The position numbers and the translations under genes were made by a program. A model generated the notes under the pieces. The model had not been told where the DNA came from. It worked only from the letters and a program-made list of their open reading frames with translations, and made no database searches. From Pelagibius sp. (GTDB lineage: Bacteria; Pseudomonadota; Alphaproteobacteria; Kiloniellales; Kiloniellaceae), in the NCBI RefSeq assembly GCF_028289705.1, contig NZ_JANQOI010000090.1, positions 57,995-121,994 on the forward strand: 64,000 bases of DNA, in the 5' to 3' direction. This document shows, one piece after another, positions 1 to 64,000 of the stretch; the stretch's first letter is position 1, and each line of letters begins with the position of its first letter.

Positions 1-816
1 GTCGGCGAGCTCCTGCGGCTGCAAGGGATAGCGGGTCTGCCCGTCCACCAGCTCCGGTAGGCCGGCATTGGGCTGGACCGAAACCGGGCCAGGCCAGTTG
101 TCCGCCAGCCATTCCAGATGGGGCGCCATCTCCTGCGGGCCGGTAGCGCAGTTCAAGCCTATGATCGGCACGTCCAGGGCCGCGAGCACCGTCGCCGCCG
201 CCGAGACATCGGCGCCGACCAGCAGAGTGCCGGTGGTCTCCACCGTCACCTGCACCATGATCGGCAGGTCGACACAAGCGGCGAGGCGCGCCGCCTTTGC
301 CCCATTGACTGCCGCCTTCACCTGCAGGGTGTCCTGACAGGTCTCGATGAGGATGGCATCCACGCCGCCGGCGATCAGGCCGCTGCATTGGGTGGTGAAG
401 GCCGCTTCCAGGGAGTCGTAGTCGATATGGCCGAGCGATGGCAGCCGCGTTCCCGGCCCCACCGAGCCGAGCACGAAGCGCTGGCGACCGTCACCGGCAA
501 AAAGCTCCGCCGCCTCCCGCGCGATCTCTGCGGCGCGGCGGTTGATCTCCTCGGCACGCTCGCTGAGATCGAATTCGCCGAGGGTGATGGGGGAGCCGCC
601 GAAGGTGTTGGTCTCCACCATGTCGGCGCCGGCCGCGAAATAGCCGCGGTGAATCTCCCGCACCATGTCCGGCCGCGAGAGATTCAGAACCTCGGTACAG
701 TTCTCCTGGCCCCAGAAGTCGTCTTCCAGGGACAGGTCCATGGCCTGCACACGGCTGCCCATGGCGCCGTCACAGAGCAGCACCTGCTGCGAAAGCTGTT
801 CGAGCAGCTTGCTCAT
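1..816 (-). CDS. metH: Methionine synthase N-terminal homocysteine S-methyltransferase domain (partial, cut by window start)
   Basis: Reading leftward from an ATG at 816, 272 codons stay open to the window edge, so the C-terminus is missing. The product begins MSKLLEQLSQQVLLCDGAMG and contains GADMVETNTFGG, DAILIETCQDT and GLNCATGP, all hallmarks of the homocysteine-methyltransferase domain that makes methionine from homocysteine; the Cys of GLNCATGP is the first zinc-ligand position of the family. The start overlaps the metF stop by four bases (ATGA), so the two are translationally coupled. Whether this is a full-length cobalamin-dependent MetH or a stand-alone domain protein cannot be decided from the visible part. 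Confidence 0.9.
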   Translation of the reverse strand, partial: MSKLLEQLSQQVLLCDGAMGSRVQAMDLSLEDDFWGQENCTEVLNLSRPDMVREIHRGYFAAGADMVETNTFGGSPITLGEFDLSERAEEINRRAAEIAREAAELFAGDGRQRFVLGSVGPGTRLPSLGHIDYDSLEAAFTTQCSGLIAGGVDAILIETCQDTLQVKAAVNGAKAARLAACVDLPIMVQVTVETTGTLLVGADVSAAATVLAALDVPIIGLNCATGPQEMAPHLEWLADNWPGPVSVQPNAGLPELVDGQTRYPLQPQELAD

Positions 817-1766
817 CCCGCAGCCCTGGCAGCGACCGGCGCATGGCCATGCAGGTCGTTGGCCACAAATGCCTCGCACAGCAACAGGCGGCAGACGGCG
901 GCCGTCAGATCCGCCCGGTTCAAGGTGTAGAAGTGGAAGTCCTCCACGCCCCGCGCCACCAGATAGCGGCAAAGGTCCGCCGCCACCGATACCGCCACGG
1001 GATCGCGGACTTCCGGCTGGTCCTGCACACCCTCGAAGAGCGCGCACAGCCAGGAGGGCACCGCAGCCTTGCAGGTCGCAGCGATCTCAAGCGTACGCTT
1101 GAAGTTCACGATGGGCAGGATGCCGGGAACGATAGGCGCCGTGATACCGGCTGCCCGCGCCCGGTCGACGAAACGCAGGAAGTCGTCGGGATCGAAGAAG
1201 AACTGGGTGATAGCGCGGGTCGCACCGGCATCCAGCTTGCGTTTCAGGTTGTCGAGGTCCGCGTCCGCGCTGCGTGCCTGGGGATGCACCTCCGGATAGG
1301 CCGCCACGGAGATCTCGAAGTCGGCGACCTGCCGCAGGCCGGCGACCAGATCGGCAGCGAAGGCGTAACCCTCCGCATGCGGCGTGAAGTCGGGACTGTC
1401 CTTCGGCGGATCGCCACGCAGGGCCACGACGTGGCGCACACCATCGGCCCAATACCCTTCTGCGATGCGCTGGATCTCGGACTTGCTGGCCCCGACGCAG
1501 GTCAGATGCGCCGCGGGCGCCAGGCTGGTCTCATCGAGAATGCGCCGCACGGCCCGCAGGGTTCTTTCCTGGGTCGTACCGCCGGCGCCATAGGTCACAG
1601 AGACGTAGGGCGGATCGAATTGCTCGAGCTCGCGAAGCGCGCGCCAGAACCGCTCCTCGGCCAAGGGCGAAGCCGGCGGAAAGAACTCGAATGAAAAGCG
1701 CAGTCCCGCCGCGGAGGGCATCGGCGTCGCGCGGGAAGGAAGCCTGTAGTCAAGTGCCTCGGGCAT
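813..1766 (-). CDS. metF: 5,10-methylenetetrahydrofolate reductase
   Basis: This 317-residue protein matches MetF in length and motifs. It has FEFFPP near residue 27 with the catalytic-region Glu, VSVTYGAGG, a HLTCVGAS segment, VALRGDPP, and the C-terminal DFHFYTLNRADL that closes the TIM barrel. It reduces methylene-THF to methyl-THF using FAD in the cytoplasm and so supplies the methyl donor for the MetH encoded immediately downstream. The gene lies 22 bp after the ArsR-methyltransferase gene and overlaps metH by 4 bp, consistent with one three-gene operon. Confidence 0.95.
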   Translation of the reverse strand: MPEALDYRLPSRATPMPSAAGLRFSFEFFPPASPLAEERFWRALRELEQFDPPYVSVTYGAGGTTQERTLRAVRRILDETSLAPAAHLTCVGASKSEIQRIAEGYWADGVRHVVALRGDPPKDSPDFTPHAEGYAFAADLVAGLRQVADFEISVAAYPEVHPQARSADADLDNLKRKLDAGATRAITQFFFDPDDFLRFVDRARAAGITAPIVPGILPIVNFKRTLEIAATCKAAVPSWLCALFEGVQDQPEVRDPVAVSVAADLCRYLVARGVEDFHFYTLNRADLTAAVCRLLLCEAFVANDLHGHAPVAARAAG

Positions 1767-1788
1767 GGTTGCTCTCCGTTTCGCCGAC

Positions 1789-2742
1789 CTAAGCCGCTGT
1801 CGCCCGGTCCTGCGCGCCGCCGCGGCGCGCCGACCAGATGGTAATCGTCAGAGGGTCTCCCTGAAGCTGCCGGCTCTCCGCCGGCTGCAATCCGGCCGCC
1901 TTCACCCAGGCCCGGATGCTCTTCTCATCGAAGCCGAGCCAGCGGTGTTCGTGTTCGTCGCGCAGGAAGTCGAGGGCATGGGCCTGGAAATCGACGATGA
2001 ACAAACGACCGCCGGGGCGCAGCACCCTGGCCGCCTCTTCGATGGCCTGACCCGGGCGCTCCGCGTAATGCAGGACCTGATGGATGGTTACGGCATCAAA
2101 GCTGCCGGCTGCGGCCGGCAGGTGATACATGTCGCCCTTGCGCACGACGCAGTTCCGCAGCCTTGCCCGTTCCAACTTCGAACGGGCAATCATCAGCATG
2201 TCCGGGGAAAGGTCGATACCGACAGCCCGCTCCACCTCGCCGGCCAAGACCTCCAACACCCGGCCTGTACCGGTGCCGACGTCGAGCAGATCAGACACCT
2301 TCTCGCGGGCAATGAGCTGGCGCAGCAATGCTTCGACTTTGTTGTCTTGCACATAGAGCGCACGAATCTCGTCCCAGCGCGCCGCCACCCGCTGAAAGTA
2401 ATCTTCGGCGCGCTGGGCACGGTCTTTCATGATGGCCTCAAGCCTGCCGAGATCGCGCACCACCGTCGGGTCTTGGCCAGGTACTGAATCGACGAGGGTC
2501 TGAGCCAATCCTGCAGAGGCCGACTGCTGTGACAGCCGGTAGTAGACCCAGGTGCCTTCCCGATTGCGGTCCAGCAAACCGGCTTCGGTCAGCAGCTTCA
2601 AATGACGTGAAATGCGGGGCTGGCTCTGTCCGAGAATCTGCACCAGGTCGGAGACCGTCAGGTCGCCGTGCGCACAGAGCACAAGCAACCTGAGCCGGGT
2701 CGGCTCGGCGGCGGCTTTCATGGCGGCCAGCAGGTGTTCCAT
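1789..2742 (-). CDS. ArsR-type HTH fused to class I SAM methyltransferase domain; SahR-like regulator of methionine metabolism
   Basis: The first 90 or so residues form an ArsR winged helix (EPTRLRLLVLCAHGDLTVSDL, then a QPRISRHLKLL recognition helix). Residues from about 145 form a SAM-binding Rossmann domain with LLDVGTGTGRVLEVL and GRLFIVDF. Fusions of this kind sit next to metF/metH in many proteobacteria, and SahR, which senses S-adenosylhomocysteine, is the described regulator of this type. The gene is first in the metF-metH operon and has a palindromic operator in its own promoter, so autoregulation is likely. A true methyltransferase activity cannot be excluded. Confidence 0.85.
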   Translation of the reverse strand: MEHLLAAMKAAAEPTRLRLLVLCAHGDLTVSDLVQILGQSQPRISRHLKLLTEAGLLDRNREGTWVYYRLSQQSASAGLAQTLVDSVPGQDPTVVRDLGRLEAIMKDRAQRAEDYFQRVAARWDEIRALYVQDNKVEALLRQLIAREKVSDLLDVGTGTGRVLEVLAGEVERAVGIDLSPDMLMIARSKLERARLRNCVVRKGDMYHLPAAAGSFDAVTIHQVLHYAERPGQAIEEAARVLRPGGRLFIVDFQAHALDFLRDEHEHRWLGFDEKSIRAWVKAAGLQPAESRQLQGDPLTITIWSARRGGAQDRATAA

Positions 2743-2787
2743 TCACCCTTCCCCGGTTCTCGCGACGCTCGGCATCAAGATGCTATA

Positions 2788-2816
2788 ATAAAGATATAAA
2801 GATATCGTTATGTCAA
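2788..2816 (-). promoter_or_regulatory. Promoter of the methionine operon overlapped by a 24-bp palindromic operator
   Basis: An AT-rich imperfect palindrome has arms ATAAAGATAT (2788-2797) and ATATCGTTAT (2802-2811) around AAAG, with one mismatch in ten. On the minus strand a perfect TTGACA (2816-2811) adjoins it, so a repressor bound here would cover the -35/-10 spacer. The AT-rich block stands out from the GC-rich surroundings. Binding by the ArsR-like protein encoded just downstream is inference. Confidence 0.65.
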
Positions 2817-2954
2817 GGTGAGATTGAAAAAATCCAACGTTGCCGGGACATTGGGAGTACCGCCCTTGCCTCGCCTTGCGCCTCTTCTACCTCGCGCGGT
2901 CCTCGCGGTAGGGTGATTATGTATTGGTTAATCGCCCATCCCATATGATGAGCC

Positions 2955-3950
2955 ATGGACCAGATAAGCGACTCCCAGGGGAGCGAGCCCCGGATGAGCG
3001 AACCGCAGTGGCGACCGAAGATCGGCCTTGCGCTCGGTAGCGGCGTCGCACGCGGCTGGGCGCATCTGGGCGTGCTCCGCGCTCTCAACCGCTACGGCAT
3101 CGAACCGGACGTGGTCGCGGGGACCTCCATCGGTGCCGTCGTCGGCGGGATCCACCTGGCCGGCAAGGCCGATGCCCTGGAGGCCTGGGCGCGCTCTCTT
3201 TCCAAAGTGCGCATGATCTCTTATCTCGATTTCCGGGTGCGCAACGGCGGCATGCTCGGCGGCCGACATCTCACCGATGCCATGCGCCGCGATCTGGGTG
3301 AAACCAGGATCGAAGATCTGACCACGCCCTTCGTTTCCGTCGCCACGGATCTGGTTACCGGCCACGAGGTCTGGTTGCGCAAGGGCGACTTGGTGGATGC
3401 GATGCGCATGTCGTTTTCGTTGCCTGGCATCTTCGAGCCCATGCAGCACGAACAGCGCTGGCTCGTCGACGGTGCTCTGGTCAATCCCGTTCCGGTTTCC
3501 GTCTGCCGCGCGCTCGGTGCGCAGATGGTGATCGCGGTCAATCTCAACGCCGATATCATCGGCAAGGAACGACGCGCCGGCGCGGCAATTCCAACGGTGG
3601 CCGGTTTCGATCTCTTGAGCGAACTGCAAGGCAGCGATGGCGCCGCGCCGAAATCGAGAATCAGCGCACTCGCCAATCGCATCTTCCGGCGCGAGCCGAG
3701 TCACCCGAGCATGTTCGGGGTCATGATCTCGGCTCTGGGAATCGTCCAAGACCGAATCTCCCGTTCGCGACTCGCCGGTGAGCCGCCCGACGTTCACATC
3801 ACCCCGCGTCTGGGCAACGTCGGTCTCTTCGAATTCGACCGTGCCGACGAGATCATTGCCGAGGGTGAAGAGTCGGTCGAGCGGGTCGTCGAAGATCTGC
3901 ACGACGCGATATCGATCTTCGGACGCGAACCCTACGACAACGGAAACTGA
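2955..3950 (+). CDS. Patatin-like phospholipase (RssA/YchK type)
   Basis: This 331-residue protein has the complete patatin catalytic set: the oxyanion-hole motif GSGVARG at residues 28-34, the nucleophile elbow GTSIG with Ser58, and the dyad Asp in VDGALVNPVPV around residue 172. These Ser/Asp lipases hydrolyse acyl chains from membrane lipids or lysolipids. There is no signal peptide, so a cytoplasmic or membrane-associated location is expected. The ATG at 2955 is used; a second in-frame ATG at 2994 (MSEPQW) has a GGAG 10 bases upstream and is a credible alternative. It is transcribed divergently from the methionine operon. Confidence 0.88.
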   Translation: MDQISDSQGSEPRMSEPQWRPKIGLALGSGVARGWAHLGVLRALNRYGIEPDVVAGTSIGAVVGGIHLAGKADALEAWARSLSKVRMISYLDFRVRNGGMLGGRHLTDAMRRDLGETRIEDLTTPFVSVATDLVTGHEVWLRKGDLVDAMRMSFSLPGIFEPMQHEQRWLVDGALVNPVPVSVCRALGAQMVIAVNLNADIIGKERRAGAAIPTVAGFDLLSELQGSDGAAPKSRISALANRIFRREPSHPSMFGVMISALGIVQDRISRSRLAGEPPDVHITPRLGNVGLFEFDRADEIIAEGEESVERVVEDLHDAISIFGREPYDNGN

Positions 3951-4071
3951 CGCCGGCGAAGCCTCTCTGTCAGAGGGCCTCACGCGGCGCTGCGCGCAGC
4001 CGTCCCGCGACAGGGAACAGTATCAACGCAGGGCGCGTTGCATCACGGTGATCATTGCAAAAGGAAACGGG

Positions 4072-4090
4072 GATCCCACTTTCTGGGATC
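4072..4090. repeat. Small perfect hairpin GATCCCA-CTTTC-TGGGATC
   Basis: Perfect 7-bp inverted repeat with a 5-base loop in the convergent gap between the patatin and H1-like genes. No T-run follows on either strand, so it is only a weak terminator candidate. Confidence 0.4.
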
Positions 4091-4166
4091 GCCGTCCATG
4101 ACCATAACTCTTACTGGCTTGGTGAGCGGAGGCGGCGGACCGCCGTCTCGGCGCGAGGTTGTAAGG

Positions 4167-4553
4167 TTATGATTTCGCTGACTTTTTCGCAGCTTTCTTT
4201 CTGGCCGCAGGCTTCTTCTTGGCCGCGGCTTTGCGCACAGTCTTGCGAGCGGCAGGCTTCTTCTTTGCCGCTTTTTTCTTCGCGACTTTCTTCTTCGCCG
4301 CGGGCTTGCGAGCGGCAGACTTCTTGACTGCCTTTTTCTTCGCGGCCTTCTTCTTGGCCGCGGGCCTACGGGCAGCCGTCTTCTTGGCTACCTTCTTCTT
4401 AGCTACCTTCCTCTTTGCGGTGGTCTTGCGCGCCGTGGTCTTGCGCGCAGCCTTCTTCGCGGTCTTCTTCGCAGTCGCCTTCTTGGCGGCCGCACGTTTC
4501 GCCGGCGACTTCTTCTTCGCAGCCGGCTTCCTAGCAGTCTTGGTAGTTGCCAA
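4167..4553 (-). CDS. Histone H1-like Lys/Ala/Pro-rich DNA-binding protein
   Basis: The 128-residue product is almost entirely Lys, Ala, Pro, Arg and Thr, built from repeats of the AAKKK, PAAKKK and ARKT type, like the H1-like tails of bacterial Hc1, AlgP and PhaF proteins. Such proteins bind DNA non-specifically and compact or bridge it. The start is a TTG at 4553-4551, supported by a GGGGAA ribosome-binding site about seven bases upstream; no upstream ATG fits. The coding DNA is highly repetitive, so its length may vary between strains. The exact role is unknown. Confidence 0.8.
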   Translation of the reverse strand: MATTKTARKPAAKKKSPAKRAAAKKATAKKTAKKAARKTTARKTTAKRKVAKKKVAKKTAARRPAAKKKAAKKKAVKKSAARKPAAKKKVAKKKAAKKKPAARKTVRKAAAKKKPAARKKAAKKSAKS

Positions 4554-5026
4554 TTGTCTATTCCCCTAACGTCAGAACGAATCCGGTGATGCCACCCCGC
4601 GCGGCGAATTGTGCCTCTTTGCTCAAGCAGTGACAAGAAAAGACAGACAACATCGAAGCTACAGCCTGCAAAAAACTTGACGCGCGGTGATGAAGTGAAT
4701 GGGCAAGTTGCGGCGGTGATCTTGTCAAGCCTGCTTGCGCTGCTCGATCTATGACAAACAGCGATGACGAATACAGCGCTAGCAACGTCGTCGGCGACGA
4801 TGCACCTGATCCGGTTTCGAGTCGCCACCGCCTGTACCGACACGAAGATGAGGATCGTAGTGTTGCTTCATAGGCGATCATGCAGCGCGACGGTATGTCG
4901 ATGGCAACAGCGTTCGCCGAGGGACACCAAAGCCGGCGATCGAAGATCTTCGACGAGACGACGAGGTGCGGCCAACACAAAGGCGACACAGCATCGCGCG
5001 AGGCCTCGCTTCTATAGTCGTCCCTC
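4554..5026. other. Intergenic region, 473 bp, no supported gene
   Basis: Divergent spacer between the H1-like gene (minus) and the DUF481 gene (plus), so it must hold both promoters. A TTGACA is present on the minus strand at 4728-4723, but no convincing -10 follows at standard spacing. Open frames here lack a ribosome-binding site and have atypical composition. I see no RNA gene. Confidence 0.5.
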
Positions 5027-6070
5027 ATGTTGCGGTCTCTGCAAAGCCAAACGATCGCGCTGCTGCTTCTCACCGGACTGAGCGTCTCCGCCATGCCGGC
5101 GAAGGCGTCGCAAGCCAACATGCCGGAAGACCTTCGCAGAGCGATTGCGGCCGCCGCAACGGCTGCGGAGATCGATCACTTCAGGCAGACACTGCGCAAT
5201 GCCATCGCCACAGCACCGCAACACAAGCTGCCGATCCTTCTGCACGCCATCGAACTTCGCCCCGACTGGGCGGCCGAGCTGCTTCTCGCAGCGCTTTTCG
5301 ATCCTCCGCTGAGAGGACAGGGTCCTCCGGAAACGCCCCTTGAAGGCGCGCCGCGGGCCCCGCAGCGCGGTCAGCATGCCCTCTCCCCTGCCCTCGTCGA
5401 GGCCCCGCCGGATGAGGCACCGGATCCGGTCCCCTGGTACGGAAGCCTCGAGCTCGGCGGCGTCGCGCGCAGCGGAAACACTGAGAACCTCGGCATTTCT
5501 GCCGGGGCTGAGTTGACTTACGAGGAGGCCCCCTGGACGCACAAGGCCAGCGCCGCGCTCGATTACCTTCGCACCAGGAGCGACACCGAAGCCCAATCCT
5601 TAGAGGCCGAGTACGAGATCAACTACGAGCTGACGGAGCGCAGCTTTCTCTTCGGCCTGACTCACTTTCAGAACGACCGCTTCAGTGGCTTCGACTACGA
5701 GATCACCTCTTCGGCAGGGCTCGGCGTCAAGCTGATCGCAGGCGTGTCGATGACCTGGACCCTGGCAGCCGGCCCGAGCCTGCGCGTCTTTCGCCGCGAA
5801 GACAAAGACCGCAGCGAGACGACGCCGGGCGCCCGCGTCAACAACGACGTCGCCTGGCAGGTCTCGGATACAGCGACCTTGGCCAACGAAACCGAGATTC
5901 GTCTCGACAGCGAGCGAAGCGAGGTGGAGAACGAAGCGAGTCTGACATTGAAGATCATAGAGAGCCTCGCCGGAAAGTTCTCTTTCACGGCGAACTATCG
6001 CAGCCCCGTCCCCGCCGACACGGAGAAGCTCGACACCACGACCAGAGCCTCGCTGATCTACGACTTCTGA
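5027..6070 (+). CDS. DUF481 family outer-membrane beta-barrel protein
   Basis: A hydrophobic signal peptide (ALLLLTGLSVSAMPAKA) is followed by a linker and then a beta-rich domain beginning near WYGSLELGGVARSGNTEN. That segment is the signature of DUF481/YdiY salt-induced outer-membrane proteins. The chain alternates polar and hydrophobic strands and ends with Phe (SLIYDF), typical of barrels inserted by the BAM machinery. At 347 residues it is longer than many relatives because of a 100-residue N-terminal segment rich in Ala, Pro and Arg. The physiological role of the family is unclear. Confidence 0.8.
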   Translation: MLRSLQSQTIALLLLTGLSVSAMPAKASQANMPEDLRRAIAAAATAAEIDHFRQTLRNAIATAPQHKLPILLHAIELRPDWAAELLLAALFDPPLRGQGPPETPLEGAPRAPQRGQHALSPALVEAPPDEAPDPVPWYGSLELGGVARSGNTENLGISAGAELTYEEAPWTHKASAALDYLRTRSDTEAQSLEAEYEINYELTERSFLFGLTHFQNDRFSGFDYEITSSAGLGVKLIAGVSMTWTLAAGPSLRVFRREDKDRSETTPGARVNNDVAWQVSDTATLANETEIRLDSERSEVENEASLTLKIIESLAGKFSFTANYRSPVPADTEKLDTTTRASLIYDF

Positions 6071-6156
6071 ACCGGCGCAGCGAAACCTGTCGGGAATAAT
6101 CGCTTCGCCTCGCAGTCTTGACCTGTGAGGGCCTCTCTCACTGAGACTTGCCGGGC

Positions 6157-6163
6157 AAGGAGG
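6157..6163 (+). promoter_or_regulatory. Strong ribosome-binding site fixing a GTG start
   Basis: AAGGAGG lies four bases before the GTG at 6168. It selects this frame over an overlapping open frame starting at 6125. Confidence 0.75.
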
Positions 6164-6167
6164 ATTC

Positions 6168-6605
6168 GTGCGCCTCATCTCTTCTCGAATTGCCGGTCTC
6201 CTCGGCTGCTGCTTGCTTTCGCTCCTCCTCCATCCAAGCCTCGCGGCGGCACAGGAACAACCGGCCGCGCCGAGCACGGCGGAGGACATCAGCAAGCTCA
6301 CCGCCGATGTGACCACCGCCCGGGAGATCCAAGGAATGAGCCTCTGGGATCGCGAGAACGCGCTGCTCGGCGAAGTGGCCGACGTGATTCTCGACAAGCG
6401 GACCTCACGGCTCCGCCTGGTGCTTGTGTCGCAGGGTGGATTCCTCGGCATCGGGACCAAGGACGTTGCGATCGACTGGCGAGAGATCGAATACGATCCT
6501 CAAGCCCGTCTCCTGAGAACCCGCAAGCTCACCGAGGAGGACCTGAAGGAAAGGGAACCCTACGAGGCTCGGCAAACAGACATCTCGATCAGCGATTGGC
6601 GATAG
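6168..6605 (+). CDS. Exported PRC-barrel domain protein
   Basis: A GTG start follows a perfect Shine-Dalgarno sequence. Residues 1-29 form a Sec signal peptide ending SLAAAQ. The rest is a single PRC-barrel fold: MSLWDRENALLGEVADVILD, then RLRLVLVSQGGFLGIGTKDVAIDW, a pattern shared with photosynthetic reaction-centre H subunits and RimM. Periplasmic single-PRC proteins are common in alphaproteobacteria and are often stress-associated, but this one cannot be assigned a function. It lies about 100 bp after the DUF481 gene on the same strand and may be co-transcribed. Confidence 0.8.
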   Translation: MRLISSRIAGLLGCCLLSLLLHPSLAAAQEQPAAPSTAEDISKLTADVTTAREIQGMSLWDRENALLGEVADVILDKRTSRLRLVLVSQGGFLGIGTKDVAIDWREIEYDPQARLLRTRKLTEEDLKEREPYEARQTDISISDWR

Positions 6606-6618
6606 GTGAGCGTGCCGT

Positions 6619-6642
6619 CGCCCTGGGGATCTTCCCGGGGCG
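6619..6642 (+). terminator. Hairpin just after the PRC-barrel gene
   Basis: CGCCC-T-GGG pairs with CCC-G-GGGCG around a short loop, 14 bp past the stop codon, then a pyrimidine-rich stretch. The T-run is poor, so an intrinsic terminator is plausible but not certain. Confidence 0.45.
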
Positions 6643-6951
6643 ATGACTCTTCCTTGACTCTTCCGTGCTGCCGGAGCCGCCGTTTAAATCCGATCTATCG
6701 ATGCAGTCCGGCTACTATGGCCGACATTTCAAAACCATAGCGACGTGACTTTGAGTGGCACCTATCAACCACGGGAATAGGACCCGGGGTTGGCAGGTCT
6801 CAGGTAGGTAGAGCCCGGCGCGCAGCGGGCGATAAGAAAAGGTGTCTGATCCGGATCGGTTTGCGGGCTCTCGTGCCCGCGGCAACGGGTGAGTGTACGC
6901 CTGCGCCAGGATCCCTTGGACATAAGAGCCCCTTGGATGTGAGAGGAAAGC
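6643..6951. other. Intergenic region upstream of opgD, no supported gene
   Basis: About 310 bp between the hairpin and the opgD start. It presumably holds the opgD promoter, but I cannot identify clear -35/-10 boxes. No ribosome-binding-site-backed frame or RNA gene is visible. Confidence 0.5.
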
Positions 6952-8517
6952 GTGCCAGGACAGAAGATTGATCGGCGAACTTTCCTTGCCGGTGTAAGTG
7001 CAGGCGGCCTGCTATCGGCGCATACCGGTCTTTCTTCAGCCGCCGCCGTCGCGGCAGGCCAGTGGGCGGAGGGGGACACCCCTCAGGCCTTCAGTTTCAC
7101 GATGCTGCGGGCGAGAGCCCTGGAGCTCGCGGCGAAGCCCTATGTGCCACCGCAGGCCCCGCCTCTGCCGAGCAAGCTGGCAGAACTTTCACCGCCGCAA
7201 TACCGCGCGATCCGTTTTCGCCCTGAGGCCTCGATCTGGCAAAGCGACGGCCTGCCCTTCCAGCTACAGCTCTTTCATCGCGGCTCCTATTTCCGCGGGG
7301 CTGTGAAGATCAACCTCTTCGACTCCCACCATATCGCCGCACTGCCCTACAGCCCGGCGCTGTTCGACTACAGCCAAAGCGACATCGGCGAGGTGCCGGA
7401 CGACCTGGGGTTCGCGGGCTTTCGCCTTCTTCACCCTCTGAACCAAAGCGACCGTTTCGACGAGGTGGCCGTGTTCCTGGGTGCCAGCTATTTCCGTGTC
7501 CTGGGGGCCGATCAGCATTACGGGCTCTCGGCCCGGGGCCTGGCCATCGACACAGGCCTTGCGAAGAAGGAGGAGTTTCCCGCCTTCAAGGAGTTCTGGA
7601 TCCGAAAGCCCGATCCTGCTGCGCCGTCGATCGATATCTACGCCTTGATGGACAGTGTCAGCGTCGCCGGCGCCTATCACTTCACGCTGACCCCCGGGAC
7701 CGAATCACAGATGCAGGTCCGGGCCAGCCTCTTCATGCGGCGTGCCGTGGAGAAGTTCGGCATCGCGCCGCTGACCTCCATGTTTCTCTACGGCGAGAAT
7801 TCGACACGGCCGCCGGATGACCTGCGTCCCGAAGTGCACGATTCCGATGGGCTGCTGATCGCCTCCCGGGAAGGCGAGTGGATCTGGCGCCCCCTGACCA
7901 ACCGCGACAAGCTGCAGGTCAGCTCCTTCCAAAGCGAGAGCCCCAGGGGTTTCGGTCTGCTGCAGCGCGACCGCGACAGCCGCCACTATCAGGACCTCGA
8001 CCTGCAGTACGAGCGACGCCCCAGCGCCTGGATCGAGCCAGCGGAGGATTGGGGAAAGGGCGTCGTCCAGCTCATCGAGATCCCCAGCGACGCCGAACGC
8101 TACGACAACATTGCCCTGTTCTGGATCCCGGAAACGCAAACCGAGCCGGGGCAAGAGTGGTCTTTGGCGTATCGCCTGAGGTTTGCCGATCGCTATCCCG
8201 ACTTCCCCGACACCGGCCGCGCCCTCGCCACCCGGGAAGGAGCCGGCAGCCAGGAGCCGCGGCGGCGCTTCGCCCTGGAATTCGGGGGCGGCCCCCTGGG
8301 ACCGATGACGGACGAAAGTCATGTCGAACTGGTGGTCAGCGCCTCTGCGGGAACCGTGCAGGACGCAGACTGCCGCAAGAACGAAGAGACGGGGTCCTGG
8401 TTCGCCCTCTTCGAACTGGACCCGGGTGAGAACGAGGCGATCGAACTCCGCGCCTTTCTCCGGAATCACGAACACGTGCTGACAGAGACCTGGAGCTATC
8501 TGTGGAAGCGCAGTTGA
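6952..8517 (+). CDS. opgD: Periplasmic glucan biosynthesis protein OpgD/OpgG family
   Basis: The 521-residue product has a twin-arginine signal (KIDRRTFLAGVSAGG) followed by the OpgG/MdoG fold. Recognisable blocks are YRAIRFRPEASIW, FQLQLFHRGSYF, GFAGFRLLHPLN, EFPAFKEFWIRKP and FLYGENSTRP. It acts in the periplasm on the osmoregulated periplasmic glucan backbone made by OpgH. The Tat signal and single copy favour the OpgD name over OpgG. The start is a GTG with GAGAGGAAA upstream. It is first in the opgD-unknown-opgH cluster, all on the plus strand. Confidence 0.9.
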   Translation: MPGQKIDRRTFLAGVSAGGLLSAHTGLSSAAAVAAGQWAEGDTPQAFSFTMLRARALELAAKPYVPPQAPPLPSKLAELSPPQYRAIRFRPEASIWQSDGLPFQLQLFHRGSYFRGAVKINLFDSHHIAALPYSPALFDYSQSDIGEVPDDLGFAGFRLLHPLNQSDRFDEVAVFLGASYFRVLGADQHYGLSARGLAIDTGLAKKEEFPAFKEFWIRKPDPAAPSIDIYALMDSVSVAGAYHFTLTPGTESQMQVRASLFMRRAVEKFGIAPLTSMFLYGENSTRPPDDLRPEVHDSDGLLIASREGEWIWRPLTNRDKLQVSSFQSESPRGFGLLQRDRDSRHYQDLDLQYERRPSAWIEPAEDWGKGVVQLIEIPSDAERYDNIALFWIPETQTEPGQEWSLAYRLRFADRYPDFPDTGRALATREGAGSQEPRRRFALEFGGGPLGPMTDESHVELVVSASAGTVQDADCRKNEETGSWFALFELDPGENEAIELRAFLRNHEHVLTETWSYLWKRS

Positions 8518-9029
8518 TGCAGGCCGACCATCAGAGCCAAGAGGCAGAAACCGGCCGCGATGAAGTCCTGCGGCAGGCCCGCCTGCTTGCCGGGATCGAC
8601 CGTTACCTCTTGGCGGCTGGCGTCGCCGAGGTGGCCGAACGCCATCGTCTCGTCTCGGAAGTCTCTCTTCGCCTCAAGGACGGCGGCACCACGGCGGCAG
8701 GCATTGATTGGCGCGCGGTTATCGACGCCTGTGACGCCGTGCTCGCAGGGCACCATGGAATTTCCGAAGCCGCCGAAATGCTGCCGGCCTGTCATGGCCG
8801 CGTTGTGCAGGGTCTCGCTCCGGACCTTGCGAGTTCGGCGGAGGGCCGCGGTCCCTTGGCCGAACCATGCGACTGGGGTACGCCGCCGTCCATGCGCCGC
8901 GCCATGCCCGCGCAGGACCTCTCGATCTGGCGCCCGAAGCTGCCGCGGCTCGCGGTCCCGCAATCCTGGCGGCAGGCGCAAACGCTGGTGGTCGCCCTCT
9001 GCTGCCTCGCTGTGGCGCTGCTGCCCTGA
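8517..9029 (+). CDS. Small protein of unknown function between opgD and opgH, C-terminal membrane segment
   Basis: The ATG at 8517 overlaps the opgD stop (TGATG) and has GGAAG nine bases upstream, so the 170-residue frame is translationally coupled to opgD. The reading continues to 9029, ten bases before opgH. The C-terminal 20 residues are hydrophobic (TLVVALCCLAVALLP), suggesting a membrane anchor with the rest in the cytoplasm. No family was recognised. Position suggests a role in glucan synthesis, possibly as a partner of OpgH. A GTG at 8502 is an alternative start. Confidence 0.7.
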   Translation: MQADHQSQEAETGRDEVLRQARLLAGIDRYLLAAGVAEVAERHRLVSEVSLRLKDGGTTAAGIDWRAVIDACDAVLAGHHGISEAAEMLPACHGRVVQGLAPDLASSAEGRGPLAEPCDWGTPPSMRRAMPAQDLSIWRPKLPRLAVPQSWRQAQTLVVALCCLAVALLP

Positions 9030-9038
9030 GGCATAGCA

Positions 9039-11129
9039 ATGACCGCCACACCGCGCCGGCCACGCCTTCGCCGCATTGTCTTTGCGCTGCTGGTGGCGGC
9101 CTCCACCACCGCTGCCCTGCTGGTCCTCGGAACCATCCTGGCAGCCGAAGGATTCTCCGTCCTGGAGCTCGGCATCCTCGGTCTCTTCGGCCTGCTCTTC
9201 GCCTGGATCACCACGGCTTTCTGGACCGCCGCCCTGGGCTTTGCGCTGCACCTGATGGGCCGCCGGGGCCAGGCCCTGCGCGATGTCTCCGACGATCGCC
9301 GGGCCTTAACGCAGGCGAGGCAGGCTGAGTCGCGCACGGCCCTCGTCATGCCGATCTACAATGAGAACCCGCAGCGTGTTCTGGCCGGGCTGCAGGCCAT
9401 CCTTGAATCCCTGGCGGAGAGCGATCGGCGGGCCTCCTGCGACCTCTTCATCCTGAGCGACAGCACGGACCCGGAGATCTGGCTGGCGGAGGAACTCGCC
9501 TGGAGCCGCCTGAACCGGCAGTTCGCCGGGACCTTCTCCGTCTACTACCGCCACCGCCCGAAGAACCATGCCCGCAAGAGCGGCAACATCGCCGACTTCT
9601 GCCAGTCCTGGGGCTATCTCTACGACTATATGGTCGTGCTGGATGCCGACAGCATCATGTCCGGCCACTGTCTGGCGACGCTGATCCAACGCATGGATCT
9701 GAACCCGCAGGTCGGCCTGATCCAGGTGCCGCCGACGCCGGTGCTGCGCGAGTCCCTCTTTGCCCGCAGCCAGCAGTTTGCCGCCAGCGTCTACGGGCCG
9801 GTCTACGCGACGGGCCTCAGCTACTGGTTCGAGGGCGGGGCGAACTACTGGGGCCACAACGCCATCATCCGCCTCGCCCCCTTCATGGCTCACTGCGGAC
9901 TGCCGCGGCTCGGCGGACGCGAGCCCTTCGGCGGGGAGATCCTCAGCCACGACTTCGTCGAGGCGGCCCTGCTCGGGCGCGCCGGCTGGGAGGTCTGGCT
10001 GGCCGACGACCTTGCCGGCAGCTTCGAGGAGCCGCCGCCGACCCTGATCGACCATGCCAAGCGCGACCGCCGCTGGTGCCAGGGCAATCTCCAGCACCTG
10101 CGCGTTCTCTTCGCCGAAGGGCTGCGCCCCCTGGGGCGCCTGCACCTCGCCATGGGGGTCATGTCCTACCTCTCCTCCGTCTTCTGGCTTCTGCTACTGG
10201 TCCTATCGGCGTTGGAGGCCCTGCGCCGCTCGCGCACGGAGCACAGCTACTTCATCGAGGGGAACCTCTTTCCGAACTGGCCGGTCTCCTACGCCTTCGA
10301 AGCGGCGACCCTACTCACCATCACGCTCTCGATCCTCACTCTGCCGAAGCTTTTCGGCTACGTCGCCCTCTTCCTGGACGAAGGGCGGTTAGCGGCTCAC
10401 GGCGGCGGCCTCAAAGCGGGGCTCAGTCTGCTGCTCGAAAGTCTGTTCTCGGTTCTGTTGGCGCCCATCCTGATGCTGTTTCAGGCGCGCTTCGTCCTTT
10501 CAATCCTCGCCGGCCGCTCAGTGCGCTGGGCAAGCCAGCAGCGTGACGACGGCGAAACCTCCTGGCCGGAGGCGACGGCCGCACACCTTGGCCATACGCT
10601 CCTAGCGCTGACAGCGGGCTGGTTGAGTTTCACTTATATGCCGGACTTCTTCCCCTGGCTCACCCCCGTGCTGGCCGGCCCCCTGCTGGCCATCCCGCTG
10701 TCGCGACTGACAAGCCGGGGCGATCTCGGCCGCCAACTGCGTGCCTGGGGTCTGTTCGTCACACCCTGCGAGAGCGATCCGCCGCGCGTTCTACGCGATC
10801 TGCAGCGGCGCATCGAAAAGATCGCGTCAGGAGACCGAGAGGGCGGTGCCGAAGGATCGCTGTTCGAGCGGTCCATCGCTGACCCCTTCGCCAATGCCCT
10901 GCACCTGACGCTGCTCTCCCGCGAACCGAGAGCCAAGAGCGAACGGCTGCGTCTCGACGCCCTGGTGGCTCGCCTCCAGGAACGTGGCATCACCAGCCTG
11001 AGCGACGCGGAGCGATGCGACCTGCTGTCCGACGCCCAGAGCATGACCAGCTTGCACGCCCTTGCATGGCGCGCCATGGACGAGGGGCCGGTGCGCTTGG
11101 GCGAAGGACCGGTCACCGCGAGACGGTAG
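9039..11129 (+). CDS. opgH: Glucan biosynthesis glucosyltransferase OpgH (GT2)
   Basis: This 696-residue inner-membrane protein has two N-terminal transmembrane segments, a cytoplasmic GT2 domain and a C-terminal membrane block. Catalytic motifs are visible: ALVMPIYNENP, VVLDADSIMSG (the DxD-like metal site), ILSHDFVEAALLGRAGW and the acceptor motif RDRRWCQGNLQH (Q/RxxRW type). It polymerises glucose from UDP-glucose into the backbone of osmoregulated periplasmic glucans and exports it. It follows the opgD-coupled small gene by ten bases. Confidence 0.93.
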   Translation: MTATPRRPRLRRIVFALLVAASTTAALLVLGTILAAEGFSVLELGILGLFGLLFAWITTAFWTAALGFALHLMGRRGQALRDVSDDRRALTQARQAESRTALVMPIYNENPQRVLAGLQAILESLAESDRRASCDLFILSDSTDPEIWLAEELAWSRLNRQFAGTFSVYYRHRPKNHARKSGNIADFCQSWGYLYDYMVVLDADSIMSGHCLATLIQRMDLNPQVGLIQVPPTPVLRESLFARSQQFAASVYGPVYATGLSYWFEGGANYWGHNAIIRLAPFMAHCGLPRLGGREPFGGEILSHDFVEAALLGRAGWEVWLADDLAGSFEEPPPTLIDHAKRDRRWCQGNLQHLRVLFAEGLRPLGRLHLAMGVMSYLSSVFWLLLLVLSALEALRRSRTEHSYFIEGNLFPNWPVSYAFEAATLLTITLSILTLPKLFGYVALFLDEGRLAAHGGGLKAGLSLLLESLFSVLLAPILMLFQARFVLSILAGRSVRWASQQRDDGETSWPEATAAHLGHTLLALTAGWLSFTYMPDFFPWLTPVLAGPLLAIPLSRLTSRGDLGRQLRAWGLFVTPCESDPPRVLRDLQRRIEKIASGDREGGAEGSLFERSIADPFANALHLTLLSREPRAKSERLRLDALVARLQERGITSLSDAERCDLLSDAQSMTSLHALAWRAMDEGPVRLGEGPVTARR

Positions 11130-11157
11130 CGCCTCCGGAGGGCCGTCTCGGTCTCGC

Positions 11158-11901
11158 CTAGTTCTTGCGGAAGACGAAGGCCGCCAGGGCCCCGGCAGCG
11201 GCGGCCAGGATGATCGCCAGAATGCCGTAGAAGGCAGAGTAGCGGTGGGCGAAGAAGAAGACGTCGGCGCCGAGCCCCGCCTTGCTGACGATCAGCGGCG
11301 TCGTCTGGGCATGGGCCACGCGGCCGTCGCGGATCATGAAGACCTCGACATCATAGAAGCCGGTGGGAACATTGGCCGGAAAGAACAAGCGGGTCCGGAA
11401 CAGTTGCCCGCCGAGAAAGTTGATCCGCTCGTCCTCCGCGGCGAAGAGCCCGAGGCGCCGCTTGTTGCGGATGAGCCCCGCCCTAAACTCCGCCAGTTCC
11501 ACGCTCGTAATACTCTTGTCGGCCGTACGCAGGCGCAGGAAGTTCGCCCCCATCCCGTGGCGCGCGCGGATGGTATCGCTGGTGATCTCCTCCAGAGGGG
11601 AACTACTGCGCACGGCAAAGAAGCTCGGCACGTCGTCGAAGACGACGCGCTGGTCGTTGACCCAGATCCCGGCAAAGCGCCCCTTGCGCCAGACCGTCGT
11701 TTGCTGTGTGGGTCCGCGCACGACCACCACCACATCGCTCTCCTCATCCACCGTCCCGAACAGCAGCACGTCAGTGCCGGTGAAGCCGGTGGTGATCTGG
11801 ATCTGATGCTCGGAGAGATCGGCGACCAGCGGGTTCTGGGCGGCCGTCGGCAAGGCCAGGACTGCGATCGCCAGGGAGAGAAGGACCGGCGCCAGCCTCA
11901 T
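11158..11901 (-). CDS. TIGR02186-type exported membrane-anchored protein
   Basis: The 247-residue protein starts with a signal peptide (VLLSLAIAVLALPTAAQ), continues with beta-rich periplasmic sequence (LSEHQIQITTGFTGTDVLLFG, VVVVRGP) and ends with one transmembrane helix plus FRKN. This arrangement is the TIGR02186 family, which is usually found directly beside a TauE/SafE exporter, as here, where the two genes are nearly abutting. Function is unknown; linkage suggests an accessory periplasmic subunit for anion export. It converges on opgH with only 28 bp between. Confidence 0.8.
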   Translation of the reverse strand: MRLAPVLLSLAIAVLALPTAAQNPLVADLSEHQIQITTGFTGTDVLLFGTVDEESDVVVVVRGPTQQTTVWRKGRFAGIWVNDQRVVFDDVPSFFAVRSSSPLEEITSDTIRARHGMGANFLRLRTADKSITSVELAEFRAGLIRNKRRLGLFAAEDERINFLGGQLFRTRLFFPANVPTGFYDVEVFMIRDGRVAHAQTTPLIVSKAGLGADVFFFAHRYSAFYGILAIILAAAAGALAAFVFRKN

Positions 11902-11902
11902 C

Positions 11903-12826
11903 TCAATGCCCCCCGCTCGCGCCGATGATGAAGAGATCGCTGGGGGTGACGATCAGGTCATAGGCCAGCTTGCCGCAAACCGCCAGGACCAGGAGCGCCA
12001 GCAGGCTGCGGAGATGCTCTCCGCGCAGGCGGGTGCCCACACGGGTGCCGACTTGGGCTCCGATCACCCCGCCGGTGAGCAGGATCAGTGCGAGAATCGC
12101 ATCGACGGTCTGGTTCTGAGTGGCCTGCAGGAAGGTCACCGTGCCGGTGACGAAGATGATCTGAAACAGCGAGGTTCCCACGACCACTGAGGTCGGCATC
12201 CCGAGGAGGTAGATCATTGCCGGCACCATGATGAAGCCGCCGCCGACACCCATGATGGCCGCCAGGATGCCGACGATGAAGCCGATCATGACCGGCAGCA
12301 ACGCCGAGATGTAGAGCTTCGACTTGCGGAACCGCATCTTGAACGGCAGCCCGTGCATCCAGTGATGCTGATGCAGCTTGCGGCGGACGTCGGCCTGCCG
12401 GCGCATGCGAAAAAGGGCGCGGGTGCTCTCGACCAGCATCAGGATGCCGACGACCCCGAGCAGGATGACGTAGCAGAGCGAGATCACCAGGTCCAATTGG
12501 CCCAGGCCGCGCAGCAGGGTGAACAGCCAGACGCCGGAGACCGACCCCAGGGCACCGCCGAACAGCAGCACTCCGCCCATCTTGAAATCGACGTTGCCGC
12601 GGCGCCAGTGTGCCAGCACGCCGGAGACCGAAGCGGCCATGATCTGATTGGCCTCGGTGGCCACCGCCACCGCCGGGGTGACGCCGATGAAGATCAGCAG
12701 CGGGGTCATCAGAAAGCCGCCGCCGACACCGAAGAGGCCCGAGAGAAAACCGACACCGCCACCCATGCCCAGCAGCAAAAAGACATTCACAGATATCTCT
12801 GCGATGGGCAGATAAATGTTCATCAA
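11903..12826 (-). CDS. TSUP family sulfite/organosulfonate exporter (TauE/SafE)
   Basis: A polytopic 307-residue protein with about eight hydrophobic helices and the duplicated TSUP motif: GGGVGFLSGLFGVGGGFLMTPLLI near the N-terminus and GILAAIMGVGGGFIMVPAMIYLLG in the second half. Members export sulfite, sulfoacetate or related anions across the inner membrane. A cytoplasmic loop carries a Lys/Arg/His-rich stretch. It is just upstream of the TIGR02186-type gene and just downstream of the soeABC genes on the same strand, which argues for sulfite as the substrate. Confidence 0.88.
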   Translation of the reverse strand: MMNIYLPIAEISVNVFLLLGMGGGVGFLSGLFGVGGGFLMTPLLIFIGVTPAVAVATEANQIMAASVSGVLAHWRRGNVDFKMGGVLLFGGALGSVSGVWLFTLLRGLGQLDLVISLCYVILLGVVGILMLVESTRALFRMRRQADVRRKLHQHHWMHGLPFKMRFRKSKLYISALLPVMIGFIVGILAAIMGVGGGFIMVPAMIYLLGMPTSVVVGTSLFQIIFVTGTVTFLQATQNQTVDAILALILLTGGVIGAQVGTRVGTRLRGEHLRSLLALLVLAVCGKLAYDLIVTPSDLFIIGASGGH

Positions 12827-12949
12827 GTCGGCTTTCGAGTGGCCCCGCGTCTAGGACCGATTCAAGGTGGCGTAGCTTATCTTCCGTGGATGGTGCGTCG
12901 CAACAAAATCGTTTCAACAGTTCGTGTTAGCGGCCCAAATTGTCGTCTG

Positions 12950-13900
12950 CTAGACGCGGTCTTCTCCGTAGTAAAGAGTGACCACGTGTTTTGCTTCGGC
13001 AAAGAACAGCCACCGTTCCACACCGAGTCCGGCGGCCAGCAGCGCGACCGCCAAGAGGGTCACGGCGAGCCCGAAACCACCCGGCAGAACAAGGCTCAAC
13101 AGGGTTAACAGCAAGGGCGCACCAAAGCCGCCGATGATGGCGAAACGGCGCAGGGTCTCGGCGTGCTTGCGCGCCACGCGGAAACCCATCTCCTGCATCA
13201 GGTAATTGCTTTCGCTATGCGGGGCCTCGAGCAGCCGCACCTGGCCCAGTTGCCCCAGGCCGGTGGCCGACTCGGCGGTGCTGCCGCCGTCATCCGCCGC
13301 CAAGGCACGCCAGTAGAGCAGCTTGACGGCAAGCGAGAGACCGAGGAGCAGCATGACCAGCCAGGCAAAGACGGTGCCGATGGGCAGCCGCCAGGCCAGC
13401 AGCAGCGCCTGCAGCAGCAGTCCGCCGGAGGCCATCGCCATCACCATGTAGCCCGGCAGGGTCCAGCGCGAGTGCCAGGCCCTGATGGTCTTCAGCGATG
13501 CATAGATCATGGCCGTGCAGGCCACGGTCACCAGACAGCTCAGGCTGGCCAGCAGGCCGAGCAGCCCGGCCAGTCCCTCGTTGCGCCCGAAGACAACCCA
13601 GCAGAGAGCGAAGAGCCCTGCCGGCACGAAGGTCGCCACCGCCGCCACGCCTTCGCGCGACAGCCAGGAGGAGCGCCACTGGCTGAGCGCCCGCCAGGCG
13701 CGCTCCGGATGGCCGAGGTGGAAGGTCGAAGAAAGGAGCCCCAGGACGATGAGGCCGAACCCGAGGGCGAAGGCGAGGAGCCCCAGACCCAGGTCCGCGG
13801 GCAGCAGACCCAGCGCGCCGAGAATGCCGAGCCAGGCGATCAGGCCATAGCCCGCGCCCGATGCGGTGGTAAAGAGAATGACCGACTTTGCAGGATGCAC
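12950..13900 (-). CDS. soeC: Membrane anchor subunit of sulfite dehydrogenase (DmsC/SoeC family)
   Basis: A 316-residue protein with about eight transmembrane helices and family sequences such as STFHLGHPERAWRALSQWRSSWLSREG, characteristic of DmsC-type anchors. These subunits pass electrons between the iron-sulfur subunit and the quinone pool. The gene follows soeB by 19 bp, so the three genes encode one complex. The SoeC name rests on the likeness of SoeA and on the adjacent sulfite exporter; a DMSO-reductase-like anchor is the alternative. Confidence 0.85.
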   Translation of the reverse strand: MHPAKSVILFTTASGAGYGLIAWLGILGALGLLPADLGLGLLAFALGFGLIVLGLLSSTFHLGHPERAWRALSQWRSSWLSREGVAAVATFVPAGLFALCWVVFGRNEGLAGLLGLLASLSCLVTVACTAMIYASLKTIRAWHSRWTLPGYMVMAMASGGLLLQALLLAWRLPIGTVFAWLVMLLLGLSLAVKLLYWRALAADDGGSTAESATGLGQLGQVRLLEAPHSESNYLMQEMGFRVARKHAETLRRFAIIGGFGAPLLLTLLSLVLPGGFGLAVTLLAVALLAAGLGVERWLFFAEAKHVVTLYYGEDRV

Positions 13901-13919
13901 GCCTCTCCCCTCGCCTCCC

Positions 13920-14672
13920 TCAGCGGGTCAAGAGACGGTCGACCCAGCGGGCCAGGAGTCCCGCCGAATCCTCGCCTGTCTCCACCGGCGACAGCGGTGC
14001 TGCCTGGGTCTCGCTTTGGTCAGCCGCCTTGGGACGCGGTGGCAGATAGCGGTTGACCGGCGCGCAGCCCTGCTCCGGCATCAGGGCATAGCCCTCCCGC
14101 GCGGCCACCAGCAGGGAGACCTCGGAGGTCGGGTCGCCGAGGTCACCGAAATGCCGCGCCCCGGCCGGGCAGGTGGAAACGCAGGCCGGCACCCGGCTGC
14201 GCTCCGGCAGGTTCTCGTTATAGATCTTGTCGACGCAAAGCGTGCACTTTTTCATTACGCCCGCGTCCTCGTCGTACTCACGCGCGCCGTAGGGGCAGGC
14301 CCAGGAACAGAGCTTGCAGCCGATGCAGGCCTCGGCATTCACCAGGACGATGCCGTCTTCCTCGCGTTTGTAGGACGCACCGGTGGGACAGACGGTGACG
14401 CAGGGCGCGTCCTCGCAGTGCAGGCAGGACTTCGGAAAGTGGACGGTGCGGCTGTCGCCCTCGTCATTGACCACTTCGAAGGTGTGGATGCGGTTAAACC
14501 ACACACCGGTCGGATCGCTGCCGTAGGGGTCCGTGTCCGTCAGCGGCGCCGAATGGCCGCCGGTGTTCCATTCCTTGCAGTTGACCGCGCAGGCATGGCA
14601 GCCGACGCAGATGTCCAGGTCGATGACCAGGCCGAGCTTGGTCGCGCCGGGATTGGCCGGAAGAGAGGTCAT
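13920..14672 (-). CDS. soeB: Iron-sulfur subunit of sulfite dehydrogenase, four [4Fe-4S] clusters
   Basis: The protein starts MTSLPANPG at 14672, where ATG overlaps the soeA stop (ATGA) and follows a GGGGGTGG ribosome-binding site; an open upstream extension to 14783 lies inside soeA and is not used. The 250 residues hold four cysteine groups: CVGCHACAVNC, CLHCEDAPCVTVCPTGA, CIGCKLCSWACPYGA, and CTLC with a later CVSTCPAGA. This is the DmsB/NrfC pattern that wires the molybdenum site to the membrane subunit on the cytoplasmic side. Confidence 0.92.
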   Translation of the reverse strand: MTSLPANPGATKLGLVIDLDICVGCHACAVNCKEWNTGGHSAPLTDTDPYGSDPTGVWFNRIHTFEVVNDEGDSRTVHFPKSCLHCEDAPCVTVCPTGASYKREEDGIVLVNAEACIGCKLCSWACPYGAREYDEDAGVMKKCTLCVDKIYNENLPERSRVPACVSTCPAGARHFGDLGDPTSEVSLLVAAREGYALMPEQGCAPVNRYLPPRPKAADQSETQAAPLSPVETGEDSAGLLARWVDRLLTR

Positions 14673-17600
14673 GCCACCCCCTTGGCGGAGCGTTCCGAGC
14701 CTCCTGTCCCCGCTGTCTGGTTTCCGCGGCCGTCGGCCACGCCGTCGACCGTACGGGAGACCTCGTGGCGGTTGCCGATCCACTCCTTCGCCGGCAGATG
14801 ATCGTCGGACTGCGGGACAGTAGGGCTCTTCAGGTCCGCGCCGTAGCGCAGCACGGGTGGTGAGCCGGCCGCCGTCGACGGCAGGGGTTTCACCGGTTCC
14901 ATAAACGGCTCGGTCAGGGCCTCGGCCGCCGGCTCGCAGCGCTCCAGGCGCACCCGCAAGTCATACCAGGCCGCCTGCCCCGTCACCGGGTCGGAGTTGG
15001 AGTAGCGCGTCCCGCCTTCGCGCGCCGGCAAGAGTTCCGAGATGATGTGGTTCAACAGAAAGCCGCGGTTGCTCTCCGGCGCGTCCTGGTCCAGTGCCCA
15101 GGCGCCGCGCCGCTTGCCGATAGCATTCCAGGTCCAGACCGTGTTCGGATTGACGCCGTGCATCAGACGCACCTGGCCCTTCACCCGGCCGTGGTGGCTG
15201 ATCACCCAGACCCAGTCCTCGTCCTCGATGCCGTGGCGCTTTGCGGTCTCTGGATGCACGAACAGCCGGTTGCGCGCCGTGATCTGCCGTAGCCAGGCGT
15301 TCTGCGAACCCCAGGAATGATACATATGCATGGGCCGCTGGGTGATGGCGTGCAGGTCATAGCCGTCATCGGCGACCGCGGCCTCCTCGAAGGGCGGATA
15401 CCAGATCGGCAGCGGATCGAAGTAAGCCTCGATGCGCGCGCGCTCACTCTCCGGCGGCTGGACCGCCCCATGGCCGCGCGCCGCGAGCCGGAACTTCTGC
15501 AGGATCTCGCTGTATAGCTGCATGGTGATGGGCTCTTCCACCGGGATCCAGCCCATCTTCTTGGCGTAGGCCAGGTAGCTCTGGTTGGAGTGCTTGAAAT
15601 AGAGCTGCGAGGGTTCGAGCTTGTGGCTCCAGAAGCAGCCGTTCTCGATGTAGCGCTGAAGCTGATCGGGGTTCGGGGTGCCGGTGCCCTGCTGGGTTCC
15701 TTCCGCTCCTCGCCAGCCGGCCAGCGGCCCGATCCCGGGGGAGCGCTCGTGATTGGCGATGTAGTCGGGATAGCCGCCGGGATACCTCGCGCTGCCGTCC
15801 TCTTCGGTAAAGCCCGGCAGGCCCAGCCGCCCGCCCAGATCGATCAGCACATCCTGGAAGGGACGCACGTCGCGGTCGGGCTTGCAGACCGGCTGGCGGA
15901 TCGCATCGCCGGGCCCGTGGGCCGAGCTGATCGGCCGGTCCAGCAGGGAGATGCAATCCCAGCGCTCCAGGTAGGTGGTGTCGGGCAGCACCAGGTCCGC
16001 GTAGGGCACCATCTCCGAATAATAAGCATCGGAGTAGATGACCTTGGGGATCTTGTAGTCGCCGGTTACCGGGTCCTTGTCCGTCAGGTAGCCGAGTGTG
16101 CCCTGGACGTTCATGGAGGAGTTCCACCCCATGTTCGCCATGTACATCATCAGCACGTCGACCGGATAGGGATCGCCAGCCCAGGCGTTGTGAATCACCA
16201 TGTGCATCAGGCCGTGGGCGGCCAGCGGAAAGTCCCAGCTATAGGCCTTGTCGATGCGCAGGGGCTCGCCCGCTTCGTCGACCAGAAGATCGTCGGGGCC
16301 GAGCGGAAAGCCCAGCGGCATGCCGGCGATGGGACGTTCCGGCGCCACCTCCTTGCCGGCCGGCGTCGGGCCCGGCGGGATCAGCTTTGGGAACGGCGCC
16401 TTGTAGCCGAAGCCGCCGGGGCAATCGATGGAGCCCAGCAGCACCTGCAGCAGGTGGATGGCCCGGCAGGTATGAAAGCCGTTGGAATGGGCCGAGATGC
16501 CGCGCATGGCGTGCATGGAGACCGGCCGCCCCACCATCTTGTCGTGGCGGCGCCCGGCCCAGTCGGTCCAGGGGATGTCGAGCACCACCTCTTTCTCGAA
16601 GGCTGCTTCCGCCAGCTCCGCGGCGATACGCTTTATGGTGTCGGCGGCGATGTCGACCCGCTCGGCCACCGCTTCCGGTGCGTAGTCCGGATCGAGATAG
16701 CGCCGCGCCAGCAGCTCGAAGGAGGGCACGGCGCCACGGCCATCGGGCAGGACGCAGCGGCCGACGACGGCCGCCTGGGCGGAGACGTCGCTGGCCGGCA
16801 CAGCGGCCCCGCGCTTCGCGTCCCAGCAGAGCGCGGCGCCTTCGCTGTTGCGCACGAAGAGCCCGTCGTCCTCGGCGCCGGGATCGTCGATCACCAGCCA
16901 AGTGGCGTTGGTGTAGCGGCCCAGGAACGCCCAATCGACCTTCTCCGCGCGCAGCAGCTCGTGGATCAGGGCCATGACGAAAAGGCCGTCGGTGCCGGGG
17001 CGCAGGCCGATCCACTCGTCGGCGATGGCCGAATAGCCGGTCTTGACCGGATTGATGGAGACGAACTTCGCCTGGCCCAGGGTCTTCAGCCGGCCCAGCC
17101 CCGCCTTGATGGGGTTCGAGTCGTGATCCTCGGCAACGCCGAACATCATGAAGTAGCGGGTGTGCTCCCAGTCCGGCTCGCCGAACTCCCAGAACGAGCC
17201 GCCGATGGTGTAGAGCCCGGCGGCGGCCATGTTGACGGAGCAGAAGCCGCCGTGGGCGGCGAAGTTGGGCGTGCCGAACTGTGCCGCCCACCAGCCGGTC
17301 AGCGACTGGCTCTGATCGCGGCCGGTGAAGAAGGCGAGTTTGCGCGGGTCCTTGCGCCGCACCGTCCCCAGCCAATCGACGGCCAGGGCCAGCGCTTCTT
17401 CCCATTCGATCTCCTTGAACTCGCCGCGCCCGCGCTCGCCGACCCTCAGCAGCGGCTTGGAGAGGCGCGCCGGCGAGGTGTGCTGCATGATGCCGGCGGA
17501 ACCCTTGGCGCAGAGGACGCCCTTGTTGACGGGGTGGTCCGCATTGCCTTCGAGATAGCGGATCTTGCCGTCCTTGAGATAGACGTTGATGCCACAGCGG

Positions 17601-17698
17601 CAGGCGCACATGTAGCAGGTGGTCTGCTTGACCTCATCGGCAACCGGCGGAGAAGTATCGACACGTTCTTGTGGGGTCTCGAATGGGCTCCTGAGCAT
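14669..17698 (-). CDS. soeA: Molybdopterin catalytic subunit of cytoplasmic sulfite:quinone oxidoreductase
   Basis: The 1009-residue chain belongs to the DMSO-reductase molybdoenzyme family. The N-terminus carries a [4Fe-4S] motif with Cys28, Cys31, Cys35 and Cys63. It has no Tat signal, unlike most periplasmic relatives, which matches SoeA facing the cytoplasm. Blocks typical of bis-MGD binding follow (FFTGRDQSQSLTGWWAAQ, FVSINPVKTGYSAIADEWI, TARNRLFVHPETAKRHGI). With SoeB and SoeC it should oxidise sulfite to sulfate and reduce quinone. A related polysulfide/thiosulfate reductase is the main alternative; the neighbouring TauE exporter favours sulfite. Confidence 0.88.
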   Translation of the reverse strand: MLRSPFETPQERVDTSPPVADEVKQTTCYMCACRCGINVYLKDGKIRYLEGNADHPVNKGVLCAKGSAGIMQHTSPARLSKPLLRVGERGRGEFKEIEWEEALALAVDWLGTVRRKDPRKLAFFTGRDQSQSLTGWWAAQFGTPNFAAHGGFCSVNMAAAGLYTIGGSFWEFGEPDWEHTRYFMMFGVAEDHDSNPIKAGLGRLKTLGQAKFVSINPVKTGYSAIADEWIGLRPGTDGLFVMALIHELLRAEKVDWAFLGRYTNATWLVIDDPGAEDDGLFVRNSEGAALCWDAKRGAAVPASDVSAQAAVVGRCVLPDGRGAVPSFELLARRYLDPDYAPEAVAERVDIAADTIKRIAAELAEAAFEKEVVLDIPWTDWAGRRHDKMVGRPVSMHAMRGISAHSNGFHTCRAIHLLQVLLGSIDCPGGFGYKAPFPKLIPPGPTPAGKEVAPERPIAGMPLGFPLGPDDLLVDEAGEPLRIDKAYSWDFPLAAHGLMHMVIHNAWAGDPYPVDVLMMYMANMGWNSSMNVQGTLGYLTDKDPVTGDYKIPKVIYSDAYYSEMVPYADLVLPDTTYLERWDCISLLDRPISSAHGPGDAIRQPVCKPDRDVRPFQDVLIDLGGRLGLPGFTEEDGSARYPGGYPDYIANHERSPGIGPLAGWRGAEGTQQGTGTPNPDQLQRYIENGCFWSHKLEPSQLYFKHSNQSYLAYAKKMGWIPVEEPITMQLYSEILQKFRLAARGHGAVQPPESERARIEAYFDPLPIWYPPFEEAAVADDGYDLHAITQRPMHMYHSWGSQNAWLRQITARNRLFVHPETAKRHGIEDEDWVWVISHHGRVKGQVRLMHGVNPNTVWTWNAIGKRRGAWALDQDAPESNRGFLLNHIISELLPAREGGTRYSNSDPVTGQAAWYDLRVRLERCEPAAEALTEPFMEPVKPLPSTAAGSPPVLRYGADLKSPTVPQSDDHLPAKEWIGNRHEVSRTVDGVADGRGNQTAGTGGSERSAKGVA

Positions 17699-18172
17699 CG
17701 ATCCTTCCTGTTTCGCCGGCCTGTTTCCCCGGGGTCGCGTCCGCCGGTGCGATGCCGAGATCGCCCCGCGGTTTCACGAGGCGCAATAACATTCTGCGGC
17801 GCCCCTCGCGGAAGGGGCCGCAAACTGTTTTCTTTCCTGTCCTTGAACTGCCCTTTTAGCGCAGAAGAAGAAGAAAGATAACAAAAATCCAAGAAAATCG
17901 GGACCTTGGCCCCATAGATTGTTCGCCCTTGGACCGCGTTCGGTCGCGCGGACAGCGCCGCCGGCGTCAGCTAATCCGAAAAAAGCGCTCGGAACCATCG
18001 TCTTCGCACGATCTGATGGCGGCTGTTGCCCGGGCTTAAGCCGGTCTCATTTTCCGGGTCTCATTTTCTGGGTCTCATTTTCCTGAAACCCCTCGCCGGC
18101 TGGCTGCGTAGGTAGAGGCAGAACCAACAGGCAGCCGGACCTCAGGGCGCCCCGGCGGATGAGAGGCAGAGC
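17699..18172. other. Divergent intergenic region, 474 bp, between soeA and the TPR gene
   Basis: Holds the promoters of both neighbours. An A-rich tract (about 17862-17895) and a GC-rich imperfect hairpin near 17791-17820 are visible. A 14-bp tandem array lies close to the TPR gene and is listed separately. No gene with a ribosome-binding site was found. Confidence 0.5.
18043..18084 (+). repeat. Three tandem copies of a 14-bp unit, GGTCTCATTTTCCG type
   Basis: Units begin at 18043, 18057 and 18071. All three share GGTCTCATTTTC and differ only in the last two bases (CG, TG, CT). The array sits 89 bp upstream of the TPR gene start, in promoter or 5' UTR position. Confidence 0.85.
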
Positions 18173-18715
18173 ATGGACGCCACAACCGAAAGCCGTAGCC
18201 GCCGTCTGGCGACCAAACTGACCGCACTCCTGGGCGCGGTCGCGTTGACGGGGATGCTCGCGGTTGCCACGGCACCGGCGGAGGCGGCCGGCTGGAGCAG
18301 CAACAAGACCACTACCGCGGCGGACCAGGACTACGTCCTTGCCGAGAAGCGCATCGAGGCCGGCGACTATCAGGGCGCCATCACGCTGCTGTCCAAGCTG
18401 GCCGAACGCCAGCCGAAGAACGCGGACGTCTTCAACTATCTCGGTTTCTCCAACCGCAAGCTCGGAAAGTTTGATGAAGCCCTGGTGCACTACCAGCGCG
18501 CCCTCTTCCTCGACCCCAAGCATCGCGGCGCCCACGCGTATCTCGGCGAGCTCTATCTCAGCATCGACGAACTGGAAAAGGCCGAGGCAGAGCTGCGCGA
18601 ACTCGACGCCCTCTGTTTCTTCGGCTGCGAGGAGTATCGGGAACTGAAGGCGAAGATCGCCGCCTACAAGGCGCAACAGGCCGCCCTGCCCGGTGCGCGG
18701 GAGAGCGTGAACTGA
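18173..18715 (+). CDS. Exported tetratricopeptide-repeat protein
   Basis: The start at 18173 follows GAGAGGCAG. A twin-arginine-free signal peptide (TALLGAVALTGMLAVATAPAEA) is followed by about three TPR units between residues 55 and 155, for example AEKRIEAGDYQGAITLLSKLAERQP and NYLGFSNRKLGKFDEALVHYQRAL. Cys residues occur in LCFFGCEEY. TPR proteins of this size act as periplasmic protein-interaction modules; the partner is unknown. Transcribed divergently from soeA and convergently with the SDR gene. Confidence 0.82.
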   Translation: MDATTESRSRRLATKLTALLGAVALTGMLAVATAPAEAAGWSSNKTTTAADQDYVLAEKRIEAGDYQGAITLLSKLAERQPKNADVFNYLGFSNRKLGKFDEALVHYQRALFLDPKHRGAHAYLGELYLSIDELEKAEAELRELDALCFFGCEEYRELKAKIAAYKAQQAALPGARESVN

Positions 18716-18843
18716 GTGGCGCAGGTGACGACCCAAGAAGGACAAGCTGAGGCAAGGGCCCGCCCCCTTGTCTTCAGGCGGGGGGCTGCCATCCGCGGAT
18801 GAGCGGCGCCTGCGGCGGCAGCCTCCCACAACCTGACCCTCAA

Positions 18844-18872
18844 AAGACCGCCATGCCAAGCGTGGCGGTCTT
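18844..18872. terminator. Bidirectional hairpin between convergent TPR and SDR genes
   Basis: Perfect 10-bp inverted repeat AAGACCGCCA / TGGCGGTCTT with a 9-base loop. On the minus strand it ends in TTTT, fitting termination of the sugar-catabolic operon six bases past the SDR stop. Confidence 0.75.
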
Positions 18873-18877
18873 CGCGT

Positions 18878-19645
18878 TCAGACCCAGCCGCCGTCGGCCA
18901 CGTAACTCTGGTTGGTGAAGGCGCTGGCATCGTCCGATGCGAAGAACAGCACCGCCTTGGCGATGTCGTCGGGCACCAACTTGCGTTTCAGACACTGGCG
19001 CTGCATCAGGTCGGCTTCAGCCTCCGGCGTCAGCCAGAGATCGATCTGACGCTGGGTCATGATCCAGCCCGGAACCACGCAGTTGACGCGGATGTTCTTA
19101 GGCCCGAGGTCGCGCGCCAGAGCGCGGGTCAGGCCGGCGATCGCCGACTTGGCGGTGGTGTAGCAGGGCATGCCCCCCTGCCCGACCATCCAGGAAACAG
19201 AGCCGATGTTGACGATGGCGCCGCCGCCGGCGGCCTCCATGTCGGGATAGACCGCCTGGGCGGCGAAGAACTGATGCTTCAGGTTGACGGCGATGCGGTC
19301 GTCCCAGAACTCCGGCGTCACGGTATCGATGTCATGGCGCTGGTCGTTGGCGGCGTTGTTGATCAGCACAGTGATCGGCCCCAGGGCCTCGCGCACCGAC
19401 CCGATGGCGGCACGCAGCGCCTCGATGTCCCGCAGATCGCAGGTGACGAAGTGCGGCTTTGCGTGGCCGTCGGCCTCCATCTTCGCGACCAGATCCTGCG
19501 AACAGTCCGCCGCCACGTCGACGAAGCCCACCTTCGCGCCCTGGCGGCAGAAATGCTCGACGATGGCGGCGCCGATGCCGCTGCCGCCGCCGGAAACGAA
19601 GACGACACGGTCCTTCAGGCTGGGATAGGTCGCAATCTCGGTCAT
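18878..19645 (-). CDS. SDR-family NAD(P)-dependent dehydrogenase, sugar or sugar-acid type
   Basis: The 255-residue classical SDR has the cofactor motif GGGSGIG (19-25), INNAAND, the catalytic Ser in NIGSVSW and YTTAK near residue 160, and ends YVADGGWV. It closes a minus-strand operon with a sugar ABC importer, an aldo/keto reductase and a lactonase-type amidohydrolase. In the non-phosphorylated L-fucose route the SDR oxidises 2-keto-3-deoxy-L-fuconate; in related clusters it is the sugar 1-dehydrogenase. The exact substrate cannot be fixed from sequence alone. Confidence 0.85.
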   Translation of the reverse strand: MTEIATYPSLKDRVVFVSGGGSGIGAAIVEHFCRQGAKVGFVDVAADCSQDLVAKMEADGHAKPHFVTCDLRDIEALRAAIGSVREALGPITVLINNAANDQRHDIDTVTPEFWDDRIAVNLKHQFFAAQAVYPDMEAAGGGAIVNIGSVSWMVGQGGMPCYTTAKSAIAGLTRALARDLGPKNIRVNCVVPGWIMTQRQIDLWLTPEAEADLMQRQCLKRKLVPDDIAKAVLFFASDDASAFTNQSYVADGGWV

Positions 19646-19694
19646 CGCTGCTCAAACCTTCGAGGTTCGGGGACTCTTGCCGCGGCGGCGCGCA

Positions 19695-20399
19695 TCAGTC
19701 CTCCGGACAGGGCCAGGACGCGGGCCGCTGCAGCCCGGCCGGCAGCACCGTGTCCGCATCGCCGCAGGCCGCATCGACCTGCTGCTGGACCAGGCCCGTC
19801 GTCCGCGACAGATCGGTGCCCTCGAAGCGGGTAAGATAGGTGTAGGCCTGGCTCAGATTCGTGCCGTCGAGACTGGCGCCCTCGAAGTCGGAGCGGGCAA
19901 TCTCCGCACGGGTCAGGTCCGCACCGTCGAGAATGGCACCAGCAAGGACGGAGCGCCCGAGTTCCGCCTTGATCATGACGGCGCCGGAGAAGTCCGCCCC
20001 GGAGAAGTCGCTGCGCGACATCTCGGCCTTCGTCAGGTCCGCGCCCTTCATCTGCGCCTCCTGAAAGTTCGCCCGGGAGCCGTGGATCTTCTCCATCTTG
20101 GCCCCGTTCAGGTCGGCCCCGGCGAGCCGGGCATTGGAGACATTGGCCTCCCTGAGGTCTGCATCGGTCAGAGTTGCGTCCTTGAGATCGGTGCGCCCGA
20201 AGTCGGTGGACTTGAAGATTCCCTTGCTGAGATTGGTGCCGCTGAGGTTGAGCCGGCGCTTCTCGCATTTCGTCCAGTCGACCCCGACTCCCGGTTTGGC
20301 ATTACAGGCTGCGGAGGCCGGCTCGGTCATCAGCACCGAGACCGCGGTCAAAACGAAGGCACAGGCGATGGTTCTGGAAAGCGAAGCCGCTCTTGTCAT
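19695..20399 (-). CDS. Exported pentapeptide-repeat protein
   Basis: The ATG at 20399 gives a 234-residue protein with a clean signal peptide (TIACAFVLTAVSVLMTEPASA). AAGGAG lies 12 bases upstream; an open extension to 20588 would run into the amidohydrolase gene and is unlikely. Residues about 50-200 are pentapeptide repeats of the A(D/N)Lxx type (GADLNGAKM, KGADLTKAEM, SGADFSGAVM), which fold into a right-handed beta-helix. Paired Cys residues flank the helix. It is embedded between the amidohydrolase and SDR genes of the sugar operon, an odd place for such a protein. Function unknown. Confidence 0.82.
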   Translation of the reverse strand: MTRAASLSRTIACAFVLTAVSVLMTEPASAACNAKPGVGVDWTKCEKRRLNLSGTNLSKGIFKSTDFGRTDLKDATLTDADLREANVSNARLAGADLNGAKMEKIHGSRANFQEAQMKGADLTKAEMSRSDFSGADFSGAVMIKAELGRSVLAGAILDGADLTRAEIARSDFEGASLDGTNLSQAYTYLTRFEGTDLSRTTGLVQQQVDAACGDADTVLPAGLQRPASWPCPED

Positions 20400-20491
20400 C
20401 CTGCCAAAAGGCTCCTTGTCTGGTTGCGCTTTGGCCGATGGTAGCGAAGCAAAGGGGGCTTGAACAGCGACGCCCAATCGCAAATGCGTGA

Positions 20492-21331
20492 CTACTGGAT
20501 TCGGTAGACCCGGCAGGCGTTGTCTCCGAGCACCTGCGCCTTCTGCGCCTCGGTGAGGCCCGCCAGGAGGGTGCCCACCGCCTGCCACCAGTCGCCGTAG
20601 CCGGCGGTGAGGCTCAGAACCGGCCAGTCACTGCCCCAGATCAGCCGTTCGGGGCCGAAGACGGCAAGCAGATGGTCCACATAGGGGCGCAGGCCGTCCA
20701 CAGACCAGTCCGCCCCCGCCTCGGTGATCAGGCCGGAGAGCTTGCAGAAAGCGCCGGTCTCCTTCGCGAGGCGGGCCATCGCCTCGGCCCAATCGTCGAA
20801 GGCGCCGGCCGCGATCTCCGGTTTGGCGCCGTGGCAGATGACGGCACGCAGGTCGGGATGGCGCCTCAGCAATATCAAAAGATTTGCCAGATGGGCCGGG
20901 CGCACAAGGCAGTCGAAGGCCAGGTCACGTTCCTGAATGGCCCGGAAGGCGTCGTTCAGGCTGGGCTGCAGCATCCAGTCGGTATCGGGAATATCGTGGA
21001 TCATGGGCCGCACGCCCTTGAACAGGGGATTGGCCGCCAGCCGCTCCAAATCCGCCGCCGCCTGCGGCGTGTCCATGGCCACCCATCCGACGACCCCCGC
21101 CACCTCGGGGGTCGCCTCGGCCTGCTGCAGCAGAAACGCGCTCTCGGCAACGGTGGCGGCGGCCTGCACCAGTATGACGCGGTCGACCCCCGCGTCCCGG
21201 ATCAGCGGCCTGAGGTCGGTGGCGCCGAAGTCCCGCTTGATCGGCGCCAGGCCCTCGGTGCCGGGGCCCGTCATCCAGTCGTAGTCGCCCCGGGCGATCT
21301 GCCAGAAGTGCACATGGCTGTCGACGATCAT
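20492..21331 (-). CDS. Amidohydrolase family lactonase, L-fuconolactonase-like
   Basis: The 279-residue protein starts MIVDSHVHFW, the metal-binding HxH at the first strand of the COG3618 amidohydrolase barrel. Later come VICHGAKPEI with a metal-ligand His and GSDWPVL with the catalytic Asp. Members hydrolyse lactones such as L-fucono-1,5-lactone, L-rhamnono-lactone or 2-pyrone-4,6-dicarboxylate. The aldo/keto reductase gene ends 32 bp upstream on the same strand. With a sugar dehydrogenase and an SDR beside it, a sugar-lactone substrate is favoured. Confidence 0.85.
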   Translation of the reverse strand: MIVDSHVHFWQIARGDYDWMTGPGTEGLAPIKRDFGATDLRPLIRDAGVDRVILVQAAATVAESAFLLQQAEATPEVAGVVGWVAMDTPQAAADLERLAANPLFKGVRPMIHDIPDTDWMLQPSLNDAFRAIQERDLAFDCLVRPAHLANLLILLRRHPDLRAVICHGAKPEIAAGAFDDWAEAMARLAKETGAFCKLSGLITEAGADWSVDGLRPYVDHLLAVFGPERLIWGSDWPVLSLTAGYGDWWQAVGTLLAGLTEAQKAQVLGDNACRVYRIQ

Positions 21332-21363
21332 GACGGCGTTCCTGTCGAATGCTGCGGCTGGGT

Positions 21364-22398
21364 TCAGGCGGGCGACGGCGCGTCCTGGCGGAGGAAACCC
21401 TCGTTCTTCAGATCGCTCCAGAGGGCTGCGGGGATTTCCTGGGCGAAGGTGGCGAGGTTGCGCGTCACCTCGTCGGGCCGCCGCGCCCCGGGAATGATGG
21501 CGGCCACCGCCGGATGGCCCAGGGGAAAGCGCAAGGCAGCGCTCGCCAAGGGTACATCATGGGCCTTGCACACCGCCTCGATCCGGCGCACCCGCTCCAG
21601 GATCTCCGGCGGGGCAGGTTCATAGTTGTACATTGCCCCCGGCACCGGCCCGCTGGCCAGAATGCCGCTGTTGTAAGGACCGCCGAGGAAGATACCGATG
21701 TCTCTTTCGACACAGAGCGGCAGGAAGCTGTCCAGCACTTCCTGCTCCAGCAGAGTGTAGCGCCCGGCGATCAGGAAGCAGTCGAAATCGCCCTCATGGA
21801 TCAGGCTCTCCGCCACCTCCCAAAGGTTGAGGCCCGCGCCGATACCGCCGACATCGCCGTTGCGGCGCAGTTCGTCCAGGGCGGCGTAGCCTCCGCCCTT
21901 GGCGCCGCTGAACAGCGCCCGGCGATGGGCCGCCAGTTCCTCCTCCGAGCCGATGGAGTCCTTGTCCAGATCGTGGATCAGCAGCACGTCGATGCGGTGC
22001 AGCCCCATACGCTGCAGCGAGTCCTCGAAGGAGCGCATCACACCGTCGTAGCTGTAATCGAAGACCGGCTTGAAGGGCAGCGCGCCCTTGAACACGCCCG
22101 GCCACTCATGGGCAGGGTCGTGGGGTTTGATCAGCCGGCCGATCTTGGTCGACAGCACAAAGGAGTCCCGCGGCTGGTTGCGCAGGAATTCGCCGACCCG
22201 CTGCTCGGCGAGGCCATAGCCGTAGAAAGGGGCGGTATCGATGAAGTTCAGGCCGGCATCCCAGGCCGCTTCGATGGTCGCCGCCGCGTCCCGGTCTTCG
22301 ATCTTCTCGTAGAGGTTCCCCAGGGGCGCGGTGCCGAAGCCGATCTCCGTCACCTGCAGGCCGGATTTCCCCAGGCGGCGTGTCGCCAGACCGGCCAT
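21364..22398 (-). CDS. Aldo/keto reductase, D-threo-aldose/L-fucose 1-dehydrogenase type
   Basis: This 344-residue AKR begins with RRLGKSGLQVTEIGFGTAPLGN and has the catalytic tetrad context: Asp in NFIDTAPFYGYGLAE, the Tyr a few residues later, Lys in VLSTKIGRL and His in LLIHDLDKD. The AKR group with GTAPLGN and this length includes bacterial L-fucose and D-threo-aldose 1-dehydrogenases, which oxidise the sugar to its lactone. That product is the natural substrate of the lactonase encoded next. It starts three bases after the ABC ATPase gene stop, so it belongs to the same operon. Confidence 0.85.
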   Translation of the reverse strand: MAGLATRRLGKSGLQVTEIGFGTAPLGNLYEKIEDRDAAATIEAAWDAGLNFIDTAPFYGYGLAEQRVGEFLRNQPRDSFVLSTKIGRLIKPHDPAHEWPGVFKGALPFKPVFDYSYDGVMRSFEDSLQRMGLHRIDVLLIHDLDKDSIGSEEELAAHRRALFSGAKGGGYAALDELRRNGDVGGIGAGLNLWEVAESLIHEGDFDCFLIAGRYTLLEQEVLDSFLPLCVERDIGIFLGGPYNSGILASGPVPGAMYNYEPAPPEILERVRRIEAVCKAHDVPLASAALRFPLGHPAVAAIIPGARRPDEVTRNLATFAQEIPAALWSDLKNEGFLRQDAPSPA

Positions 22399-22401
22399 CG
22401 G

Positions 22402-23487
22402 CTAGAGCGCCCGGCCGCTGTCGGGGTCGAAGAGGTGCATGTTGGTCATGTCCAGGGAGATCGAAACCTGCGCGTCCGGCGCCGCCGGAAAATGGGAATC
22501 CACCTGGGCGGTATAGCCGTGGCCCGCGGCCTCCCCGATGATCAGGGTGTGGGGCCCGAGGGGCTCGATGGCCCTGGTGATCAGCGTGATCACGGCCTCT
22601 CCGGCCCCGCCACCACTGTTGTGCTCCGGGCGCAGGCCGAAGGTCACCGGCCGGTCCTTGGCGGCACCATAGCGCTGCCATCGGTCCTGCGGGATGGCAA
22701 GTTCGCTACCGTCGTTCAGGCGCAACGCGAGGCCACCGTCGCTGCCCACCACTGTCGCCGGAACGAAGTTCATGGAGGGCGCACCGATGAAGGCCGCCAC
22801 AAAGGTGTTCGCGGGGTTCTCGTAGAGTGTGATGGGATCGGCGGCCTGCTCGATGCGGCCTTCGTTCATCACCACCACGCGGTCCGCCATGGTCATGGCC
22901 TCCACCTGATCGTGGGTGACATAGACCATGGTGCTGTTCAGACGCCGGTGCAGGTTCTTGATCTCGGTGCGCATCTCGATGCGCAGCTTGGCATCGAGAT
23001 TGGACAGCGGTTCGTCGAACAGAAAGACGTCGGGCTGGCGCACGATGGCCCGCCCGATGGCGACGCGCTGTCGCTGACCGCCGGAAAGCTGTTTCGGCCG
23101 CCGGTCCAGATAGGGCTCCAGCCCCAGGATCCGCGCCGCCTCGCCGATGCGCGTGGCGATCTCTGGCTTCGGCATCCCGCGCACCTTCATGCCGTAGCCG
23201 ATGTTGTCGGCCACGGTCATGTGCGGATAGAGGGCATAGTTCTGAAACACCATGGCGCAGTTGCGCAGGCCCGGGCGCAGGTCCGTGACCTCCCGCCCGC
23301 CGATGGTGATGGTCCCACCGGAAGCCCCCTCCAATCCCGCGATCATCCGCAGGGTGGTGGTCTTGCCGCAGCCCGAAGGGCCCACCAGGACGACGAATTC
23401 GGTATCGGCAATCTCCAGGTCGAGGGCCGGAATGACGGTCACCTCGTCGAAGGCCTTGCTGACACCTTTCAGCTCAACACGCGCCAT
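22402..23487 (-). CDS. ABC sugar importer ATP-binding protein (UgpC/MalK family)
   Basis: The 361-residue ATPase has Walker [10 protein letters not shown], signature [14 protein letters not shown], Walker [17 protein letters not shown] and a switch His ([16 protein letters not shown]). A C-terminal MalK-type regulatory OB domain follows ([21 protein letters not shown]). It energises import of the sugar bound by the solute-binding protein encoded upstream. A strong hairpin lies between that gene and this one. Confidence 0.93.
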
Positions 23488-23515
23488 TGTCAGATAGTCT
23501 CAATCGCTAAAGGAG

Positions 23516-23549
23516 AGAGGTCGGGGATGCCACGGCACCCCCGACCTCT
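23516..23549 (-). repeat. Strong hairpin between solute-binding-protein and ATPase genes
   Basis: Perfect 11-bp arms, AGAGGTCGGGG (23516-23526) and CCCCGACCTCT (23539-23549). The 12-base loop can pair further (TGC/GCA). It starts seven bases past the solute-binding-protein stop and ends about 28 bases before the ATPase start. No T-run follows, so an attenuator or mRNA-stabilising element fits better than a full terminator. Confidence 0.75.
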
Positions 23550-23556
23550 GACCGCC

Positions 23557-25020
23557 TTACTTGAGCGGCGGCAGGCCCATGGACGAGCGGTAAGCCGCGA
23601 GTTGCTCCTCACGACCGAACTCGTCGGTCAGGGCATTCCACTTGGCAGCAATGGCGTCGAGGGCCGCTTTCGGCTCGACATCACCGACGAGCGCCTTGGA
23701 AAGCTCGATCTCCAACTCCTCGGTGTAGCTGAAGTAGCCGGGCAGACGCATGTCCAGGGCCACGTTCGGCGCCTCCAGGCTGCCGCGCTGGGCCGCCAGA
23801 TACATCTTGGCCTCCTCGGGCGAGAAGGTTTTCAGCCAGCGGTCCAGGTTGGTGAAGTGGGAGAAGCGGTAGGGATTGACACCCGATCCGCCGGTCACCG
23901 CCGCCTGGCCGGAGTTGTCCGGGTTCGAGGCCCACTCGACATAGTGCCAGGAGGCATCGATGTTATTGCCGGACTGCGGCACCGCCGCCTGCCAGCCGCC
24001 ATAGGCCATGAAGGGCGAATGGACCGGCTCATCGAACTCGTCCCAGGCGTTGGTCTTGTGGTTCCAGATGCGTGTGGAGCCCGGCGTCAGGGCGGAGCCC
24101 ACCGAACCGGCGATCTGGCTCTGCGCCTTGTCTGAGGAGATGGTGCCGGTGTCACCCCAGTCGAAGTTCATCGCCACCTGGCCGCCGGCAAAGACCGTGC
24201 GGATATCACCGGAGGTGAAGTTGAGGGCACCCGGCGGCGCATAGCCGACCGAGCGGATGTAGTCCTCCAGCGCCTTCACCCAGCCTTCGTTGTTGACCTG
24301 GGCGTCCATGGTCTCCGGATCGAAGAACATGCTGCCCGGGTTGTTGGGGTTGTTGGTGTAGCTGGCGGCATGGGTGAAGAAGAACCAGAACTGCTGGCCG
24401 CCGCGGCGGAAGGCCTCCGCCGTGCCCCAGAGCTTGTCTTCCGGCCGGGTGAAGAACTCGGCGATGTCGTAGTACTGATCCCAGGTCGTCGGCGCCGCCA
24501 GGTCATAGCCGTACTTGGCCTTGAAGGCCGCCTGCTCCTTCGGGTCGTTGAAGAGGTCGAGACGGTAGGAGAGCGTGTGCAGGTCGCCGTCGATGGTCTG
24601 GGACAGATGCTTGCCGTTCCACACCATCAAGCGGTCGCGGTACACCGGTGCGATGTCCTCCCACTCCGCGGTGGTGCGGATCTTCTCTGGCATCTCCGAG
24701 AGATAGGGCGCGAAGTCCGGCGTCCAGGCCGGCGCGAAGGTGATGACGTCGAAGGCCGCCTCACCCGCCACCATGGCAGTCAGGTATTTCGGATAGAGTT
24801 CACCGAAGGGAAACTCCACGACTTCGACCTTGCCGCAGGTCTGCTTCTCCCAGCCCTCGCCCGCGGCCTGCATGGCCGAGGCGATGAAGGGGCCGGTCTG
24901 TGAACCGACCTTCAGGGTCACTCCGCTGAAGTCGGGCGAACAGGCCAAGGCCGCTCCGGAAAGACCCAGAGCCACCGTCAGCCCGCTAGCCGTCGCACAT
25001 AGAATTTTTCTCATTAGCAT
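23557..25020 (-). CDS. ABC transporter extracellular solute-binding protein, family 1
   Basis: A 487-residue periplasmic binding protein with a signal peptide (ILCATASGLTVALGLSGAALA) and a Cys soon after it (ACSPDFSG). Cluster B features are present: YDLAAPTTWDQYYDIAEFF, FAGGQVAMNFDWGD, HSPFMAYGGWQAAVP. The ATG at 25020 has AGGGAGAAA immediately upstream. It captures the substrate for the MalFG-type permeases encoded upstream on the same strand. The substrate is likely a sugar such as L-fucose given the catabolic genes, but this is inferred. Confidence 0.9.
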   Translation of the reverse strand: MLMRKILCATASGLTVALGLSGAALACSPDFSGVTLKVGSQTGPFIASAMQAAGEGWEKQTCGKVEVVEFPFGELYPKYLTAMVAGEAAFDVITFAPAWTPDFAPYLSEMPEKIRTTAEWEDIAPVYRDRLMVWNGKHLSQTIDGDLHTLSYRLDLFNDPKEQAAFKAKYGYDLAAPTTWDQYYDIAEFFTRPEDKLWGTAEAFRRGGQQFWFFFTHAASYTNNPNNPGSMFFDPETMDAQVNNEGWVKALEDYIRSVGYAPPGALNFTSGDIRTVFAGGQVAMNFDWGDTGTISSDKAQSQIAGSVGSALTPGSTRIWNHKTNAWDEFDEPVHSPFMAYGGWQAAVPQSGNNIDASWHYVEWASNPDNSGQAAVTGGSGVNPYRFSHFTNLDRWLKTFSPEEAKMYLAAQRGSLEAPNVALDMRLPGYFSYTEELEIELSKALVGDVEPKAALDAIAAKWNALTDEFGREEQLAAYRSSMGLPPLK

Positions 25021-25126
25021 TTTCTCCCTCTGCTTACTTTCTTGGTTCGTCGTTTAATGCCAGCGCACTAGATCACTGGCGCTCCGTTTCCTCGTGTTCT
25101 CCACTCCATCCCGCTCCGATGTATCC

Positions 25127-26134
25127 CTAACGAATACCGCCCAGCGTCAGGCCGGAGCGCATCAATTTGGCGAGCAACATGGCCACCCCCATCATCGGCG
25201 CGATCCCGAACAGGGCGGCCACGGAAATCGCCCACCACTCGTCCCCCCGATAAGAGTTCTGCCCCGACAGCAGGATCGGCAGGGTCTGCCATTCCGAAGT
25301 GGTCAGCAGCAGGGAAAAGAGAAACTCGTTCCAAATGAATGCGAGGGTGATGAGCGAGGTGGCAATCAGTCCGGGCCGCGCCATGGGCAGCACGATCTCA
25401 AAGAATATCCGGATGCGCGGCACGTCGTCCACCAGGGCCGCCTCCTCGATCTCGACCGGCAGTGCCGCGAGGAAGTCGCGCATCAGCCAGACCACGATGG
25501 GGATGGAAAAGGCAGTATAGCAAAGCACCATGCCGAGAAAGCTGTCCAGCAGCTTGAAACCTTCGCGGCCGATCTCGGAGTAGAGCAGGAACAGCGCGAA
25601 GGCGGTGACGATGGGCGGGAACATGCGCTGGGAGACGAACCAGAAGAGGACGTCATTGTTGCCCAGCACCGGGCCCGGCAGGGGCAGCCGGTTGGCCAGC
25701 AGGCAGGCCGGCAGGGCCAGAAGGAAGGCCAGGCCCATGGCCTGGGCCCGGGAAAAGCCGAGGGTTTCGTTGAACAGCAGAAAGCCGCCGATGGCCAGGG
25801 CCGCGAAGATCAGCCCCGAGAGCAGCCGGATGCGGAACTCGAAGCGCACCAGGGCATAGGCCGCCATGGTGCCGAACAGAACCGACAGAGCGGTTGCGGT
25901 GATCGAAATCAGGCTCGAATTGATGAAGGGGCTGATGAAATCGCCGCGGATGCCGGAGAAGGCGTCTATATAGGCCTGCAAGGTCGGCACGAAGTCGATA
26001 TAGGGCAGATAGGTCGGCCCCCCGTTCACGGCCGTGGGGGGCTTCACCGAGGTGACCAGGGTCCAGTAGAGCGGAAACAGGGTCACCAGCGCCCAGAAGA
26101 GGCACAGCCCGAAGACCAGAGGGCGCTTCATCAT
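25127..26134 (-). CDS. Carbohydrate ABC transporter permease (MalG type)
   Basis: The 335-residue inner-membrane protein has about six transmembrane helices and the EAA loop (EIEEAALVDDVPRIRIFFEIVLPMARPGLIA) that docks on the ATPase. An unusually long insertion separates the first periplasmic region from the core helices. It overlaps the MalF-type gene by four bases. Confidence 0.9.
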   Translation of the reverse strand: MMKRPLVFGLCLFWALVTLFPLYWTLVTSVKPPTAVNGGPTYLPYIDFVPTLQAYIDAFSGIRGDFISPFINSSLISITATALSVLFGTMAAYALVRFEFRIRLLSGLIFAALAIGGFLLFNETLGFSRAQAMGLAFLLALPACLLANRLPLPGPVLGNNDVLFWFVSQRMFPPIVTAFALFLLYSEIGREGFKLLDSFLGMVLCYTAFSIPIVVWLMRDFLAALPVEIEEAALVDDVPRIRIFFEIVLPMARPGLIATSLITLAFIWNEFLFSLLLTTSEWQTLPILLSGQNSYRGDEWWAISVAALFGIAPMMGVAMLLAKLMRSGLTLGGIR

Positions 26135-27000
26135 GCCCGCTTCTCCAGATGCGGCCGCAGGACTGCCAAATAGACCACACCGATGATGATCACTACGATG
26201 AGGAAGAGGAACGAGAGGGCCGAGGTGTAGCCCAGATTGAACTTCTTGAAGCCCTCCTGATAGGCGTAGAGCGTCAGGGTTTCGGTTGAGACACCGGGCC
26301 CGCCGCCGGTCAGCACGAAGACCGTGTCGATGATCTTGAAGCTCTCGATGATGCGGATGAAAACCACCGCCGCCGAGATCGGCAGCAGCATGGGAAAGGT
26401 GATGCCCCAGAACTGCTGCCAGGGCGTGGCGTTCTCCAGAGCGGCCGCCTCATAGACGTCCCGCGGCAGACTCTGCAGGCCAGCCAGCATCAGCAGGATG
26501 ACAAAGGGCGTCCACTGCCAGACCTCCACCGTGACAATGGTGCCCAGGGCCCAGTTGGCTTGGGTCAGGAACGGCAGATTGGGAAAGCCGAGGAGCGTGA
26601 AGAAGTGGTTCACCGGGCCGACGGTGGAGTGAAACAGCATGCGCCCCACCAGCGCGACGGCGATGGGCGCCATCAGCATGGGGAAGAGAAAGACCACCCG
26701 GAATAGCCGTTCCCCCGGCACCCGGCTGAACAGGGCCAGGGCGACGGCGAAGCCGATCACGTACTGAACGAAGACCGAGGAAAACACGATGCCGGAGGTG
26801 GTGGTCACCACCTGCCAGAAGCGCTCGTCCCCCAGCAAAGCCCCATAGTTGTCGAAGCCGATGAACCGCGGCGGCCGCGGCGGAACCAGGCGGATGCTCT
26901 GGAAGGAGACGGTCAGCGAGTAGATCAGCGGGAACAAGCCGATCAACAGCACCACCAGAAACGCGGGCCATATGAACAGATATTTGACCGGCTCGCGCAC
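26131..27000 (-). CDS. Carbohydrate ABC transporter permease (MalF type)
   Basis: A 289-residue permease with six helices and the EAA motif YEAAALENATPWQQFWGITFPMLLPI. It is the first gene of the minus-strand sugar operon, whose order is MalF-type permease, MalG-type permease, binding protein, ATPase, AKR, lactonase, pentapeptide protein, SDR. Start ATG at 27000, product MREPVKYLF. Confidence 0.9.
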   Translation of the reverse strand: MREPVKYLFIWPAFLVVLLIGLFPLIYSLTVSFQSIRLVPPRPPRFIGFDNYGALLGDERFWQVVTTTSGIVFSSVFVQYVIGFAVALALFSRVPGERLFRVVFLFPMLMAPIAVALVGRMLFHSTVGPVNHFFTLLGFPNLPFLTQANWALGTIVTVEVWQWTPFVILLMLAGLQSLPRDVYEAAALENATPWQQFWGITFPMLLPISAAVVFIRIIESFKIIDTVFVLTGGGPGVSTETLTLYAYQEGFKKFNLGYTSALSFLFLIVVIIIGVVYLAVLRPHLEKRA

Positions 27001-27358
27001 GTCTGGGGCTCCCCTCCCGCTGGGAGGCTCCGGAAAAGCGCTCTCCCGCTGTCGTCTTTTGGACGTTGATTGCGCAAGAGCTTATTGCAGGCGCGGGCGC
27101 ATCTCAACCTTCATGCGATGGTCTGGGTGAACTTGCCTAGTGGCTGATATCCCTTGGGAAATCAACACCGACACTAGGATCACAACCACAGGCTGGTTGG
27201 CGGTGGCGGGCCGAAGATCCAGGGCTGAACGGACCGCCGTTCCCGCCTCAGCGTTGTCCCTTGCAACCCGGATCGAGCCTCCGGAGAGTGCGCCGGAGGC
27301 CACGCTGTCCCTGTCCTCGGGACCTGCGGCACCGCTGACAATTGAGGTTTCCCTGCGC
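27001..27358. other. Divergent intergenic region between sugar operon and sulfotransferase gene
   Basis: About 358 bp that should carry the sugar-operon promoter. An open frame runs in from 27140 in phase with the sulfotransferase, but its 73 codons lack family similarity and a ribosome-binding site. A short dyad TATCCCTTGGGAAA lies near 27149-27162. I see no other feature. Confidence 0.45.
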
Positions 27359-28123
27359 ATGACGCTCAAAGACGTTCAGAGTCCGACCCGGATGCTCGGC
27401 TCCCTCGGCGACAGGCTGCGGCGCGCCGTCGGGCACCGGGACTACACCCGCTTCATCGTGCTGTCACGATCGCGCACCGGCTCCAACATGCTCATTTCCT
27501 TCCTGAACTCCCATCCCGATATCCTGGTGGAGGGGGAGGTCCTCGCCAAGCTGAACGGGCGCGATCACAGGGACATCCTGGCCAGGGTTTACGGAAAGCA
27601 GCCCCACCACGTGAAGGCCAAGGGCTTCAAGGTCTTCTACTACCATCCCCAGGACGGCGACCCGGACAGCCTCCTTGCCGATCTGATCGGCCAGAGAGAC
27701 CTGCGAGTCATCCATCTAAAGCGGCGCAATATCCTGCGCACGCTGATCTCACGAAAGATCGCGGCGGCCCAAGACGTCTGGGCGGTCACCACATCCACGC
27801 CCACCGAGATCGCGCGGCGCAAGGCCGTCCGCCTGAGCGTCGAGGAACTGGAAGACGGATTCCGCCAGACCCGAGCCTGGGAAGAAAGAGGCGACGCGGC
27901 CTTCAGCGGCCACCGCACAGTTTCGATTTATTACGAAGACCTGGTCGCCAGCCCTGAGGCCAGCTTCGAGACCATCCTCGGCTTCCTGGACCTTCCCTAC
28001 CGGCCCTTGGAGACCAATCACCGACGACAGAACCCCGAACACCTCGAAGACCTGGTGACCAACTACGGCGAACTGAAGGCTGCCTTCGCCGGAACCCCTT
28101 GGCAGGACTTCTTCGAGGACTAG
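27359..28123 (+). CDS. Sulfotransferase-family protein
   Basis: From the ATG at 27359 the product is 254 residues. It starts near RFIVLSRSRTGSNMLISFLNSHP, which matches the 5'-phosphosulfate-binding loop of PAPS-dependent sulfotransferases; a later segment, SIYYEDLVASPEASFETILGFLDLP, matches the 3'-phosphate region and its downstream helix. A GAGG lies 11 bases upstream. Members transfer sulfate from PAPS to sugars or lipids. The acceptor is not deducible. It is the first of four such genes in 8 kb. Confidence 0.8.
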   Translation: MTLKDVQSPTRMLGSLGDRLRRAVGHRDYTRFIVLSRSRTGSNMLISFLNSHPDILVEGEVLAKLNGRDHRDILARVYGKQPHHVKAKGFKVFYYHPQDGDPDSLLADLIGQRDLRVIHLKRRNILRTLISRKIAAAQDVWAVTTSTPTEIARRKAVRLSVEELEDGFRQTRAWEERGDAAFSGHRTVSIYYEDLVASPEASFETILGFLDLPYRPLETNHRRQNPEHLEDLVTNYGELKAAFAGTPWQDFFED

Positions 28124-28863
28124 CCAAACAGCGCCTGTACGTCGGTGTCCGGCGGAAAGCCGGCGCGCGCGTCAGGGCCGGCGATGCTGGGGCAGTAGAT
28201 ATCGTACTCCAGTTCACGCTCCGGAATTCCCAGCGCCGCGATGCTTCGGCCGATCATCGCCGTATGTTCCGCGGGGCGGGACTTGCGGGTGTTCATGTTC
28301 TTCTCCGGCCGGCGGTAGCTGCCCGTCTTCCCGAGAAACCCGCAGATCTTCGTCGCCGCCGCCTCGTCGCGGATGAAGTTCACCACCAGCAGGTCCGAGG
28401 GCCGCTCGGAGAAGTACGACAGCACGGAAAGATGATGGGCATTCCGCTCCCGCACCCAGGCTTTGACCGCCTCTTCGGTGGCGTCCCAGTGCGCGCCGCC
28501 CTTATAGGTATGTGCCTTCTTTGAGCGCTCCACATGCGCCAGACGGCTGTAGATCCAGCCGTCGAGATCGCGCACCTGCAGGATGAACTTCGATCCGGGA
28601 AAGAGCCGGTCGAGCTTCGCCAGGTCCTTCGGAATGCCGTCGCTGAAGCAGTCGTAAGCGCGTAGCAGCGCCAGGTCGTCACAGCTCCGCCAGCGGTTGC
28701 CGTGATAGGAGGGACGGCCGAGCGACTCGAAGAGGGCGTGCAGCGACGAGGTGCCGGTCTTGTTGAAGCCGACTGCGAAGACCTTCTTCCGCGCAAGGCC
28801 GGTCTGGTTCAGAAGCCGGCGCAGCACAATGCTGGATCTCTGTTTCACCTGAGGAAGTTCCAT
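28120..28863 (-). CDS. Sulfotransferase-fold protein
   Basis: The 247-residue protein opens with KVFAVGFNKTGTSSLHALFESLG, the P-loop-like PAPS-binding motif of a different sulfotransferase subgroup. FILQVRDLDGWIYSRLAHVERS supplies the conserved Arg and Ser positions of the 3'-phosphate site. AGAGAAAG precedes the ATG. Its stop overlaps the stop of the convergent sulfotransferase gene by four bases. Probably cytoplasmic; the substrate is unknown. Confidence 0.78.
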   Translation of the reverse strand: MELPQVKQRSSIVLRRLLNQTGLARKKVFAVGFNKTGTSSLHALFESLGRPSYHGNRWRSCDDLALLRAYDCFSDGIPKDLAKLDRLFPGSKFILQVRDLDGWIYSRLAHVERSKKAHTYKGGAHWDATEEAVKAWVRERNAHHLSVLSYFSERPSDLLVVNFIRDEAAATKICGFLGKTGSYRRPEKNMNTRKSRPAEHTAMIGRSIAALGIPERELEYDIYCPSIAGPDARAGFPPDTDVQALFG

Positions 28864-28915
28864 GAGCTTTCTCTGTCAGGTCATCGGCGAAAACCGCCCT
28901 GGCGGCCGCATCGTC

Positions 28916-29779
28916 TCATGCACTCGCCGCTTCCGATCCCGACGCTGAATCGGCGAGAGCCGGCGGCAGCAGCACCTGGTTGCCGTGGACCTTCCGGTCC
29001 ATCCGGTATCCAAGGCTGAGGACGCTTTCCGCGAGCCAGCTTTGCGCCGGCAGCGTCTCCAGCACGAGGATCGGCAGACAGCGCGCGATGGTCTTCACCG
29101 CGCCGGCCAGCGCCTGCTGTTCGAAACCCTCGACATCGAGTTGGATCACCGAGACCTGCCTGTCGGAGGGCACGACGTCGTCCAGGGCGACAAGGTCGAC
29201 CGCGGTGGTCAGGCGGTCCGAAAGACCGCCGGCCTCTTCGACGACTTGGCTGCTACCCCCCAGGGCGCGCCCGGTCCGGTCCCTGACCTGCATGACCGCG
29301 CGCGCCCGCGCCGGGCCCAGACCGCTGTTCATGAGATGGACGTTGTTCAGCCCATTGATGGCGCAGGTCACGTCGGCGCATCTGAAGTTCTCTGGGTTCG
29401 GCTCAAAAGCCCATACCTGCGCACCGGCTGCGCAGGCCCGCGAAAGTGCGGGCAGAAAGTCCCCGAAGTAGGCCCCGGCGTGAACGATGTCGCCCCCGCC
29501 GCAGTTGTCTGTCAGGAAGGCGATGGTCTCCGGCTCGTAAACGCCGCCCTGAAGGATGGTCCGTGCTGCGGGGCGATGGCGCGATGAGAGGGGAACGCAG
29601 AAGCCGCCGTTCTCGGTATAGGCAATGCAACAGCCCAGGGTTTCCTCAACACCCTCCAAAGGCGCGGCGAAGCGCGGCGAGCTTTGAGCCTGTCCGCTGC
29701 CGCCCTGCCGCACCAAGTGGCTGATCACCCGCTTGGGGAGCACCGCCTTTGCCAGGTTGCGGACGGAGCGCTGCACCAT
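28916..29779 (-). CDS. FkbM-family SAM-dependent methyltransferase
   Basis: The 287-residue product has FkbM landmarks: GGGDIVHAGAYFGDFLPALS as the SAM-binding loop, VWAFEPNPENF, and VSVIQLDVEGFEQQALAGA followed by PILVLETL. FkbM enzymes O-methylate sugars and other small molecules and are common in glycan clusters. The gene lies between two sulfotransferase-type genes on the same strand, which fits decoration of a surface polysaccharide. Confidence 0.83.
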   Translation of the reverse strand: MVQRSVRNLAKAVLPKRVISHLVRQGGSGQAQSSPRFAAPLEGVEETLGCCIAYTENGGFCVPLSSRHRPAARTILQGGVYEPETIAFLTDNCGGGDIVHAGAYFGDFLPALSRACAAGAQVWAFEPNPENFRCADVTCAINGLNNVHLMNSGLGPARARAVMQVRDRTGRALGGSSQVVEEAGGLSDRLTTAVDLVALDDVVPSDRQVSVIQLDVEGFEQQALAGAVKTIARCLPILVLETLPAQSWLAESVLSLGYRMDRKVHGNQVLLPPALADSASGSEAASA

Positions 29780-29895
29780 GCTATCGAGACCTCCCGCCTT
29801 GGTGTTGGGTCTTCATGCCGCGCAGGGGCCGATCCAGACAAGGGCCATAGATGTGGCCAAGCGGCAGTGGGTCGTGCGGTCTCCGGCGCCGCCGG

Positions 29896-30822
29896 TCATC
29901 CATAGCCGAACTCACTTGCGGTCCTGCCGGCACCGCGCTTCAGGATGGCCGCCTCGACCGTGCCCAGCCGGACCTGATCCTTGCCGTCCAGGCCCTTGAT
30001 TTTTTGCATCTCCTGCGGCCGCGGGACGGGCCAGCCGAGGTAGTTGCTGAGGCGGGCAACCGTAGCGTCCTCGCCGAGTTCCTCGTAGCGCAGCAGCAAG
30101 CCGATGCCCTGGCTCTGCAACTCAAGAAAGTCTCGGCTGAGACGGCGCCAGTGGGCGCCGAAGCCATAGGGGGTCGTCACCATCCGGTTGGGCCAGCGGG
30201 CATACCAGGAGAGCTTTTGCCGGTAGGACCGATAGGCATTCAGCGGATCGCGGACCAGGAACACGAAGCGCGCCCGCGGATAGAGCCAGCGCAGATAGCG
30301 CACCTCGTCCGCCCCGAGGCGCACCTCCTTCAAGCCCCAAAGGCTGCGGCCCAGGGCCTCAGCCGGCGCCGCGAGAAGCGCCTCCAGATAGGCAAGATGC
30401 GCGGCACGGAAGGACGCCGCCGGCGGGTAGAGGTTGGCGACCCAGGCGTTGGAGAGATCCACGCCCGCGGGGCCGGCAAAGTCGCTGTCCCGCGGCCAGA
30501 CCTCCGAGAAGGGCCTGAACTGGTCCGCCAGCCCCTGGATCGGCAGGGCGAGGTCATAGGGCTCGCCCCAGATGATAACCGCCGGGTTGTTTGCCATGAC
30601 CATGCGCTGCAGCAGCGTCGAGCCGGAGCGCCAGCCGGCGGACAGCAGAAAGACCGGCGAGTCGGTCAACGGTGCGACCGCCCCCTGTTCTCCCGTGCTG
30701 CCGCCGAAACGCGCCTCAAAGGCGGCCAGTTGGGAGTCCAGCCTTGCCGCGTAGGTCTTGGCGCCCCGCGCGCTCTGCCGACTGCGGTGGGGACCGAACA
30801 ACAGGCGTCCCAGTCCCTTCAT
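29896..30822 (-). CDS. Sulfotransferase-family protein
   Basis: The start at 30822 overlaps the flippase stop (ATGA), giving 308 residues; an open extension to 30915 lies inside the flippase gene. Motifs include SPVFLLSAGWRSGSTLLQRMVMAN as the PAPS 5' loop and ARFVFLVRDPLNAYRSYRQKL as the 3' site with Arg and Ser. Translational coupling to a polysaccharide flippase suggests that it sulfates the exported glycan or its carrier-linked unit. Confidence 0.8.
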   Translation of the reverse strand: MKGLGRLLFGPHRSRQSARGAKTYAARLDSQLAAFEARFGGSTGEQGAVAPLTDSPVFLLSAGWRSGSTLLQRMVMANNPAVIIWGEPYDLALPIQGLADQFRPFSEVWPRDSDFAGPAGVDLSNAWVANLYPPAASFRAAHLAYLEALLAAPAEALGRSLWGLKEVRLGADEVRYLRWLYPRARFVFLVRDPLNAYRSYRQKLSWYARWPNRMVTTPYGFGAHWRRLSRDFLELQSQGIGLLLRYEELGEDATVARLSNYLGWPVPRPQEMQKIKGLDGKDQVRLGTVEAAILKRGAGRTASEFGYG

Positions 30823-32324
30823 GGCGAGAGCCTCCGCGCCGCCCAGACCCGGCGCAGCGCTGCCAAACCCTCGAGCCAGACGACATGACCGGTTGCCGCG
30901 GCCCCCAACAGCCACAAGAGGGCGCAGCCGGCGATGACCGTCAGCAGATCGATAAGGTCCGTGACCCCCGGCCCGCCCAAGTGATAGGCGGCGGCCGGCA
31001 CCGACGCGAAGACCGCGACGAACGCGGAGCGAAGGTAGATGATACCGAAACGCCGGCCCTGGAAGCTCACAAGGTCTTTGATCGCAACGAAGTTGGCGGT
31101 CACGAAGAAACAGGCGACCAGAACCCGTGACATGGCAAAGGCTTCGAGACCGAGCGCGGCGCCATAGGCCGCGGTCGAAAGCGAAAAGACCGCCGTGGCG
31201 CTGCGGAAGGTCAGGAGGCGGGCGATCCTGCCGTGAGGAACCAGGACCTGCTCCGGCTGCGGCAGGATCACGATGATGGCCTGGGCCAGGAGGATCCAGG
31301 CGAAGATCTCTCCTGCGGGCCGCCAGTTCTCACCGAACACTAGGGTGATGAAGGGCACGGCAATCAGCCCCAGCGCCAGGAAGACCGGCCAGACCAGCAC
31401 GGTATTCAGCGCCACCAGCTTTTCCACCCCGGCGGCGATGGAGTGCCCGTCGCGGATCGACTTGGACCAGGCCGGCACCAGGACCCGGGCCACCGGCGCA
31501 AAGATGCCGTTGCGGTAGAGGTTGGGAATCTGCGACGCCCGGATGAACTGCGCCACCAAAGCCGGACTGGTGAAAGCACCGAGGATGAACCGCGTGCCCT
31601 GGGTGTTGGCCGTGCTGATGACTTGCGAGAGCGATAGCAGACCGCCGAACCGGGTGATGTCCCGCCAGTAGACCAGCGACGGCCGGATGAAGGCATAACG
31701 CGGCAGAACCAGCATGGGCAGCAGAGCCGAGAGAAAGGCGGTCAGCAGGATGCCCCAGGCGAGCGCCATGTAGCTGTAACCGGCAAAGGCGAGAGAGACG
31801 CTGAGCAGCGTGCCCGAAACGTTGGACAGCAGGCCGATGTTATGCAGGGCCCCGAACCGCATCTCCCGGGTCAACAGAGCCGTGGCCGGCGCCCCGAAGG
31901 GCGCGATCAGGAAACTCAGCGCCAAGAGAGCCATGACCTCGGCGATGCCGGAGCGGCCGTAGAACTCGGCCAGGTGATGGCGCGCCAGGAACAGCAGCAG
32001 CCCCAAGACCCAGGACATGATCAGCATGACCCCGAAGGCGGAGCAGATCTTCTCCGGATTGAGGTCCGGCTCGCGGATGAGATAGTTACCCACCCCGAAG
32101 GTGCGCAGCGCCGTCAGCACCGCAGCCGCCGACATGGCCAGGGCGAAGATGCCCAGTTCGTCGGGCGTCAGCAGCCGCGCGATGATGACCGCGGCGGCGA
32201 ACTGCAGACCGTACTGCAAGGTCTGCTCGCTGAAGGTCCAGGCCAGTGAGGTGCGTACCGACAAGGCGGCGGTCCTCAGCGAAGGGCCGTGCCGGTGACG
32301 GGGGCGCTCAGGCCGGACATGCAC
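30819..32324 (-). CDS. Polysaccharide/oligosaccharide flippase (Wzx-type, MOP superfamily)
   Basis: This 501-residue membrane protein has about 12-14 predicted helices and begins its core with TFSEQTLQYGLQFAAAVIIARLLTPDELGIFALAM, the typical opening of oligosaccharide flippases. It moves lipid-linked sugar units across the inner membrane. The gene is divergent from a glycosyltransferase gene 105 bp away. A shorter start is possible because the first 20 residues are Arg/His-rich and lack family features. Confidence 0.87.
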   Translation of the reverse strand: MHVRPERPRHRHGPSLRTAALSVRTSLAWTFSEQTLQYGLQFAAAVIIARLLTPDELGIFALAMSAAAVLTALRTFGVGNYLIREPDLNPEKICSAFGVMLIMSWVLGLLLFLARHHLAEFYGRSGIAEVMALLALSFLIAPFGAPATALLTREMRFGALHNIGLLSNVSGTLLSVSLAFAGYSYMALAWGILLTAFLSALLPMLVLPRYAFIRPSLVYWRDITRFGGLLSLSQVISTANTQGTRFILGAFTSPALVAQFIRASQIPNLYRNGIFAPVARVLVPAWSKSIRDGHSIAAGVEKLVALNTVLVWPVFLALGLIAVPFITLVFGENWRPAGEIFAWILLAQAIIVILPQPEQVLVPHGRIARLLTFRSATAVFSLSTAAYGAALGLEAFAMSRVLVACFFVTANFVAIKDLVSFQGRRFGIIYLRSAFVAVFASVPAAAYHLGGPGVTDLIDLLTVIAGCALLWLLGAAATGHVVWLEGLAALRRVWAARRLSP

Positions 32325-32429
32325 AGCCCAAGAATGTCACTTCGCCCAGCCGGCGCTCATGGTGTAGTGACCTGAAAGCAAGGCTGGCCCCCGCTGTTTC
32401 GCTCTTCACCATCTTCGGTCCCGCTCCGC

Positions 32430-33581
32430 ATGGCTCGCGATAGACGCAGTGTTCTCTTCCTGCCCGCCTGGTGCGAAGCCAACCCCTATCAGCCGTTGCT
32501 CGCCAAAGCGCTCGCCGATGAAGGCTACGGCGTCGACTTTGCAGACTATCCGAAGGCCCGCCTGCCCCTCTTCCGCCTGCTGTGCAGCCGCCGCGATGCC
32601 GGTGTGCTTCACATCCATTGGATCGCACCCTGGATAAGGCCGCTGCTGTGGTCTGCCAATCCGCTCAAGCGCCTCATCAAGCTACTGCTGCTGATCCTCG
32701 ATCTCAGGCTCTGCCGACTGCTCGGTGTGCCGGTTTACTGGACGATCCATAACCTCGTTTCCCATGAGAGCGCGGACCCGCGGTGGGAGCTGCGCCTCCG
32801 GCGCCAGATCGCACGCCTCGTCGATGGATGCTTTGTACACAGCCAGAGCGCCCTTGCCCTGTTGGAGCGCGAATACGGTGTTACGCTCGCCGGGAAGACC
32901 CGGGTCGTTCCCCATGCGAGCTACGTCGGACAATACCCCGCGGCACCCCCCGATGCTGTGACAACGATGCGCCATGATCTGGGCCTCGAAGCCTCGGATT
33001 TCGTCTATCTCTTCGTCGGCGCGATCCGCCGGTACAAAGGCGTTGAGGAGCTTGTCGAGGCTTTCCGAACTCTGCCGGACGACGATGCCCGTCTGGTCAT
33101 TGCCGGGGCCGCATTCACGCCGGACATAGAAGACTGGCTGCGGGCCGCGTCGGCCGAGGACCCGCGGATCGTCCTGCGGATCGGCTACGTTCCCGACGAG
33201 GACCTGCCGTCTTATCTCAGCCTCGCCTCCGTCGTGGTCTTGCCCTATGCGCGGACCCTGGCCTCCGGTTCGGCCCTGCTCGCCATGTCTTTCGCCAAGC
33301 CGCTGATCCTGCCCGAAGCCGCCAGGGTCTTCGACGTTCCCGGCGACGACGGCGCGCTCTACTTCGAACCCGGGCAGTTGCCTGAAGCTCTGAGGCGCGC
33401 CCGACGCGCCGACCTGGTACGCATGGCTGCCGCCAACCGTGCCGAGGCCGAGGCGCGTACTTGGCCTGCAATGGCCGCGATCACCGCCTCCGCCTATGGA
33501 ACCCCGGACGTCTCCGCCAAGACAGGTCAGCCCGGCTTCGGTCATCCAGGGGGTCCACGCCCCCAAAGTGGCCGGGTCTGA
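32430..33581 (+). CDS. GT4-type glycosyltransferase
   Basis: The 383-residue protein has an N-terminal Rossmann domain (VLFLPAWCEANPYQPLLAKAL, VLHIHWIAPW) and a C-terminal nucleotide-sugar domain (FVYLFVGAIRRYKGVEELVEAF, LPSYLSLASVVVLPYARTLASGSALLAMSFAKPLIL). The usual EX7E motif is altered: the position after the PYxxxLASG segment reads SALLAMS rather than an E-containing stretch. It probably adds a sugar in the surface-glycan pathway encoded here. Confidence 0.8.
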   Translation: MARDRRSVLFLPAWCEANPYQPLLAKALADEGYGVDFADYPKARLPLFRLLCSRRDAGVLHIHWIAPWIRPLLWSANPLKRLIKLLLLILDLRLCRLLGVPVYWTIHNLVSHESADPRWELRLRRQIARLVDGCFVHSQSALALLEREYGVTLAGKTRVVPHASYVGQYPAAPPDAVTTMRHDLGLEASDFVYLFVGAIRRYKGVEELVEAFRTLPDDDARLVIAGAAFTPDIEDWLRAASAEDPRIVLRIGYVPDEDLPSYLSLASVVVLPYARTLASGSALLAMSFAKPLILPEAARVFDVPGDDGALYFEPGQLPEALRRARRADLVRMAAANRAEAEARTWPAMAAITASAYGTPDVSAKTGQPGFGHPGGPRPQSGRV

Positions 33582-33592
33582 ACGCCAATCCG

Positions 33593-34486
33593 ATGCTCGG
33601 AAAGCTGCGGCGCCTGGTCTGGACCCTCAGGGATGGTCAGAAGGACCTCAGCAGACTGAACCGAACCCAGCAGGCGCTGCTGTGGTCGGAACTCAGGCGC
33701 GAGTATCGCTCGCTCATCGAGTCGGAGCGGTTCCGTGATCCGAAGAGGCTCAACGGCTTCGGCTACTCCCTCTACTCCCAGGCCGACGAAGACGGCATCC
33801 TGGCGGAGATCTTCAGACGCATCGGCCCCGGCCCCAGGACCTTCGTCGAATTCGGCTGCGGGAACGGCCTGGAGAACAACAGCCATGCGCTGCTTCTGGA
33901 CGGCTGGCGCGGACTCTGGATCGATGCGGACGCGGCCCAGCTCTCCCGCGCGGAACGGCGCTTCGGCGATCTCGTCGCCAGCGAGAGGCTGCACATCAAG
34001 GGCGCGCTCATCGACAAGGGTAACATCAACGCTCTGATCGGCGCGGTCTTTCAAGGCGAGATCGATCTCCTTTCCGTCGATATCGACGGCAACGACTTCC
34101 ACATCCTGCAGCAGATCGACTGCATCGCGCCCCGGGTCATCGTCGTCGAGTACAACGCCCGCAAAGGCCCGGCCATCGACTGGGTCATGGCCTACAACGA
34201 TCACCATTCCTGGGATGGGACGGACTACTTCGGCGCATCCCTGAAGGCCTACGAGCTGCTGCTCAAGGAACGGGGATACGCCCTGGTCGGCTGTTCGATC
34301 TCCGGGGTCAATGCGTTCTTCGTCAGGGACGAGCTGGTGGGAGCGGATCTGTTCTCTGCACCTTTCACTGCCGAAAACCACTACGAGCCGCAGCGCAAAC
34401 ATCTGCGGATGGGCATCCACACCGCCCACGGGCGCAGCTACGGCCCCTGGCAGCGGGCGGAAACGCTGTTGGAGAGCGGCGCATGA
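33593..34486 (+). CDS. FkbM-like putative methyltransferase
   Basis: Starting at ATG 33593, 12 bp after the glycosyltransferase stop, the 297-residue product has YSLYSQADEDGILAEIFRRIG, then FVEFGCGNGLENNSHALLLDGWRGLWIDAD as a SAM-binding loop and acidic turn, and DLLSVDIDGNDFHILQQID with RVIVVEYNA. These match FkbM-like methyltransferases of glycan clusters. No clear ribosome-binding site is visible, so coupling to the upstream gene is likely. Confidence 0.72.
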   Translation: MLGKLRRLVWTLRDGQKDLSRLNRTQQALLWSELRREYRSLIESERFRDPKRLNGFGYSLYSQADEDGILAEIFRRIGPGPRTFVEFGCGNGLENNSHALLLDGWRGLWIDADAAQLSRAERRFGDLVASERLHIKGALIDKGNINALIGAVFQGEIDLLSVDIDGNDFHILQQIDCIAPRVIVVEYNARKGPAIDWVMAYNDHHSWDGTDYFGASLKAYELLLKERGYALVGCSISGVNAFFVRDELVGADLFSAPFTAENHYEPQRKHLRMGIHTAHGRSYGPWQRAETLLESGA

Positions 34487-34565
34487 AGCCCTGGAGCTCA
34501 GATCTGGAGCGGCAGCGACAGGGGCTCCGCGGCACGGCGACGCTTCGGGGCCGGGGGACCCTGCG

Positions 34566-35288
34566 ATGATCTCTCATCACCACAAGTGCGTGTTCATCCA
34601 TATCCCGAAGAACGCCGGGCAAAGCATCGAGCATGTGTTTCTGGATCTCCTGGGGCTGACCTACGAAACGCGGGCACCGCTGCTGATGCGGCCCAACGAC
34701 CGGCCCGAACTGGGGCCGCCCCGGCTCGCGCACCTGAAGTGGCACGAGTATGTCGGCTGCAAGTACATGACCCAGGAGCAGTTCGACAGCTACTTCAAGT
34801 TCGCCATCGTCCGCAACCCCTGGGACCGGGCGGTGTCGATCTACAAGTATTACCGCTTCCAGAAGACGTGCAGTTTCGCAGACTTCGTCGCCAGGCATCT
34901 CAGCGATTGGATGTGGCAGGAGCGACACTGGTTCGTCGGCCCGCAAAGCGACTTCATCTGCGATGCGGAGGGGCGCCTGAGGGTCGACTTCCTCGGACGC
35001 TTCGAGAGCCTTCACAGCGACTTCAAGAAGGTCTGCGAGGAAATCGGGCTGCCGCCCATCGATGTGCCCCACGTGAACCACTCGATCTCCCGGATCGAGG
35101 CACCGAAGGAGAGGGCGGAGGGGCGCGCCGGCCGCATGCTGAAACACCTCTGGTGCCGGCGCGAGGAGGCGGCCTTTCCCACCTACCCGGACTACCGCGA
35201 CTACTACGACGAGGCAGCCCGCCGCCAGGTCGCCGACCTCTACGCGCCGGACATCGCGCGCTTCGGCTACAGCTTCGACGGCCCCTGA
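34566..35288 (+). CDS. Sulfotransferase family 2 protein
   Basis: The ATG at 34566 gives 240 residues beginning CVFIHIPKNAGQSIEHVFLDLLG, the Sulfotransfer_2 signature seen in carbohydrate sulfotransferases. FKFAIVRNPWDRAVSIYKYYRF follows with the conserved Arg and Ser, and FLGRFESLHSDFKKVCEEIGLP with the late Arg. An upstream in-frame extension from 34311 overlaps the previous gene and is rejected. It is the fourth sulfotransferase-fold protein of the island. Confidence 0.85.
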   Translation: MISHHHKCVFIHIPKNAGQSIEHVFLDLLGLTYETRAPLLMRPNDRPELGPPRLAHLKWHEYVGCKYMTQEQFDSYFKFAIVRNPWDRAVSIYKYYRFQKTCSFADFVARHLSDWMWQERHWFVGPQSDFICDAEGRLRVDFLGRFESLHSDFKKVCEEIGLPPIDVPHVNHSISRIEAPKERAEGRAGRMLKHLWCRREEAAFPTYPDYRDYYDEAARRQVADLYAPDIARFGYSFDGP

Positions 35289-35319
35289 CGGGCACCCCCA
35301 CGACTAAGCTACTTCGGTG

Positions 35320-36228
35320 CTAAGGCCACTGCACGCCGCGGCGGTTCAGGGTCACGGCGTAAAGCGAGGTGGTGGCGGTGATGAAGAGCTGGTTCTTCTT
35401 CGGGCCGCCGAAGGTCACGTTGGAGACCGTCTCCGGCACCTTGATCTTGCCCAGCAGTTCGCCCGCGGGGGAGTAGCAGTGCACGCCGTCGGCGGCGCTG
35501 GACCAGATGTTGCCGTCCTCATCCAGGCGGAACCCGTCGAACACGCCGGCGTCGCAGACCGCAAAGACATCGCCGCCCGACAGTTTGCCGTCGTCGCTCA
35601 CCTGGAAGGCGCGGATGTGGCGCGGACCGTCGGGGTCGTGGGAGAGACCGGTATCGGCGATGTAGAGGATCTTCTCATCGGGCGAGAAGGCGAGACCGTT
35701 GGGCTTGTCGAAGTCGTCGGAGGCCACCGTCAGCTCGCCGCTGCTCGGGTCGAGGCGGTAGACATAGTTGGCGCCGATCTCGCTGTCGGCCTTGTAGCCC
35801 TCGTAGTCGGAGAGGATGCCGTAGGGCGGGTCGGGGAACCAGACGGTGCCGTCGGACTTCACCACCACATCGTTCGGTGAGTTGAGGCGCTTGCCCTGGT
35901 AATTGTCGGCCAGGACCGCGATGCTGCCGTCCCATTCGGTGCGGGTGACCCGGCGGGCGCCGTGCTCACAGCTCACCAGCCGCCCTTCGCGGTCGCGCGT
36001 GTGGCCGTTGGTGTAGTTGGAGGGGCGGCGGAATTCGGTGACCCCGGCCCCCGGCGTCCACTTCATCATGCGGTTGTTGGGGATGTCGCTCCACAGCAGA
36101 AAGTCGCCATCGCAGAAGTAGACCGGCCCTTCGGCCCAGAGGGTCCCGGTATAGAGCTTGTCGACCTTGCAGTTGCCCAGAAGATAGTCGCTGAAGCGCC
36201 GATCGCGCACGTCGTAGTCCGGGTGCAT
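35320..36228 (-). CDS. SMP-30/gluconolactonase/LRE-family lactonase
   Basis: The 302-residue beta-propeller has family blocks EGPVYFCDGDFLLWSDIPNNRMMKW (with the metal-ligand Glu), NSPNDVVVKSDGTVWFPDPPYGI (Asn ligand), KPNGLAFSPDEKILYIADTG (Asn ligand) and VFDGFRLDEDGNIWSSAADGV (Asp ligand). It hydrolyses sugar lactones or related esters. There is no signal peptide. It may serve sugar-acid metabolism but has no catabolic genes adjoining it. Confidence 0.87.
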   Translation of the reverse strand: MHPDYDVRDRRFSDYLLGNCKVDKLYTGTLWAEGPVYFCDGDFLLWSDIPNNRMMKWTPGAGVTEFRRPSNYTNGHTRDREGRLVSCEHGARRVTRTEWDGSIAVLADNYQGKRLNSPNDVVVKSDGTVWFPDPPYGILSDYEGYKADSEIGANYVYRLDPSSGELTVASDDFDKPNGLAFSPDEKILYIADTGLSHDPDGPRHIRAFQVSDDGKLSGGDVFAVCDAGVFDGFRLDEDGNIWSSAADGVHCYSPAGELLGKIKVPETVSNVTFGGPKKNQLFITATTSLYAVTLNRRGVQWP

Positions 36229-36375
36229 CGCCCCCCTCCCCTGCAGTTCCGGGCCTCCGCGCCCGCTTGTCCGGGAACCAGTTTAGCGCTCCAATAGTGG
36301 CGGGCCAATCTTGGAGGCCTTCTATGGAGCCAACCTTTGACCAGACTCCCGCTTCAAGCGAGCCACCAGTAAGCC

Positions 36376-37206
36376 ATGGATGTCCTTTTTCCCAACGCCT
36401 TGGTGGATCCAGGGGAATACCTACAGGCCCAGGCTCTATGGCGGCGTCTTTTCGACCGTATCAAGTGCGAGGACTACCGGGGCCCGATGTGGACCGAGTG
36501 GATGAGCACCACCTTCGCGGACGGCACGCCCTGCTACGATGGGTCCATGGCGATCTACAGCCAGCACTGCGCGGAAAGACGCAAGGGGATCAAGATCTGG
36601 CAGGTCGACCCGGCCGAGGACGGGATGACCGAGTCGTACCTCATCCCCTCCATTGAGCCGTCGGGGGAGTTCGGCGAGATCGATTCGCTCGATATCTCCT
36701 GTGTTCTCACTGAAGAGAACATCGCAAGGGTCGAAGGGCTGATTCGCCTCTATATGGTCGAGGACCTCACTCCTGAGGCGATGATCATGCGAATCGGCAC
36801 GCAGTTCCCTAAAGTTCACAAGGAACCCCTGCAGCACCCGGTCCTCGTGTCCCTGGACTATGGTCTCCGCAAGCACTTCTGCGCCTTGCGGGGGACCCTT
36901 GCGAACTGCGCGGCAACCTATGACGCGAGCCCAACGCCAGGCACTCCGATCAATGCTCGGTTCAGCTTCTCGCGTTCACCCGGCGACAGCGCCAAGATCG
37001 AGGTTGTCGCCCAGGCAAAGGCGGGCGGCAGCGGTCTGACGCTCACCTACCGGATCAGCAACAGCGATGGTCGGTTGCTGGCCGAGGGTCCGCGCGCAAC
37101 CGTCGGCGAAGACATGGCCGCCCCAGGCGTCCAGGCCGTCGCCGATGCGTGGCTTGGTGAAATCACTGACTTCGTGCAGGAGAACCGTCACCTCTTCGTC
37201 AGGTGA
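36376..37206 (+). CDS. Protein of unknown function
   Basis: A 276-residue soluble protein with no signal peptide and no family I recognise. The N-terminal half contains RGPMWTEWMSTTFADGTPCYDGSMAIYSQHCAERRKGIKIW and several acidic segments; a beta-rich portion follows (GTPINARFSFSRSPGDSAKIEVVAQ). The frame covers the whole stretch between the lactonase and glycosyltransferase genes. Codon usage is less GC-biased at third positions than that of its neighbours. No strong ribosome-binding site is visible. Confidence 0.6.
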   Translation: MDVLFPNALVDPGEYLQAQALWRRLFDRIKCEDYRGPMWTEWMSTTFADGTPCYDGSMAIYSQHCAERRKGIKIWQVDPAEDGMTESYLIPSIEPSGEFGEIDSLDISCVLTEENIARVEGLIRLYMVEDLTPEAMIMRIGTQFPKVHKEPLQHPVLVSLDYGLRKHFCALRGTLANCAATYDASPTPGTPINARFSFSRSPGDSAKIEVVAQAKAGGSGLTLTYRISNSDGRLLAEGPRATVGEDMAAPGVQAVADAWLGEITDFVQENRHLFVR

Positions 37207-37239
37207 TGGCGGTCTCTTCGGGTCGCTTCGGTTCTGGTC

Positions 37240-38238
37240 CTACACCAGCCGGTGGAGATTTTCGCGGAACATCTGGGCGCAGTGGGCCCAGGAGAACTTC
37301 AGGGCGTGCTCGCGACAGTGGCCGCGGTCGATCTTGATGGCCTCGCGGGTGGCGCTGCCCAGGTCCTCGCTCAGAACCCCCACCCCGGCGCCGTCGACGA
37401 TGTCCAGGGGACCCGGCACCGGATAGGCCGCCACCGGCATGCCGCTGGCCAGGGCCTCCAGCACCACCAGGCCGAAGGTGTCGGTGCGGCTGGGAAAGAC
37501 GAAGACGTCGCCGGAGGCATAGTGGGCGGCCAGATCCTCACCCTGCTTGGCGCCAACGAAGTGGACGTCCGGAAAGGCCGCTTCCAACTCCGCGCGCTGC
37601 GGGCCGTCGCCCACCACCACCTTGCTGCCGTCCAGCTTCAGGTCGAGGAAGGCCTGAATGTTCTTCTCCACCGCCACGCGACCGACGTACATATAGATCG
37701 GCCGCGGCAGGTCGAGGGCCGGCGTCGCCTCCGGCCGGAACAGCGTGGTGTCCACGCCGCGTGTCCAGTCCACCAGTCGCTCGAAGCCCCTGGATTCCAG
37801 CTCCTGGCGCATGGACTGGGTCGCCACCATGACGGCGGCCGAGGGTCTGTGGAACCAGCGCATGAAGCGGTAGCCCAGGTCCGGGGAGACCGGCGCCCGG
37901 GCCGCGAGGTACTCGGGAAAACGGGTGTGATAGGAAGTGGTGAAGGGCAGCCTGCGCTTGACGCAGTAGTTCCTGACGGCGACCCCGATGGGCCCCTCGG
38001 TGGCGATGTGAATGGCGTCGGGGGCGAAGGCATCGATGCGCTTCTTGAGCCCGAGGGACGGCAGGATCGCCAGCGGAATCTCAAGATAGGTCGGACAGGG
38101 CAGCGTCTTGAAGAGGTGCGGTGCGAGCACCTCGAAGACATCGCCCTGGGGCTCCAGCTCCTCGCGGACCCGGTTGAGGGTACGCACGACGCCGTTGATT
38201 TGTGGATACCAGGCGTCGCTCGCCAGCAGAATACGCAT
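37240..38238 (-). CDS. GT4 glycosyltransferase, Agt-like glycolipid synthase
   Basis: The 332-residue protein starts MRILLASDAWYPQINGVVRTL and has GLKKRIDAFAPDAIHIATEGPIG, FTTSYHTRFPEYLAAR, and the C-terminal DTFGLVVLEALASGMPVAAYPV with the EX7E-type site. This group includes lipid glycosyltransferases (Agt) that add glucose or glucuronate to diacylglycerol during phosphate starvation in alphaproteobacteria. The gene follows a PlcP-like gene by five bases, the same pair known for phospholipid replacement. Substrate assignment is by homology and context. Confidence 0.8.
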   Translation of the reverse strand: MRILLASDAWYPQINGVVRTLNRVREELEPQGDVFEVLAPHLFKTLPCPTYLEIPLAILPSLGLKKRIDAFAPDAIHIATEGPIGVAVRNYCVKRRLPFTTSYHTRFPEYLAARAPVSPDLGYRFMRWFHRPSAAVMVATQSMRQELESRGFERLVDWTRGVDTTLFRPEATPALDLPRPIYMYVGRVAVEKNIQAFLDLKLDGSKVVVGDGPQRAELEAAFPDVHFVGAKQGEDLAAHYASGDVFVFPSRTDTFGLVVLEALASGMPVAAYPVPGPLDIVDGAGVGVLSEDLGSATREAIKIDRGHCREHALKFSWAHCAQMFRENLHRLV

Positions 38239-38243
38239 AACGC

Positions 38244-39065
38244 TCAGGCGGCGGCGGTTGCCGGCTCCAGCATGGGAAAGGCCCGCAGTTCGGCCCAGTG
38301 CAGGATCTCCAGCCGGCCGTCCATATGCTCGACGAGCGCCGTGCAGCTCTCCACCCAGTCGCCGTCGTTGACGTAGAGAATACCGTCGATCATGCGCATC
38401 TCCGCCAAGTGAATGTGGCCGCAGATCACGCCGTCCACCTTGTGGCGCTTGGCCTCCGCCACCACCGCGTCCTCGAAGTTGCTGATGAACTGGACCGCGT
38501 TCTTCACCCGATGCTTCAGATAGGCCGAGAGCGACCAGTAGCCGAAGCCCAGCTTACGCCGCAGGTAGTTGAAGACGGTGTTGACCTGCAGCATGGTGAC
38601 GTAGGCCCAGTCGCCCAGGAGCGCCAGCCAGCGCGCGTACTTGACGATCCCGTCGAACTCGTCGCCGTGGATCACCAGCATGCGCTTGCCGTCGGCGGTC
38701 TCGTGGATCACCTCCTTGATCACCTCGACGCCGCCGAAGTGCATGCCGAGGTAGTCGCGCAAAACCTCATCGTGGTTGCCCGGCACATAGACCAGGCGCA
38801 TACCCTTGCGCACCTTGCGCAACAGCTTCTGCACCACGTCGTTGTGGGCCTGCGGCCAGTACCAGTTTCTTTTCAGGCGCCAGCCGTCGAAGATGTCGCC
38901 GACGAGATAGAGCGTCTCGCACTCGGTGTTCTTCAAGAAATCGAGCAGGTAATCGGCCTTGCATCCCCGCGTCCCCAAATGAATGTCGGAGATGAAGATG
39001 CTGCGATATCGCGAAGGTCGCGTAGGTGCCAGGCCGTCCATCGGTCGAGTCCGCATATCCCACAA
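38244..39065 (-). CDS. plcP: PlcP-like intracellular phospholipase C (metallophosphoesterase; often annotated as UDP-diacylglucosamine hydrolase)
   Basis: The 273-residue calcineurin-like phosphoesterase has SDIHLGTRGCKADYLLDFL (metal ligands Asp27, His29), LVGDIFDGWRL, VYVPGNHDEVLRDY, LVIHGDEFDG and CGHIHLAEMR. The family is often annotated LpxH-like, but in Sinorhizobium and marine alphaproteobacteria the homologue PlcP cleaves phosphatidylcholine-type phospholipids to diacylglycerol when phosphate is scarce. The Agt-like glycosyltransferase downstream would then turn the diacylglycerol into glycolipid. Phosphate control is expected, but I could not find a convincing Pho box. Confidence 0.8.
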   Translation of the reverse strand: MWDMRTRPMDGLAPTRPSRYRSIFISDIHLGTRGCKADYLLDFLKNTECETLYLVGDIFDGWRLKRNWYWPQAHNDVVQKLLRKVRKGMRLVYVPGNHDEVLRDYLGMHFGGVEVIKEVIHETADGKRMLVIHGDEFDGIVKYARWLALLGDWAYVTMLQVNTVFNYLRRKLGFGYWSLSAYLKHRVKNAVQFISNFEDAVVAEAKRHKVDGVICGHIHLAEMRMIDGILYVNDGDWVESCTALVEHMDGRLEILHWAELRAFPMLEPATAAA

Positions 39066-39604
39066 GGCTTGCCACAGCGGCGGTCTTTGCGCGGCTTATA
39101 GCAACTCGCCCGAAGCGGAAAAAGGACGGCTGTGCAAATGCTGGGGAATATAACCTCAGCTTCACTGCATTGTAACGAAACCTACATGTAGCGATTACTT
39201 TTGGTTAATTATTGCTCCACTAACCCGAGTCGTTCGCTTTTGGCCGAATACTTACGGAAGCCGAATCATCCCGGAGGACGGTTCGAACGCCGGCCGACTC
39301 CGCCAATCAGTTCCGTCGCCCGGCGGAGTCGATCAGGTCAAATCCAAACCCCCGACCCAAGTCCCCCGACCCAGATATCCCGGCCCGGATATCCGACATG
39401 GAACTGTCGCGATACCACAACCTCAACGTCACAGAATGTTCATGATAGCCATGCAAGCAGACGGGGCTCGCCGCCGCTCCGCAGCCACGGACGGTGCCTG
39501 CGGCCTCCCCGGGCGAAGGCCCAGGCCGATCTGCCTGACGGTTCCGGGAAACCCACTTTAGGCCAGAGGGTTAAACCTGTTATATCGCATGTCGTGTTAG
39601 GAGT
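39066..39604. other. Divergent intergenic region, 539 bp, between plcP and the phosphonate genes
   Basis: Holds the promoters for the plcP-agt and phosphonate operons. Visible elements are an AT-rich stretch near 39165-39220 containing the palindrome CTACATGTAG (39182-39191) and a degenerate 14-bp tandem array (39349-39390). The open frame at 39201-39620 has no family likeness and a composition unlike coding DNA here. Confidence 0.5.
39349..39393. repeat. Degenerate 14-bp tandem repeat with embedded inverted repeat
   Basis: Units CCCCCGACCCAAGT, CCCCCGACCCAGAT and ATCCCGGCCCGGAT follow with a 14-bp period. The last unit overlaps a perfect dyad, GATATCC (39374-39380) and GGATATC (39387-39393), with a 6-base centre. 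Confidence 0.65.
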
Positions 39605-40387
39605 ATGCTTGCCGCTGTGAAAACACTATCGACCGCCCGCTATGCGGTGTACTTCGCGCCGGTCTACGAAGCCGCCTTCTGGTCGGCGGCCCAGCGCTGG
39701 CTCGGCCGCGACTGCATCACCGGGGAGCCGCTGTCGCCGGGATCGGTCGACGGCCTCGATCAGGGCGCGGTCGCCAAGGCCACGGAAAGTCCCCGCCACT
39801 ACGGATTTCACGGGACCCTGAAGGCGCCCTTCCGGCTGGCCGAGGGCTGTTCGCTTGACGACTTGCGGGCGGCGACCGCCCAGCTCGCCGCGTCACAGAC
39901 GGCCTTCCTGGCTCCGCCCCTTGAGGTGACGGCCCTGGGGCCTTTCCTGGCAATGACCCTCTCGGCCCCTTCGCCGGCGATGTCCGGCTTGGCCGATGCC
40001 TGCGTGCGCGACCTCGAGGAGCTACGCGCGCCCCTTGGAGAGGCGGAGTTGAAGCGGCGGCTGTCCGCCGGTCTCAGCGAGCGCCAGGAAGCGCATCTCC
40101 GCCGCTGGGGTTACCCCTATGTCTTCGAGGAGTTTCGCTTTCACATGACCCTGACCGGGCGGCTGGACGAGGAGATGCGCCATCGCCTGAAGACTGTTCT
40201 CGCCGAACGATTCAGACCGCATGTACAATCGCCGCTGCCGGTTCGGGAGATCGCCCTCTATGAGCAGCCACTGCCGGAGGAGCCGTTCCTGCTGGTCGAC
40301 CGCTTTGTCCTGTCCGGGCAGGCCTCGGCCCACCCGGACGCCGGACTGCAGGACCCGGAAACCCTGTCTTCCGGCTCCCCGGCGTGA
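39605..40387 (+). CDS. DUF1045 phosphonate-metabolism protein (2H phosphoesterase fold)
   Basis: The 260-residue protein has RYAVYFAP near the start and two His-x-Thr motifs, HYGFHGTLKAPFRL and FRFHMTLTGRL, which define the 2H phosphodiesterase superfamily. This DUF1045 (TIGR03223) branch is found in phn operons. Two starts are possible: ATG at 39605, only one base after AGGAG, or GTG at 39617 with AGGAG 13 bases upstream. It may process a cyclic phosphate intermediate of phosphonate breakdown, but this is not proven for the family. Confidence 0.83.
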   Translation: MLAAVKTLSTARYAVYFAPVYEAAFWSAAQRWLGRDCITGEPLSPGSVDGLDQGAVAKATESPRHYGFHGTLKAPFRLAEGCSLDDLRAATAQLAASQTAFLAPPLEVTALGPFLAMTLSAPSPAMSGLADACVRDLEELRAPLGEAELKRRLSAGLSERQEAHLRRWGYPYVFEEFRFHMTLTGRLDEEMRHRLKTVLAERFRPHVQSPLPVREIALYEQPLPEEPFLLVDRFVLSGQASAHPDAGLQDPETLSSGSPA

Positions 40388-40435
40388 AAACGCTGCGCGC
40401 GCCGGATGCAGAGGAAATACGAGGAGAGAGGACTG

Positions 40436-41020
40436 ATGCCTGAAAACCAAACGGCAAAGCAGGAGGTTGCCGATCCCGTCGAACACCTGCTGACCATCCT
40501 TGAGGAAAAAGGCGGCACGCAGTACGGCGGCGAAGAGGTCGACCAACTCGCCCATGCCCTGCAGTGCGCCACACTGGCGCAGGAGAACGGCGCGCCGGAG
40601 AGCCTGGTCGCCGCAGCCCTGCTCCACGACGTCGGGCATCTGGTCAACCCGAAGGCTGAAGGCGCCGCCGAGGCGGGCATCGATGCCGCGCACGAAAGAA
40701 TCGGCGCCGGCTATCTGGCGCGCTGGTTCGGCCCGGCGGTCACCGCTCCGGTGGCGCAACATGTTGCCGCCAAGCGCTATCTCTGCCAGGCCGAAGAGGG
40801 CTATTTCGAACGCCTCTCGTCGGCCTCGGTGCTCAGTCTCCAACTTCAAGGCGGCCCCTTCTCGGCGGCGGAGGCCGACGACTTCCTGGCCGGACCCTAT
40901 GCCAGGGAGGCGGTGAATCTGCGGCGGTGGGACGAAGCGGCCAAGGACCCGGCGAAGCGTACGGCGAGCCTGCGGGCGTTCCGACCTCTGCTCGAAAGGG
41001 TCCTGGCAGCGCAATCCTGA
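40436..41020 (+). CDS. PhnZ-type HD-domain phosphonate oxygenase
   Basis: The ATG at 40436 follows GGAGAGAGG, giving 194 residues. The sequence matches PhnZ, a mixed-valence di-iron oxygenase that cleaves 2-amino-1-hydroxyethylphosphonate to glycine and phosphate. Tyr30 and Glu33 keep the Y-x2-E spacing of PhnZ. His40, His64, Asp65, His68 and His86 line up with its metal and substrate ligands, in LAHALQ, LLHDVGHL and AAHERIGA, and His109 lies in the matching region. The hydroxylase partner PhnY is not in this window, so the substrate could differ from that of characterised PhnZ. Confidence 0.83.
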   Translation: MPENQTAKQEVADPVEHLLTILEEKGGTQYGGEEVDQLAHALQCATLAQENGAPESLVAAALLHDVGHLVNPKAEGAAEAGIDAAHERIGAGYLARWFGPAVTAPVAQHVAAKRYLCQAEEGYFERLSSASVLSLQLQGGPFSAAEADDFLAGPYAREAVNLRRWDEAAKDPAKRTASLRAFRPLLERVLAAQS

Positions 41021-41038
41021 GACGACGGCCGCCGCGAT

Positions 41039-41611
41039 ATGTCTGGCGACTCCTCCGCCGGGCGCCTCTTCCTCGTCGTTGGCCCCAGCGGCGCGGGCAA
41101 GGACAGCCTGATCAATGCCGCCAAGACCCGGCTCACCGGCCGCCGCGGCTTCGTCTTTCCGCGCCGGATCATCACCCGGCCCAGCGACCCCGAGAGCGAG
41201 GTCCACGACAGCGTCGGCGAGGCGGAGTTCGAGCGGCTCTGCGCCACGGGGGCTTTTTTCCTGCATTGGGGCGCACACAGCCTGCGCTACGCCCTGCCCG
41301 CCTCGATCGCCGATGATCTGGCCGGCGGTGCCACGGTCATCGCCAACGTTTCCCGCGCGGTCATCCCCCAGGCCCATGCGAAGCACCCCGCCACAACGGT
41401 GGTCTTCGTCACCGCGCCACAGGAGGTGCTCGAGGAACGCCTCCTGGCCCGCGGGCGCGAAGACCGCGACACGGTGCGCCGGCGCCTGGCGCGCAGTGCC
41501 GAGCTGCCGGCGGGGCCACCGGTGGTGACTGTCATGAACGACGGCAGCCTGGAGGCCGCCACCCTGCGTTTTCTGGCCGTGCTCACGCCGCCCGCCTCCC
41601 CGGGGCCCTAA
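41039..41611 (+). CDS. phnN: Ribose 1,5-bisphosphate phosphokinase PhnN
   Basis: The 190-residue kinase has a P-loop VVGPSGAGKDSLI and guanylate-kinase-like landmarks typical of PhnN: FPRRIITRPSDPESEVHDSVGEAEF, FLHWGAHSLRYALP and VVFVTAPQEVLEERLLARGRED. PhnN makes PRPP from ribose 1,5-bisphosphate late in the C-P lyase pathway. It sits 18 bp after the PhnZ-like gene. The C-P lyase core genes (phnG-M) are not visible here. Confidence 0.92.
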   Translation: MSGDSSAGRLFLVVGPSGAGKDSLINAAKTRLTGRRGFVFPRRIITRPSDPESEVHDSVGEAEFERLCATGAFFLHWGAHSLRYALPASIADDLAGGATVIANVSRAVIPQAHAKHPATTVVFVTAPQEVLEERLLARGREDRDTVRRRLARSAELPAGPPVVTVMNDGSLEAATLRFLAVLTPPASPGP

Positions 41612-41723
41612 CCGACTGCCATCGCCAGCCTCACCCCGCGGTGAAACCCCGCCGATCCGGGCTGCGTAAGTTAAGACAGGAAGCCAAGGGGGTACCACCG
41701 ATGCCCCGAACCTGAGGAAAACG

Positions 41724-42047
41724 ATGATGTTTGCTGCCCAAGCTACCCTTTTGACCATGGCCAGCGAGTCGCTTTTGCGGCCCCTGGGGAAACGGCCCGC
41801 CCACAAGCCCCAACGCCAGGACCGCTCAAGTCTGGGCCTGGATGACCCCAGTGCCCGGCTACTCGCCGCCTTGGCGGAGATGCTGCCATCAACCCTGGAC
41901 GAGATCGCAGATGCCGCCGAAGTGGAGCGGACCACGGCAGAAGCCTATCTGGCCCGCATGTCGGCGCGCTGCGAAGTGATGTTCAATCCTCTGACGAAGC
42001 GCTACAGCCTTCCGAGAACCGCCGCTGGATCGACATTCGCCGCCTAG
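41724..42047 (+). CDS. Small unknown protein with possible winged-helix-like core
   Basis: The 107-residue frame starts at ATG 41724 (or 41727) with GAGGAAAAC just upstream. Residues 45-95 (LAALAEMLPSTLDEIADAAEVERTTAEAYLARMSARCEV) look like helix-turn-helix segments. No family is recognised. The gene is monocistronic by spacing, 112 bp after phnN. Confidence 0.55.
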   Translation: MMFAAQATLLTMASESLLRPLGKRPAHKPQRQDRSSLGLDDPSARLLAALAEMLPSTLDEIADAAEVERTTAEAYLARMSARCEVMFNPLTKRYSLPRTAAGSTFAA

Positions 42048-42494
42048 CGGACAGATCCTTATTGTCCGCCTCCGCGGTCAAAGTCAGGTCTACAACTGAA
42101 ACGAAACGTCATCTGTTAAGAAATCCTACCGAAATGAAGCCCGACTATTCTCATCGCCCAGCATTCACCATAGACGACTGTGATAATCACCCTGAAGTTT
42201 TGCAATGACATGTGTGCCGGGTAAGACCCGGACCGATTTCGAGGACCAGAGAATTTGCGGTGATCTGCACCGCGACAGTAACGCAAAGCCAGCCATTCCA
42301 AACACCAATAAGCCCCAAGCAATCGTCGATTTCGCGGGCGCAGTACGGGGTATCTCCGGCTAACGCGTTACTCCAAAGTCCCTGCTGAGCCCCGGGGCAA
42401 ACGCCGCTGATAGTACTAGTACGCAAGAATACTGGATTCTCATTAACCGGATTTCCATCTTGCGTGCGGATATTTGAGCTGAGGAGCAGAAGAC
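42048..42494. other. Intergenic region, 447 bp, with two perfect 10-bp palindromes
   Basis: No ribosome-binding-site-backed gene is visible. The palindromes TAACGCGTTA (42361-42370) and GTACTAGTAC (42413-42422) have centres 52 bp apart, close to five helical turns, upstream of the DUF1194 gene. The rest has no recognisable RNA or repeat. Confidence 0.5.
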
Positions 42495-43274
42495 ATGCTG
42501 TTCAGAATACTGACTCTTATCCTATTTTCCGGCTTCTTCGCGATCGCCAATCCGGCGGCCGCCCAACGTGCAGCCCTGCCTCTGGCGACGGATTTCAACG
42601 TGGTCACAGCGGTCGACGTCTCCGATTCCATCACCCGACACGACGAGTGGCTGCAGTACACCGGCCTGGCCCGCGGCGTCGTCGATCCCGGATTTCTTTC
42701 GCTGATCGGCGAGGGACTGATGCAGCGCATCGGTTTCATGGCCTTCACCTGGTCGAGCGACGGCCGGATGCGTGTCATCGTGCCCTGGACGGTCATCGCC
42801 GGTCCCGAGGACGCCGCCCGGGTCGCCGCACAGTTCCGCGGCGCGCCGCGGATCGACCGCTCCCACTATGAAGGCAACCACCAGACCCCCGAGGCGGCGG
42901 CCGTCAGTCTGCCGGCCGCCAGCGGCGGCATGACCGATATCGCCCAGGCTGTCGGTGCCGCCACCCGCTTTGCCGCGAACGCGCCCTTCCAGGGCCGCCG
43001 TGCGGTGATCAATATCCTCAGCAACGGCGTCGACAACGCCGGCTTCGATCCCAGCCTGACGCGGGACGAGGCGATCCGCCAGGGCGCCACCATCAATGGG
43101 GTGGTGTTCGGGGGGCGCCGCGACCTGCCGGCCTATTTCAGGCAACACGTCATCGGCGGCCCGGGCGCATTCCTGATGAGCGTGCAGAAGCCGGCGGACC
43201 TGCCCAGGGCGCTGGAGAAAAAGTTCTGGCGCGATCTGATCGCCGGATCGATGGCGCCGGCCGGCCACGGATAG
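42495..43274 (+). CDS. Exported DUF1194 (VWA-like) protein
   Basis: The ATG follows GAGGAG. A signal peptide (FRILTLILFSGFFAIANPAAAQ) precedes a VWA-like domain: VVTAVDVSDSITRHDEW (a MIDAS-type DxSxS is visible as DVSDS), FMAFTWSSDG and GRRAVINILSNGVDNAG. The 259-residue size fits the DUF1194 family, which is abundant in alphaproteobacteria and of unknown role. It probably binds a divalent metal and a protein partner in the periplasm. Confidence 0.85.
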   Translation: MLFRILTLILFSGFFAIANPAAAQRAALPLATDFNVVTAVDVSDSITRHDEWLQYTGLARGVVDPGFLSLIGEGLMQRIGFMAFTWSSDGRMRVIVPWTVIAGPEDAARVAAQFRGAPRIDRSHYEGNHQTPEAAAVSLPAASGGMTDIAQAVGAATRFAANAPFQGRRAVINILSNGVDNAGFDPSLTRDEAIRQGATINGVVFGGRRDLPAYFRQHVIGGPGAFLMSVQKPADLPRALEKKFWRDLIAGSMAPAGHG

Positions 43275-43340
43275 GCCCCCGACTTTAGCGCCGGACTGAC
43301 CGCAGCGAGCTGAAATCGAAAGCTGTCGGACTGAATGCTG

Positions 43341-43934
43341 TCAGGCGGTTGCTCTGCGACGGCGCAGCAAACACAGAACCGCAAGTCCAGCGCCGAAGAC
43401 GGCAAGACCCGCCGGTTCCGGAACCGCGCTCGGGGTGTTGTAGGTGAGCGCAACCGCGATCTCGTTGGTGGTCCCGAGGACAGCGACACCGGATCCGAGA
43501 TCGACCTCAACCGCCACCATCAGGTCCCCCAGCATCGATGCCAACACGGCGCTGGATACCGGAACTTCGAAGGTAAAGTTCGCGTTGCCGCCGTCGATGA
43601 TGGTGTAGTCCGCTGCCGGGATATCGGCGCGCCGTAGCGGCCCCAGCATGATGAGCCCGTCGATGTCGATTGAGAAGCTCTCGGTGGAATTCGCCAGGGT
43701 TCCCGTGACATCGATTTCCGAAAAGGTAAAGAGAAAGATCCCGGTGGCCGCAGGCGCGGGCGGCAGAATGCCATCCGCACCATCCAGAGTGAACAATAGG
43801 TTCTGCCCCGCGGTGGTTTGAGATTGGCTTTCAGAGACCGTGATGGGTACGGCCTGCGCACCCGCCGTGGTGACGATCAGCAGCAGAGCCGTCATCGCCA
43901 AGCGCAAGACGGCGCCTTTCGCCCTGTCGATCAT
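43341..43934 (-). CDS. PEP-CTERM sorted exported protein
   Basis: A 197-residue protein with a signal peptide (LAMTALLLIVTTAGAQA), a beta-rich middle and a C-terminal sorting tail AVPEPAGLAVFGAGLAVLCLLRRRRATA. The VPEP motif, transmembrane helix and Arg cluster make it a PEP-CTERM substrate, to be processed by an exosortase. The exosortase and its usual EPS genes are not in this window. The middle domain is unrecognised. Confidence 0.82.
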   Translation of the reverse strand: MIDRAKGAVLRLAMTALLLIVTTAGAQAVPITVSESQSQTTAGQNLLFTLDGADGILPPAPAATGIFLFTFSEIDVTGTLANSTESFSIDIDGLIMLGPLRRADIPAADYTIIDGGNANFTFEVPVSSAVLASMLGDLMVAVEVDLGSGVAVLGTTNEIAVALTYNTPSAVPEPAGLAVFGAGLAVLCLLRRRRATA

Positions 43935-44111
43935 CTGCGCTCCCCCATTCAGCTCGCGCTCCGGACCACGGCAAGGCCGAAGCCGCTGGAGGGAGTATAA
44001 ATGATTCCGGCAGAAATCTCGCCTGCAAGCGCATCAAGCGCCTTGAACCTGCGACGAGGCGAGATTGTTCTGGGAATCCCTCAGCCTCCGCGCGTCCGGC
44101 CCGCGGCAGGG

Positions 44112-45461
44112 TCAGACCATCGCCACGCCGGAGAGTTCGGCCAGGCGGCGCGAGGCTTCTTCCCGGTAGCGCTGGTTCAGGGGGCTGGTCGGCTTCAGTT
44201 CGATCCGCTCGTTCGCCAACTCCCGCACCAGGGCAAGCTGCCCGTCCCGCCGCGCCGCCTCCATCAGGGTCAGGTCCACGACGTCGCGCTGGTCGTGGCT
44301 GCCGCCAAAGCGGCTGAGGCGGCTGCGCAGCGGCCGCAGCAGATGCACAGCGGTCGCATAGTCACCGCGGCCGAAGGCCCGCAGCGCATTGCAGAGCGGA
44401 TGGCCGACCTGATGGGTCACCATGGCATTGCTGGCATTACCCACCATCGCTTTTTGCTGTGCGACCAGCAGCGCCGCCGCCGCCTTGTCCCGGTCCGCCG
44501 CGGCGAAGGCCATCATCGCATGTGCGTCGTTGAAGGCGTAGAAGCCACCTTCGGCCAAGGCTTCCCAGGACTCGGCCAGCTCCGACCAACGCGTGGCGCT
44601 ATCGATGCCGCGCAGGTGGAGGCGCCACATCAGCGCCGTCGCGTCGATCAGGTCGAGCACGGCCGGGGAGCGGCCTCCTCTGATCGGCCCATCGTAAAGC
44701 TCGAGAACCCGGTCGATCTGATCGAGATCGAGATGGAACAGGGCCAGATGCCACCAGTTGTGCACCGCAAGGGCATTGTCCCCAGCCCGATGGTGCCTGC
44801 CCTGATTCATCCAGTCGATGCCTTCCTCCTGGCGGCCCTGCATTTCCATGACATGGGCAACGGCGTGCTGGGCCCAGGCATCGCAGGGGTTCAGAGCCAG
44901 CGCCTTGCGGCCCATGTCTTCGGCGCGGGCATAGTCGCCGCACTCCACCAGGCCGAAGGCATACATGCCTAGCAGCGCATGATAGCCGGGGTCGTCCACC
45001 GACCACTCGGGCAGCACCCGGGCCACGTGATCGCGCAGGTTGCGGGCGTCGCCGAGGAAGAAATCGCTGAGGTGCAGAACCTGCAGGGCCAGCGCATCCC
45101 GCGGGCTGTCGATGAGAATGTCTTCCAGGACTGCGACGGCCCGTTCCCAGTTGCCGTTCAGCAGATGCCCGACGACGTGGAGGTGGCGGCGTTCCCGCGC
45201 CAGGCTGGTCACGTCGCCGGCCGCCTCATAGCTTGCCCGCACCTCAGCCATGGCCGATTGCTCGGTGGTCAGGGCAAAGACATAGGCGCGCAGGCAGTGC
45301 GCCATGATGAAGCCCGGGCTGTCGGATATCGCCGACTCGATGGTGGCCACCGGGTCGCCCTGATAGCACTGGAGCTGGGCCAGCGCGGTCTCGAAAAGCG
45401 AGATGGCTTCCTCGGACGCACCGCTGACCGGCTCACCCCGCGCATCGACATAAGATAGCAT
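44112..45461 (-). CDS. Tetratricopeptide-repeat protein of the TTC38 type
   Basis: Starting at ATG 45461, with GGGGAGAG upstream, the 449-residue cytoplasmic protein has TPR-like helices throughout: AISLFETALAQLQCYQGDPVATIESAISDSPGFIMAHCLRAY, RAVAVLEDILIDSPRDALAL, AEDMGRKALALNPCDAWAQHAVAHVMEMQGRQEEGIDWM. The HAVAHVMEMQ and HNWWHLALFHLDL segments are typical of TTC38-like proteins. An open extension upstream to 45932 overlaps the divergent gene and lacks family features. Function unknown. Confidence 0.78.
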   Translation of the reverse strand: MLSYVDARGEPVSGASEEAISLFETALAQLQCYQGDPVATIESAISDSPGFIMAHCLRAYVFALTTEQSAMAEVRASYEAAGDVTSLARERRHLHVVGHLLNGNWERAVAVLEDILIDSPRDALALQVLHLSDFFLGDARNLRDHVARVLPEWSVDDPGYHALLGMYAFGLVECGDYARAEDMGRKALALNPCDAWAQHAVAHVMEMQGRQEEGIDWMNQGRHHRAGDNALAVHNWWHLALFHLDLDQIDRVLELYDGPIRGGRSPAVLDLIDATALMWRLHLRGIDSATRWSELAESWEALAEGGFYAFNDAHAMMAFAAADRDKAAAALLVAQQKAMVGNASNAMVTHQVGHPLCNALRAFGRGDYATAVHLLRPLRSRLSRFGGSHDQRDVVDLTLMEAARRDGQLALVRELANERIELKPTSPLNQRYREEASRRLAELSGVAMV

Positions 45462-45747
45462 GCGTAATTCTCTCCCCGAAGACGGCTGCACCGCGCGGCG
45501 ATCGGCCAGCCCTAGCGACGGCCCCTGCCTACGCCGCGTTGTGGATAGGCCCAAGTGGGATTTGTCACAGCAGCAACACTTGAAACAGAGAAGCGGTGCG
45601 GAGCGCGCTGCCCCGGGGTGCCGGCCCCGCGAGCGCAGGCCTGCCTCCGTTTGCCCGATCAAGGGCATTTGATCGCGATGTGATTTGCCGAACTGCTTGG
45701 CGATCAACAGTTTTTCCGGAAGGACAGCGATTTCGCGGAACTTCCCC

Positions 45748-46503
45748 ATGGGCTCTCTCTTCCGTCTCGACCATGCCTGCCGCCGGGCGATTGGAGCGAC
45801 CCTCCTTTCCCTTGGCATCGTGGCGTCGATCCTCCCCAGCCCTGCGCAGGCGGCAGGTGTGCAGGCGAAGGAGAACCTCTTTGCCGATTGGAGCCTGCTG
45901 ACCCTGCCCGACAAGGCCCCCGCCTCCTTCACCGCCCTCGGCGAGGACGGGCTGCGGATCGAGGCGGATGGGGCGGTGGCCTTCCTCTACAAGGAGATCG
46001 CGGCTGAGCAGAACAAGCGGTTGGCCTGGCGCTGGCGGGTCGACAAGGCCATTGCCCCGGCTCCCCTGGAGCGGGTGGGCCAGGACGACCGACCGCTGGC
46101 GATCCATGTCTGGTTTCCGCCCCCCGCCGAGGAACGCTCCTTCTTCGACCGCCTGGGCAGTCTCTTCGGCTATCCCTCCATCGGCCGGGTCTTGACCTAT
46201 GTCTGGGGCGGCACTCAGGCCCGCGGGACGGTCCTCGCCCATCCCCACTTCGAACACGGCCAGATGATCGTGCTGCGCGGGCCCGAAGCCCGGACAGAGA
46301 CCTGGTATGAGGAGACCGTCGACATTGCCGCCGACTATCGCCGGGCCTTCGGCGAGGCCGCGCCGGAACGCCTCTATATCGCCATCTCCGCCGACACCGA
46401 CGATCTCGGCGGCAGCTCTTCGGGGATCCTGGACCGCTTCCGCTGGATCATGCGGGCAGCGGAGAATACCGCCGAGGCTGTTCAGGTGGCATCGCGTCCG
46501 TGA
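45748..46503 (+). CDS. Exported DUF3047 protein
   Basis: The ATG at 45748 opens a signal peptide (RAIGATLLSLGIVASILPSPAQA) in a 251-residue protein. Family blocks include KRLAWRWRVDKAIAPAP, FGYPSIGRVLTYVWGG and RLYIAISADTDDLGGSSSG. A DUF3047 beta-sandwich fold is inferred from these. An in-frame upstream start at 45685 adds 21 residues that do not look like a signal. The stop overlaps the next start (GTGA), coupling it to the ferritin-like protein. Confidence 0.78.
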   Translation: MGSLFRLDHACRRAIGATLLSLGIVASILPSPAQAAGVQAKENLFADWSLLTLPDKAPASFTALGEDGLRIEADGAVAFLYKEIAAEQNKRLAWRWRVDKAIAPAPLERVGQDDRPLAIHVWFPPPAEERSFFDRLGSLFGYPSIGRVLTYVWGGTQARGTVLAHPHFEHGQMIVLRGPEARTETWYEETVDIAADYRRAFGEAAPERLYIAISADTDDLGGSSSGILDRFRWIMRAAENTAEAVQVASRP

Positions 46504-47243
46504 CCGATGCGCTGGACTTCAGGCTCCGGCGGCTCGCCGAGAAAAGCCGGATGGCATCGGTGCGTCCCCTTGAGGCTGTCTGGCAGGAGATCGCCGAACG
46601 CCCGGCGGCGCGGCACGACTCCCTTGCCATCAGCCTTGCCGGCCAGTTTCTCCAGGGGGAGGAACTGACGGCCTTGACCTGTTCCGCCCTGCGGGACCGG
46701 CTTCCCCTGGCATCGGCCCGTGCCAGCCTGGCGCTGCAGGGCGAAGACGAGCACCGGCACGCTGCGCTCTATCGCCGCTACCTGGAGGCAAGGGGCGCCC
46801 GCCCCGATGCCGCTTCGCTGCTCGCGCCCGCGGCCGAACGCTTTCTGGCGTGGCAGGGACCGCCAGAGGCGATCCTCCTGGCGCTTCATGTGATCATCGA
46901 GGGAGAAGCCCTGGCCTTCCAGGAACAGGCACGGCACTACACGAACTGCCCAAGCTTCGCCGCGCTGTCGCGGCTGGTCGCCGCCGATGAAGCGCGCCAT
47001 GTCGCCTTCGGCAGGATCTATCTGCCGGCGGCACTGTGGGCGCTTACACCGTCGGAGAAACAACGCATCCACGAATGGCTGCGCGCGCTCTGGTTCGAGT
47101 GCAGCGAGCGCCTGCCGCAGGTCCTGCCGCGCCCGTGGCTGGGCCGCTTCGTCACCCGGCACTGGGCGGAGCGCCGCTGGGACCACTGGCAGGCGCAACT
47201 CGCGGAACTCGGCCTGCCCACCGGGAATGCCGGCCGGCAATGA
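46500..47243 (+). CDS. Ferritin-like di-iron protein
   Basis: A GTG start overlaps the upstream stop. The 247-residue helical protein holds a carboxylate-bridged di-iron pattern: EELTAL, LQGEDEHRHAALYRRYL (ExxH-type), HVIIEGEALAFQEQA and ADEARHVAFGRIYLP (ExxH). This is the ferritin-like/ribonucleotide-reductase-like fold, which includes oxygenases and aldehyde-deformylating-type enzymes. The substrate is unknown. Its gene is overlapped by both neighbours, so the three are translated as a unit. Confidence 0.78.
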   Translation: MTDALDFRLRRLAEKSRMASVRPLEAVWQEIAERPAARHDSLAISLAGQFLQGEELTALTCSALRDRLPLASARASLALQGEDEHRHAALYRRYLEARGARPDAASLLAPAAERFLAWQGPPEAILLALHVIIEGEALAFQEQARHYTNCPSFAALSRLVAADEARHVAFGRIYLPAALWALTPSEKQRIHEWLRALWFECSERLPQVLPRPWLGRFVTRHWAERRWDHWQAQLAELGLPTGNAGRQ

Positions 47244-47953
47244 AGCTCTCCATCGTCATTCCCACCTTGAACGAGGCTGAGCGCATCGGCGCGCTGGTCG
47301 AGGCCTTGCGCCGGCAGGACCCGGACAGCGACATCCTGGTGATCGACGGTGGCAGCAGCGACGAAACCCTCTCCCGCGCCCTCAAGGCCGGGGCCCGAGC
47401 GCTGCGTGGCGTAAGGGGCCGCGGACAGCAGCTCGCCCTGGGGGCCGAAGTCGCCGAGGGCGACGTCATCCTGTTCCTCCATGCCGACAGCACCCTGGGA
47501 AACGGCGCCCTCAAGGCCCTCCGCGAGGCCCTGGCGGACCCGGCGGTGGCAGGCGGGAACTTCCGCATCCTCTTCGACGGAGCGCGCCGCTTCGACCGCT
47601 GGCTGACGGGCTTCTATGCCTGGTTCCGGCGCCGTGGCCTCTACTATGGGGACTCGGCGATCTTCGTACGGCGCTCCGTGCTGGAGGCGATCGGTGGCAT
47701 TCGGCCCGTGGCCCTGATGGAGGACTTCGACCTCTGTCGCCGCCTCGAACGCCATGGCAAAACCGTCTGCATCGAGGAGCCACCGGTCGTCACCTCGTCG
47801 CGCCGTTTCGAACAGCGCTGGCCGCCGCGAATCGTCGCCGGCTGGTTGCTGATTCACGGGCTCTACTACCTCGGCCTCTCGCCGGACCTTCTGGCGCGGA
47901 TCTACAACAGCTCGCGCCGTCCACACGACAGACCCAAGCCGTCCGGCTCCTGA
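47240..47953 (+). CDS. GT2 glycosyltransferase, TIGR04283 type
   Basis: The ATG at 47240 overlaps the previous stop (ATGA) and starts MKLSIVIPTLNEAERI; a longer in-frame extension to 47036 lies within the previous gene and is rejected. The 237-residue product has ILVIDGGSSDETL, VILFLHADSTLG (DxD-like) and YGDSAIFVRRSVLEAIGG with MEDFDLCRRL. TIGR04283 members have been linked to arsenosugar and related glycan pathways, but the acceptor here is unknown. Confidence 0.85.
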   Translation: MKLSIVIPTLNEAERIGALVEALRRQDPDSDILVIDGGSSDETLSRALKAGARALRGVRGRGQQLALGAEVAEGDVILFLHADSTLGNGALKALREALADPAVAGGNFRILFDGARRFDRWLTGFYAWFRRRGLYYGDSAIFVRRSVLEAIGGIRPVALMEDFDLCRRLERHGKTVCIEEPPVVTSSRRFEQRWPPRIVAGWLLIHGLYYLGLSPDLLARIYNSSRRPHDRPKPSGS

Positions 47954-48324
47954 ACGGCCGTCCGGTCTGCCTAAGCGTCGCTGCATACAATTCAGCAGGC
48001 GCCACGAAGCGGACTGTTCCTCACCAAAAGTCTGAGAACCAACCGAGACCGATCCTTGGGTGACGGAGGCCTGCGGCCATCCAACTTGTGGCCTGGTTTC
48101 AAGAAAAATTCGGCTTTATGTCACGTGACCTTCATGGCTCTGGAGCCACCTTCGCAGTGCACGCACAACAAAGAAGAAGGGTCGCTTGCGGCCTCACTTA
48201 CACCGAAAGCATTGCCCGTTTTGACTCCAATCGACTGCGCATCAACACATAGAGCCTCGCTCGCGAAGCGGTCGGGACCAACGCGCTGTGTCCTGGCTCT
48301 GGCTTTGCGAACGACAACCGAAGC

Positions 48325-48348
48325 GGAGCCATCATGTCGGCCGTCATC
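48325..48348 (+). repeat. Direct repeat of the RTX-nuclease start region (first copy)
   Basis: Twenty-three of 24 bases match 48668-48691. Both copies contain GGAGCC, an ATG and the codons for MSAVI. The spacing between copies is 343 bp. Confidence 0.85.
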
Positions 48349-48399
48349 GTGGAAAGAAGAATGATCGCACTTCATCTCCTTTCTGAAGTTCTGACATAG
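48334..48399 (+). CDS. Possible 21-residue leader peptide or gene remnant
   Basis: The ATG in the first repeat copy opens MSAVIVERRMIALHLLSEVLT and then a TAG stop at 48397-48399. It has the same GGAG-spaced ribosome-binding site as the full RTX gene. It may be a leader peptide or a degenerated paralogue; nothing beyond the repeat resembles the RTX protein. Confidence 0.35.
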   Translation: MSAVIVERRMIALHLLSEVLT

Positions 48400-48676
48400 T
48401 TCTGACACAGAGAGACGATGCCCCGAGACGATACAACTTGTGGCTGGGTGAGAAACAACCGGGCGGCCCGTCATGCAACCGCCGTGGCACCGCACAGTTT
48501 CTTACCCCTTCGATCGCTGAAAAGGGCCGTCAGAAGCTCTTGCGAAAATCAAAAACCGTCGCCGAGTTGGTCAGCTCTCGATTTCGCACAACGGCAGCGC
48601 CGCTGCCGGCCTCTTCGTGAACCGACAGGCCTTCCCTGTGACCGACTCCGCGCAGCACATCTGAAGGGGAGCCACC

Positions 48677-51646
48677 ATGTCGGCCGTCATCAATGAATTT
48701 GTCTTCAATCACTCTGGCAGTGACAATCTCGAGTTCGTTGAAATCTTTGGCGATCCCAACACCGACTATTCCAACCTCTGGCTCATTCAGATCGAGGGCG
48801 ACAGTAATGCCAACGAAGGCACCATCGATGCCGCCATCCAGGTGGGCACGACCGATGCCGACGGCTTCTGGACCACCGGCTTCCTAAGCAACGTTTTCGA
48901 GAACGGCAGCGTCTCCCTGCTGCTCGTCGAGGACTTCACCGGCGCCGTCGGCGACGACCTGGACGTCAACGACGACGGTACCCCGGAGAGCGCTCCCTGG
49001 ACCTCGGTCGTCGATTCCGTCGCCGTGCGCGACAGTGGCGCCAGCGACCTGACCTACGCCGAGACCGAACTGGCCCAGGGCTTCGACGGCAACTCCTTCA
49101 CCGTCGGCGGCGCCTCGCGCATTCCCGACGGCGCCGACACCGACAGCACCGCCGACTGGGTGCGCAACGACTTCTCCACCCCCGCCCCCGGCACCGGATC
49201 GCCGCGAGACGGCGAGGCCGTGAACACCCCGGGCAGCAGTAATATCCAGGTGGAGGCCGGCGCACCCGTCGCCCGCACCATCACGGAAATCCAGGGCGCC
49301 GGGCACAGCTCGCCCTTCTTCCTCCAGGCCGTCACCACCACCGGCATCGTCACCGCCCTTGGCAACGGCGGCTTCTTCATGCAGGACCCCACCGGCGACG
49401 GCGACGACGCCACCTCAGACGCGATCTTCGTGGCCTCCGGCGACAGTGTCGCCGTGGGCGATGCGGTGGAGGTGACCGGCGTCGTCGGCGAGCTGGTCCC
49501 GGCCGGGCGCACCAACGATCTTGCCTTCACCCAGATCGGCGGCGACACCACGGTTACCATCCAGAGCAGCGGCAACGCCCTGCCGGCGGCCACGGTGCTC
49601 GGCACCGGCGGCCGGGTGCCGCCGCAGCAGGTGGTGGAAGACGATGCCTTCGGCTCCTTCGACCCGGCCACCGACGGCCTGGACTTCCTCGAAAGTCTGG
49701 AGGGCATGCGCATCACCGTGCCCGATGCTGTCGCCACGTCGGCCACCAGCCGCTTCGGCGAGACCTGGGTCGTCGCCAATGGCGGCGCCAACGTCGGTCC
49801 CGAGGGCCTCAACCCCCGCGGCGGCATCGACCTGGAAGCCGACGACATCAATCCGGAGCGCATCCAGATCCAGGGCAGCTCCGGCGACGGCGTCGATGTC
49901 GGCGACGGCCTGGGGGATGTCACTGGCATCCTGAGCTACAGCTTCGGCAACTTCGAGGTGCTGCCCGATGCCCCAATCTCGGTGGTGACCGATGCGGGCC
50001 TGGAAGCCGAGACCACCGAGCTGGTGGGCACCGAAAACCAGCTCACGGTGGCCAGCTACAACGTGCTGAACCTTTCCGCCGCCTCCAGCGACGATGCGCA
50101 GCGTGCCATTCTCGGCCAGCAGATCGCCAACAATCTGGGCAGCCCGGACATCATCGCCCTGCAGGAAATCCAGGACAACAACGGCACCACCAACGACGGC
50201 ACCACCGACGCCACCCAGACCCTGCAGGAACTGGTGGACGCCATCGCCGCCGCGGGCGGGCCCACTTACGAGTTCTTCGACATCGCCCCGATTGACGGCA
50301 CCCAGGGCGGCGCGCCGGGCGGCAACATCCGGGTCGCCTACCTCTACAATCCGGAGCGGGTGGAGCTGATCGACGGCTCGGTCGAGGCACTCGACTTCCC
50401 GGCCTTCGTCGGAACGCGCATTCCCCTCCAGGCCCGCTTCGACTTCGAGGGCAACGAGATCACCGTCATCAACAACCACTTCTCCTCCAAGTTCGGCTCG
50501 ACGCCGGTTTACGGCTCGACCCAGCCCTTCATCGATGCCGGCGTCGACGCCCGTGAGGCCGAAGCCCAGGCGATCAATGACCATGTCGACGGCATCAAAG
50601 CGGCCGACCCCAATGCCAAGGTCATTGTCCTCGGCGATCTCAACGACTTCCAGTTCGCCTCCCCGCAGCCGATCCTCAGCGGCGAGGCCGACGGCAATCA
50701 GGTGCTCTTCAACCAGATCGAGGAGCTCACCGACGACGAGGTCTACACCTTCAATTTCGAGGGCAACTCCCAGGTTCTCGACCACTTCCTGGTCACCGAG
50801 AACCTGCAGGAAGACACCGACTTCGACATCGTCCATGTGAACGTGGACTTTGACGACGGTGCACGCTTTGGCAGCGAAACCGGCAGCGACCACGAGCCTA
50901 TACTCGGCCGGCTTTCCCTCGAGGAACGTCCCGACGGCATTGCCGAAGACGGCACCCGACGCGACGACCTGCTGGAGGGCACCGCCGGCCACGATACGCT
51001 GGAAGGCGGCCGGGGCGACGACACGGTGCTGGGCGGCAGTGGCGACGACGATCTCAACGGCGGCCGGGGCGACGATTCCATCGGCGGAGGAACCGGGGCC
51101 GACACCATCGAGGGCGACCGTGGTGAGGACACCATCTCGGGCGCCTCGGGCAATGACTCGATCGACGGTGGCCGCAACGAGGATTCGATCAGCGGCGGCA
51201 GCGGCGAGGACACCATCGATGGCGGCCGGGGCGACGACACCGTCGACGGCGGCGACGACGACGACCTGATCGATGGCGGGCGCAACGACGACCTCTTGAT
51301 GGGCGGCGAAGGCAACGACACCATCGAAGGCGGCCGGGGCGAAGACACGCTGGAGGGCGGCGCAGGCGACGACGTCCTGGAGGGCGATCAGAACGACGAC
51401 GTCTTCATTTTCGCGGCGGGCAGCGGCTGCGACACCGTCCTCGACTTTGAGCCGGGCGACGACCTCATCAGGCTCGACGGCTTCTCGATTGCCGATTTCG
51501 ACGGCGTTTTGGCCGCCGCCGAGAACGACGGCGACGACGTGGTGATCACCCTGGACGAAGAGGCAGGTGACAAGATCCGTTTGGTCGGCGTCAACGAGGA
51601 AGACCTCTCCGCCGACGACTTCGACTTCATGAATTCCGTCGCCTAG
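48677..51646 (+). CDS. Secreted RTX endonuclease/exonuclease/phosphatase-family protein
   Basis: A 989-residue protein with no N-terminal signal. Residues about 1-160 resemble a lamin-tail-like domain (VINEFVFNHSGSDNLEFVEI); residues 195-430 look like an OB-fold region. Residues 450-750 form an EEP nuclease domain (TVASYNVLNL, IIALQEIQDN, VLGDLNDFQFASP, SDHEPILGRL), like ExeM-type extracellular nucleases. Residues 755-905 are acidic RTX nonapeptide repeats (GGxGxDxL type) that bind calcium, and the C-terminus ends with a T1SS-like signal region. The export genes lie just downstream. Confidence 0.9.
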   Translation: MSAVINEFVFNHSGSDNLEFVEIFGDPNTDYSNLWLIQIEGDSNANEGTIDAAIQVGTTDADGFWTTGFLSNVFENGSVSLLLVEDFTGAVGDDLDVNDDGTPESAPWTSVVDSVAVRDSGASDLTYAETELAQGFDGNSFTVGGASRIPDGADTDSTADWVRNDFSTPAPGTGSPRDGEAVNTPGSSNIQVEAGAPVARTITEIQGAGHSSPFFLQAVTTTGIVTALGNGGFFMQDPTGDGDDATSDAIFVASGDSVAVGDAVEVTGVVGELVPAGRTNDLAFTQIGGDTTVTIQSSGNALPAATVLGTGGRVPPQQVVEDDAFGSFDPATDGLDFLESLEGMRITVPDAVATSATSRFGETWVVANGGANVGPEGLNPRGGIDLEADDINPERIQIQGSSGDGVDVGDGLGDVTGILSYSFGNFEVLPDAPISVVTDAGLEAETTELVGTENQLTVASYNVLNLSAASSDDAQRAILGQQIANNLGSPDIIALQEIQDNNGTTNDGTTDATQTLQELVDAIAAAGGPTYEFFDIAPIDGTQGGAPGGNIRVAYLYNPERVELIDGSVEALDFPAFVGTRIPLQARFDFEGNEITVINNHFSSKFGSTPVYGSTQPFIDAGVDAREAEAQAINDHVDGIKAADPNAKVIVLGDLNDFQFASPQPILSGEADGNQVLFNQIEELTDDEVYTFNFEGNSQVLDHFLVTENLQEDTDFDIVHVNVDFDDGARFGSETGSDHEPILGRLSLEERPDGIAEDGTRRDDLLEGTAGHDTLEGGRGDDTVLGGSGDDDLNGGRGDDSIGGGTGADTIEGDRGEDTISGASGNDSIDGGRNEDSISGGSGEDTIDGGRGDDTVDGGDDDDLIDGGRNDDLLMGGEGNDTIEGGRGEDTLEGGAGDDVLEGDQNDDVFIFAAGSGCDTVLDFEPGDDLIRLDGFSIADFDGVLAAAENDGDDVVITLDEEAGDKIRLVGVNEEDLSADDFDFMNSVA
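50990..51395 (+). repeat. RTX repeat-coding array
   Basis: Tandem 27-bp units encode GGRGDDTVL-, GGSGEDTID- and GGRNDDLL-like nonapeptides. The DNA is made of repeated GGCGGC, GGCGAC and GACACC patterns and is a likely site of unit-number change. Confidence 0.85.
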
Positions 51647-51671
51647 CGAATTCGTAGGAACAGAGGGCGGC

Positions 51672-51706
51672 CGGGCGGTGGCACCCAAGGGAGTATCCAC
51701 CGCCCG
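51672..51706 (+). repeat. Hairpin between the RTX gene and the secretion ATPase gene
   Basis: Perfect 10-bp arms CGGGCGGTGG (51672-51681) and CCACCGCCCG (51697-51706) with a 15-base loop, 25 bp after the RTX stop. No T-run follows, so partial attenuation is more likely than full termination. Confidence 0.7.
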
Positions 51707-51740
51707 CCCCGCAGCGATTGGACAGATAGATCGAACGAAA

Positions 51741-53486
51741 ATGGGTAAATCATTGAGCAATAAGAATAACAACCCGCTCGGCCAAGCGCTCAAACAGGTG
51801 CGCGCCACCTTCCTTTCCGTGGGCTTCTTCAGCTTTTTCATCAACCTGCTGATGCTCACCGGCCCGCTTTACATGCTGCAGATCTACGACCGGGTGCTGA
51901 GCTCCGGGAGCCAGCACACCCTGATCATGCTCACCGTCGTCGCGGTGGGCATGATCCTCACCAGCGCTCTCCTGGAGCTGGTGCGCTCGCGGGTGCTGGT
52001 GCGCATCGGATCGCGGCTCGATTCCTCCCTCAGCAACCAGCTCTTCGCCGGGCTGCTGCGCCAGCGGCTGCGCCAGAGCGAGAGCGGCCAGGCCCAGCCG
52101 CTGCGCGACCTGGAGACCCTGCGCAGCTTCCTCACCGGCAACGGCCTGATCTCCTTCTTCGATGCGCCCTGGACCCCCCTCTTTCTGGCCATCGTCTTTC
52201 TGTTTCATCCCCTGCTCGGACTCGTTGCCCTCTCCGGCGCGGTGATCCTCTTTGCCCTGGCCGTCATCAGCGAGTTCGCGACACGCCGGCCTCTGCAGGA
52301 TGCCTCTCAGGACAGCGCCGCCGCCCACGGCTTCACCGAGAACACGCTGCGCAATGCCGAGGTCATCGAGGCCATGGGCATGCTGCCGGCCCTGCAGGCG
52401 CGCTGGCGCAGCCGCCATCAGGGCGCGCTTGCCGCCCAGGCCAAAGCAAGCGACCGCGGCGGCCTCCTGACCGCCTCGGCCAAGTTCATCCGCCCGGTGC
52501 TCCAGGTGGCGATCCTGGGGACCGGCGCCTATCTGGCCCTGCAGCAGATCATCACTCCCGGGGTGATGATCGCCGCCTCCATCATCATGGGCCGCGCCTT
52601 GGCCCCGGTGGAGGGCGCCATCGGCCATTGGCGCAGCTTCGTCCTCGCCCGTGGCGCCCGCGTCCGCCTGAAGGACTTCCTGGCCAAGCAGCCCCTGCCC
52701 GGCAGCGCCCTGCCGCTGCCCCGGCCGAAGGGCGCCGTCTCCGTGGAACGTCTGGTGGCCGCACCGCCCGGTCTCGACAAGCCGGTGCTGAAGGGCATCT
52801 CCTTCGCCCTCGATGCCGGCGAGAGCCTGGGGATCATCGGACCAAGCGCGGCAGGCAAGTCCACCCTCGCCCGCCTCTTGATCGGGATCTGGGCACCGGC
52901 GGCCGGCCACGTGCGGCTCGACGGCGCCGACATCGCGGAGTGGAACCATGAGCAGCTCGGCCCCTTCCTCGGCTACCTGCCGCAGGACGTCGAGCTCTTC
53001 GACGGAACCATCGCCGACAACATCGCCCGCTTCGGCAACGCCAATCCGGAGAAGGTCGTCCGCGCCGCCGAACGGGCCAACGTCCATGAGATGATCCTGC
53101 GTCTGCCGCACGGCTATGACACGGTGATCGGCCAGGGCGGTGCCGCCCTCTCCGGCGGGCAGCGCCAGCGCGTCGGCCTCGCCCGCGCGCTCTATGACGA
53201 CCCCGCTTTCATCGTTCTGGACGAACCCAACTCCAACCTCGATGGCGAGGGCGAGGACGCCCTGCGCCGCGCCGTCGCGGACCTCAAGGCCAGCGGCACC
53301 ACCGTGGTGGTGATCGCCCACCGACCCTCGGTGCTCGCCGGCATGGACAAGCTGCTGGTGCTACGCAACGGCCTCATCGAACAGTTCGGCCCACGAGAGG
53401 AGGTTATGCCCAAGGTCACCAAAGCGGTGCCAGTGGCCGCGACCGACGGCCGACGGCCCGTCGAACCAAAGGCGGTGCAATCATGA
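51741..53486 (+). CDS. Type I secretion ABC transporter, permease/ATPase (PrtD/HlyB family)
   Basis: The ATG at 51741 gives 581 residues. An in-frame GTG at 51678 lies inside the hairpin and is less likely. The N-terminal half has about six membrane helices starting FLSVGFFSFFINLLMLTGPLYMLQIYDRVL, a classic T1SS opening. The C-terminal ATPase has [46 protein letters not shown] and VIAHRPSVL. It exports the upstream RTX protein. Confidence 0.92.
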   Translation: MGKSLSNKNNNPLGQALKQVRATFLSVGFFSFFINLLMLTGPLYMLQIYDRVLSSGSQHTLIMLTVVAVGMILTSALLELVRSRVLVRIGSRLDSSLSNQLFAGLLRQRLRQSESGQAQPLRDLETLRSFLTGNGLISFFDAPWTPLFLAIVFLFHPLLGLVALSGAVILFALAVISEFATRRPLQDASQDSAAAHGFTENTLRNAEVIEAMGMLPALQARWRSRHQGALAAQAKASDRGGLLTASAKFIRPVLQVAILGTGAYLALQQIITPGVMIAASIIMGRALAPVEGAIGHWRSFVLARGARVRLKDFLAKQPLPGSALPLPRPKGAVSVERLVAAPPGLDKPVLKGISFALDAGESLGIIGPSAAGKSTLARLLIGIWAPAAGHVRLDGADIAEWNHEQLGPFLGYLPQDVELFDGTIADNIARFGNANPEKVVRAAERANVHEMILRLPHGYDTVIGQGGAALSGGQRQRVGLARALYDDPAFIVLDEPNSNLDGEGEDALRRAVADLKASGTTVVVIAHRPSVLAGMDKLLVLRNGLIEQFGPREEVMPKVTKAVPVAATDGRRPVEPKAVQS

Positions 53487-54814
53487 GCAAAGCCATGCGC
53501 AAGAAAGGCGAGAGCGCCAATGCGGCGCCCACCAACTCCCGCCCCATCATCTTCGCCGGGCTGACGGTTGTCGCCCTCACCTTCGCCGGTTTCTTCGGCT
53601 GGGCTGCCTATGCCGAGCTCTCCTCGGCGGTCATTGCCTCCGGCACCGTCACCGTGGACAGCAACCGCAAGGCCATCCAGCACATCGAGGGCGGCATCGT
53701 GAAGGAGATCCTGGTGCGCAACGGCGATGCCGTGCGCCGGGACCAGCTTCTGGTGCGCCTCGACGAAACCCGGGCGCAGGCCTCCCTCGCCATCCTCCAG
53801 GGGAGGCTCGACGAGGCGCTGGCCAACGAGGCACGGCTGATCGCCGAACGCGGCGATGCGGAGTCCATTGCCTTTCCTGAAGGGCTCCTCGCTCGGGTCA
53901 GCGACCCCCAGGTCGGTGACAGCCTCAAGGGCCAACAGAGTCTGTTCGACGCCCGCCGCGAAACCCTGAAGGGCGAGATCGAGATCTATCGCGAGCGCAT
54001 CGCCCAGGTGGGCGAGCAGATCAGCGGACTGCGTGCCCAACAGAAATCCAAGGCCCGCCAGATCGAGTTGATCGGCGAGGAACTGGAGGGTCTGCGCAAG
54101 CTGCTGGCCAAGGGCTTTGCCGAGAAGACCAAGGTTCTGGCCCTGGAGCGCGAAGCGGCGCGCCTGGGCGGGGAGCGCGGCGAACATATCGCGGAGATCG
54201 CCGCCGCCAAGACCTCCATCAGTCAGGCTGAATTGGAAATACTCCAACTTCGCAAGGGCTTCCGGGAAAGTGTTGAGATCGAACTGCGGCAGGTCCGCGC
54301 AGAGATCTTCGACCTCCGCGAACGGGTCACCACCTCACGCTTCGTGCTGGACCATCTGGAGGTCCGCGCACCGGAGGACGGCGTCGTCGTCGGCCTCGAG
54401 GTCTATGCCCCCGGCCAGGTGGTGCAGCCCGGCGCCACCATCCTGGAGTTGGTGCCGGTGAACGACGAGTTGATCGTCGAGGCCCGCGTCCTGCCTTTCG
54501 ACATCGACTCCCTCGCTCTTGGCCTCGAAGCCGATGTGATCTTCACGGCCTTTCAGCAGCGCACCACGCCGAAGCTCAAGGGCCAGGTGGCCTACTTCTC
54601 GGCCGATCGTTTCGAGGATCAGCGCAGCGGCGAGGCTTACTACCTCGCCCGCATCTCAATTCCCGAGGCGGAAGTGGCCCGCCTGGGGGAAGAGCAGGTG
54701 CTGCGCCCCGGCATGCCCGCCGACGTGATGATCAAGACCGGGGAGCGCACGGCGCTGGACTACCTGATCCAGCCGATCAAGGACAGCGTGACCCGCGCCT
54801 GGCGGGAGAACTGA
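53483..54814 (+). CDS. Type I secretion periplasmic adaptor (HlyD/PrtE family)
   Basis: The start overlaps the ATPase stop (ATGA). The 443-residue protein has one transmembrane helix (PIIFAGLTVVALTFAGFFGWAAYA), a lipoyl-like half (VIASGTVTVDSNRKAIQHIEGGIVKEILVRNGDAV), a long coiled-coil hairpin (about residues 100-260) and the second half with DGVVVGLEVYAPGQVVQPG. It bridges the ATPase to an outer-membrane TolC, which is not encoded in this window. Confidence 0.93.
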   Translation: MSKAMRKKGESANAAPTNSRPIIFAGLTVVALTFAGFFGWAAYAELSSAVIASGTVTVDSNRKAIQHIEGGIVKEILVRNGDAVRRDQLLVRLDETRAQASLAILQGRLDEALANEARLIAERGDAESIAFPEGLLARVSDPQVGDSLKGQQSLFDARRETLKGEIEIYRERIAQVGEQISGLRAQQKSKARQIELIGEELEGLRKLLAKGFAEKTKVLALEREAARLGGERGEHIAEIAAAKTSISQAELEILQLRKGFRESVEIELRQVRAEIFDLRERVTTSRFVLDHLEVRAPEDGVVVGLEVYAPGQVVQPGATILELVPVNDELIVEARVLPFDIDSLALGLEADVIFTAFQQRTTPKLKGQVAYFSADRFEDQRSGEAYYLARISIPEAEVARLGEEQVLRPGMPADVMIKTGERTALDYLIQPIKDSVTRAWREN

Positions 54815-54818
54815 CGCG

Positions 54819-55703
54819 TCAGGAACCGCCGGCGTTGGCAATGCCGTTCAGGTTCCAGTCGTAGGCCGTCCCCTCGATGGTCCCAATCTCGTCAAGCTGC
54901 GCGGCCAGCGCCGGCTCGGCATAGCGCTTCAGATGGGCGAGCACCGAGCGGGTGCTGCCGCCGAAGTCCTCGTGGAACCAGTCGTAAATCTTGGAGACCG
55001 TGACCTTGCCGTTCGCGATGCTGACGCCCCTGGGATCGTTGATGTAGGCGCGGGCCGCCGCGTCGAGCTGGGCTTCCAGGCCGCTACCGGTGAAGGCCGC
55101 CTCGGCCAGGTTGGGACAGCCGATGGAGGCGCAGTTCACCGCATAGTGGATGCGCGGATCGTCCCAGATCGGCCGCAAGATCCGATGCTCGATGTCGTTG
55201 AGCGTCAGTGCCTCACCCTCCACGGTCACCAGTTCCTTGTCCCAGGGGCCGTCGGCGAAGAGGCCGGGGGAGATGTCCACGTCGCGGATGGAGTCCACCG
55301 GGAAGTTGTCGGCAATCACCTTCACGGTCACCGCGTTGTAGAGGTTGACCCAGTAGGCGAACTGTTCGCTGCGGGCATAGTCGCTGATCGGGACCGCGGC
55401 CATCTCGGCGACGATGCGGTCGAGGGCCGCGCGTTCGCCAGCCGCCAGGGCCCCGTAGTCCAGGCGGTGAACGCCCGTCCCGTCGACCGTGATATGACGC
55501 TTCAGGAAGGCATCCCAGGCAGAGAAGTCGAGCACCGCGGTACTGGCGGGGTCGTGGCGCTCCCAGCGCGGCCAGAGGTCGGCGGAGGGGGCGAAGAGCC
55601 GCTCTGCCGTGGTGAAGGCGGCAAGCGGCACCACCAGGAGGACGGACAGCAGAACCCGGCCGAGAAAGCGTCGGCCGGAGGCGAAGGCCGCAAAGATGGG
55701 CAT
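54819..55703 (-). CDS. Exported DUF547 protein
   Basis: The 294-residue protein starts with an N-terminal hydrophobic signal or anchor (GRVLLSVLLVVPLAAFTTA). The DUF547 core follows: YARSEQFAYWVNLYNAVTVKVIADNFP, the LNDIEHRILRPIWDDPRIHYAVNCASIGCPNL block with the conserved Cys and His, and AYINDPRGVSI. A cysteine-protease-like fold has been suggested for the family, but activity is unproven. It converges on the adaptor gene with four bp between. Confidence 0.85.
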   Translation of the reverse strand: MPIFAAFASGRRFLGRVLLSVLLVVPLAAFTTAERLFAPSADLWPRWERHDPASTAVLDFSAWDAFLKRHITVDGTGVHRLDYGALAAGERAALDRIVAEMAAVPISDYARSEQFAYWVNLYNAVTVKVIADNFPVDSIRDVDISPGLFADGPWDKELVTVEGEALTLNDIEHRILRPIWDDPRIHYAVNCASIGCPNLAEAAFTGSGLEAQLDAAARAYINDPRGVSIANGKVTVSKIYDWFHEDFGGSTRSVLAHLKRYAEPALAAQLDEIGTIEGTAYDWNLNGIANAGGS

Positions 55704-55861
55704 CGTTAACTCCGAAAGCGGTGGTCGATCCTGCCTGAAGAACTTTGTCCGCGGGACCCGAAAGTGAACTCAAAGGATTGCGAGCGGCCCGTGAAAGGAT
55801 GCGTCCGTGGCGGTTTCGCAGCCGGCTGGCGGCGAATCGGGGCCATGGTAAGCTCGCCCGC

Positions 55862-57433
55862 ATGAGCTTCATCGAAGGAGTGGCACGCGAAGCCCTGGTC
55901 GGCGCGCATCGGGACCTGGGGAAGGCCCGGCGCGGCTATCTGCTGGTGGCCGGCGTTCTGGCCCTGGTCCATCTCCTGACAGTCCATCCCTACATCAGCA
56001 TTTCCACCGAGGCCGGCAGGCTGGAGGCCTCCATCGCGACCAAGAGCAAGGCCCTGGCCGGCCTCGAACCGGAGCTGGAACGGCTGCAGACGGCACAGAG
56101 GCAAACCTGGGAGCGCCTGGATCAGGCGCTGCGCCGCGCCACCGACGACATGATCGCCGACTTTGCCGATCTCGGCCGCAATGTCGCGGCGGCGCGCGAC
56201 GGACGGGTCAGCCCCGATGGCGTGGTCAGATCAGCCGCGCCGCGTCCCAACGTCGGCCAGACCCTGGCACCGCCCCTTCAGGAGGGAACACAGGTCCTGC
56301 CGCCGCAGGGCCAGGCACCGGACCCCTTTCAGCAAATGCCTCTGTCCGATCAGTTCGAGCAGATGGCAATCCCCGAGCAGTTCGCGATGCCCCAGCAACA
56401 AATGCAGCAACAGATGCAAGCGCAGGGACTGCCCCCGCCCCTTAACGAAGACGACGTTGGGACCACCTACATCGACCCGGATCTCGCGGAGATCCTCCTC
56501 GCTCTGCAGAACCCAAGCCGCGACTCCCACGAGCGGATTTCCACCTATGCCCGGCGGACCATCGTCGAGCCCGCCTACGACCGCGCCCAGCAGAACTGGG
56601 ACAGGACCATTCGCCCGGCCTACATCGAAGCCCTCGGCAGTGCGGCCGTGGCGGCACGCCAGGCCGCGGCATCCCTGCCGGACAGCAGCGAGGCCCTGAT
56701 GGCCGCCGCAACCGCCCTGAAGCAGGAAGAGGCCGCCGTCTCGGCCATCGTCATCTCGCCCGACCAGGGCATCGACGAGTCCTTCGAGTCCGACTGGTGG
56801 GCCACGGTCGGCGGCAAGCTGGCCTTCGCCTCCGCCGTGGTCAGCGCGGTCGGCGCGCAACTGCAAGGCAGTTCCCTGCTGGGCCAGCCCTTTGCCGCCG
56901 TCGAGGAGGCGCTGGCCCAGCAGGAGGCCGTGCGCAGCGCCCTGCTCGAGCAGCGCGACGCTCTGGAAGCGCAGTTCGCCGACCAGCGCAAGCAACTCGC
57001 CGCCCTCGCCGGGACCTCCGCGTTCGTGCCGGTCGATCTGCGCAGTTTCATCGGCCTCTTTCCCCTGGTTCTCGGGCTGGCCCTGGGCTTGACCCTGCTT
57101 CGGATCGGCCAGGCCAGACGCGAGGCGGCCCTGGCGCTGCGCGACCTTACGCTGGCGGCCCCCGAGGGCGGGCGGGAGACGCGGATCTGGCTCACACGGC
57201 GCGCCCTGGACGGACAGGCCGAGGGGCTGGCGCCCAGCCTGACCTCCGCCGCCATGGCCGCCGTCGCCCTTGCCTGGATCGTCTGGTCGGCGGTTTCCTT
57301 GCAGGACAGTCCGCTGGATCCCCCGCTTCCGGCGGTCTGGTCCGCCACCATCGGCATCGCCATGGTGGTCGGCGCCTGCGCCTGGGATGTGGCCGCCATC
57401 CGCCGGCTGGTGGCCACGCTAGAGGAGAAGTAG
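55862..57433 (+). CDS. Membrane protein of unknown function with coiled-coil and Gln/Met-rich segment
   Basis: The ATG at 55862 gives 523 residues. One N-terminal helix (YLLVAGVLALVHLL) is followed by a coiled-coil (EAGRLEASIATKSKALAGLEPELERLQTAQ). A low-complexity part carries QMPLSDQFEQMAIPEQF and repeated QQQM. A second helical region follows, and the C-terminal third has three hydrophobic segments (SFIGLFPLVLGLALGLTLL, MAAVALAWIVWSAV, ATIGIAMVVGACAW). No family recognised. An upstream in-frame start at 55745 runs through Arg-rich sequence and is rejected. Confidence 0.7.
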   Translation: MSFIEGVAREALVGAHRDLGKARRGYLLVAGVLALVHLLTVHPYISISTEAGRLEASIATKSKALAGLEPELERLQTAQRQTWERLDQALRRATDDMIADFADLGRNVAAARDGRVSPDGVVRSAAPRPNVGQTLAPPLQEGTQVLPPQGQAPDPFQQMPLSDQFEQMAIPEQFAMPQQQMQQQMQAQGLPPPLNEDDVGTTYIDPDLAEILLALQNPSRDSHERISTYARRTIVEPAYDRAQQNWDRTIRPAYIEALGSAAVAARQAAASLPDSSEALMAAATALKQEEAAVSAIVISPDQGIDESFESDWWATVGGKLAFASAVVSAVGAQLQGSSLLGQPFAAVEEALAQQEAVRSALLEQRDALEAQFADQRKQLAALAGTSAFVPVDLRSFIGLFPLVLGLALGLTLLRIGQARREAALALRDLTLAAPEGGRETRIWLTRRALDGQAEGLAPSLTSAAMAAVALAWIVWSAVSLQDSPLDPPLPAVWSATIGIAMVVGACAWDVAAIRRLVATLEEK

Positions 57434-57496
57434 CCGGCAGCCGGTGGCTTTCTTGGCAGGCCATAGCGCTCTAGAATGCCCGGACACAGACATCAC

Positions 57497-57501
57497 GGAG
57501 G
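57497..57501 (+). promoter_or_regulatory. Ribosome-binding site fixing a TTG start
   Basis: GGAGG lies seven bases before TTG 57509. It selects that start over the upstream in-frame ATG at 57476, which has no such site. Confidence 0.7.
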
Positions 57502-57508
57502 ACGGGCC

Positions 57509-58612
57509 TTGTCAGGCGGACAGATTGCGATTCCCTGCACGCTGATGCGCGGCGGCACTTCGAAGGGCCCCTACTTCCGGGCGGCCGACCTGCCCTCCGA
57601 CCCGGCGCTGCGCGATGAGGTGCTGCTGGCGGCCATGGGCTCGCCCGACGCGCGCCAGATCGACGGGCTGGGCGGCGCCACCACCCTCACCAGCAAGGTC
57701 GCCATCGTCGGCCCCTCCCAGCGGCCGGGGATCGATGTCGACTACCTCTTCGCCCAGGTGGAGATCGAGTCCTCGCGGGTCGACACCAACCCGCCTTGCG
57801 GCAACATCATGGCCGGGGTCGGCCCCTTCGCCCTGGAAAGCGGCATGGTGGCGCCCCAGGGCGATGAAAGCCGGGTCGTCATCTATCACGTCAACATCGA
57901 TGCCAAGATCGAGGCCATCGTGCAGACCCCCGGCGGCCAGGTGCGCTACGACGGCGACACAGCGATCTCCGGCGTGCCCGGCACTGCCGCGCCCATCCGC
58001 CTGAACTTTATGGAGGTGGCGGGCTCTACCTGCGGCAGCCTTCTGCCCACCGGCAATCCCGTCGACGTGATCGAGGGCGTGCCGGTCACCTGCATTGATG
58101 CCGCCATGCCGGTGATGATTCTGGCCGCGGCCTCCGTCGGCAAGACAGGCTACGAAACCACGAAAGAACTGGATGCGGACAGGGCCCTGTTCGAACGCAT
58201 CGAGGGCATCCGGCGCATCGCCGGCGACAAGATGGGCCTCGGCGATGTCTCCGACAACGTGACGCCAAAGGTGATCCTCGCCGCCAAGCCGCGCGACGGC
58301 GGCACCATCAGCTCGCGCTATCTCGTGCCCCATAAGACCCACGCGGCCCATGCGCTGACCGGGGGTATCTGCCTAGCCGCCTGCACCGTGCTGGAAGACG
58401 GCGCCATCGCCGAGCTGGTGGACCTGCCGGAGGAGCGCCCCTACCCCATCCGCATCGAGCACCCCTCCGGCTCTCTGGAGGTCATGCTGGATGCCGATCC
58501 GGGCCGCGGCGGCATCACCCTGCGCAGCGCCGGATCGCTGCGGACCGCCCGCAAGCTGATGCGCGGCGAGGTCTATGTGCCCGCGGGCATCTGGCCGCAA
58601 GCGGCGGAGTAG
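57509..58612 (+). CDS. 4-oxalomesaconate tautomerase-like / PrpF-family isomerase
   Basis: The TTG start gives MSGGQIAIPCTLMRGGTSKGPYF, the N-terminal block with catalytic Cys of the PrpF/GalD family. Also visible are RQIDGLGGATTLTSKVAIVG, DTNPPCGNIMAGVGPFALE with the second catalytic Cys, and PTGNPVDVIEGVPVTCIDAAMPVMILAA. At 367 residues it fits 4-oxalomesaconate tautomerase (gallate/syringate route) or 2-methylaconitate isomerase. Its neighbours, a tricarboxylate-type transporter, favour an aconitate- or oxalomesaconate-like substrate. Confidence 0.87.
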   Translation: MSGGQIAIPCTLMRGGTSKGPYFRAADLPSDPALRDEVLLAAMGSPDARQIDGLGGATTLTSKVAIVGPSQRPGIDVDYLFAQVEIESSRVDTNPPCGNIMAGVGPFALESGMVAPQGDESRVVIYHVNIDAKIEAIVQTPGGQVRYDGDTAISGVPGTAAPIRLNFMEVAGSTCGSLLPTGNPVDVIEGVPVTCIDAAMPVMILAAASVGKTGYETTKELDADRALFERIEGIRRIAGDKMGLGDVSDNVTPKVILAAKPRDGGTISSRYLVPHKTHAAHALTGGICLAACTVLEDGAIAELVDLPEERPYPIRIEHPSGSLEVMLDADPGRGGITLRSAGSLRTARKLMRGEVYVPAGIWPQAAE

Positions 58613-58619
58613 CAGATCC

Positions 58620-59570
58620 TTAGGGCTGCAGCACGCGCACCGGCGTGCCCTTCATGAAGGCGGCGATGCCCTCGGCCATGCCACGGTAGAAGACGGCATA
58701 GGTCTCCCGCGTGACATAGCCAATGTGCGGCGTGGCCAGGAGGTTTTCGAGGCCACGCAGGTCGTCGTCGCGCGGCAGTGGCTCCTGGTCGAAGACGTCG
58801 ATGGCCGCGCCGGCGATCCGCCCCTCACGCAACGCGGCGATGAGGGCATCGCGGTCGACGATGGGCCCACGAGAGGTATTCACCAGATAGGCGTCGGCCT
58901 TCATCCATGAAAAGGCCTTGGCATCCACCAGCCCGCGGGTGCGGTCACTGAGGCGCTGGTGGATGGTGACGAAGTCCGAGCGGCGAAAGAGATCTTCCTT
59001 GCTCACTGCCTCGACGCCAACCTCAGCTGCGCGTTCGGCGGTCAGGTTGGTGCTCCAGGCGATGACCTCCATGCCGAAGGCCTGGCCGAAACCAGCGACC
59101 TGGCCGCCGAGGCGGCCCAGCCCGACGACCCCCAGGGTCGCGCCGCGCAGATCGCGGCCCAGGCCCTGCTGCCAAGCGCCCTGGCGCAGCGCCTCGTGCT
59201 CGCTGACGATGCGCCGGGCCAGCGCCAGGATGAGTCCCCAGGTCAGCTCCGCCGTCGCATGGCCCGGCGAGGCCGTGCCGCAGACGGTGATGCCGAGGTC
59301 CCGGGCGGCGGCCACGTCGATGGCGGCGTTGCGCATGCCGCTGGTGATGAGCAGCTTCAGGTTCGGCAATCGCTCCAGGAGCGCACGTGGAAAAGGGGTG
59401 CGTTCGCGCATGGCACCGATCACGGCGAAGGGCTCCAGCCGCGCCACCAGGGCATCCTGGTCGCCCAGCGTGTCGCGAAAGACCGTGACCTCGGCTTCCG
59501 GCGGCAGGATCGACCAGTCGGCGCAGCTCAGCGCCACGCCCTGGTAATCATCGAGCAGGGCAACTCTCAT
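58620..59570 (-). CDS. D-isomer-specific 2-hydroxyacid dehydrogenase
   Basis: The 316-residue enzyme has the NAD-binding GVVGLGRLGGQVAGF motif, NTSRGPIVDRDALIAALREG containing the catalytic-region Arg, the Glu in DVFDQEPLPRDD, and the His in LLATPHIGYVTRET. It interconverts a 2-keto acid and D-2-hydroxyacid. It is nine bases upstream of, and convergent with, no close partner; on its own strand it follows the TctA-TctB gene by nine bases, so it likely belongs to the tricarboxylate-type operon. Confidence 0.88.
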   Translation of the reverse strand: MRVALLDDYQGVALSCADWSILPPEAEVTVFRDTLGDQDALVARLEPFAVIGAMRERTPFPRALLERLPNLKLLITSGMRNAAIDVAAARDLGITVCGTASPGHATAELTWGLILALARRIVSEHEALRQGAWQQGLGRDLRGATLGVVGLGRLGGQVAGFGQAFGMEVIAWSTNLTAERAAEVGVEAVSKEDLFRRSDFVTIHQRLSDRTRGLVDAKAFSWMKADAYLVNTSRGPIVDRDALIAALREGRIAGAAIDVFDQEPLPRDDDLRGLENLLATPHIGYVTRETYAVFYRGMAEGIAAFMKGTPVRVLQP

Positions 59571-59579
59571 TCCCTCACG

Positions 59580-61559
59580 CTACCCAATCGGCCAGGGCAG
59601 GAAGAAGGTCTCCTGTAAGAGGCCGCGCGGGAAGTCCAGCACCATGATGTGCGCCAGCATCAGCAGGAAGCCCATGGCACAGCCGGTGAGCAGCGCCGTC
59701 TTGGGCCAGCCCGTCTGCGCCTTCACCCGCAGGAAGACGATAAAGAACGCGGTCATGGCGATGAAGAAGCCGACGACGGCGACCCCCGCCAGGAAGGCCA
59801 GCAGCCACCAGATGTAGTGACCCAGACTGACCACGCCGTCCTTGCCGACATGCTCGCCCTCGTACTCGTGGTCGTAGTTGCTGGCGCTGGCACGCTGGCC
59901 GGTGGCCAGGGGATAGAGCACCATGGCGGTCAGTACCAGCATGACGGCACTCACCGAAGCGGTGAAGACACCGCCGAGGAAGGGATGCTGGAAGCCGTCA
60001 TAAAGCCCGTAGGCGAAAAAGGCGAAGATGGCTCCGGCGAAGAGAAGCTGCGGGCGCAGATTGTCGGCCTTGGAGGCCGTCGCGTCCTGCTCCTCGTCCT
60101 CGGGCGCCGGCCGGTTGCGGGCGCCGAAGTAGATGGAGACCAGGGTGATCACGCCGATGATGATGACGCCGGGCCGCAGCAGGAACTCCCACTCATAGAA
60201 CTGGATGGCCTGATAGAGATAGGTCTCGGTCTGGGCCGCCAGCACGAAGCCGATGAGAAAGGCCGGACGCGGCCAGCCGAAGCGCTTCATGGCGATGCCC
60301 AGCAGGCCGACGGCGAAGAGCGCCAGCAGATCCAGGAAGTCGCGGGTCGCCTGAAAGGCGGCGAAGCTGATGACCATCACCATGAAGGGCGCCATCAGGG
60401 TATAGCGGATGGTGGTGAGGCGCGCGATGGCCGGCGAGAGGAAGAGGCAGGCGCCGGCGCCCAGCACGTTGGCGAGGGCGAGCGACCAGACGATGGTGTA
60501 GGTGATCTCCAGATCGCTTTCCACCATGGCCGGGCCGGGTTCCAGGCCCAGCAGCACCAGGCCGCCGAGGAAGACCGCCATGCTGCCGGAACCGGGGATG
60601 CCGAACAGCAGGGTCGGGATCAGGCCGCCGCCCTCCTTGGCGTTGTTGGCGGACTCCGGCGCCAGGACGCCGCGGATGTCGCCCTTGCCGAACTGCGACT
60701 TGTCCTTGGCGGTCTGCACGACGTGGCCGTAGGCGATCCAGTCCACCACGCTGCCGCCCAGGCCCGGCAGGGCACCGATCATGCAGCCGATGCCGGCGCA
60801 GCGCAGGCAAATCCACTTGTAGAGCCAGGTGTCCTTGATGCCCTGCAGCCAGCCTTGCCCCAGGGTGGAGCGGCCGGCGATGGCGCGATTCTGGCGCAGC
60901 AGGTCGACGATCTCCGGCAGGGCGAAGATGCCGAGGCCCACCACGACGAGCGGGATGCCGTCGCTGAGGTACGGCAGGTCGGACATCAGCCGGTAGCTGC
61001 CGTCGGCCGGGGCCGGTTCGATGCTGCCCACCATGAGGCCGAGGCCGCAGGCGGCGAGCCCCTTGGCCAGGGAAGCGCCGGCGAGCACGCCCACCATGGA
61101 GAGGCCGAGAACCGCCAGCATGAAAAGCTCCGCCGAGCCGAAACTGAGGATCAGCGGCCGGGCGATCAGCACGAAGAAGGTCAGCACCACGGCGCCGAAA
61201 AGGCCGCCGAACAGCGAGGCGGTGAAGGCCGCGCCCAGGGCCCGGGCCGCCTGGCCCTGCTTAGCCAGGGGAAAGCCGTCGAGGACCGTCGCCTGCGACG
61301 CGCTGGAGCCGGGTATGCCCATGAGGACCGAGGTGAAGGTGTCCGAGGTCGGGATCACCGCCACCAGGCCGATCAGCATGGCAAGGGCCGAGACCGGGTC
61401 CATGCCGTAGAGGAAGGGCAGCAGCAGCGACAGCCCGACGATGCCCCCGAGGCCGGGGAAGACACCGATGGAAAGGCCCAGCATGACGCCCAGGGCCAAG
61501 TGAACAAGATGCTCGACGGTGAGCAGAATCGAGAAGGCTTCAGCCAGAGCTTCGATCAT
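59580..61559 (-). CDS. TTT transporter permease, TctA-TctB fusion
   Basis: A 659-residue membrane protein whose first 500 residues are TctA: LALGVMLGLSIGVFPGLGGIVGLSLLLPFLYGM, GIPGSSASQATVLDGFPLA, LPGLGGSVVDWIAYGH and the LFGIPGSGSMAVFLGGL block. Family members are about 500 residues long. The extra 150-residue C-terminus has four hydrophobic segments and ends ETFFLPWPIG, the TctB-like profile. TctA and TctB are normally separate genes; no separate tctB is seen here. It imports carboxylates with the TctC-type protein. Confidence 0.85.
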   Translation of the reverse strand: MIEALAEAFSILLTVEHLVHLALGVMLGLSIGVFPGLGGIVGLSLLLPFLYGMDPVSALAMLIGLVAVIPTSDTFTSVLMGIPGSSASQATVLDGFPLAKQGQAARALGAAFTASLFGGLFGAVVLTFFVLIARPLILSFGSAELFMLAVLGLSMVGVLAGASLAKGLAACGLGLMVGSIEPAPADGSYRLMSDLPYLSDGIPLVVVGLGIFALPEIVDLLRQNRAIAGRSTLGQGWLQGIKDTWLYKWICLRCAGIGCMIGALPGLGGSVVDWIAYGHVVQTAKDKSQFGKGDIRGVLAPESANNAKEGGGLIPTLLFGIPGSGSMAVFLGGLVLLGLEPGPAMVESDLEITYTIVWSLALANVLGAGACLFLSPAIARLTTIRYTLMAPFMVMVISFAAFQATRDFLDLLALFAVGLLGIAMKRFGWPRPAFLIGFVLAAQTETYLYQAIQFYEWEFLLRPGVIIIGVITLVSIYFGARNRPAPEDEEQDATASKADNLRPQLLFAGAIFAFFAYGLYDGFQHPFLGGVFTASVSAVMLVLTAMVLYPLATGQRASASNYDHEYEGEHVGKDGVVSLGHYIWWLLAFLAGVAVVGFFIAMTAFFIVFLRVKAQTGWPKTALLTGCAMGFLLMLAHIMVLDFPRGLLQETFFLPWPIG

Positions 61560-61604
61560 GGCGGGCCTGCCTTTGCGTTGCTGCGGACTTGAGGAGTGGT
61601 CTGT

Positions 61605-61641
61605 CTGGTGGCCCCGCCCCCCAATCTCACGGGGCCACCAG
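61605..61641 (-). repeat. Hairpin between the TctC-type gene and the TctA-TctB gene
   Basis: Perfect 12-bp arms CTGGTGGCCCCG (61605-61616) and CGGGGCCACCAG (61630-61641) with a 13-base loop. Outer CTGT/ACAG bases can extend the stem. It lies 40 bp past the binding-protein stop and 45 bp before the permease start. No T-run follows. Confidence 0.75.
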
Positions 61642-61681
61642 TCGACAGGTCAGCCGATTCTGCGATCGGCAAACCCGTTGA

Positions 61682-62779
61682 TCAGAAGGAGACGTTGTAC
61701 TTGTTGGTCAGCCAACTGCGCACCCACTCCTTGGCGTCGGGGGAAACCTCGGTCGCCACCTTGAACTTGGCTTCCGCGGCCCCGTCCGTGGCCTGCTCGT
61801 AGGCACCCAGCACCTTCTTCGCGCTTTCTGCGAAGTCCGGCGCGGAGATGGTCTTGCGCACCGCGGCCCTATAGGCCTCGACGACGTCATCCGGGGTTCC
61901 CTTGGGCAGGAACACCATCTTCTGCGCCGGGAAGCCGGCCGTGAAGAAGGCCTTCCAGGCCTCGAAGGAGGGACCGGAGGGCTTCTCGCCCTTCAGCATC
62001 TCATAGACCTCGGCGAAGTGCGGCAGGTCCGGGAAGGTCGGATCGCGGGTCAGATTGCCATCATCGTCCAGCGCACCCCAGGACATGATCGGCACCGCCT
62101 TGCCTTCCTGCACCAGCGGCGTGACCTTGCTGAGATAGGCCGAGGAGGTCTGGTAGTCGATGCTGGTCTCGCCGCGCTCGAAAGCCAGGCGTCCGGCGCC
62201 GCGGCCCTTCATGCCGAAGACCGCCTTGACGTTCAGGCCCAGCATCTCGAAGGCCAGCAGCGGCACCAGATCCAGCGAGGTTGCGCCCTGGCTGCCGTAC
62301 TTCAGATCCGCGTCGGCCAGCTTGCCGAGATCGGCGGCCGAGTTCACGCCCAGCTTCGGGCTGAGATAGACGACGCCGCCGGTCGGCGTGGCAAGCACCA
62401 CGTTCCAGTCCTTGTATTCGTACTTCACCCGCTTGTCGCCCAGCAGGTAGGGGAACTGGGTGGAGCCGGAGGTGCCGAGGATGGTCAGACCGTCCGGCCG
62501 CGCGCGCTGGGTGAACTGGTTGGCGCCCTTGGTGGAGCCGCCGCCCGGAACGTTCTTCACCACGATGGTCGGCGAACCCGGCAGGTTCGGAGCCAACAGC
62601 GGTGCATAGAAGCGCGCCCAGCGGTCGGAGCCGCCGCCTTCCTTGAAGGGAATGATCCATTCGATGGTCTTGCCGCTGAAGTCCGCGGCCCGTGCCGCAT
62701 CGAACGGCACGACCGCAGCCGTAGCCGCGGCGAGTGCAGTGGCGAGAAGGGCCCGCCGCCCAAAGATTGCGTTTGTCAT
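61682..62779 (-). CDS. TTT tricarboxylate-type solute-binding protein (TctC/Bug family)
   Basis: The 365-residue binding protein has a twin-arginine-like N-terminus (GRRALLATALAAATAAV) and a cleavage region ending DAARAADFSG. Bug-family blocks: IEWIIPFKEGGGSDRWARFY, NVPGGGSTKGANQF and YLSPKLGVNSAADLG. A clear binding-pocket loop is GSQGATSLDLVPLLAF. Such proteins bind carboxylates. It lies upstream of TctA-TctB on the same strand and divergent from the response-regulator gene. Confidence 0.9.
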   Translation of the reverse strand: MTNAIFGRRALLATALAAATAAVVPFDAARAADFSGKTIEWIIPFKEGGGSDRWARFYAPLLAPNLPGSPTIVVKNVPGGGSTKGANQFTQRARPDGLTILGTSGSTQFPYLLGDKRVKYEYKDWNVVLATPTGGVVYLSPKLGVNSAADLGKLADADLKYGSQGATSLDLVPLLAFEMLGLNVKAVFGMKGRGAGRLAFERGETSIDYQTSSAYLSKVTPLVQEGKAVPIMSWGALDDDGNLTRDPTFPDLPHFAEVYEMLKGEKPSGPSFEAWKAFFTAGFPAQKMVFLPKGTPDDVVEAYRAAVRKTISAPDFAESAKKVLGAYEQATDGAAEAKFKVATEVSPDAKEWVRSWLTNKYNVSF

Positions 62780-63106
62780 GACCTGTCTGTCCTCCCGGAG
62801 CTGTCACTGTCCCAAATGACCGAGCGCACCTCTTTAGGAGGCAGGCCCGCTAGCTGGTACCCGATAAGCGTGCATCTCAGGGAGAAACTGAGTCTGTGTT
62901 GGATCGGCATCCTTTCCTCCCCGAGGCGCTCTTCAGCGGCACCGTTCGGTCTGCCGGAAATCCGAACCCGGCAGATTGGCTATTCCACGACCATAAGAAT
63001 ACTAGCTTTCACGAAGCTTTCGTCGGTTTCCCCGTGAAAAATCCAGATCAACCCCGGCGCACGCAGCACATGGACGAAGGCTACACCTTGGCGTCATACT
63101 CCCGTC
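62780..63106. other. Divergent intergenic region, 327 bp, between tctC-type and tctD-like genes
   Basis: Should contain the promoters of both the transporter operon and the regulator. I see no clear -35/-10 pair or direct repeat that would mark the binding site of the regulator. No additional gene with a ribosome-binding site was found. Confidence 0.45.
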
Positions 63107-63769
63107 ATGCGGATTTTGCTTGTCGAGGACAACGCCGCTCTCGCCGACGGCGTTATTGGTGCGCTGCAGCAAATGGGTCACACCACCGACCTGGTGGTCC
63201 ACGGTGACGAGGCCCTGGACGCCCTTGCGGTCGGCCCTTTCGATCTCGTGATCCTCGATCTGACCCTGCCGGGTCTGGACGGCCTCGACGTGCTGCGGGA
63301 GCTGCGCGCGCGCAACCGCGAGACGCCGGTGCTGATCCTGACGGCTCGGACCGGCGTTTCCGACAAGGTGAAGGGCCTGGACCTCGGCGCTGACGATTAC
63401 CTTTGCAAGCCCTTCGAGTTGGCGGAGCTGGAGGCACGGGTGCGCGCCCTTCTGCGCCGCCAGGGCCCCAGCAAGGCAACCCTGCTGCAACACGGCGAGC
63501 TGGCCTTCGATACCCTGAAGCGGACGGCCAGCCTCTGCGGCAGCCCGCTGGAGCTGTCGCGCCGCGAGACTGCGGTCCTGGAGGTGCTCCTCAGCCGGCC
63601 CGGACACGTCGTCAGCAAGGAATTCATCGCCGAGCGCATCTTCAGCTTCGACGACGAGGCCCAGCCCAGCGCCATCGAGATCTACATCCACCGCCTGCGC
63701 AAGAAAATCACCGACAAGGGCCCGAACATCCGCACGGTGCGCGGCCTGGGCTACATGCTGGAAGACTAG
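63107..63769 (+). CDS. OmpR-family response regulator, TctD-like
   Basis: The 220-residue protein has a receiver domain with Asp8, phosphoacceptor Asp51 (VILDLTLPG), Thr79 and Lys101 (LCKPFE), then a winged-helix domain (LSRRETAVLEVLLSRPGHVVSKEFI, IEIYIHRLRKKI, VRGLGYMLED). It is divergent from the TctC-type gene, the arrangement seen for TctD, which controls tricarboxylate transport. The partner sensor kinase gene would be expected next but is not found in the 231 bp that remain of the window. Confidence 0.9.
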   Translation: MRILLVEDNAALADGVIGALQQMGHTTDLVVHGDEALDALAVGPFDLVILDLTLPGLDGLDVLRELRARNRETPVLILTARTGVSDKVKGLDLGADDYLCKPFELAELEARVRALLRRQGPSKATLLQHGELAFDTLKRTASLCGSPLELSRRETAVLEVLLSRPGHVVSKEFIAERIFSFDDEAQPSAIEIYIHRLRKKITDKGPNIRTVRGLGYMLED

Positions 63770-63804
63770 GGCCTGATGATATTCATTTCGCCGTTTTAGT
63801 CCGA

Positions 63805-64000
63805 GCGAATTTGGCCCGCGGTTAGGAGCGACGAGGAAGGACATGCCTAAGCATATTCGACCCAGTGGGCCCATGGGAGCGACGCGGCCGCGGGCCAAAT
63901 TCGCCGGATCCCTTCGGGACGGGGCAGATATTCGCCAGGGCCGCGTCGCGGACGCCTTGTGGGGGACCACCCCACGGCACCGCCCGCTCCTAACCCTGGC
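63805..64000. repeat. Intergenic element with nested inverted repeats (truncated by window end)
   Basis: Starts 36 bp after the response-regulator stop. A perfect 17-bp inverted repeat pairs 63805-63821 with 63888-63904 (GCGAATTTGGCCCGCGG and its complement). A 10-bp repeat pairs 63820-63829 (GGTTAGGAGC) with 63986-63995. An 11-bp repeat pairs 63879-63889 with 63939-63949. Small local stems (TCCC-TTC-GGGA, GTGGGG-ACCACCCCAC region) add to the folding. No gene runs through it. It resembles a dispersed intergenic repeat or structured RNA, but only one copy is in this window. Confidence 0.7.

What the first reader, a model, noticed from the sequence alone, without database searches (positions are those of the whole stretch)
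37240..41611. Phosphorus-economy island: PlcP/Agt lipid remodelling next to phosphonate genes
A PlcP-like phospholipase C and an Agt-like glycolipid synthase lie divergent to DUF1045, PhnZ-type oxygenase and PhnN genes, across one shared 539-bp intergenic region. One set saves phosphorus by replacing phospholipids with glycolipids, the other gains it from phosphonates. I have not seen these two responses described as a single divergent locus. A shared phosphate-responsive control is a testable inference.
Basis: partly seen in the sequence, partly recalled or inferred. Interest (0 to 1): 0.7.

Follow-up and report, generated by a model that had tools for sequence, protein, structure and literature searches.

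The report
Lipid-swap genes beside phosphonate-salvage genes
In all eight genomes of one bacterial genus that we could examine, two genes predicted to replace membrane phospholipids with sugar lipids sit back to back with three genes that likely help finish the breakdown of phosphonates, and regulator-site-like sequences between them suggest that phosphate starvation would switch both sides on together.

Summary
An agt-like glycosyltransferase and a PlcP-type phospholipase face DUF1045, an HD oxygenase and phnN across a 539-bp spacer. The block is kept in 8 of 8 held genomes of the genus (taken to be Pelagibius), while in the 14 other order genomes with both plcP and DUF1045 they were never seen together (12 of these are drafts). 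The metallophosphoesterase is PlcP-like (57% to an S. meliloti homologue, 23% to E. coli LpxH). The "phosphonate" side is probably not a pathway of its own: phnJ is on another contig in 8 of 8, and each genus genome has one DUF1045 and one full-scoring PhnN, both here. In two sister genera these genes lie at the phnM end of the C-P lyase cluster, so here they have likely come apart from it. DUF1045 is predicted to fold as a 2H cyclic phosphodiesterase with both HxT motifs, suiting it to act before PhnN. A Pho-box matrix built only from pstS promoters of the genus has its best site of each region inside the spacer in 7 of 7 relatives; in the window one site is clear and the other degenerate. 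Phosphate control is predicted, untested. The HD oxygenase's substrate is unknown. My searches found no paper describing this linkage.

The parts
37240..38238 (-). agt-like GT4 glycosyltransferase, predicted diacylglycerol glycosyltransferase
   Evidence: Pfam GT4 domains; 75-89% to the gene after plcP in 7 of 7 other genus genomes; 53% to the glycosyltransferase directly after PlcP in a Sphingomonas plasmid
38244..39065 (-). PlcP-type phospholipase C; likely true start ATG at 39041
   Evidence: 57% identity over 252 aa to an S. meliloti PlcP-family protein; 23% to E. coli LpxH; 87-93% in 7 of 7 other genus genomes
39147..39176 (-). promoter-like site GTTACA-18-TATATT toward plcP; its first hexamer lies inside box 1
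   Evidence: only sigma-70-like hit in 38900-42000, mean 0.3 in shuffles; TATAA on the + strand is kept in the 6 aligned genomes, not in G018/G021
39159..39187 (+). Pho-box-like block 1 (plcP side), three half-sites with 11-bp period; degenerate in the window, higher-scoring in 6 of 7 relatives
   Evidence: block chosen by eye on the alignment and scored in 8 genomes
39393..39410 (+). Pho-box-like block 2 (DUF1045 side), CCGACATGGAACTGTCGC
   Evidence: 13.7 bits, third-best site of both strands of the 64-kb window with a pstS-derived matrix; matching block in 8 genomes
39605..40387 (+). DUF1045 protein, predicted 2H cyclic phosphodiesterase (likely PhnP substitute)
   Evidence: TIGR03223; HxT motifs H69-G-T71 and H180-M-T182; AlphaFold2 pLDDT 91.4; matches LigT and Appr>p phosphodiesterase structures
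40406..41020 (+). HD-domain protein, TIGR03276 (PhnHD), predicted diiron oxygenase, substrate unknown
   Evidence: TIGR03276 220 bits; aligns to TmpB and PhnZ in the PDB with Y40, E43, H50, H74-D75, H96, H119 and D176 kept; that these are metal or substrate residues is recalled
41039..41611 (+). PhnN, ribose 1,5-bisphosphokinase by family
   Evidence: TIGR02322 194.7 bits, cut-off 156; only over-cut-off copy found in the genome

Best explanation
This is a genus-conserved divergent pair of gene sets in which plcP-agt, predicted to swap membrane phospholipids for glycolipids, faces DUF1045-HD oxygenase-phnN, which likely supplies late steps of the C-P lyase pathway whose core genes lie elsewhere in the same genome, and both sets are likely switched on by PhoB through two Pho-box-like sites in the spacer between them. 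Likely working: when phosphate is low, PhoB would bind box 1 (over the plcP promoter-like site) and box 2 (ahead of DUF1045). PlcP would then split phospholipids into diacylglycerol and phosphoalcohols, and Agt would glycosylate the diacylglycerol. In parallel the C-P lyase encoded elsewhere would yield 5-phosphoribosyl 1,2-cyclic phosphate. DUF1045 would open it to ribose 1,5-bisphosphate and PhnN would phosphorylate that to PRPP. The HD protein would cleave an unidentified alpha-hydroxyphosphonate by oxidation. Shown here: gene order, families, conservation, the sites as sequence. Predicted by model: the DUF1045 fold. Inferred: every enzymatic step and the PhoB control.
Against: No expression data. 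Box 1 scores only 7.4 bits in the window and 3.0-14.9 in relatives for its first two half-sites. Both boxes read toward DUF1045, so box 1 would act on plcP in reverse orientation, and the TATAA beside it is not kept in G018/G021. With the three-half-site matrix the top site is in the spacer in only 4 of 7 relatives. Two other window sites outscore box 2 (31763, 17837). In L173 the top C-P lyase site is inside phnK. Flanking genes are also syntenic: HTH and DUF1194 in 7 of 7 relatives, SGL in 6 of 7, so adjacency could be plain inheritance. HD and DUF1045 trees do not place the genus next to sister genus g2, so where the trio came from is open. Whether the genome has a PhnP was not tested.
Confidence: 0.66

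Rival explanations
1. The right-hand trio is a separate oxidative phosphonate pathway of PhnY/PhnZ type, and DUF1045 and PhnN are incidental.
For: The HD protein keeps the residues shared by PhnZ and TmpB; 12 PhyH-family matches exist elsewhere in the genome.
Against: No PhyH gene in the trio. TmpB and PhnZ1 models score 173.8 and 141.5 against cut-offs of 300. DUF1045 and PhnN are, by family, phosphonate-operon and C-P lyase pathway proteins. In the two g2 genomes fetched the HD gene follows phnM in the C-P lyase cluster.
Confidence: 0.15
2. Plain neighbours: a rearrangement in the genus ancestor set two phosphate-regulated sets side by side and ordinary inheritance kept them, without functional coupling beyond each having its own Pho box.
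For: Flanking genes are also conserved (HTH and DUF1194 in 7 of 7, SGL in 6 of 7, TPR in 5 of 7 relatives); the two boxes are separate.
Against: The five genes stay together in G017 and G022, where 3.5-4.8 kb of other genes lie between PhnN and the HTH gene. In G018 and G021 the one gene inside the spacer is a PstS-like binding protein (PF12849 78.4 bits in L122; TIGR02136 46.6 and 39.4 bits, below its cut-off).
Confidence: 0.3
3. The metallophosphoesterase is LpxH (lipid A synthesis), not PlcP.
For: LpxH chains are the only solved structures matched by sequence (best E 7e-07), and public records label such proteins UDP-2,3-diacylglucosamine diphosphatase.
Against: 40 bits and 23% to E. coli LpxH against 313 bits and 57% to the S. 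meliloti homologue; far below LpxH model cut-offs; next to agt.
Confidence: 0.03

Closest known systems
plcP-agt operon, type 2 plcP neighbourhood (PMC4796936; OB3b PMC9239053; passages of both)
   Same: PlcP followed by an Agt-like glycosyltransferase, with Pho-box-like sites near the promoter
   Different: Here it is divergent to DUF1045-HD-phnN; the word phosphonate does not occur in the main text of either paper
C-P lyase cluster with DUF1045, proposed to replace PhnP (S. meliloti/Aminobacter, PMC8235418; 2H protein in review PMC10574752; passages of both)
   Same: DUF1045 and PhnN with a phn core and PhnF
   Different: In this genus DUF1045, HD and PhnN lie apart from the core, beside plcP-agt; the own genome carries two tandem phnM-like genes
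TIGR03276 PhnHD beside phosphonatase operons in Achromobacter (PMC11203657, section 2.7 read)
   Same: Same family; predicted diiron oxygenase; substrate not shown
   Different: Here it sits with C-P lyase accessory genes, not with phosphonatase genes
TmpB and PhnZ (PDB 6npa, 4mlm)
   Same: HD oxygenase family; shared residues kept
   Different: No adjacent PhnY/TmpA-type hydroxylase; below the curated cut-offs of the characterised subfamilies

Membership tests
PlcP phospholipases | Closer to a PlcP-family protein than to LpxH | tested here: met
   57% against 23%; that the S. meliloti protein is the characterised SMc00171 is recalled
PlcP phospholipases | Phospholipase C activity on PC/PE | not testable with these tools
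   needs assay
Agt glycosyltransferases | GT4 protein directly after plcP | tested here: met
Agt glycosyltransferases | Makes MGDG/GADG from diacylglycerol | not testable with these tools
   needs lipidomics
DUF1045 / 2H phosphoesterases | Two HxT/S motifs in a 2H fold | tested here: met
   H69, T71 and H180 invariant and T182 nearly so (one S) in 17 sequences; 2H fold matches of the model
PhnP-equivalent of C-P lyase | Hydrolyses 5-phosphoribosyl 1,2-cyclic phosphate | not testable with these tools
   needs assay
PhnP-equivalent of C-P lyase | C-P lyase core present in the same genome | tested here: met
   phnJ in 8 of 8 genus genomes
PhnP-equivalent of C-P lyase | No PhnP elsewhere in the genome | not tested
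PhnN | Over the curated score of TIGR02322 | tested here: met
   194.7 against 156
TIGR03276 Phn-HD | Over the curated score | tested here: met
   220 against 214.6
TmpB / PhnZ1 subfamilies | Over curated cut-off of 300 bits | tested here: not met
   173.8 and 141.5
PhnY/PhnZ pathway | Adjacent PhyH-type hydroxylase | tested here: not met
   none in the trio; PhyH-family matches lie on other contigs
Pho regulon | Pho box of 7-bp direct repeats with 11-bp period upstream | tested here: met
   box 2 clear, box 1 weak in the window
Pho regulon | PhoB-dependent induction | not testable with these tools
   needs expression data

The most novel reading that the evidence does not exclude
The island is one salvage line for membrane phosphorus: PlcP frees head groups including phosphonolipid ones (hydroxyaminoethylphosphonate type), the HD oxygenase cleaves those without needing a PhnY hydroxylase, and DUF1045-PhnN return C-P lyase phosphorus to PRPP, so lipid remodelling and phosphonate breakdown are metabolically joined, not only co-regulated.
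Probability: 0.06. Interest if true: 0.8.

Novelty: new variant of a known kind. Interest (0 to 1): 0.42.

Why it matters
It ties the saving response (lipid swap) and the scavenging response (phosphonate use) to one predicted phosphate-controlled locus. [quoted passage not shown]

Tried and rejected
LpxH identity of the metallophosphoesterase: rejected. A stand-alone PhnY/PhnZ pathway: no PhyH partner in the locus. The own genome does hold a PhyH-HD pair on contig C52, but its HD scores only 42.7 bits against TIGR03276 (cut-off 214.6) and its PhyH is nearest to a chlorinating-enzyme model, below that model's cut-off, so it was not taken as the missing partner.

A single shared Pho box: replaced by two blocks, because the footprint shows two blocks 97-234 bp apart in six genomes and about 1.5 kb apart in G018/G021, where a gene lies between them. 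The blocks were picked by eye before scoring.

Three-half-site matrix (M29): noisier than the two-half-site one. Its top site is in the spacer in 4 of 7 relatives; in the window its best hit is at 48382 and box 1 scores only 3.4 on the + strand. DUF1045 by sequence against the PDB: no hit at E up to 1. A direct move of the trio from a g2-type operon: not supported by the HD and DUF1045 trees, so origin is left open. Plasmid survey: 30 records with PlcP and 145 with DUF1045; shared records were not compared one by one, and 85 of the 145 were not listed.

The order survey covers 61 held genomes, mostly drafts. Of 19 PstS-like rows I scanned nine (L132-L140); two (L139, L140) gave no clear box and were left out of the matrix; the other ten were not scanned. 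Trees are quick ones and used subsets: 53 of 108 DUF1045 rows and 41 of 63 PhnJ rows. PhnI of the own genome is named by position and similarity only; no NCBIfam model hit it.
Full report
OBSERVATION. The left side is a GT4 glycosyltransferase and a metallophosphoesterase. The right side reaches the curated scores of TIGR03223 (DUF1045), TIGR03276 (Phn-HD) and TIGR02322 (PhnN). The three right-hand genes have 18-bp gaps, as in an operon. PlcP probably starts at ATG 39041 rather than TTG 39065: the genus proteins agree from MDG on, and TGCGGA just before it on the coding strand is invariant in the 6 aligned genomes.

WHAT THE LEFT SIDE IS. The metallophosphoesterase is 57% identical over 252 residues to an S. 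meliloti protein that lies near an acyl-homoserine-lactone synthase and a LuxR gene. That this is the characterised PlcP, SMc00171, is recalled, not shown. It is 23% identical to E. coli LpxH and scores 45.7 bits against the LpxH model's cut-off of 190.35. The glycosyltransferase directly follows it, as in the type 2 plcP-agt neighbourhood (PMC4796936, passages), and is 53% identical to the one after PlcP in a Sphingomonas plasmid.

THE C-P LYASE IS ELSEWHERE. Contig C169 of the own genome carries phnG, H, K and F over their model cut-offs, phnJ (PF06007), phnL cut by the contig end (234 bits, cut-off 256.3), phnI by position, phnE over cut-off, and phnC and phnD below theirs. Contig C95 has two tandem phnM over cut-off; the two contigs appear to meet within phnL. 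DUF1045 and over-cut-off PhnN occur once per genus genome, and over-cut-off Phn-HD once in the own genome, all at the plcP locus. Around phnJ, 7 of 7 relatives show phnF, H, I, K, L and M; 4 of 7 also show phnD, C and E; none shows HD, DUF1045 or PhnN in the 13 kb fetched.

CONSERVATION. Within the family (23 held genomes) all 8 of the genus have plcP divergent to DUF1045, with agt, HD and PhnN in the same order in all 7 relatives. G017 and G022 hold the DUF1045 sequences named Pelagibius marinus and Pelagibius sp. CAU 1746 in public records, so I take the genus to be Pelagibius. phnJ is in 8 of 8, each time on another contig. In sister genera g2 and g5, 9 of 9 genomes with a full DUF1045 match have it 3.4 kb from phnJ. 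In the two g2 genomes fetched, HD and DUF1045 follow phnM on its strand and PhnN lies next on the other strand. In the two g5 genomes fetched, PhnN follows phnM, DUF1045 lies next on the other strand, and no HD is matched. Across the order (61 held genomes) 28 have PlcP, 33 have DUF1045 and 22 have both. The two lie together in the 8 of this genus and in none of the other 14. Of those 14, G026 and G059 are listed with one contig, so the absence is firm there; in drafts with matches near contig ends it is not. Among 80 named DUF1045 loci, by bit-score thresholds set, 49 carry C-P lyase core genes within the fetched DNA, 56 carry PhnN, 4 carry HD and 1 carries plcP-agt. That one, L008, is the same assembly as G019. 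The genus state is therefore probably derived. HD, DUF1045 and PhnJ of the genus each form one group (SH-aLRT 99, 90 and 100%), but not beside g2, so the origin of the trio is open.

CONTROL REGION. I took Pho boxes from the genus's own pstS-type promoters (7 of 9 examined) and built a matrix without any island sequence. With two half-sites its best site in each 17-18-kb region falls inside the plcP-DUF1045 spacer in 7 of 7 relatives; with three half-sites in 4 of 7. In the window, box 2 (39393-39410) is third of all sites in 64 kb; the two higher ones are at 31763 and 17837. Against 500 dinucleotide shuffles per spacer, p for the best site is 0.002-0.010 in 8 of 8; the genomes are related, so these are not independent. 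Two blocks can be lined up in all 8 genomes. Block 1 is weak in the window and covers the first hexamer of the only promoter-like site, which points at plcP. Both blocks read toward DUF1045, so a role of block 1 for plcP is inferred. The pattern agrees with CTGTCATNNNNCTGTCAT as given in PMC8528852 (passages). C-P lyase loci of the genus have their top site between phnF and phnG/H or phnF and phnD in 6 of 7 relatives; in L173 it is inside phnK. In G018 and G021 a PstS-like gene sits in the spacer. Transcription was not tested.

NOVELTY. No linkage of plcP with DUF1045, PhnN or C-P lyase genes turned up in what I looked at: passages of PMC4796936 and PMC9239053 (no occurrence of "phosphonate" in either main text), passages of PMC6852614 and PMC5082522, and the listings. 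Only open-access papers were searched. The parts are known; their arrangement, the separation from the C-P lyase core and the paired boxes are new to me.

VERDICT. A real, genus-wide, probably PhoB-controlled pairing of lipid remodelling with C-P lyase accessory genes that stand apart from their core. It is a new variant of known systems, of moderate interest.

Noticed in passing
L198:636-2250 (G000:C52): A PhyH-type protein overlapping a divergent HD protein (42.7 bits to TIGR03276) in the own genome: a possible further hydroxylase-oxygenase pair of unknown substrate.
   Followed up: partly
window 48677-54814: A 989-aa protein with endonuclease/exonuclease/phosphatase domain and RTX repeats, followed by ABC and HlyD secretion genes; possibly a secreted nuclease that could also free phosphate.
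   Followed up: no
L130:3988-6626; L174, L176, L178: Two tandem phnM in the own C-P lyase region; in L174, L176 and L178 a second phnM-like match of 46-49% to the own first phnM also follows the first.
   Followed up: no
L185, L187 (G050, G048): In another family of the order DUF1045 and HD also stand together without C-P lyase core matches in the fetched DNA, maybe a second separation.
   Followed up: no
L122:6704-7819; G018:C1:380603-381457: A PstS-like binding-protein gene lies inside the plcP-DUF1045 spacer in G021 and G018.
   Followed up: partly
G048, G049, G050 PlcP matches: Three of three genomes of one genus show one TGA inside the PlcP match.
   Followed up: no
window 39605-40387 and relatives: DUF1045 is only 54-59% identical between the window and its 7 genus relatives while PlcP is 87-93%: the right side seems to evolve much faster.
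   Followed up: no
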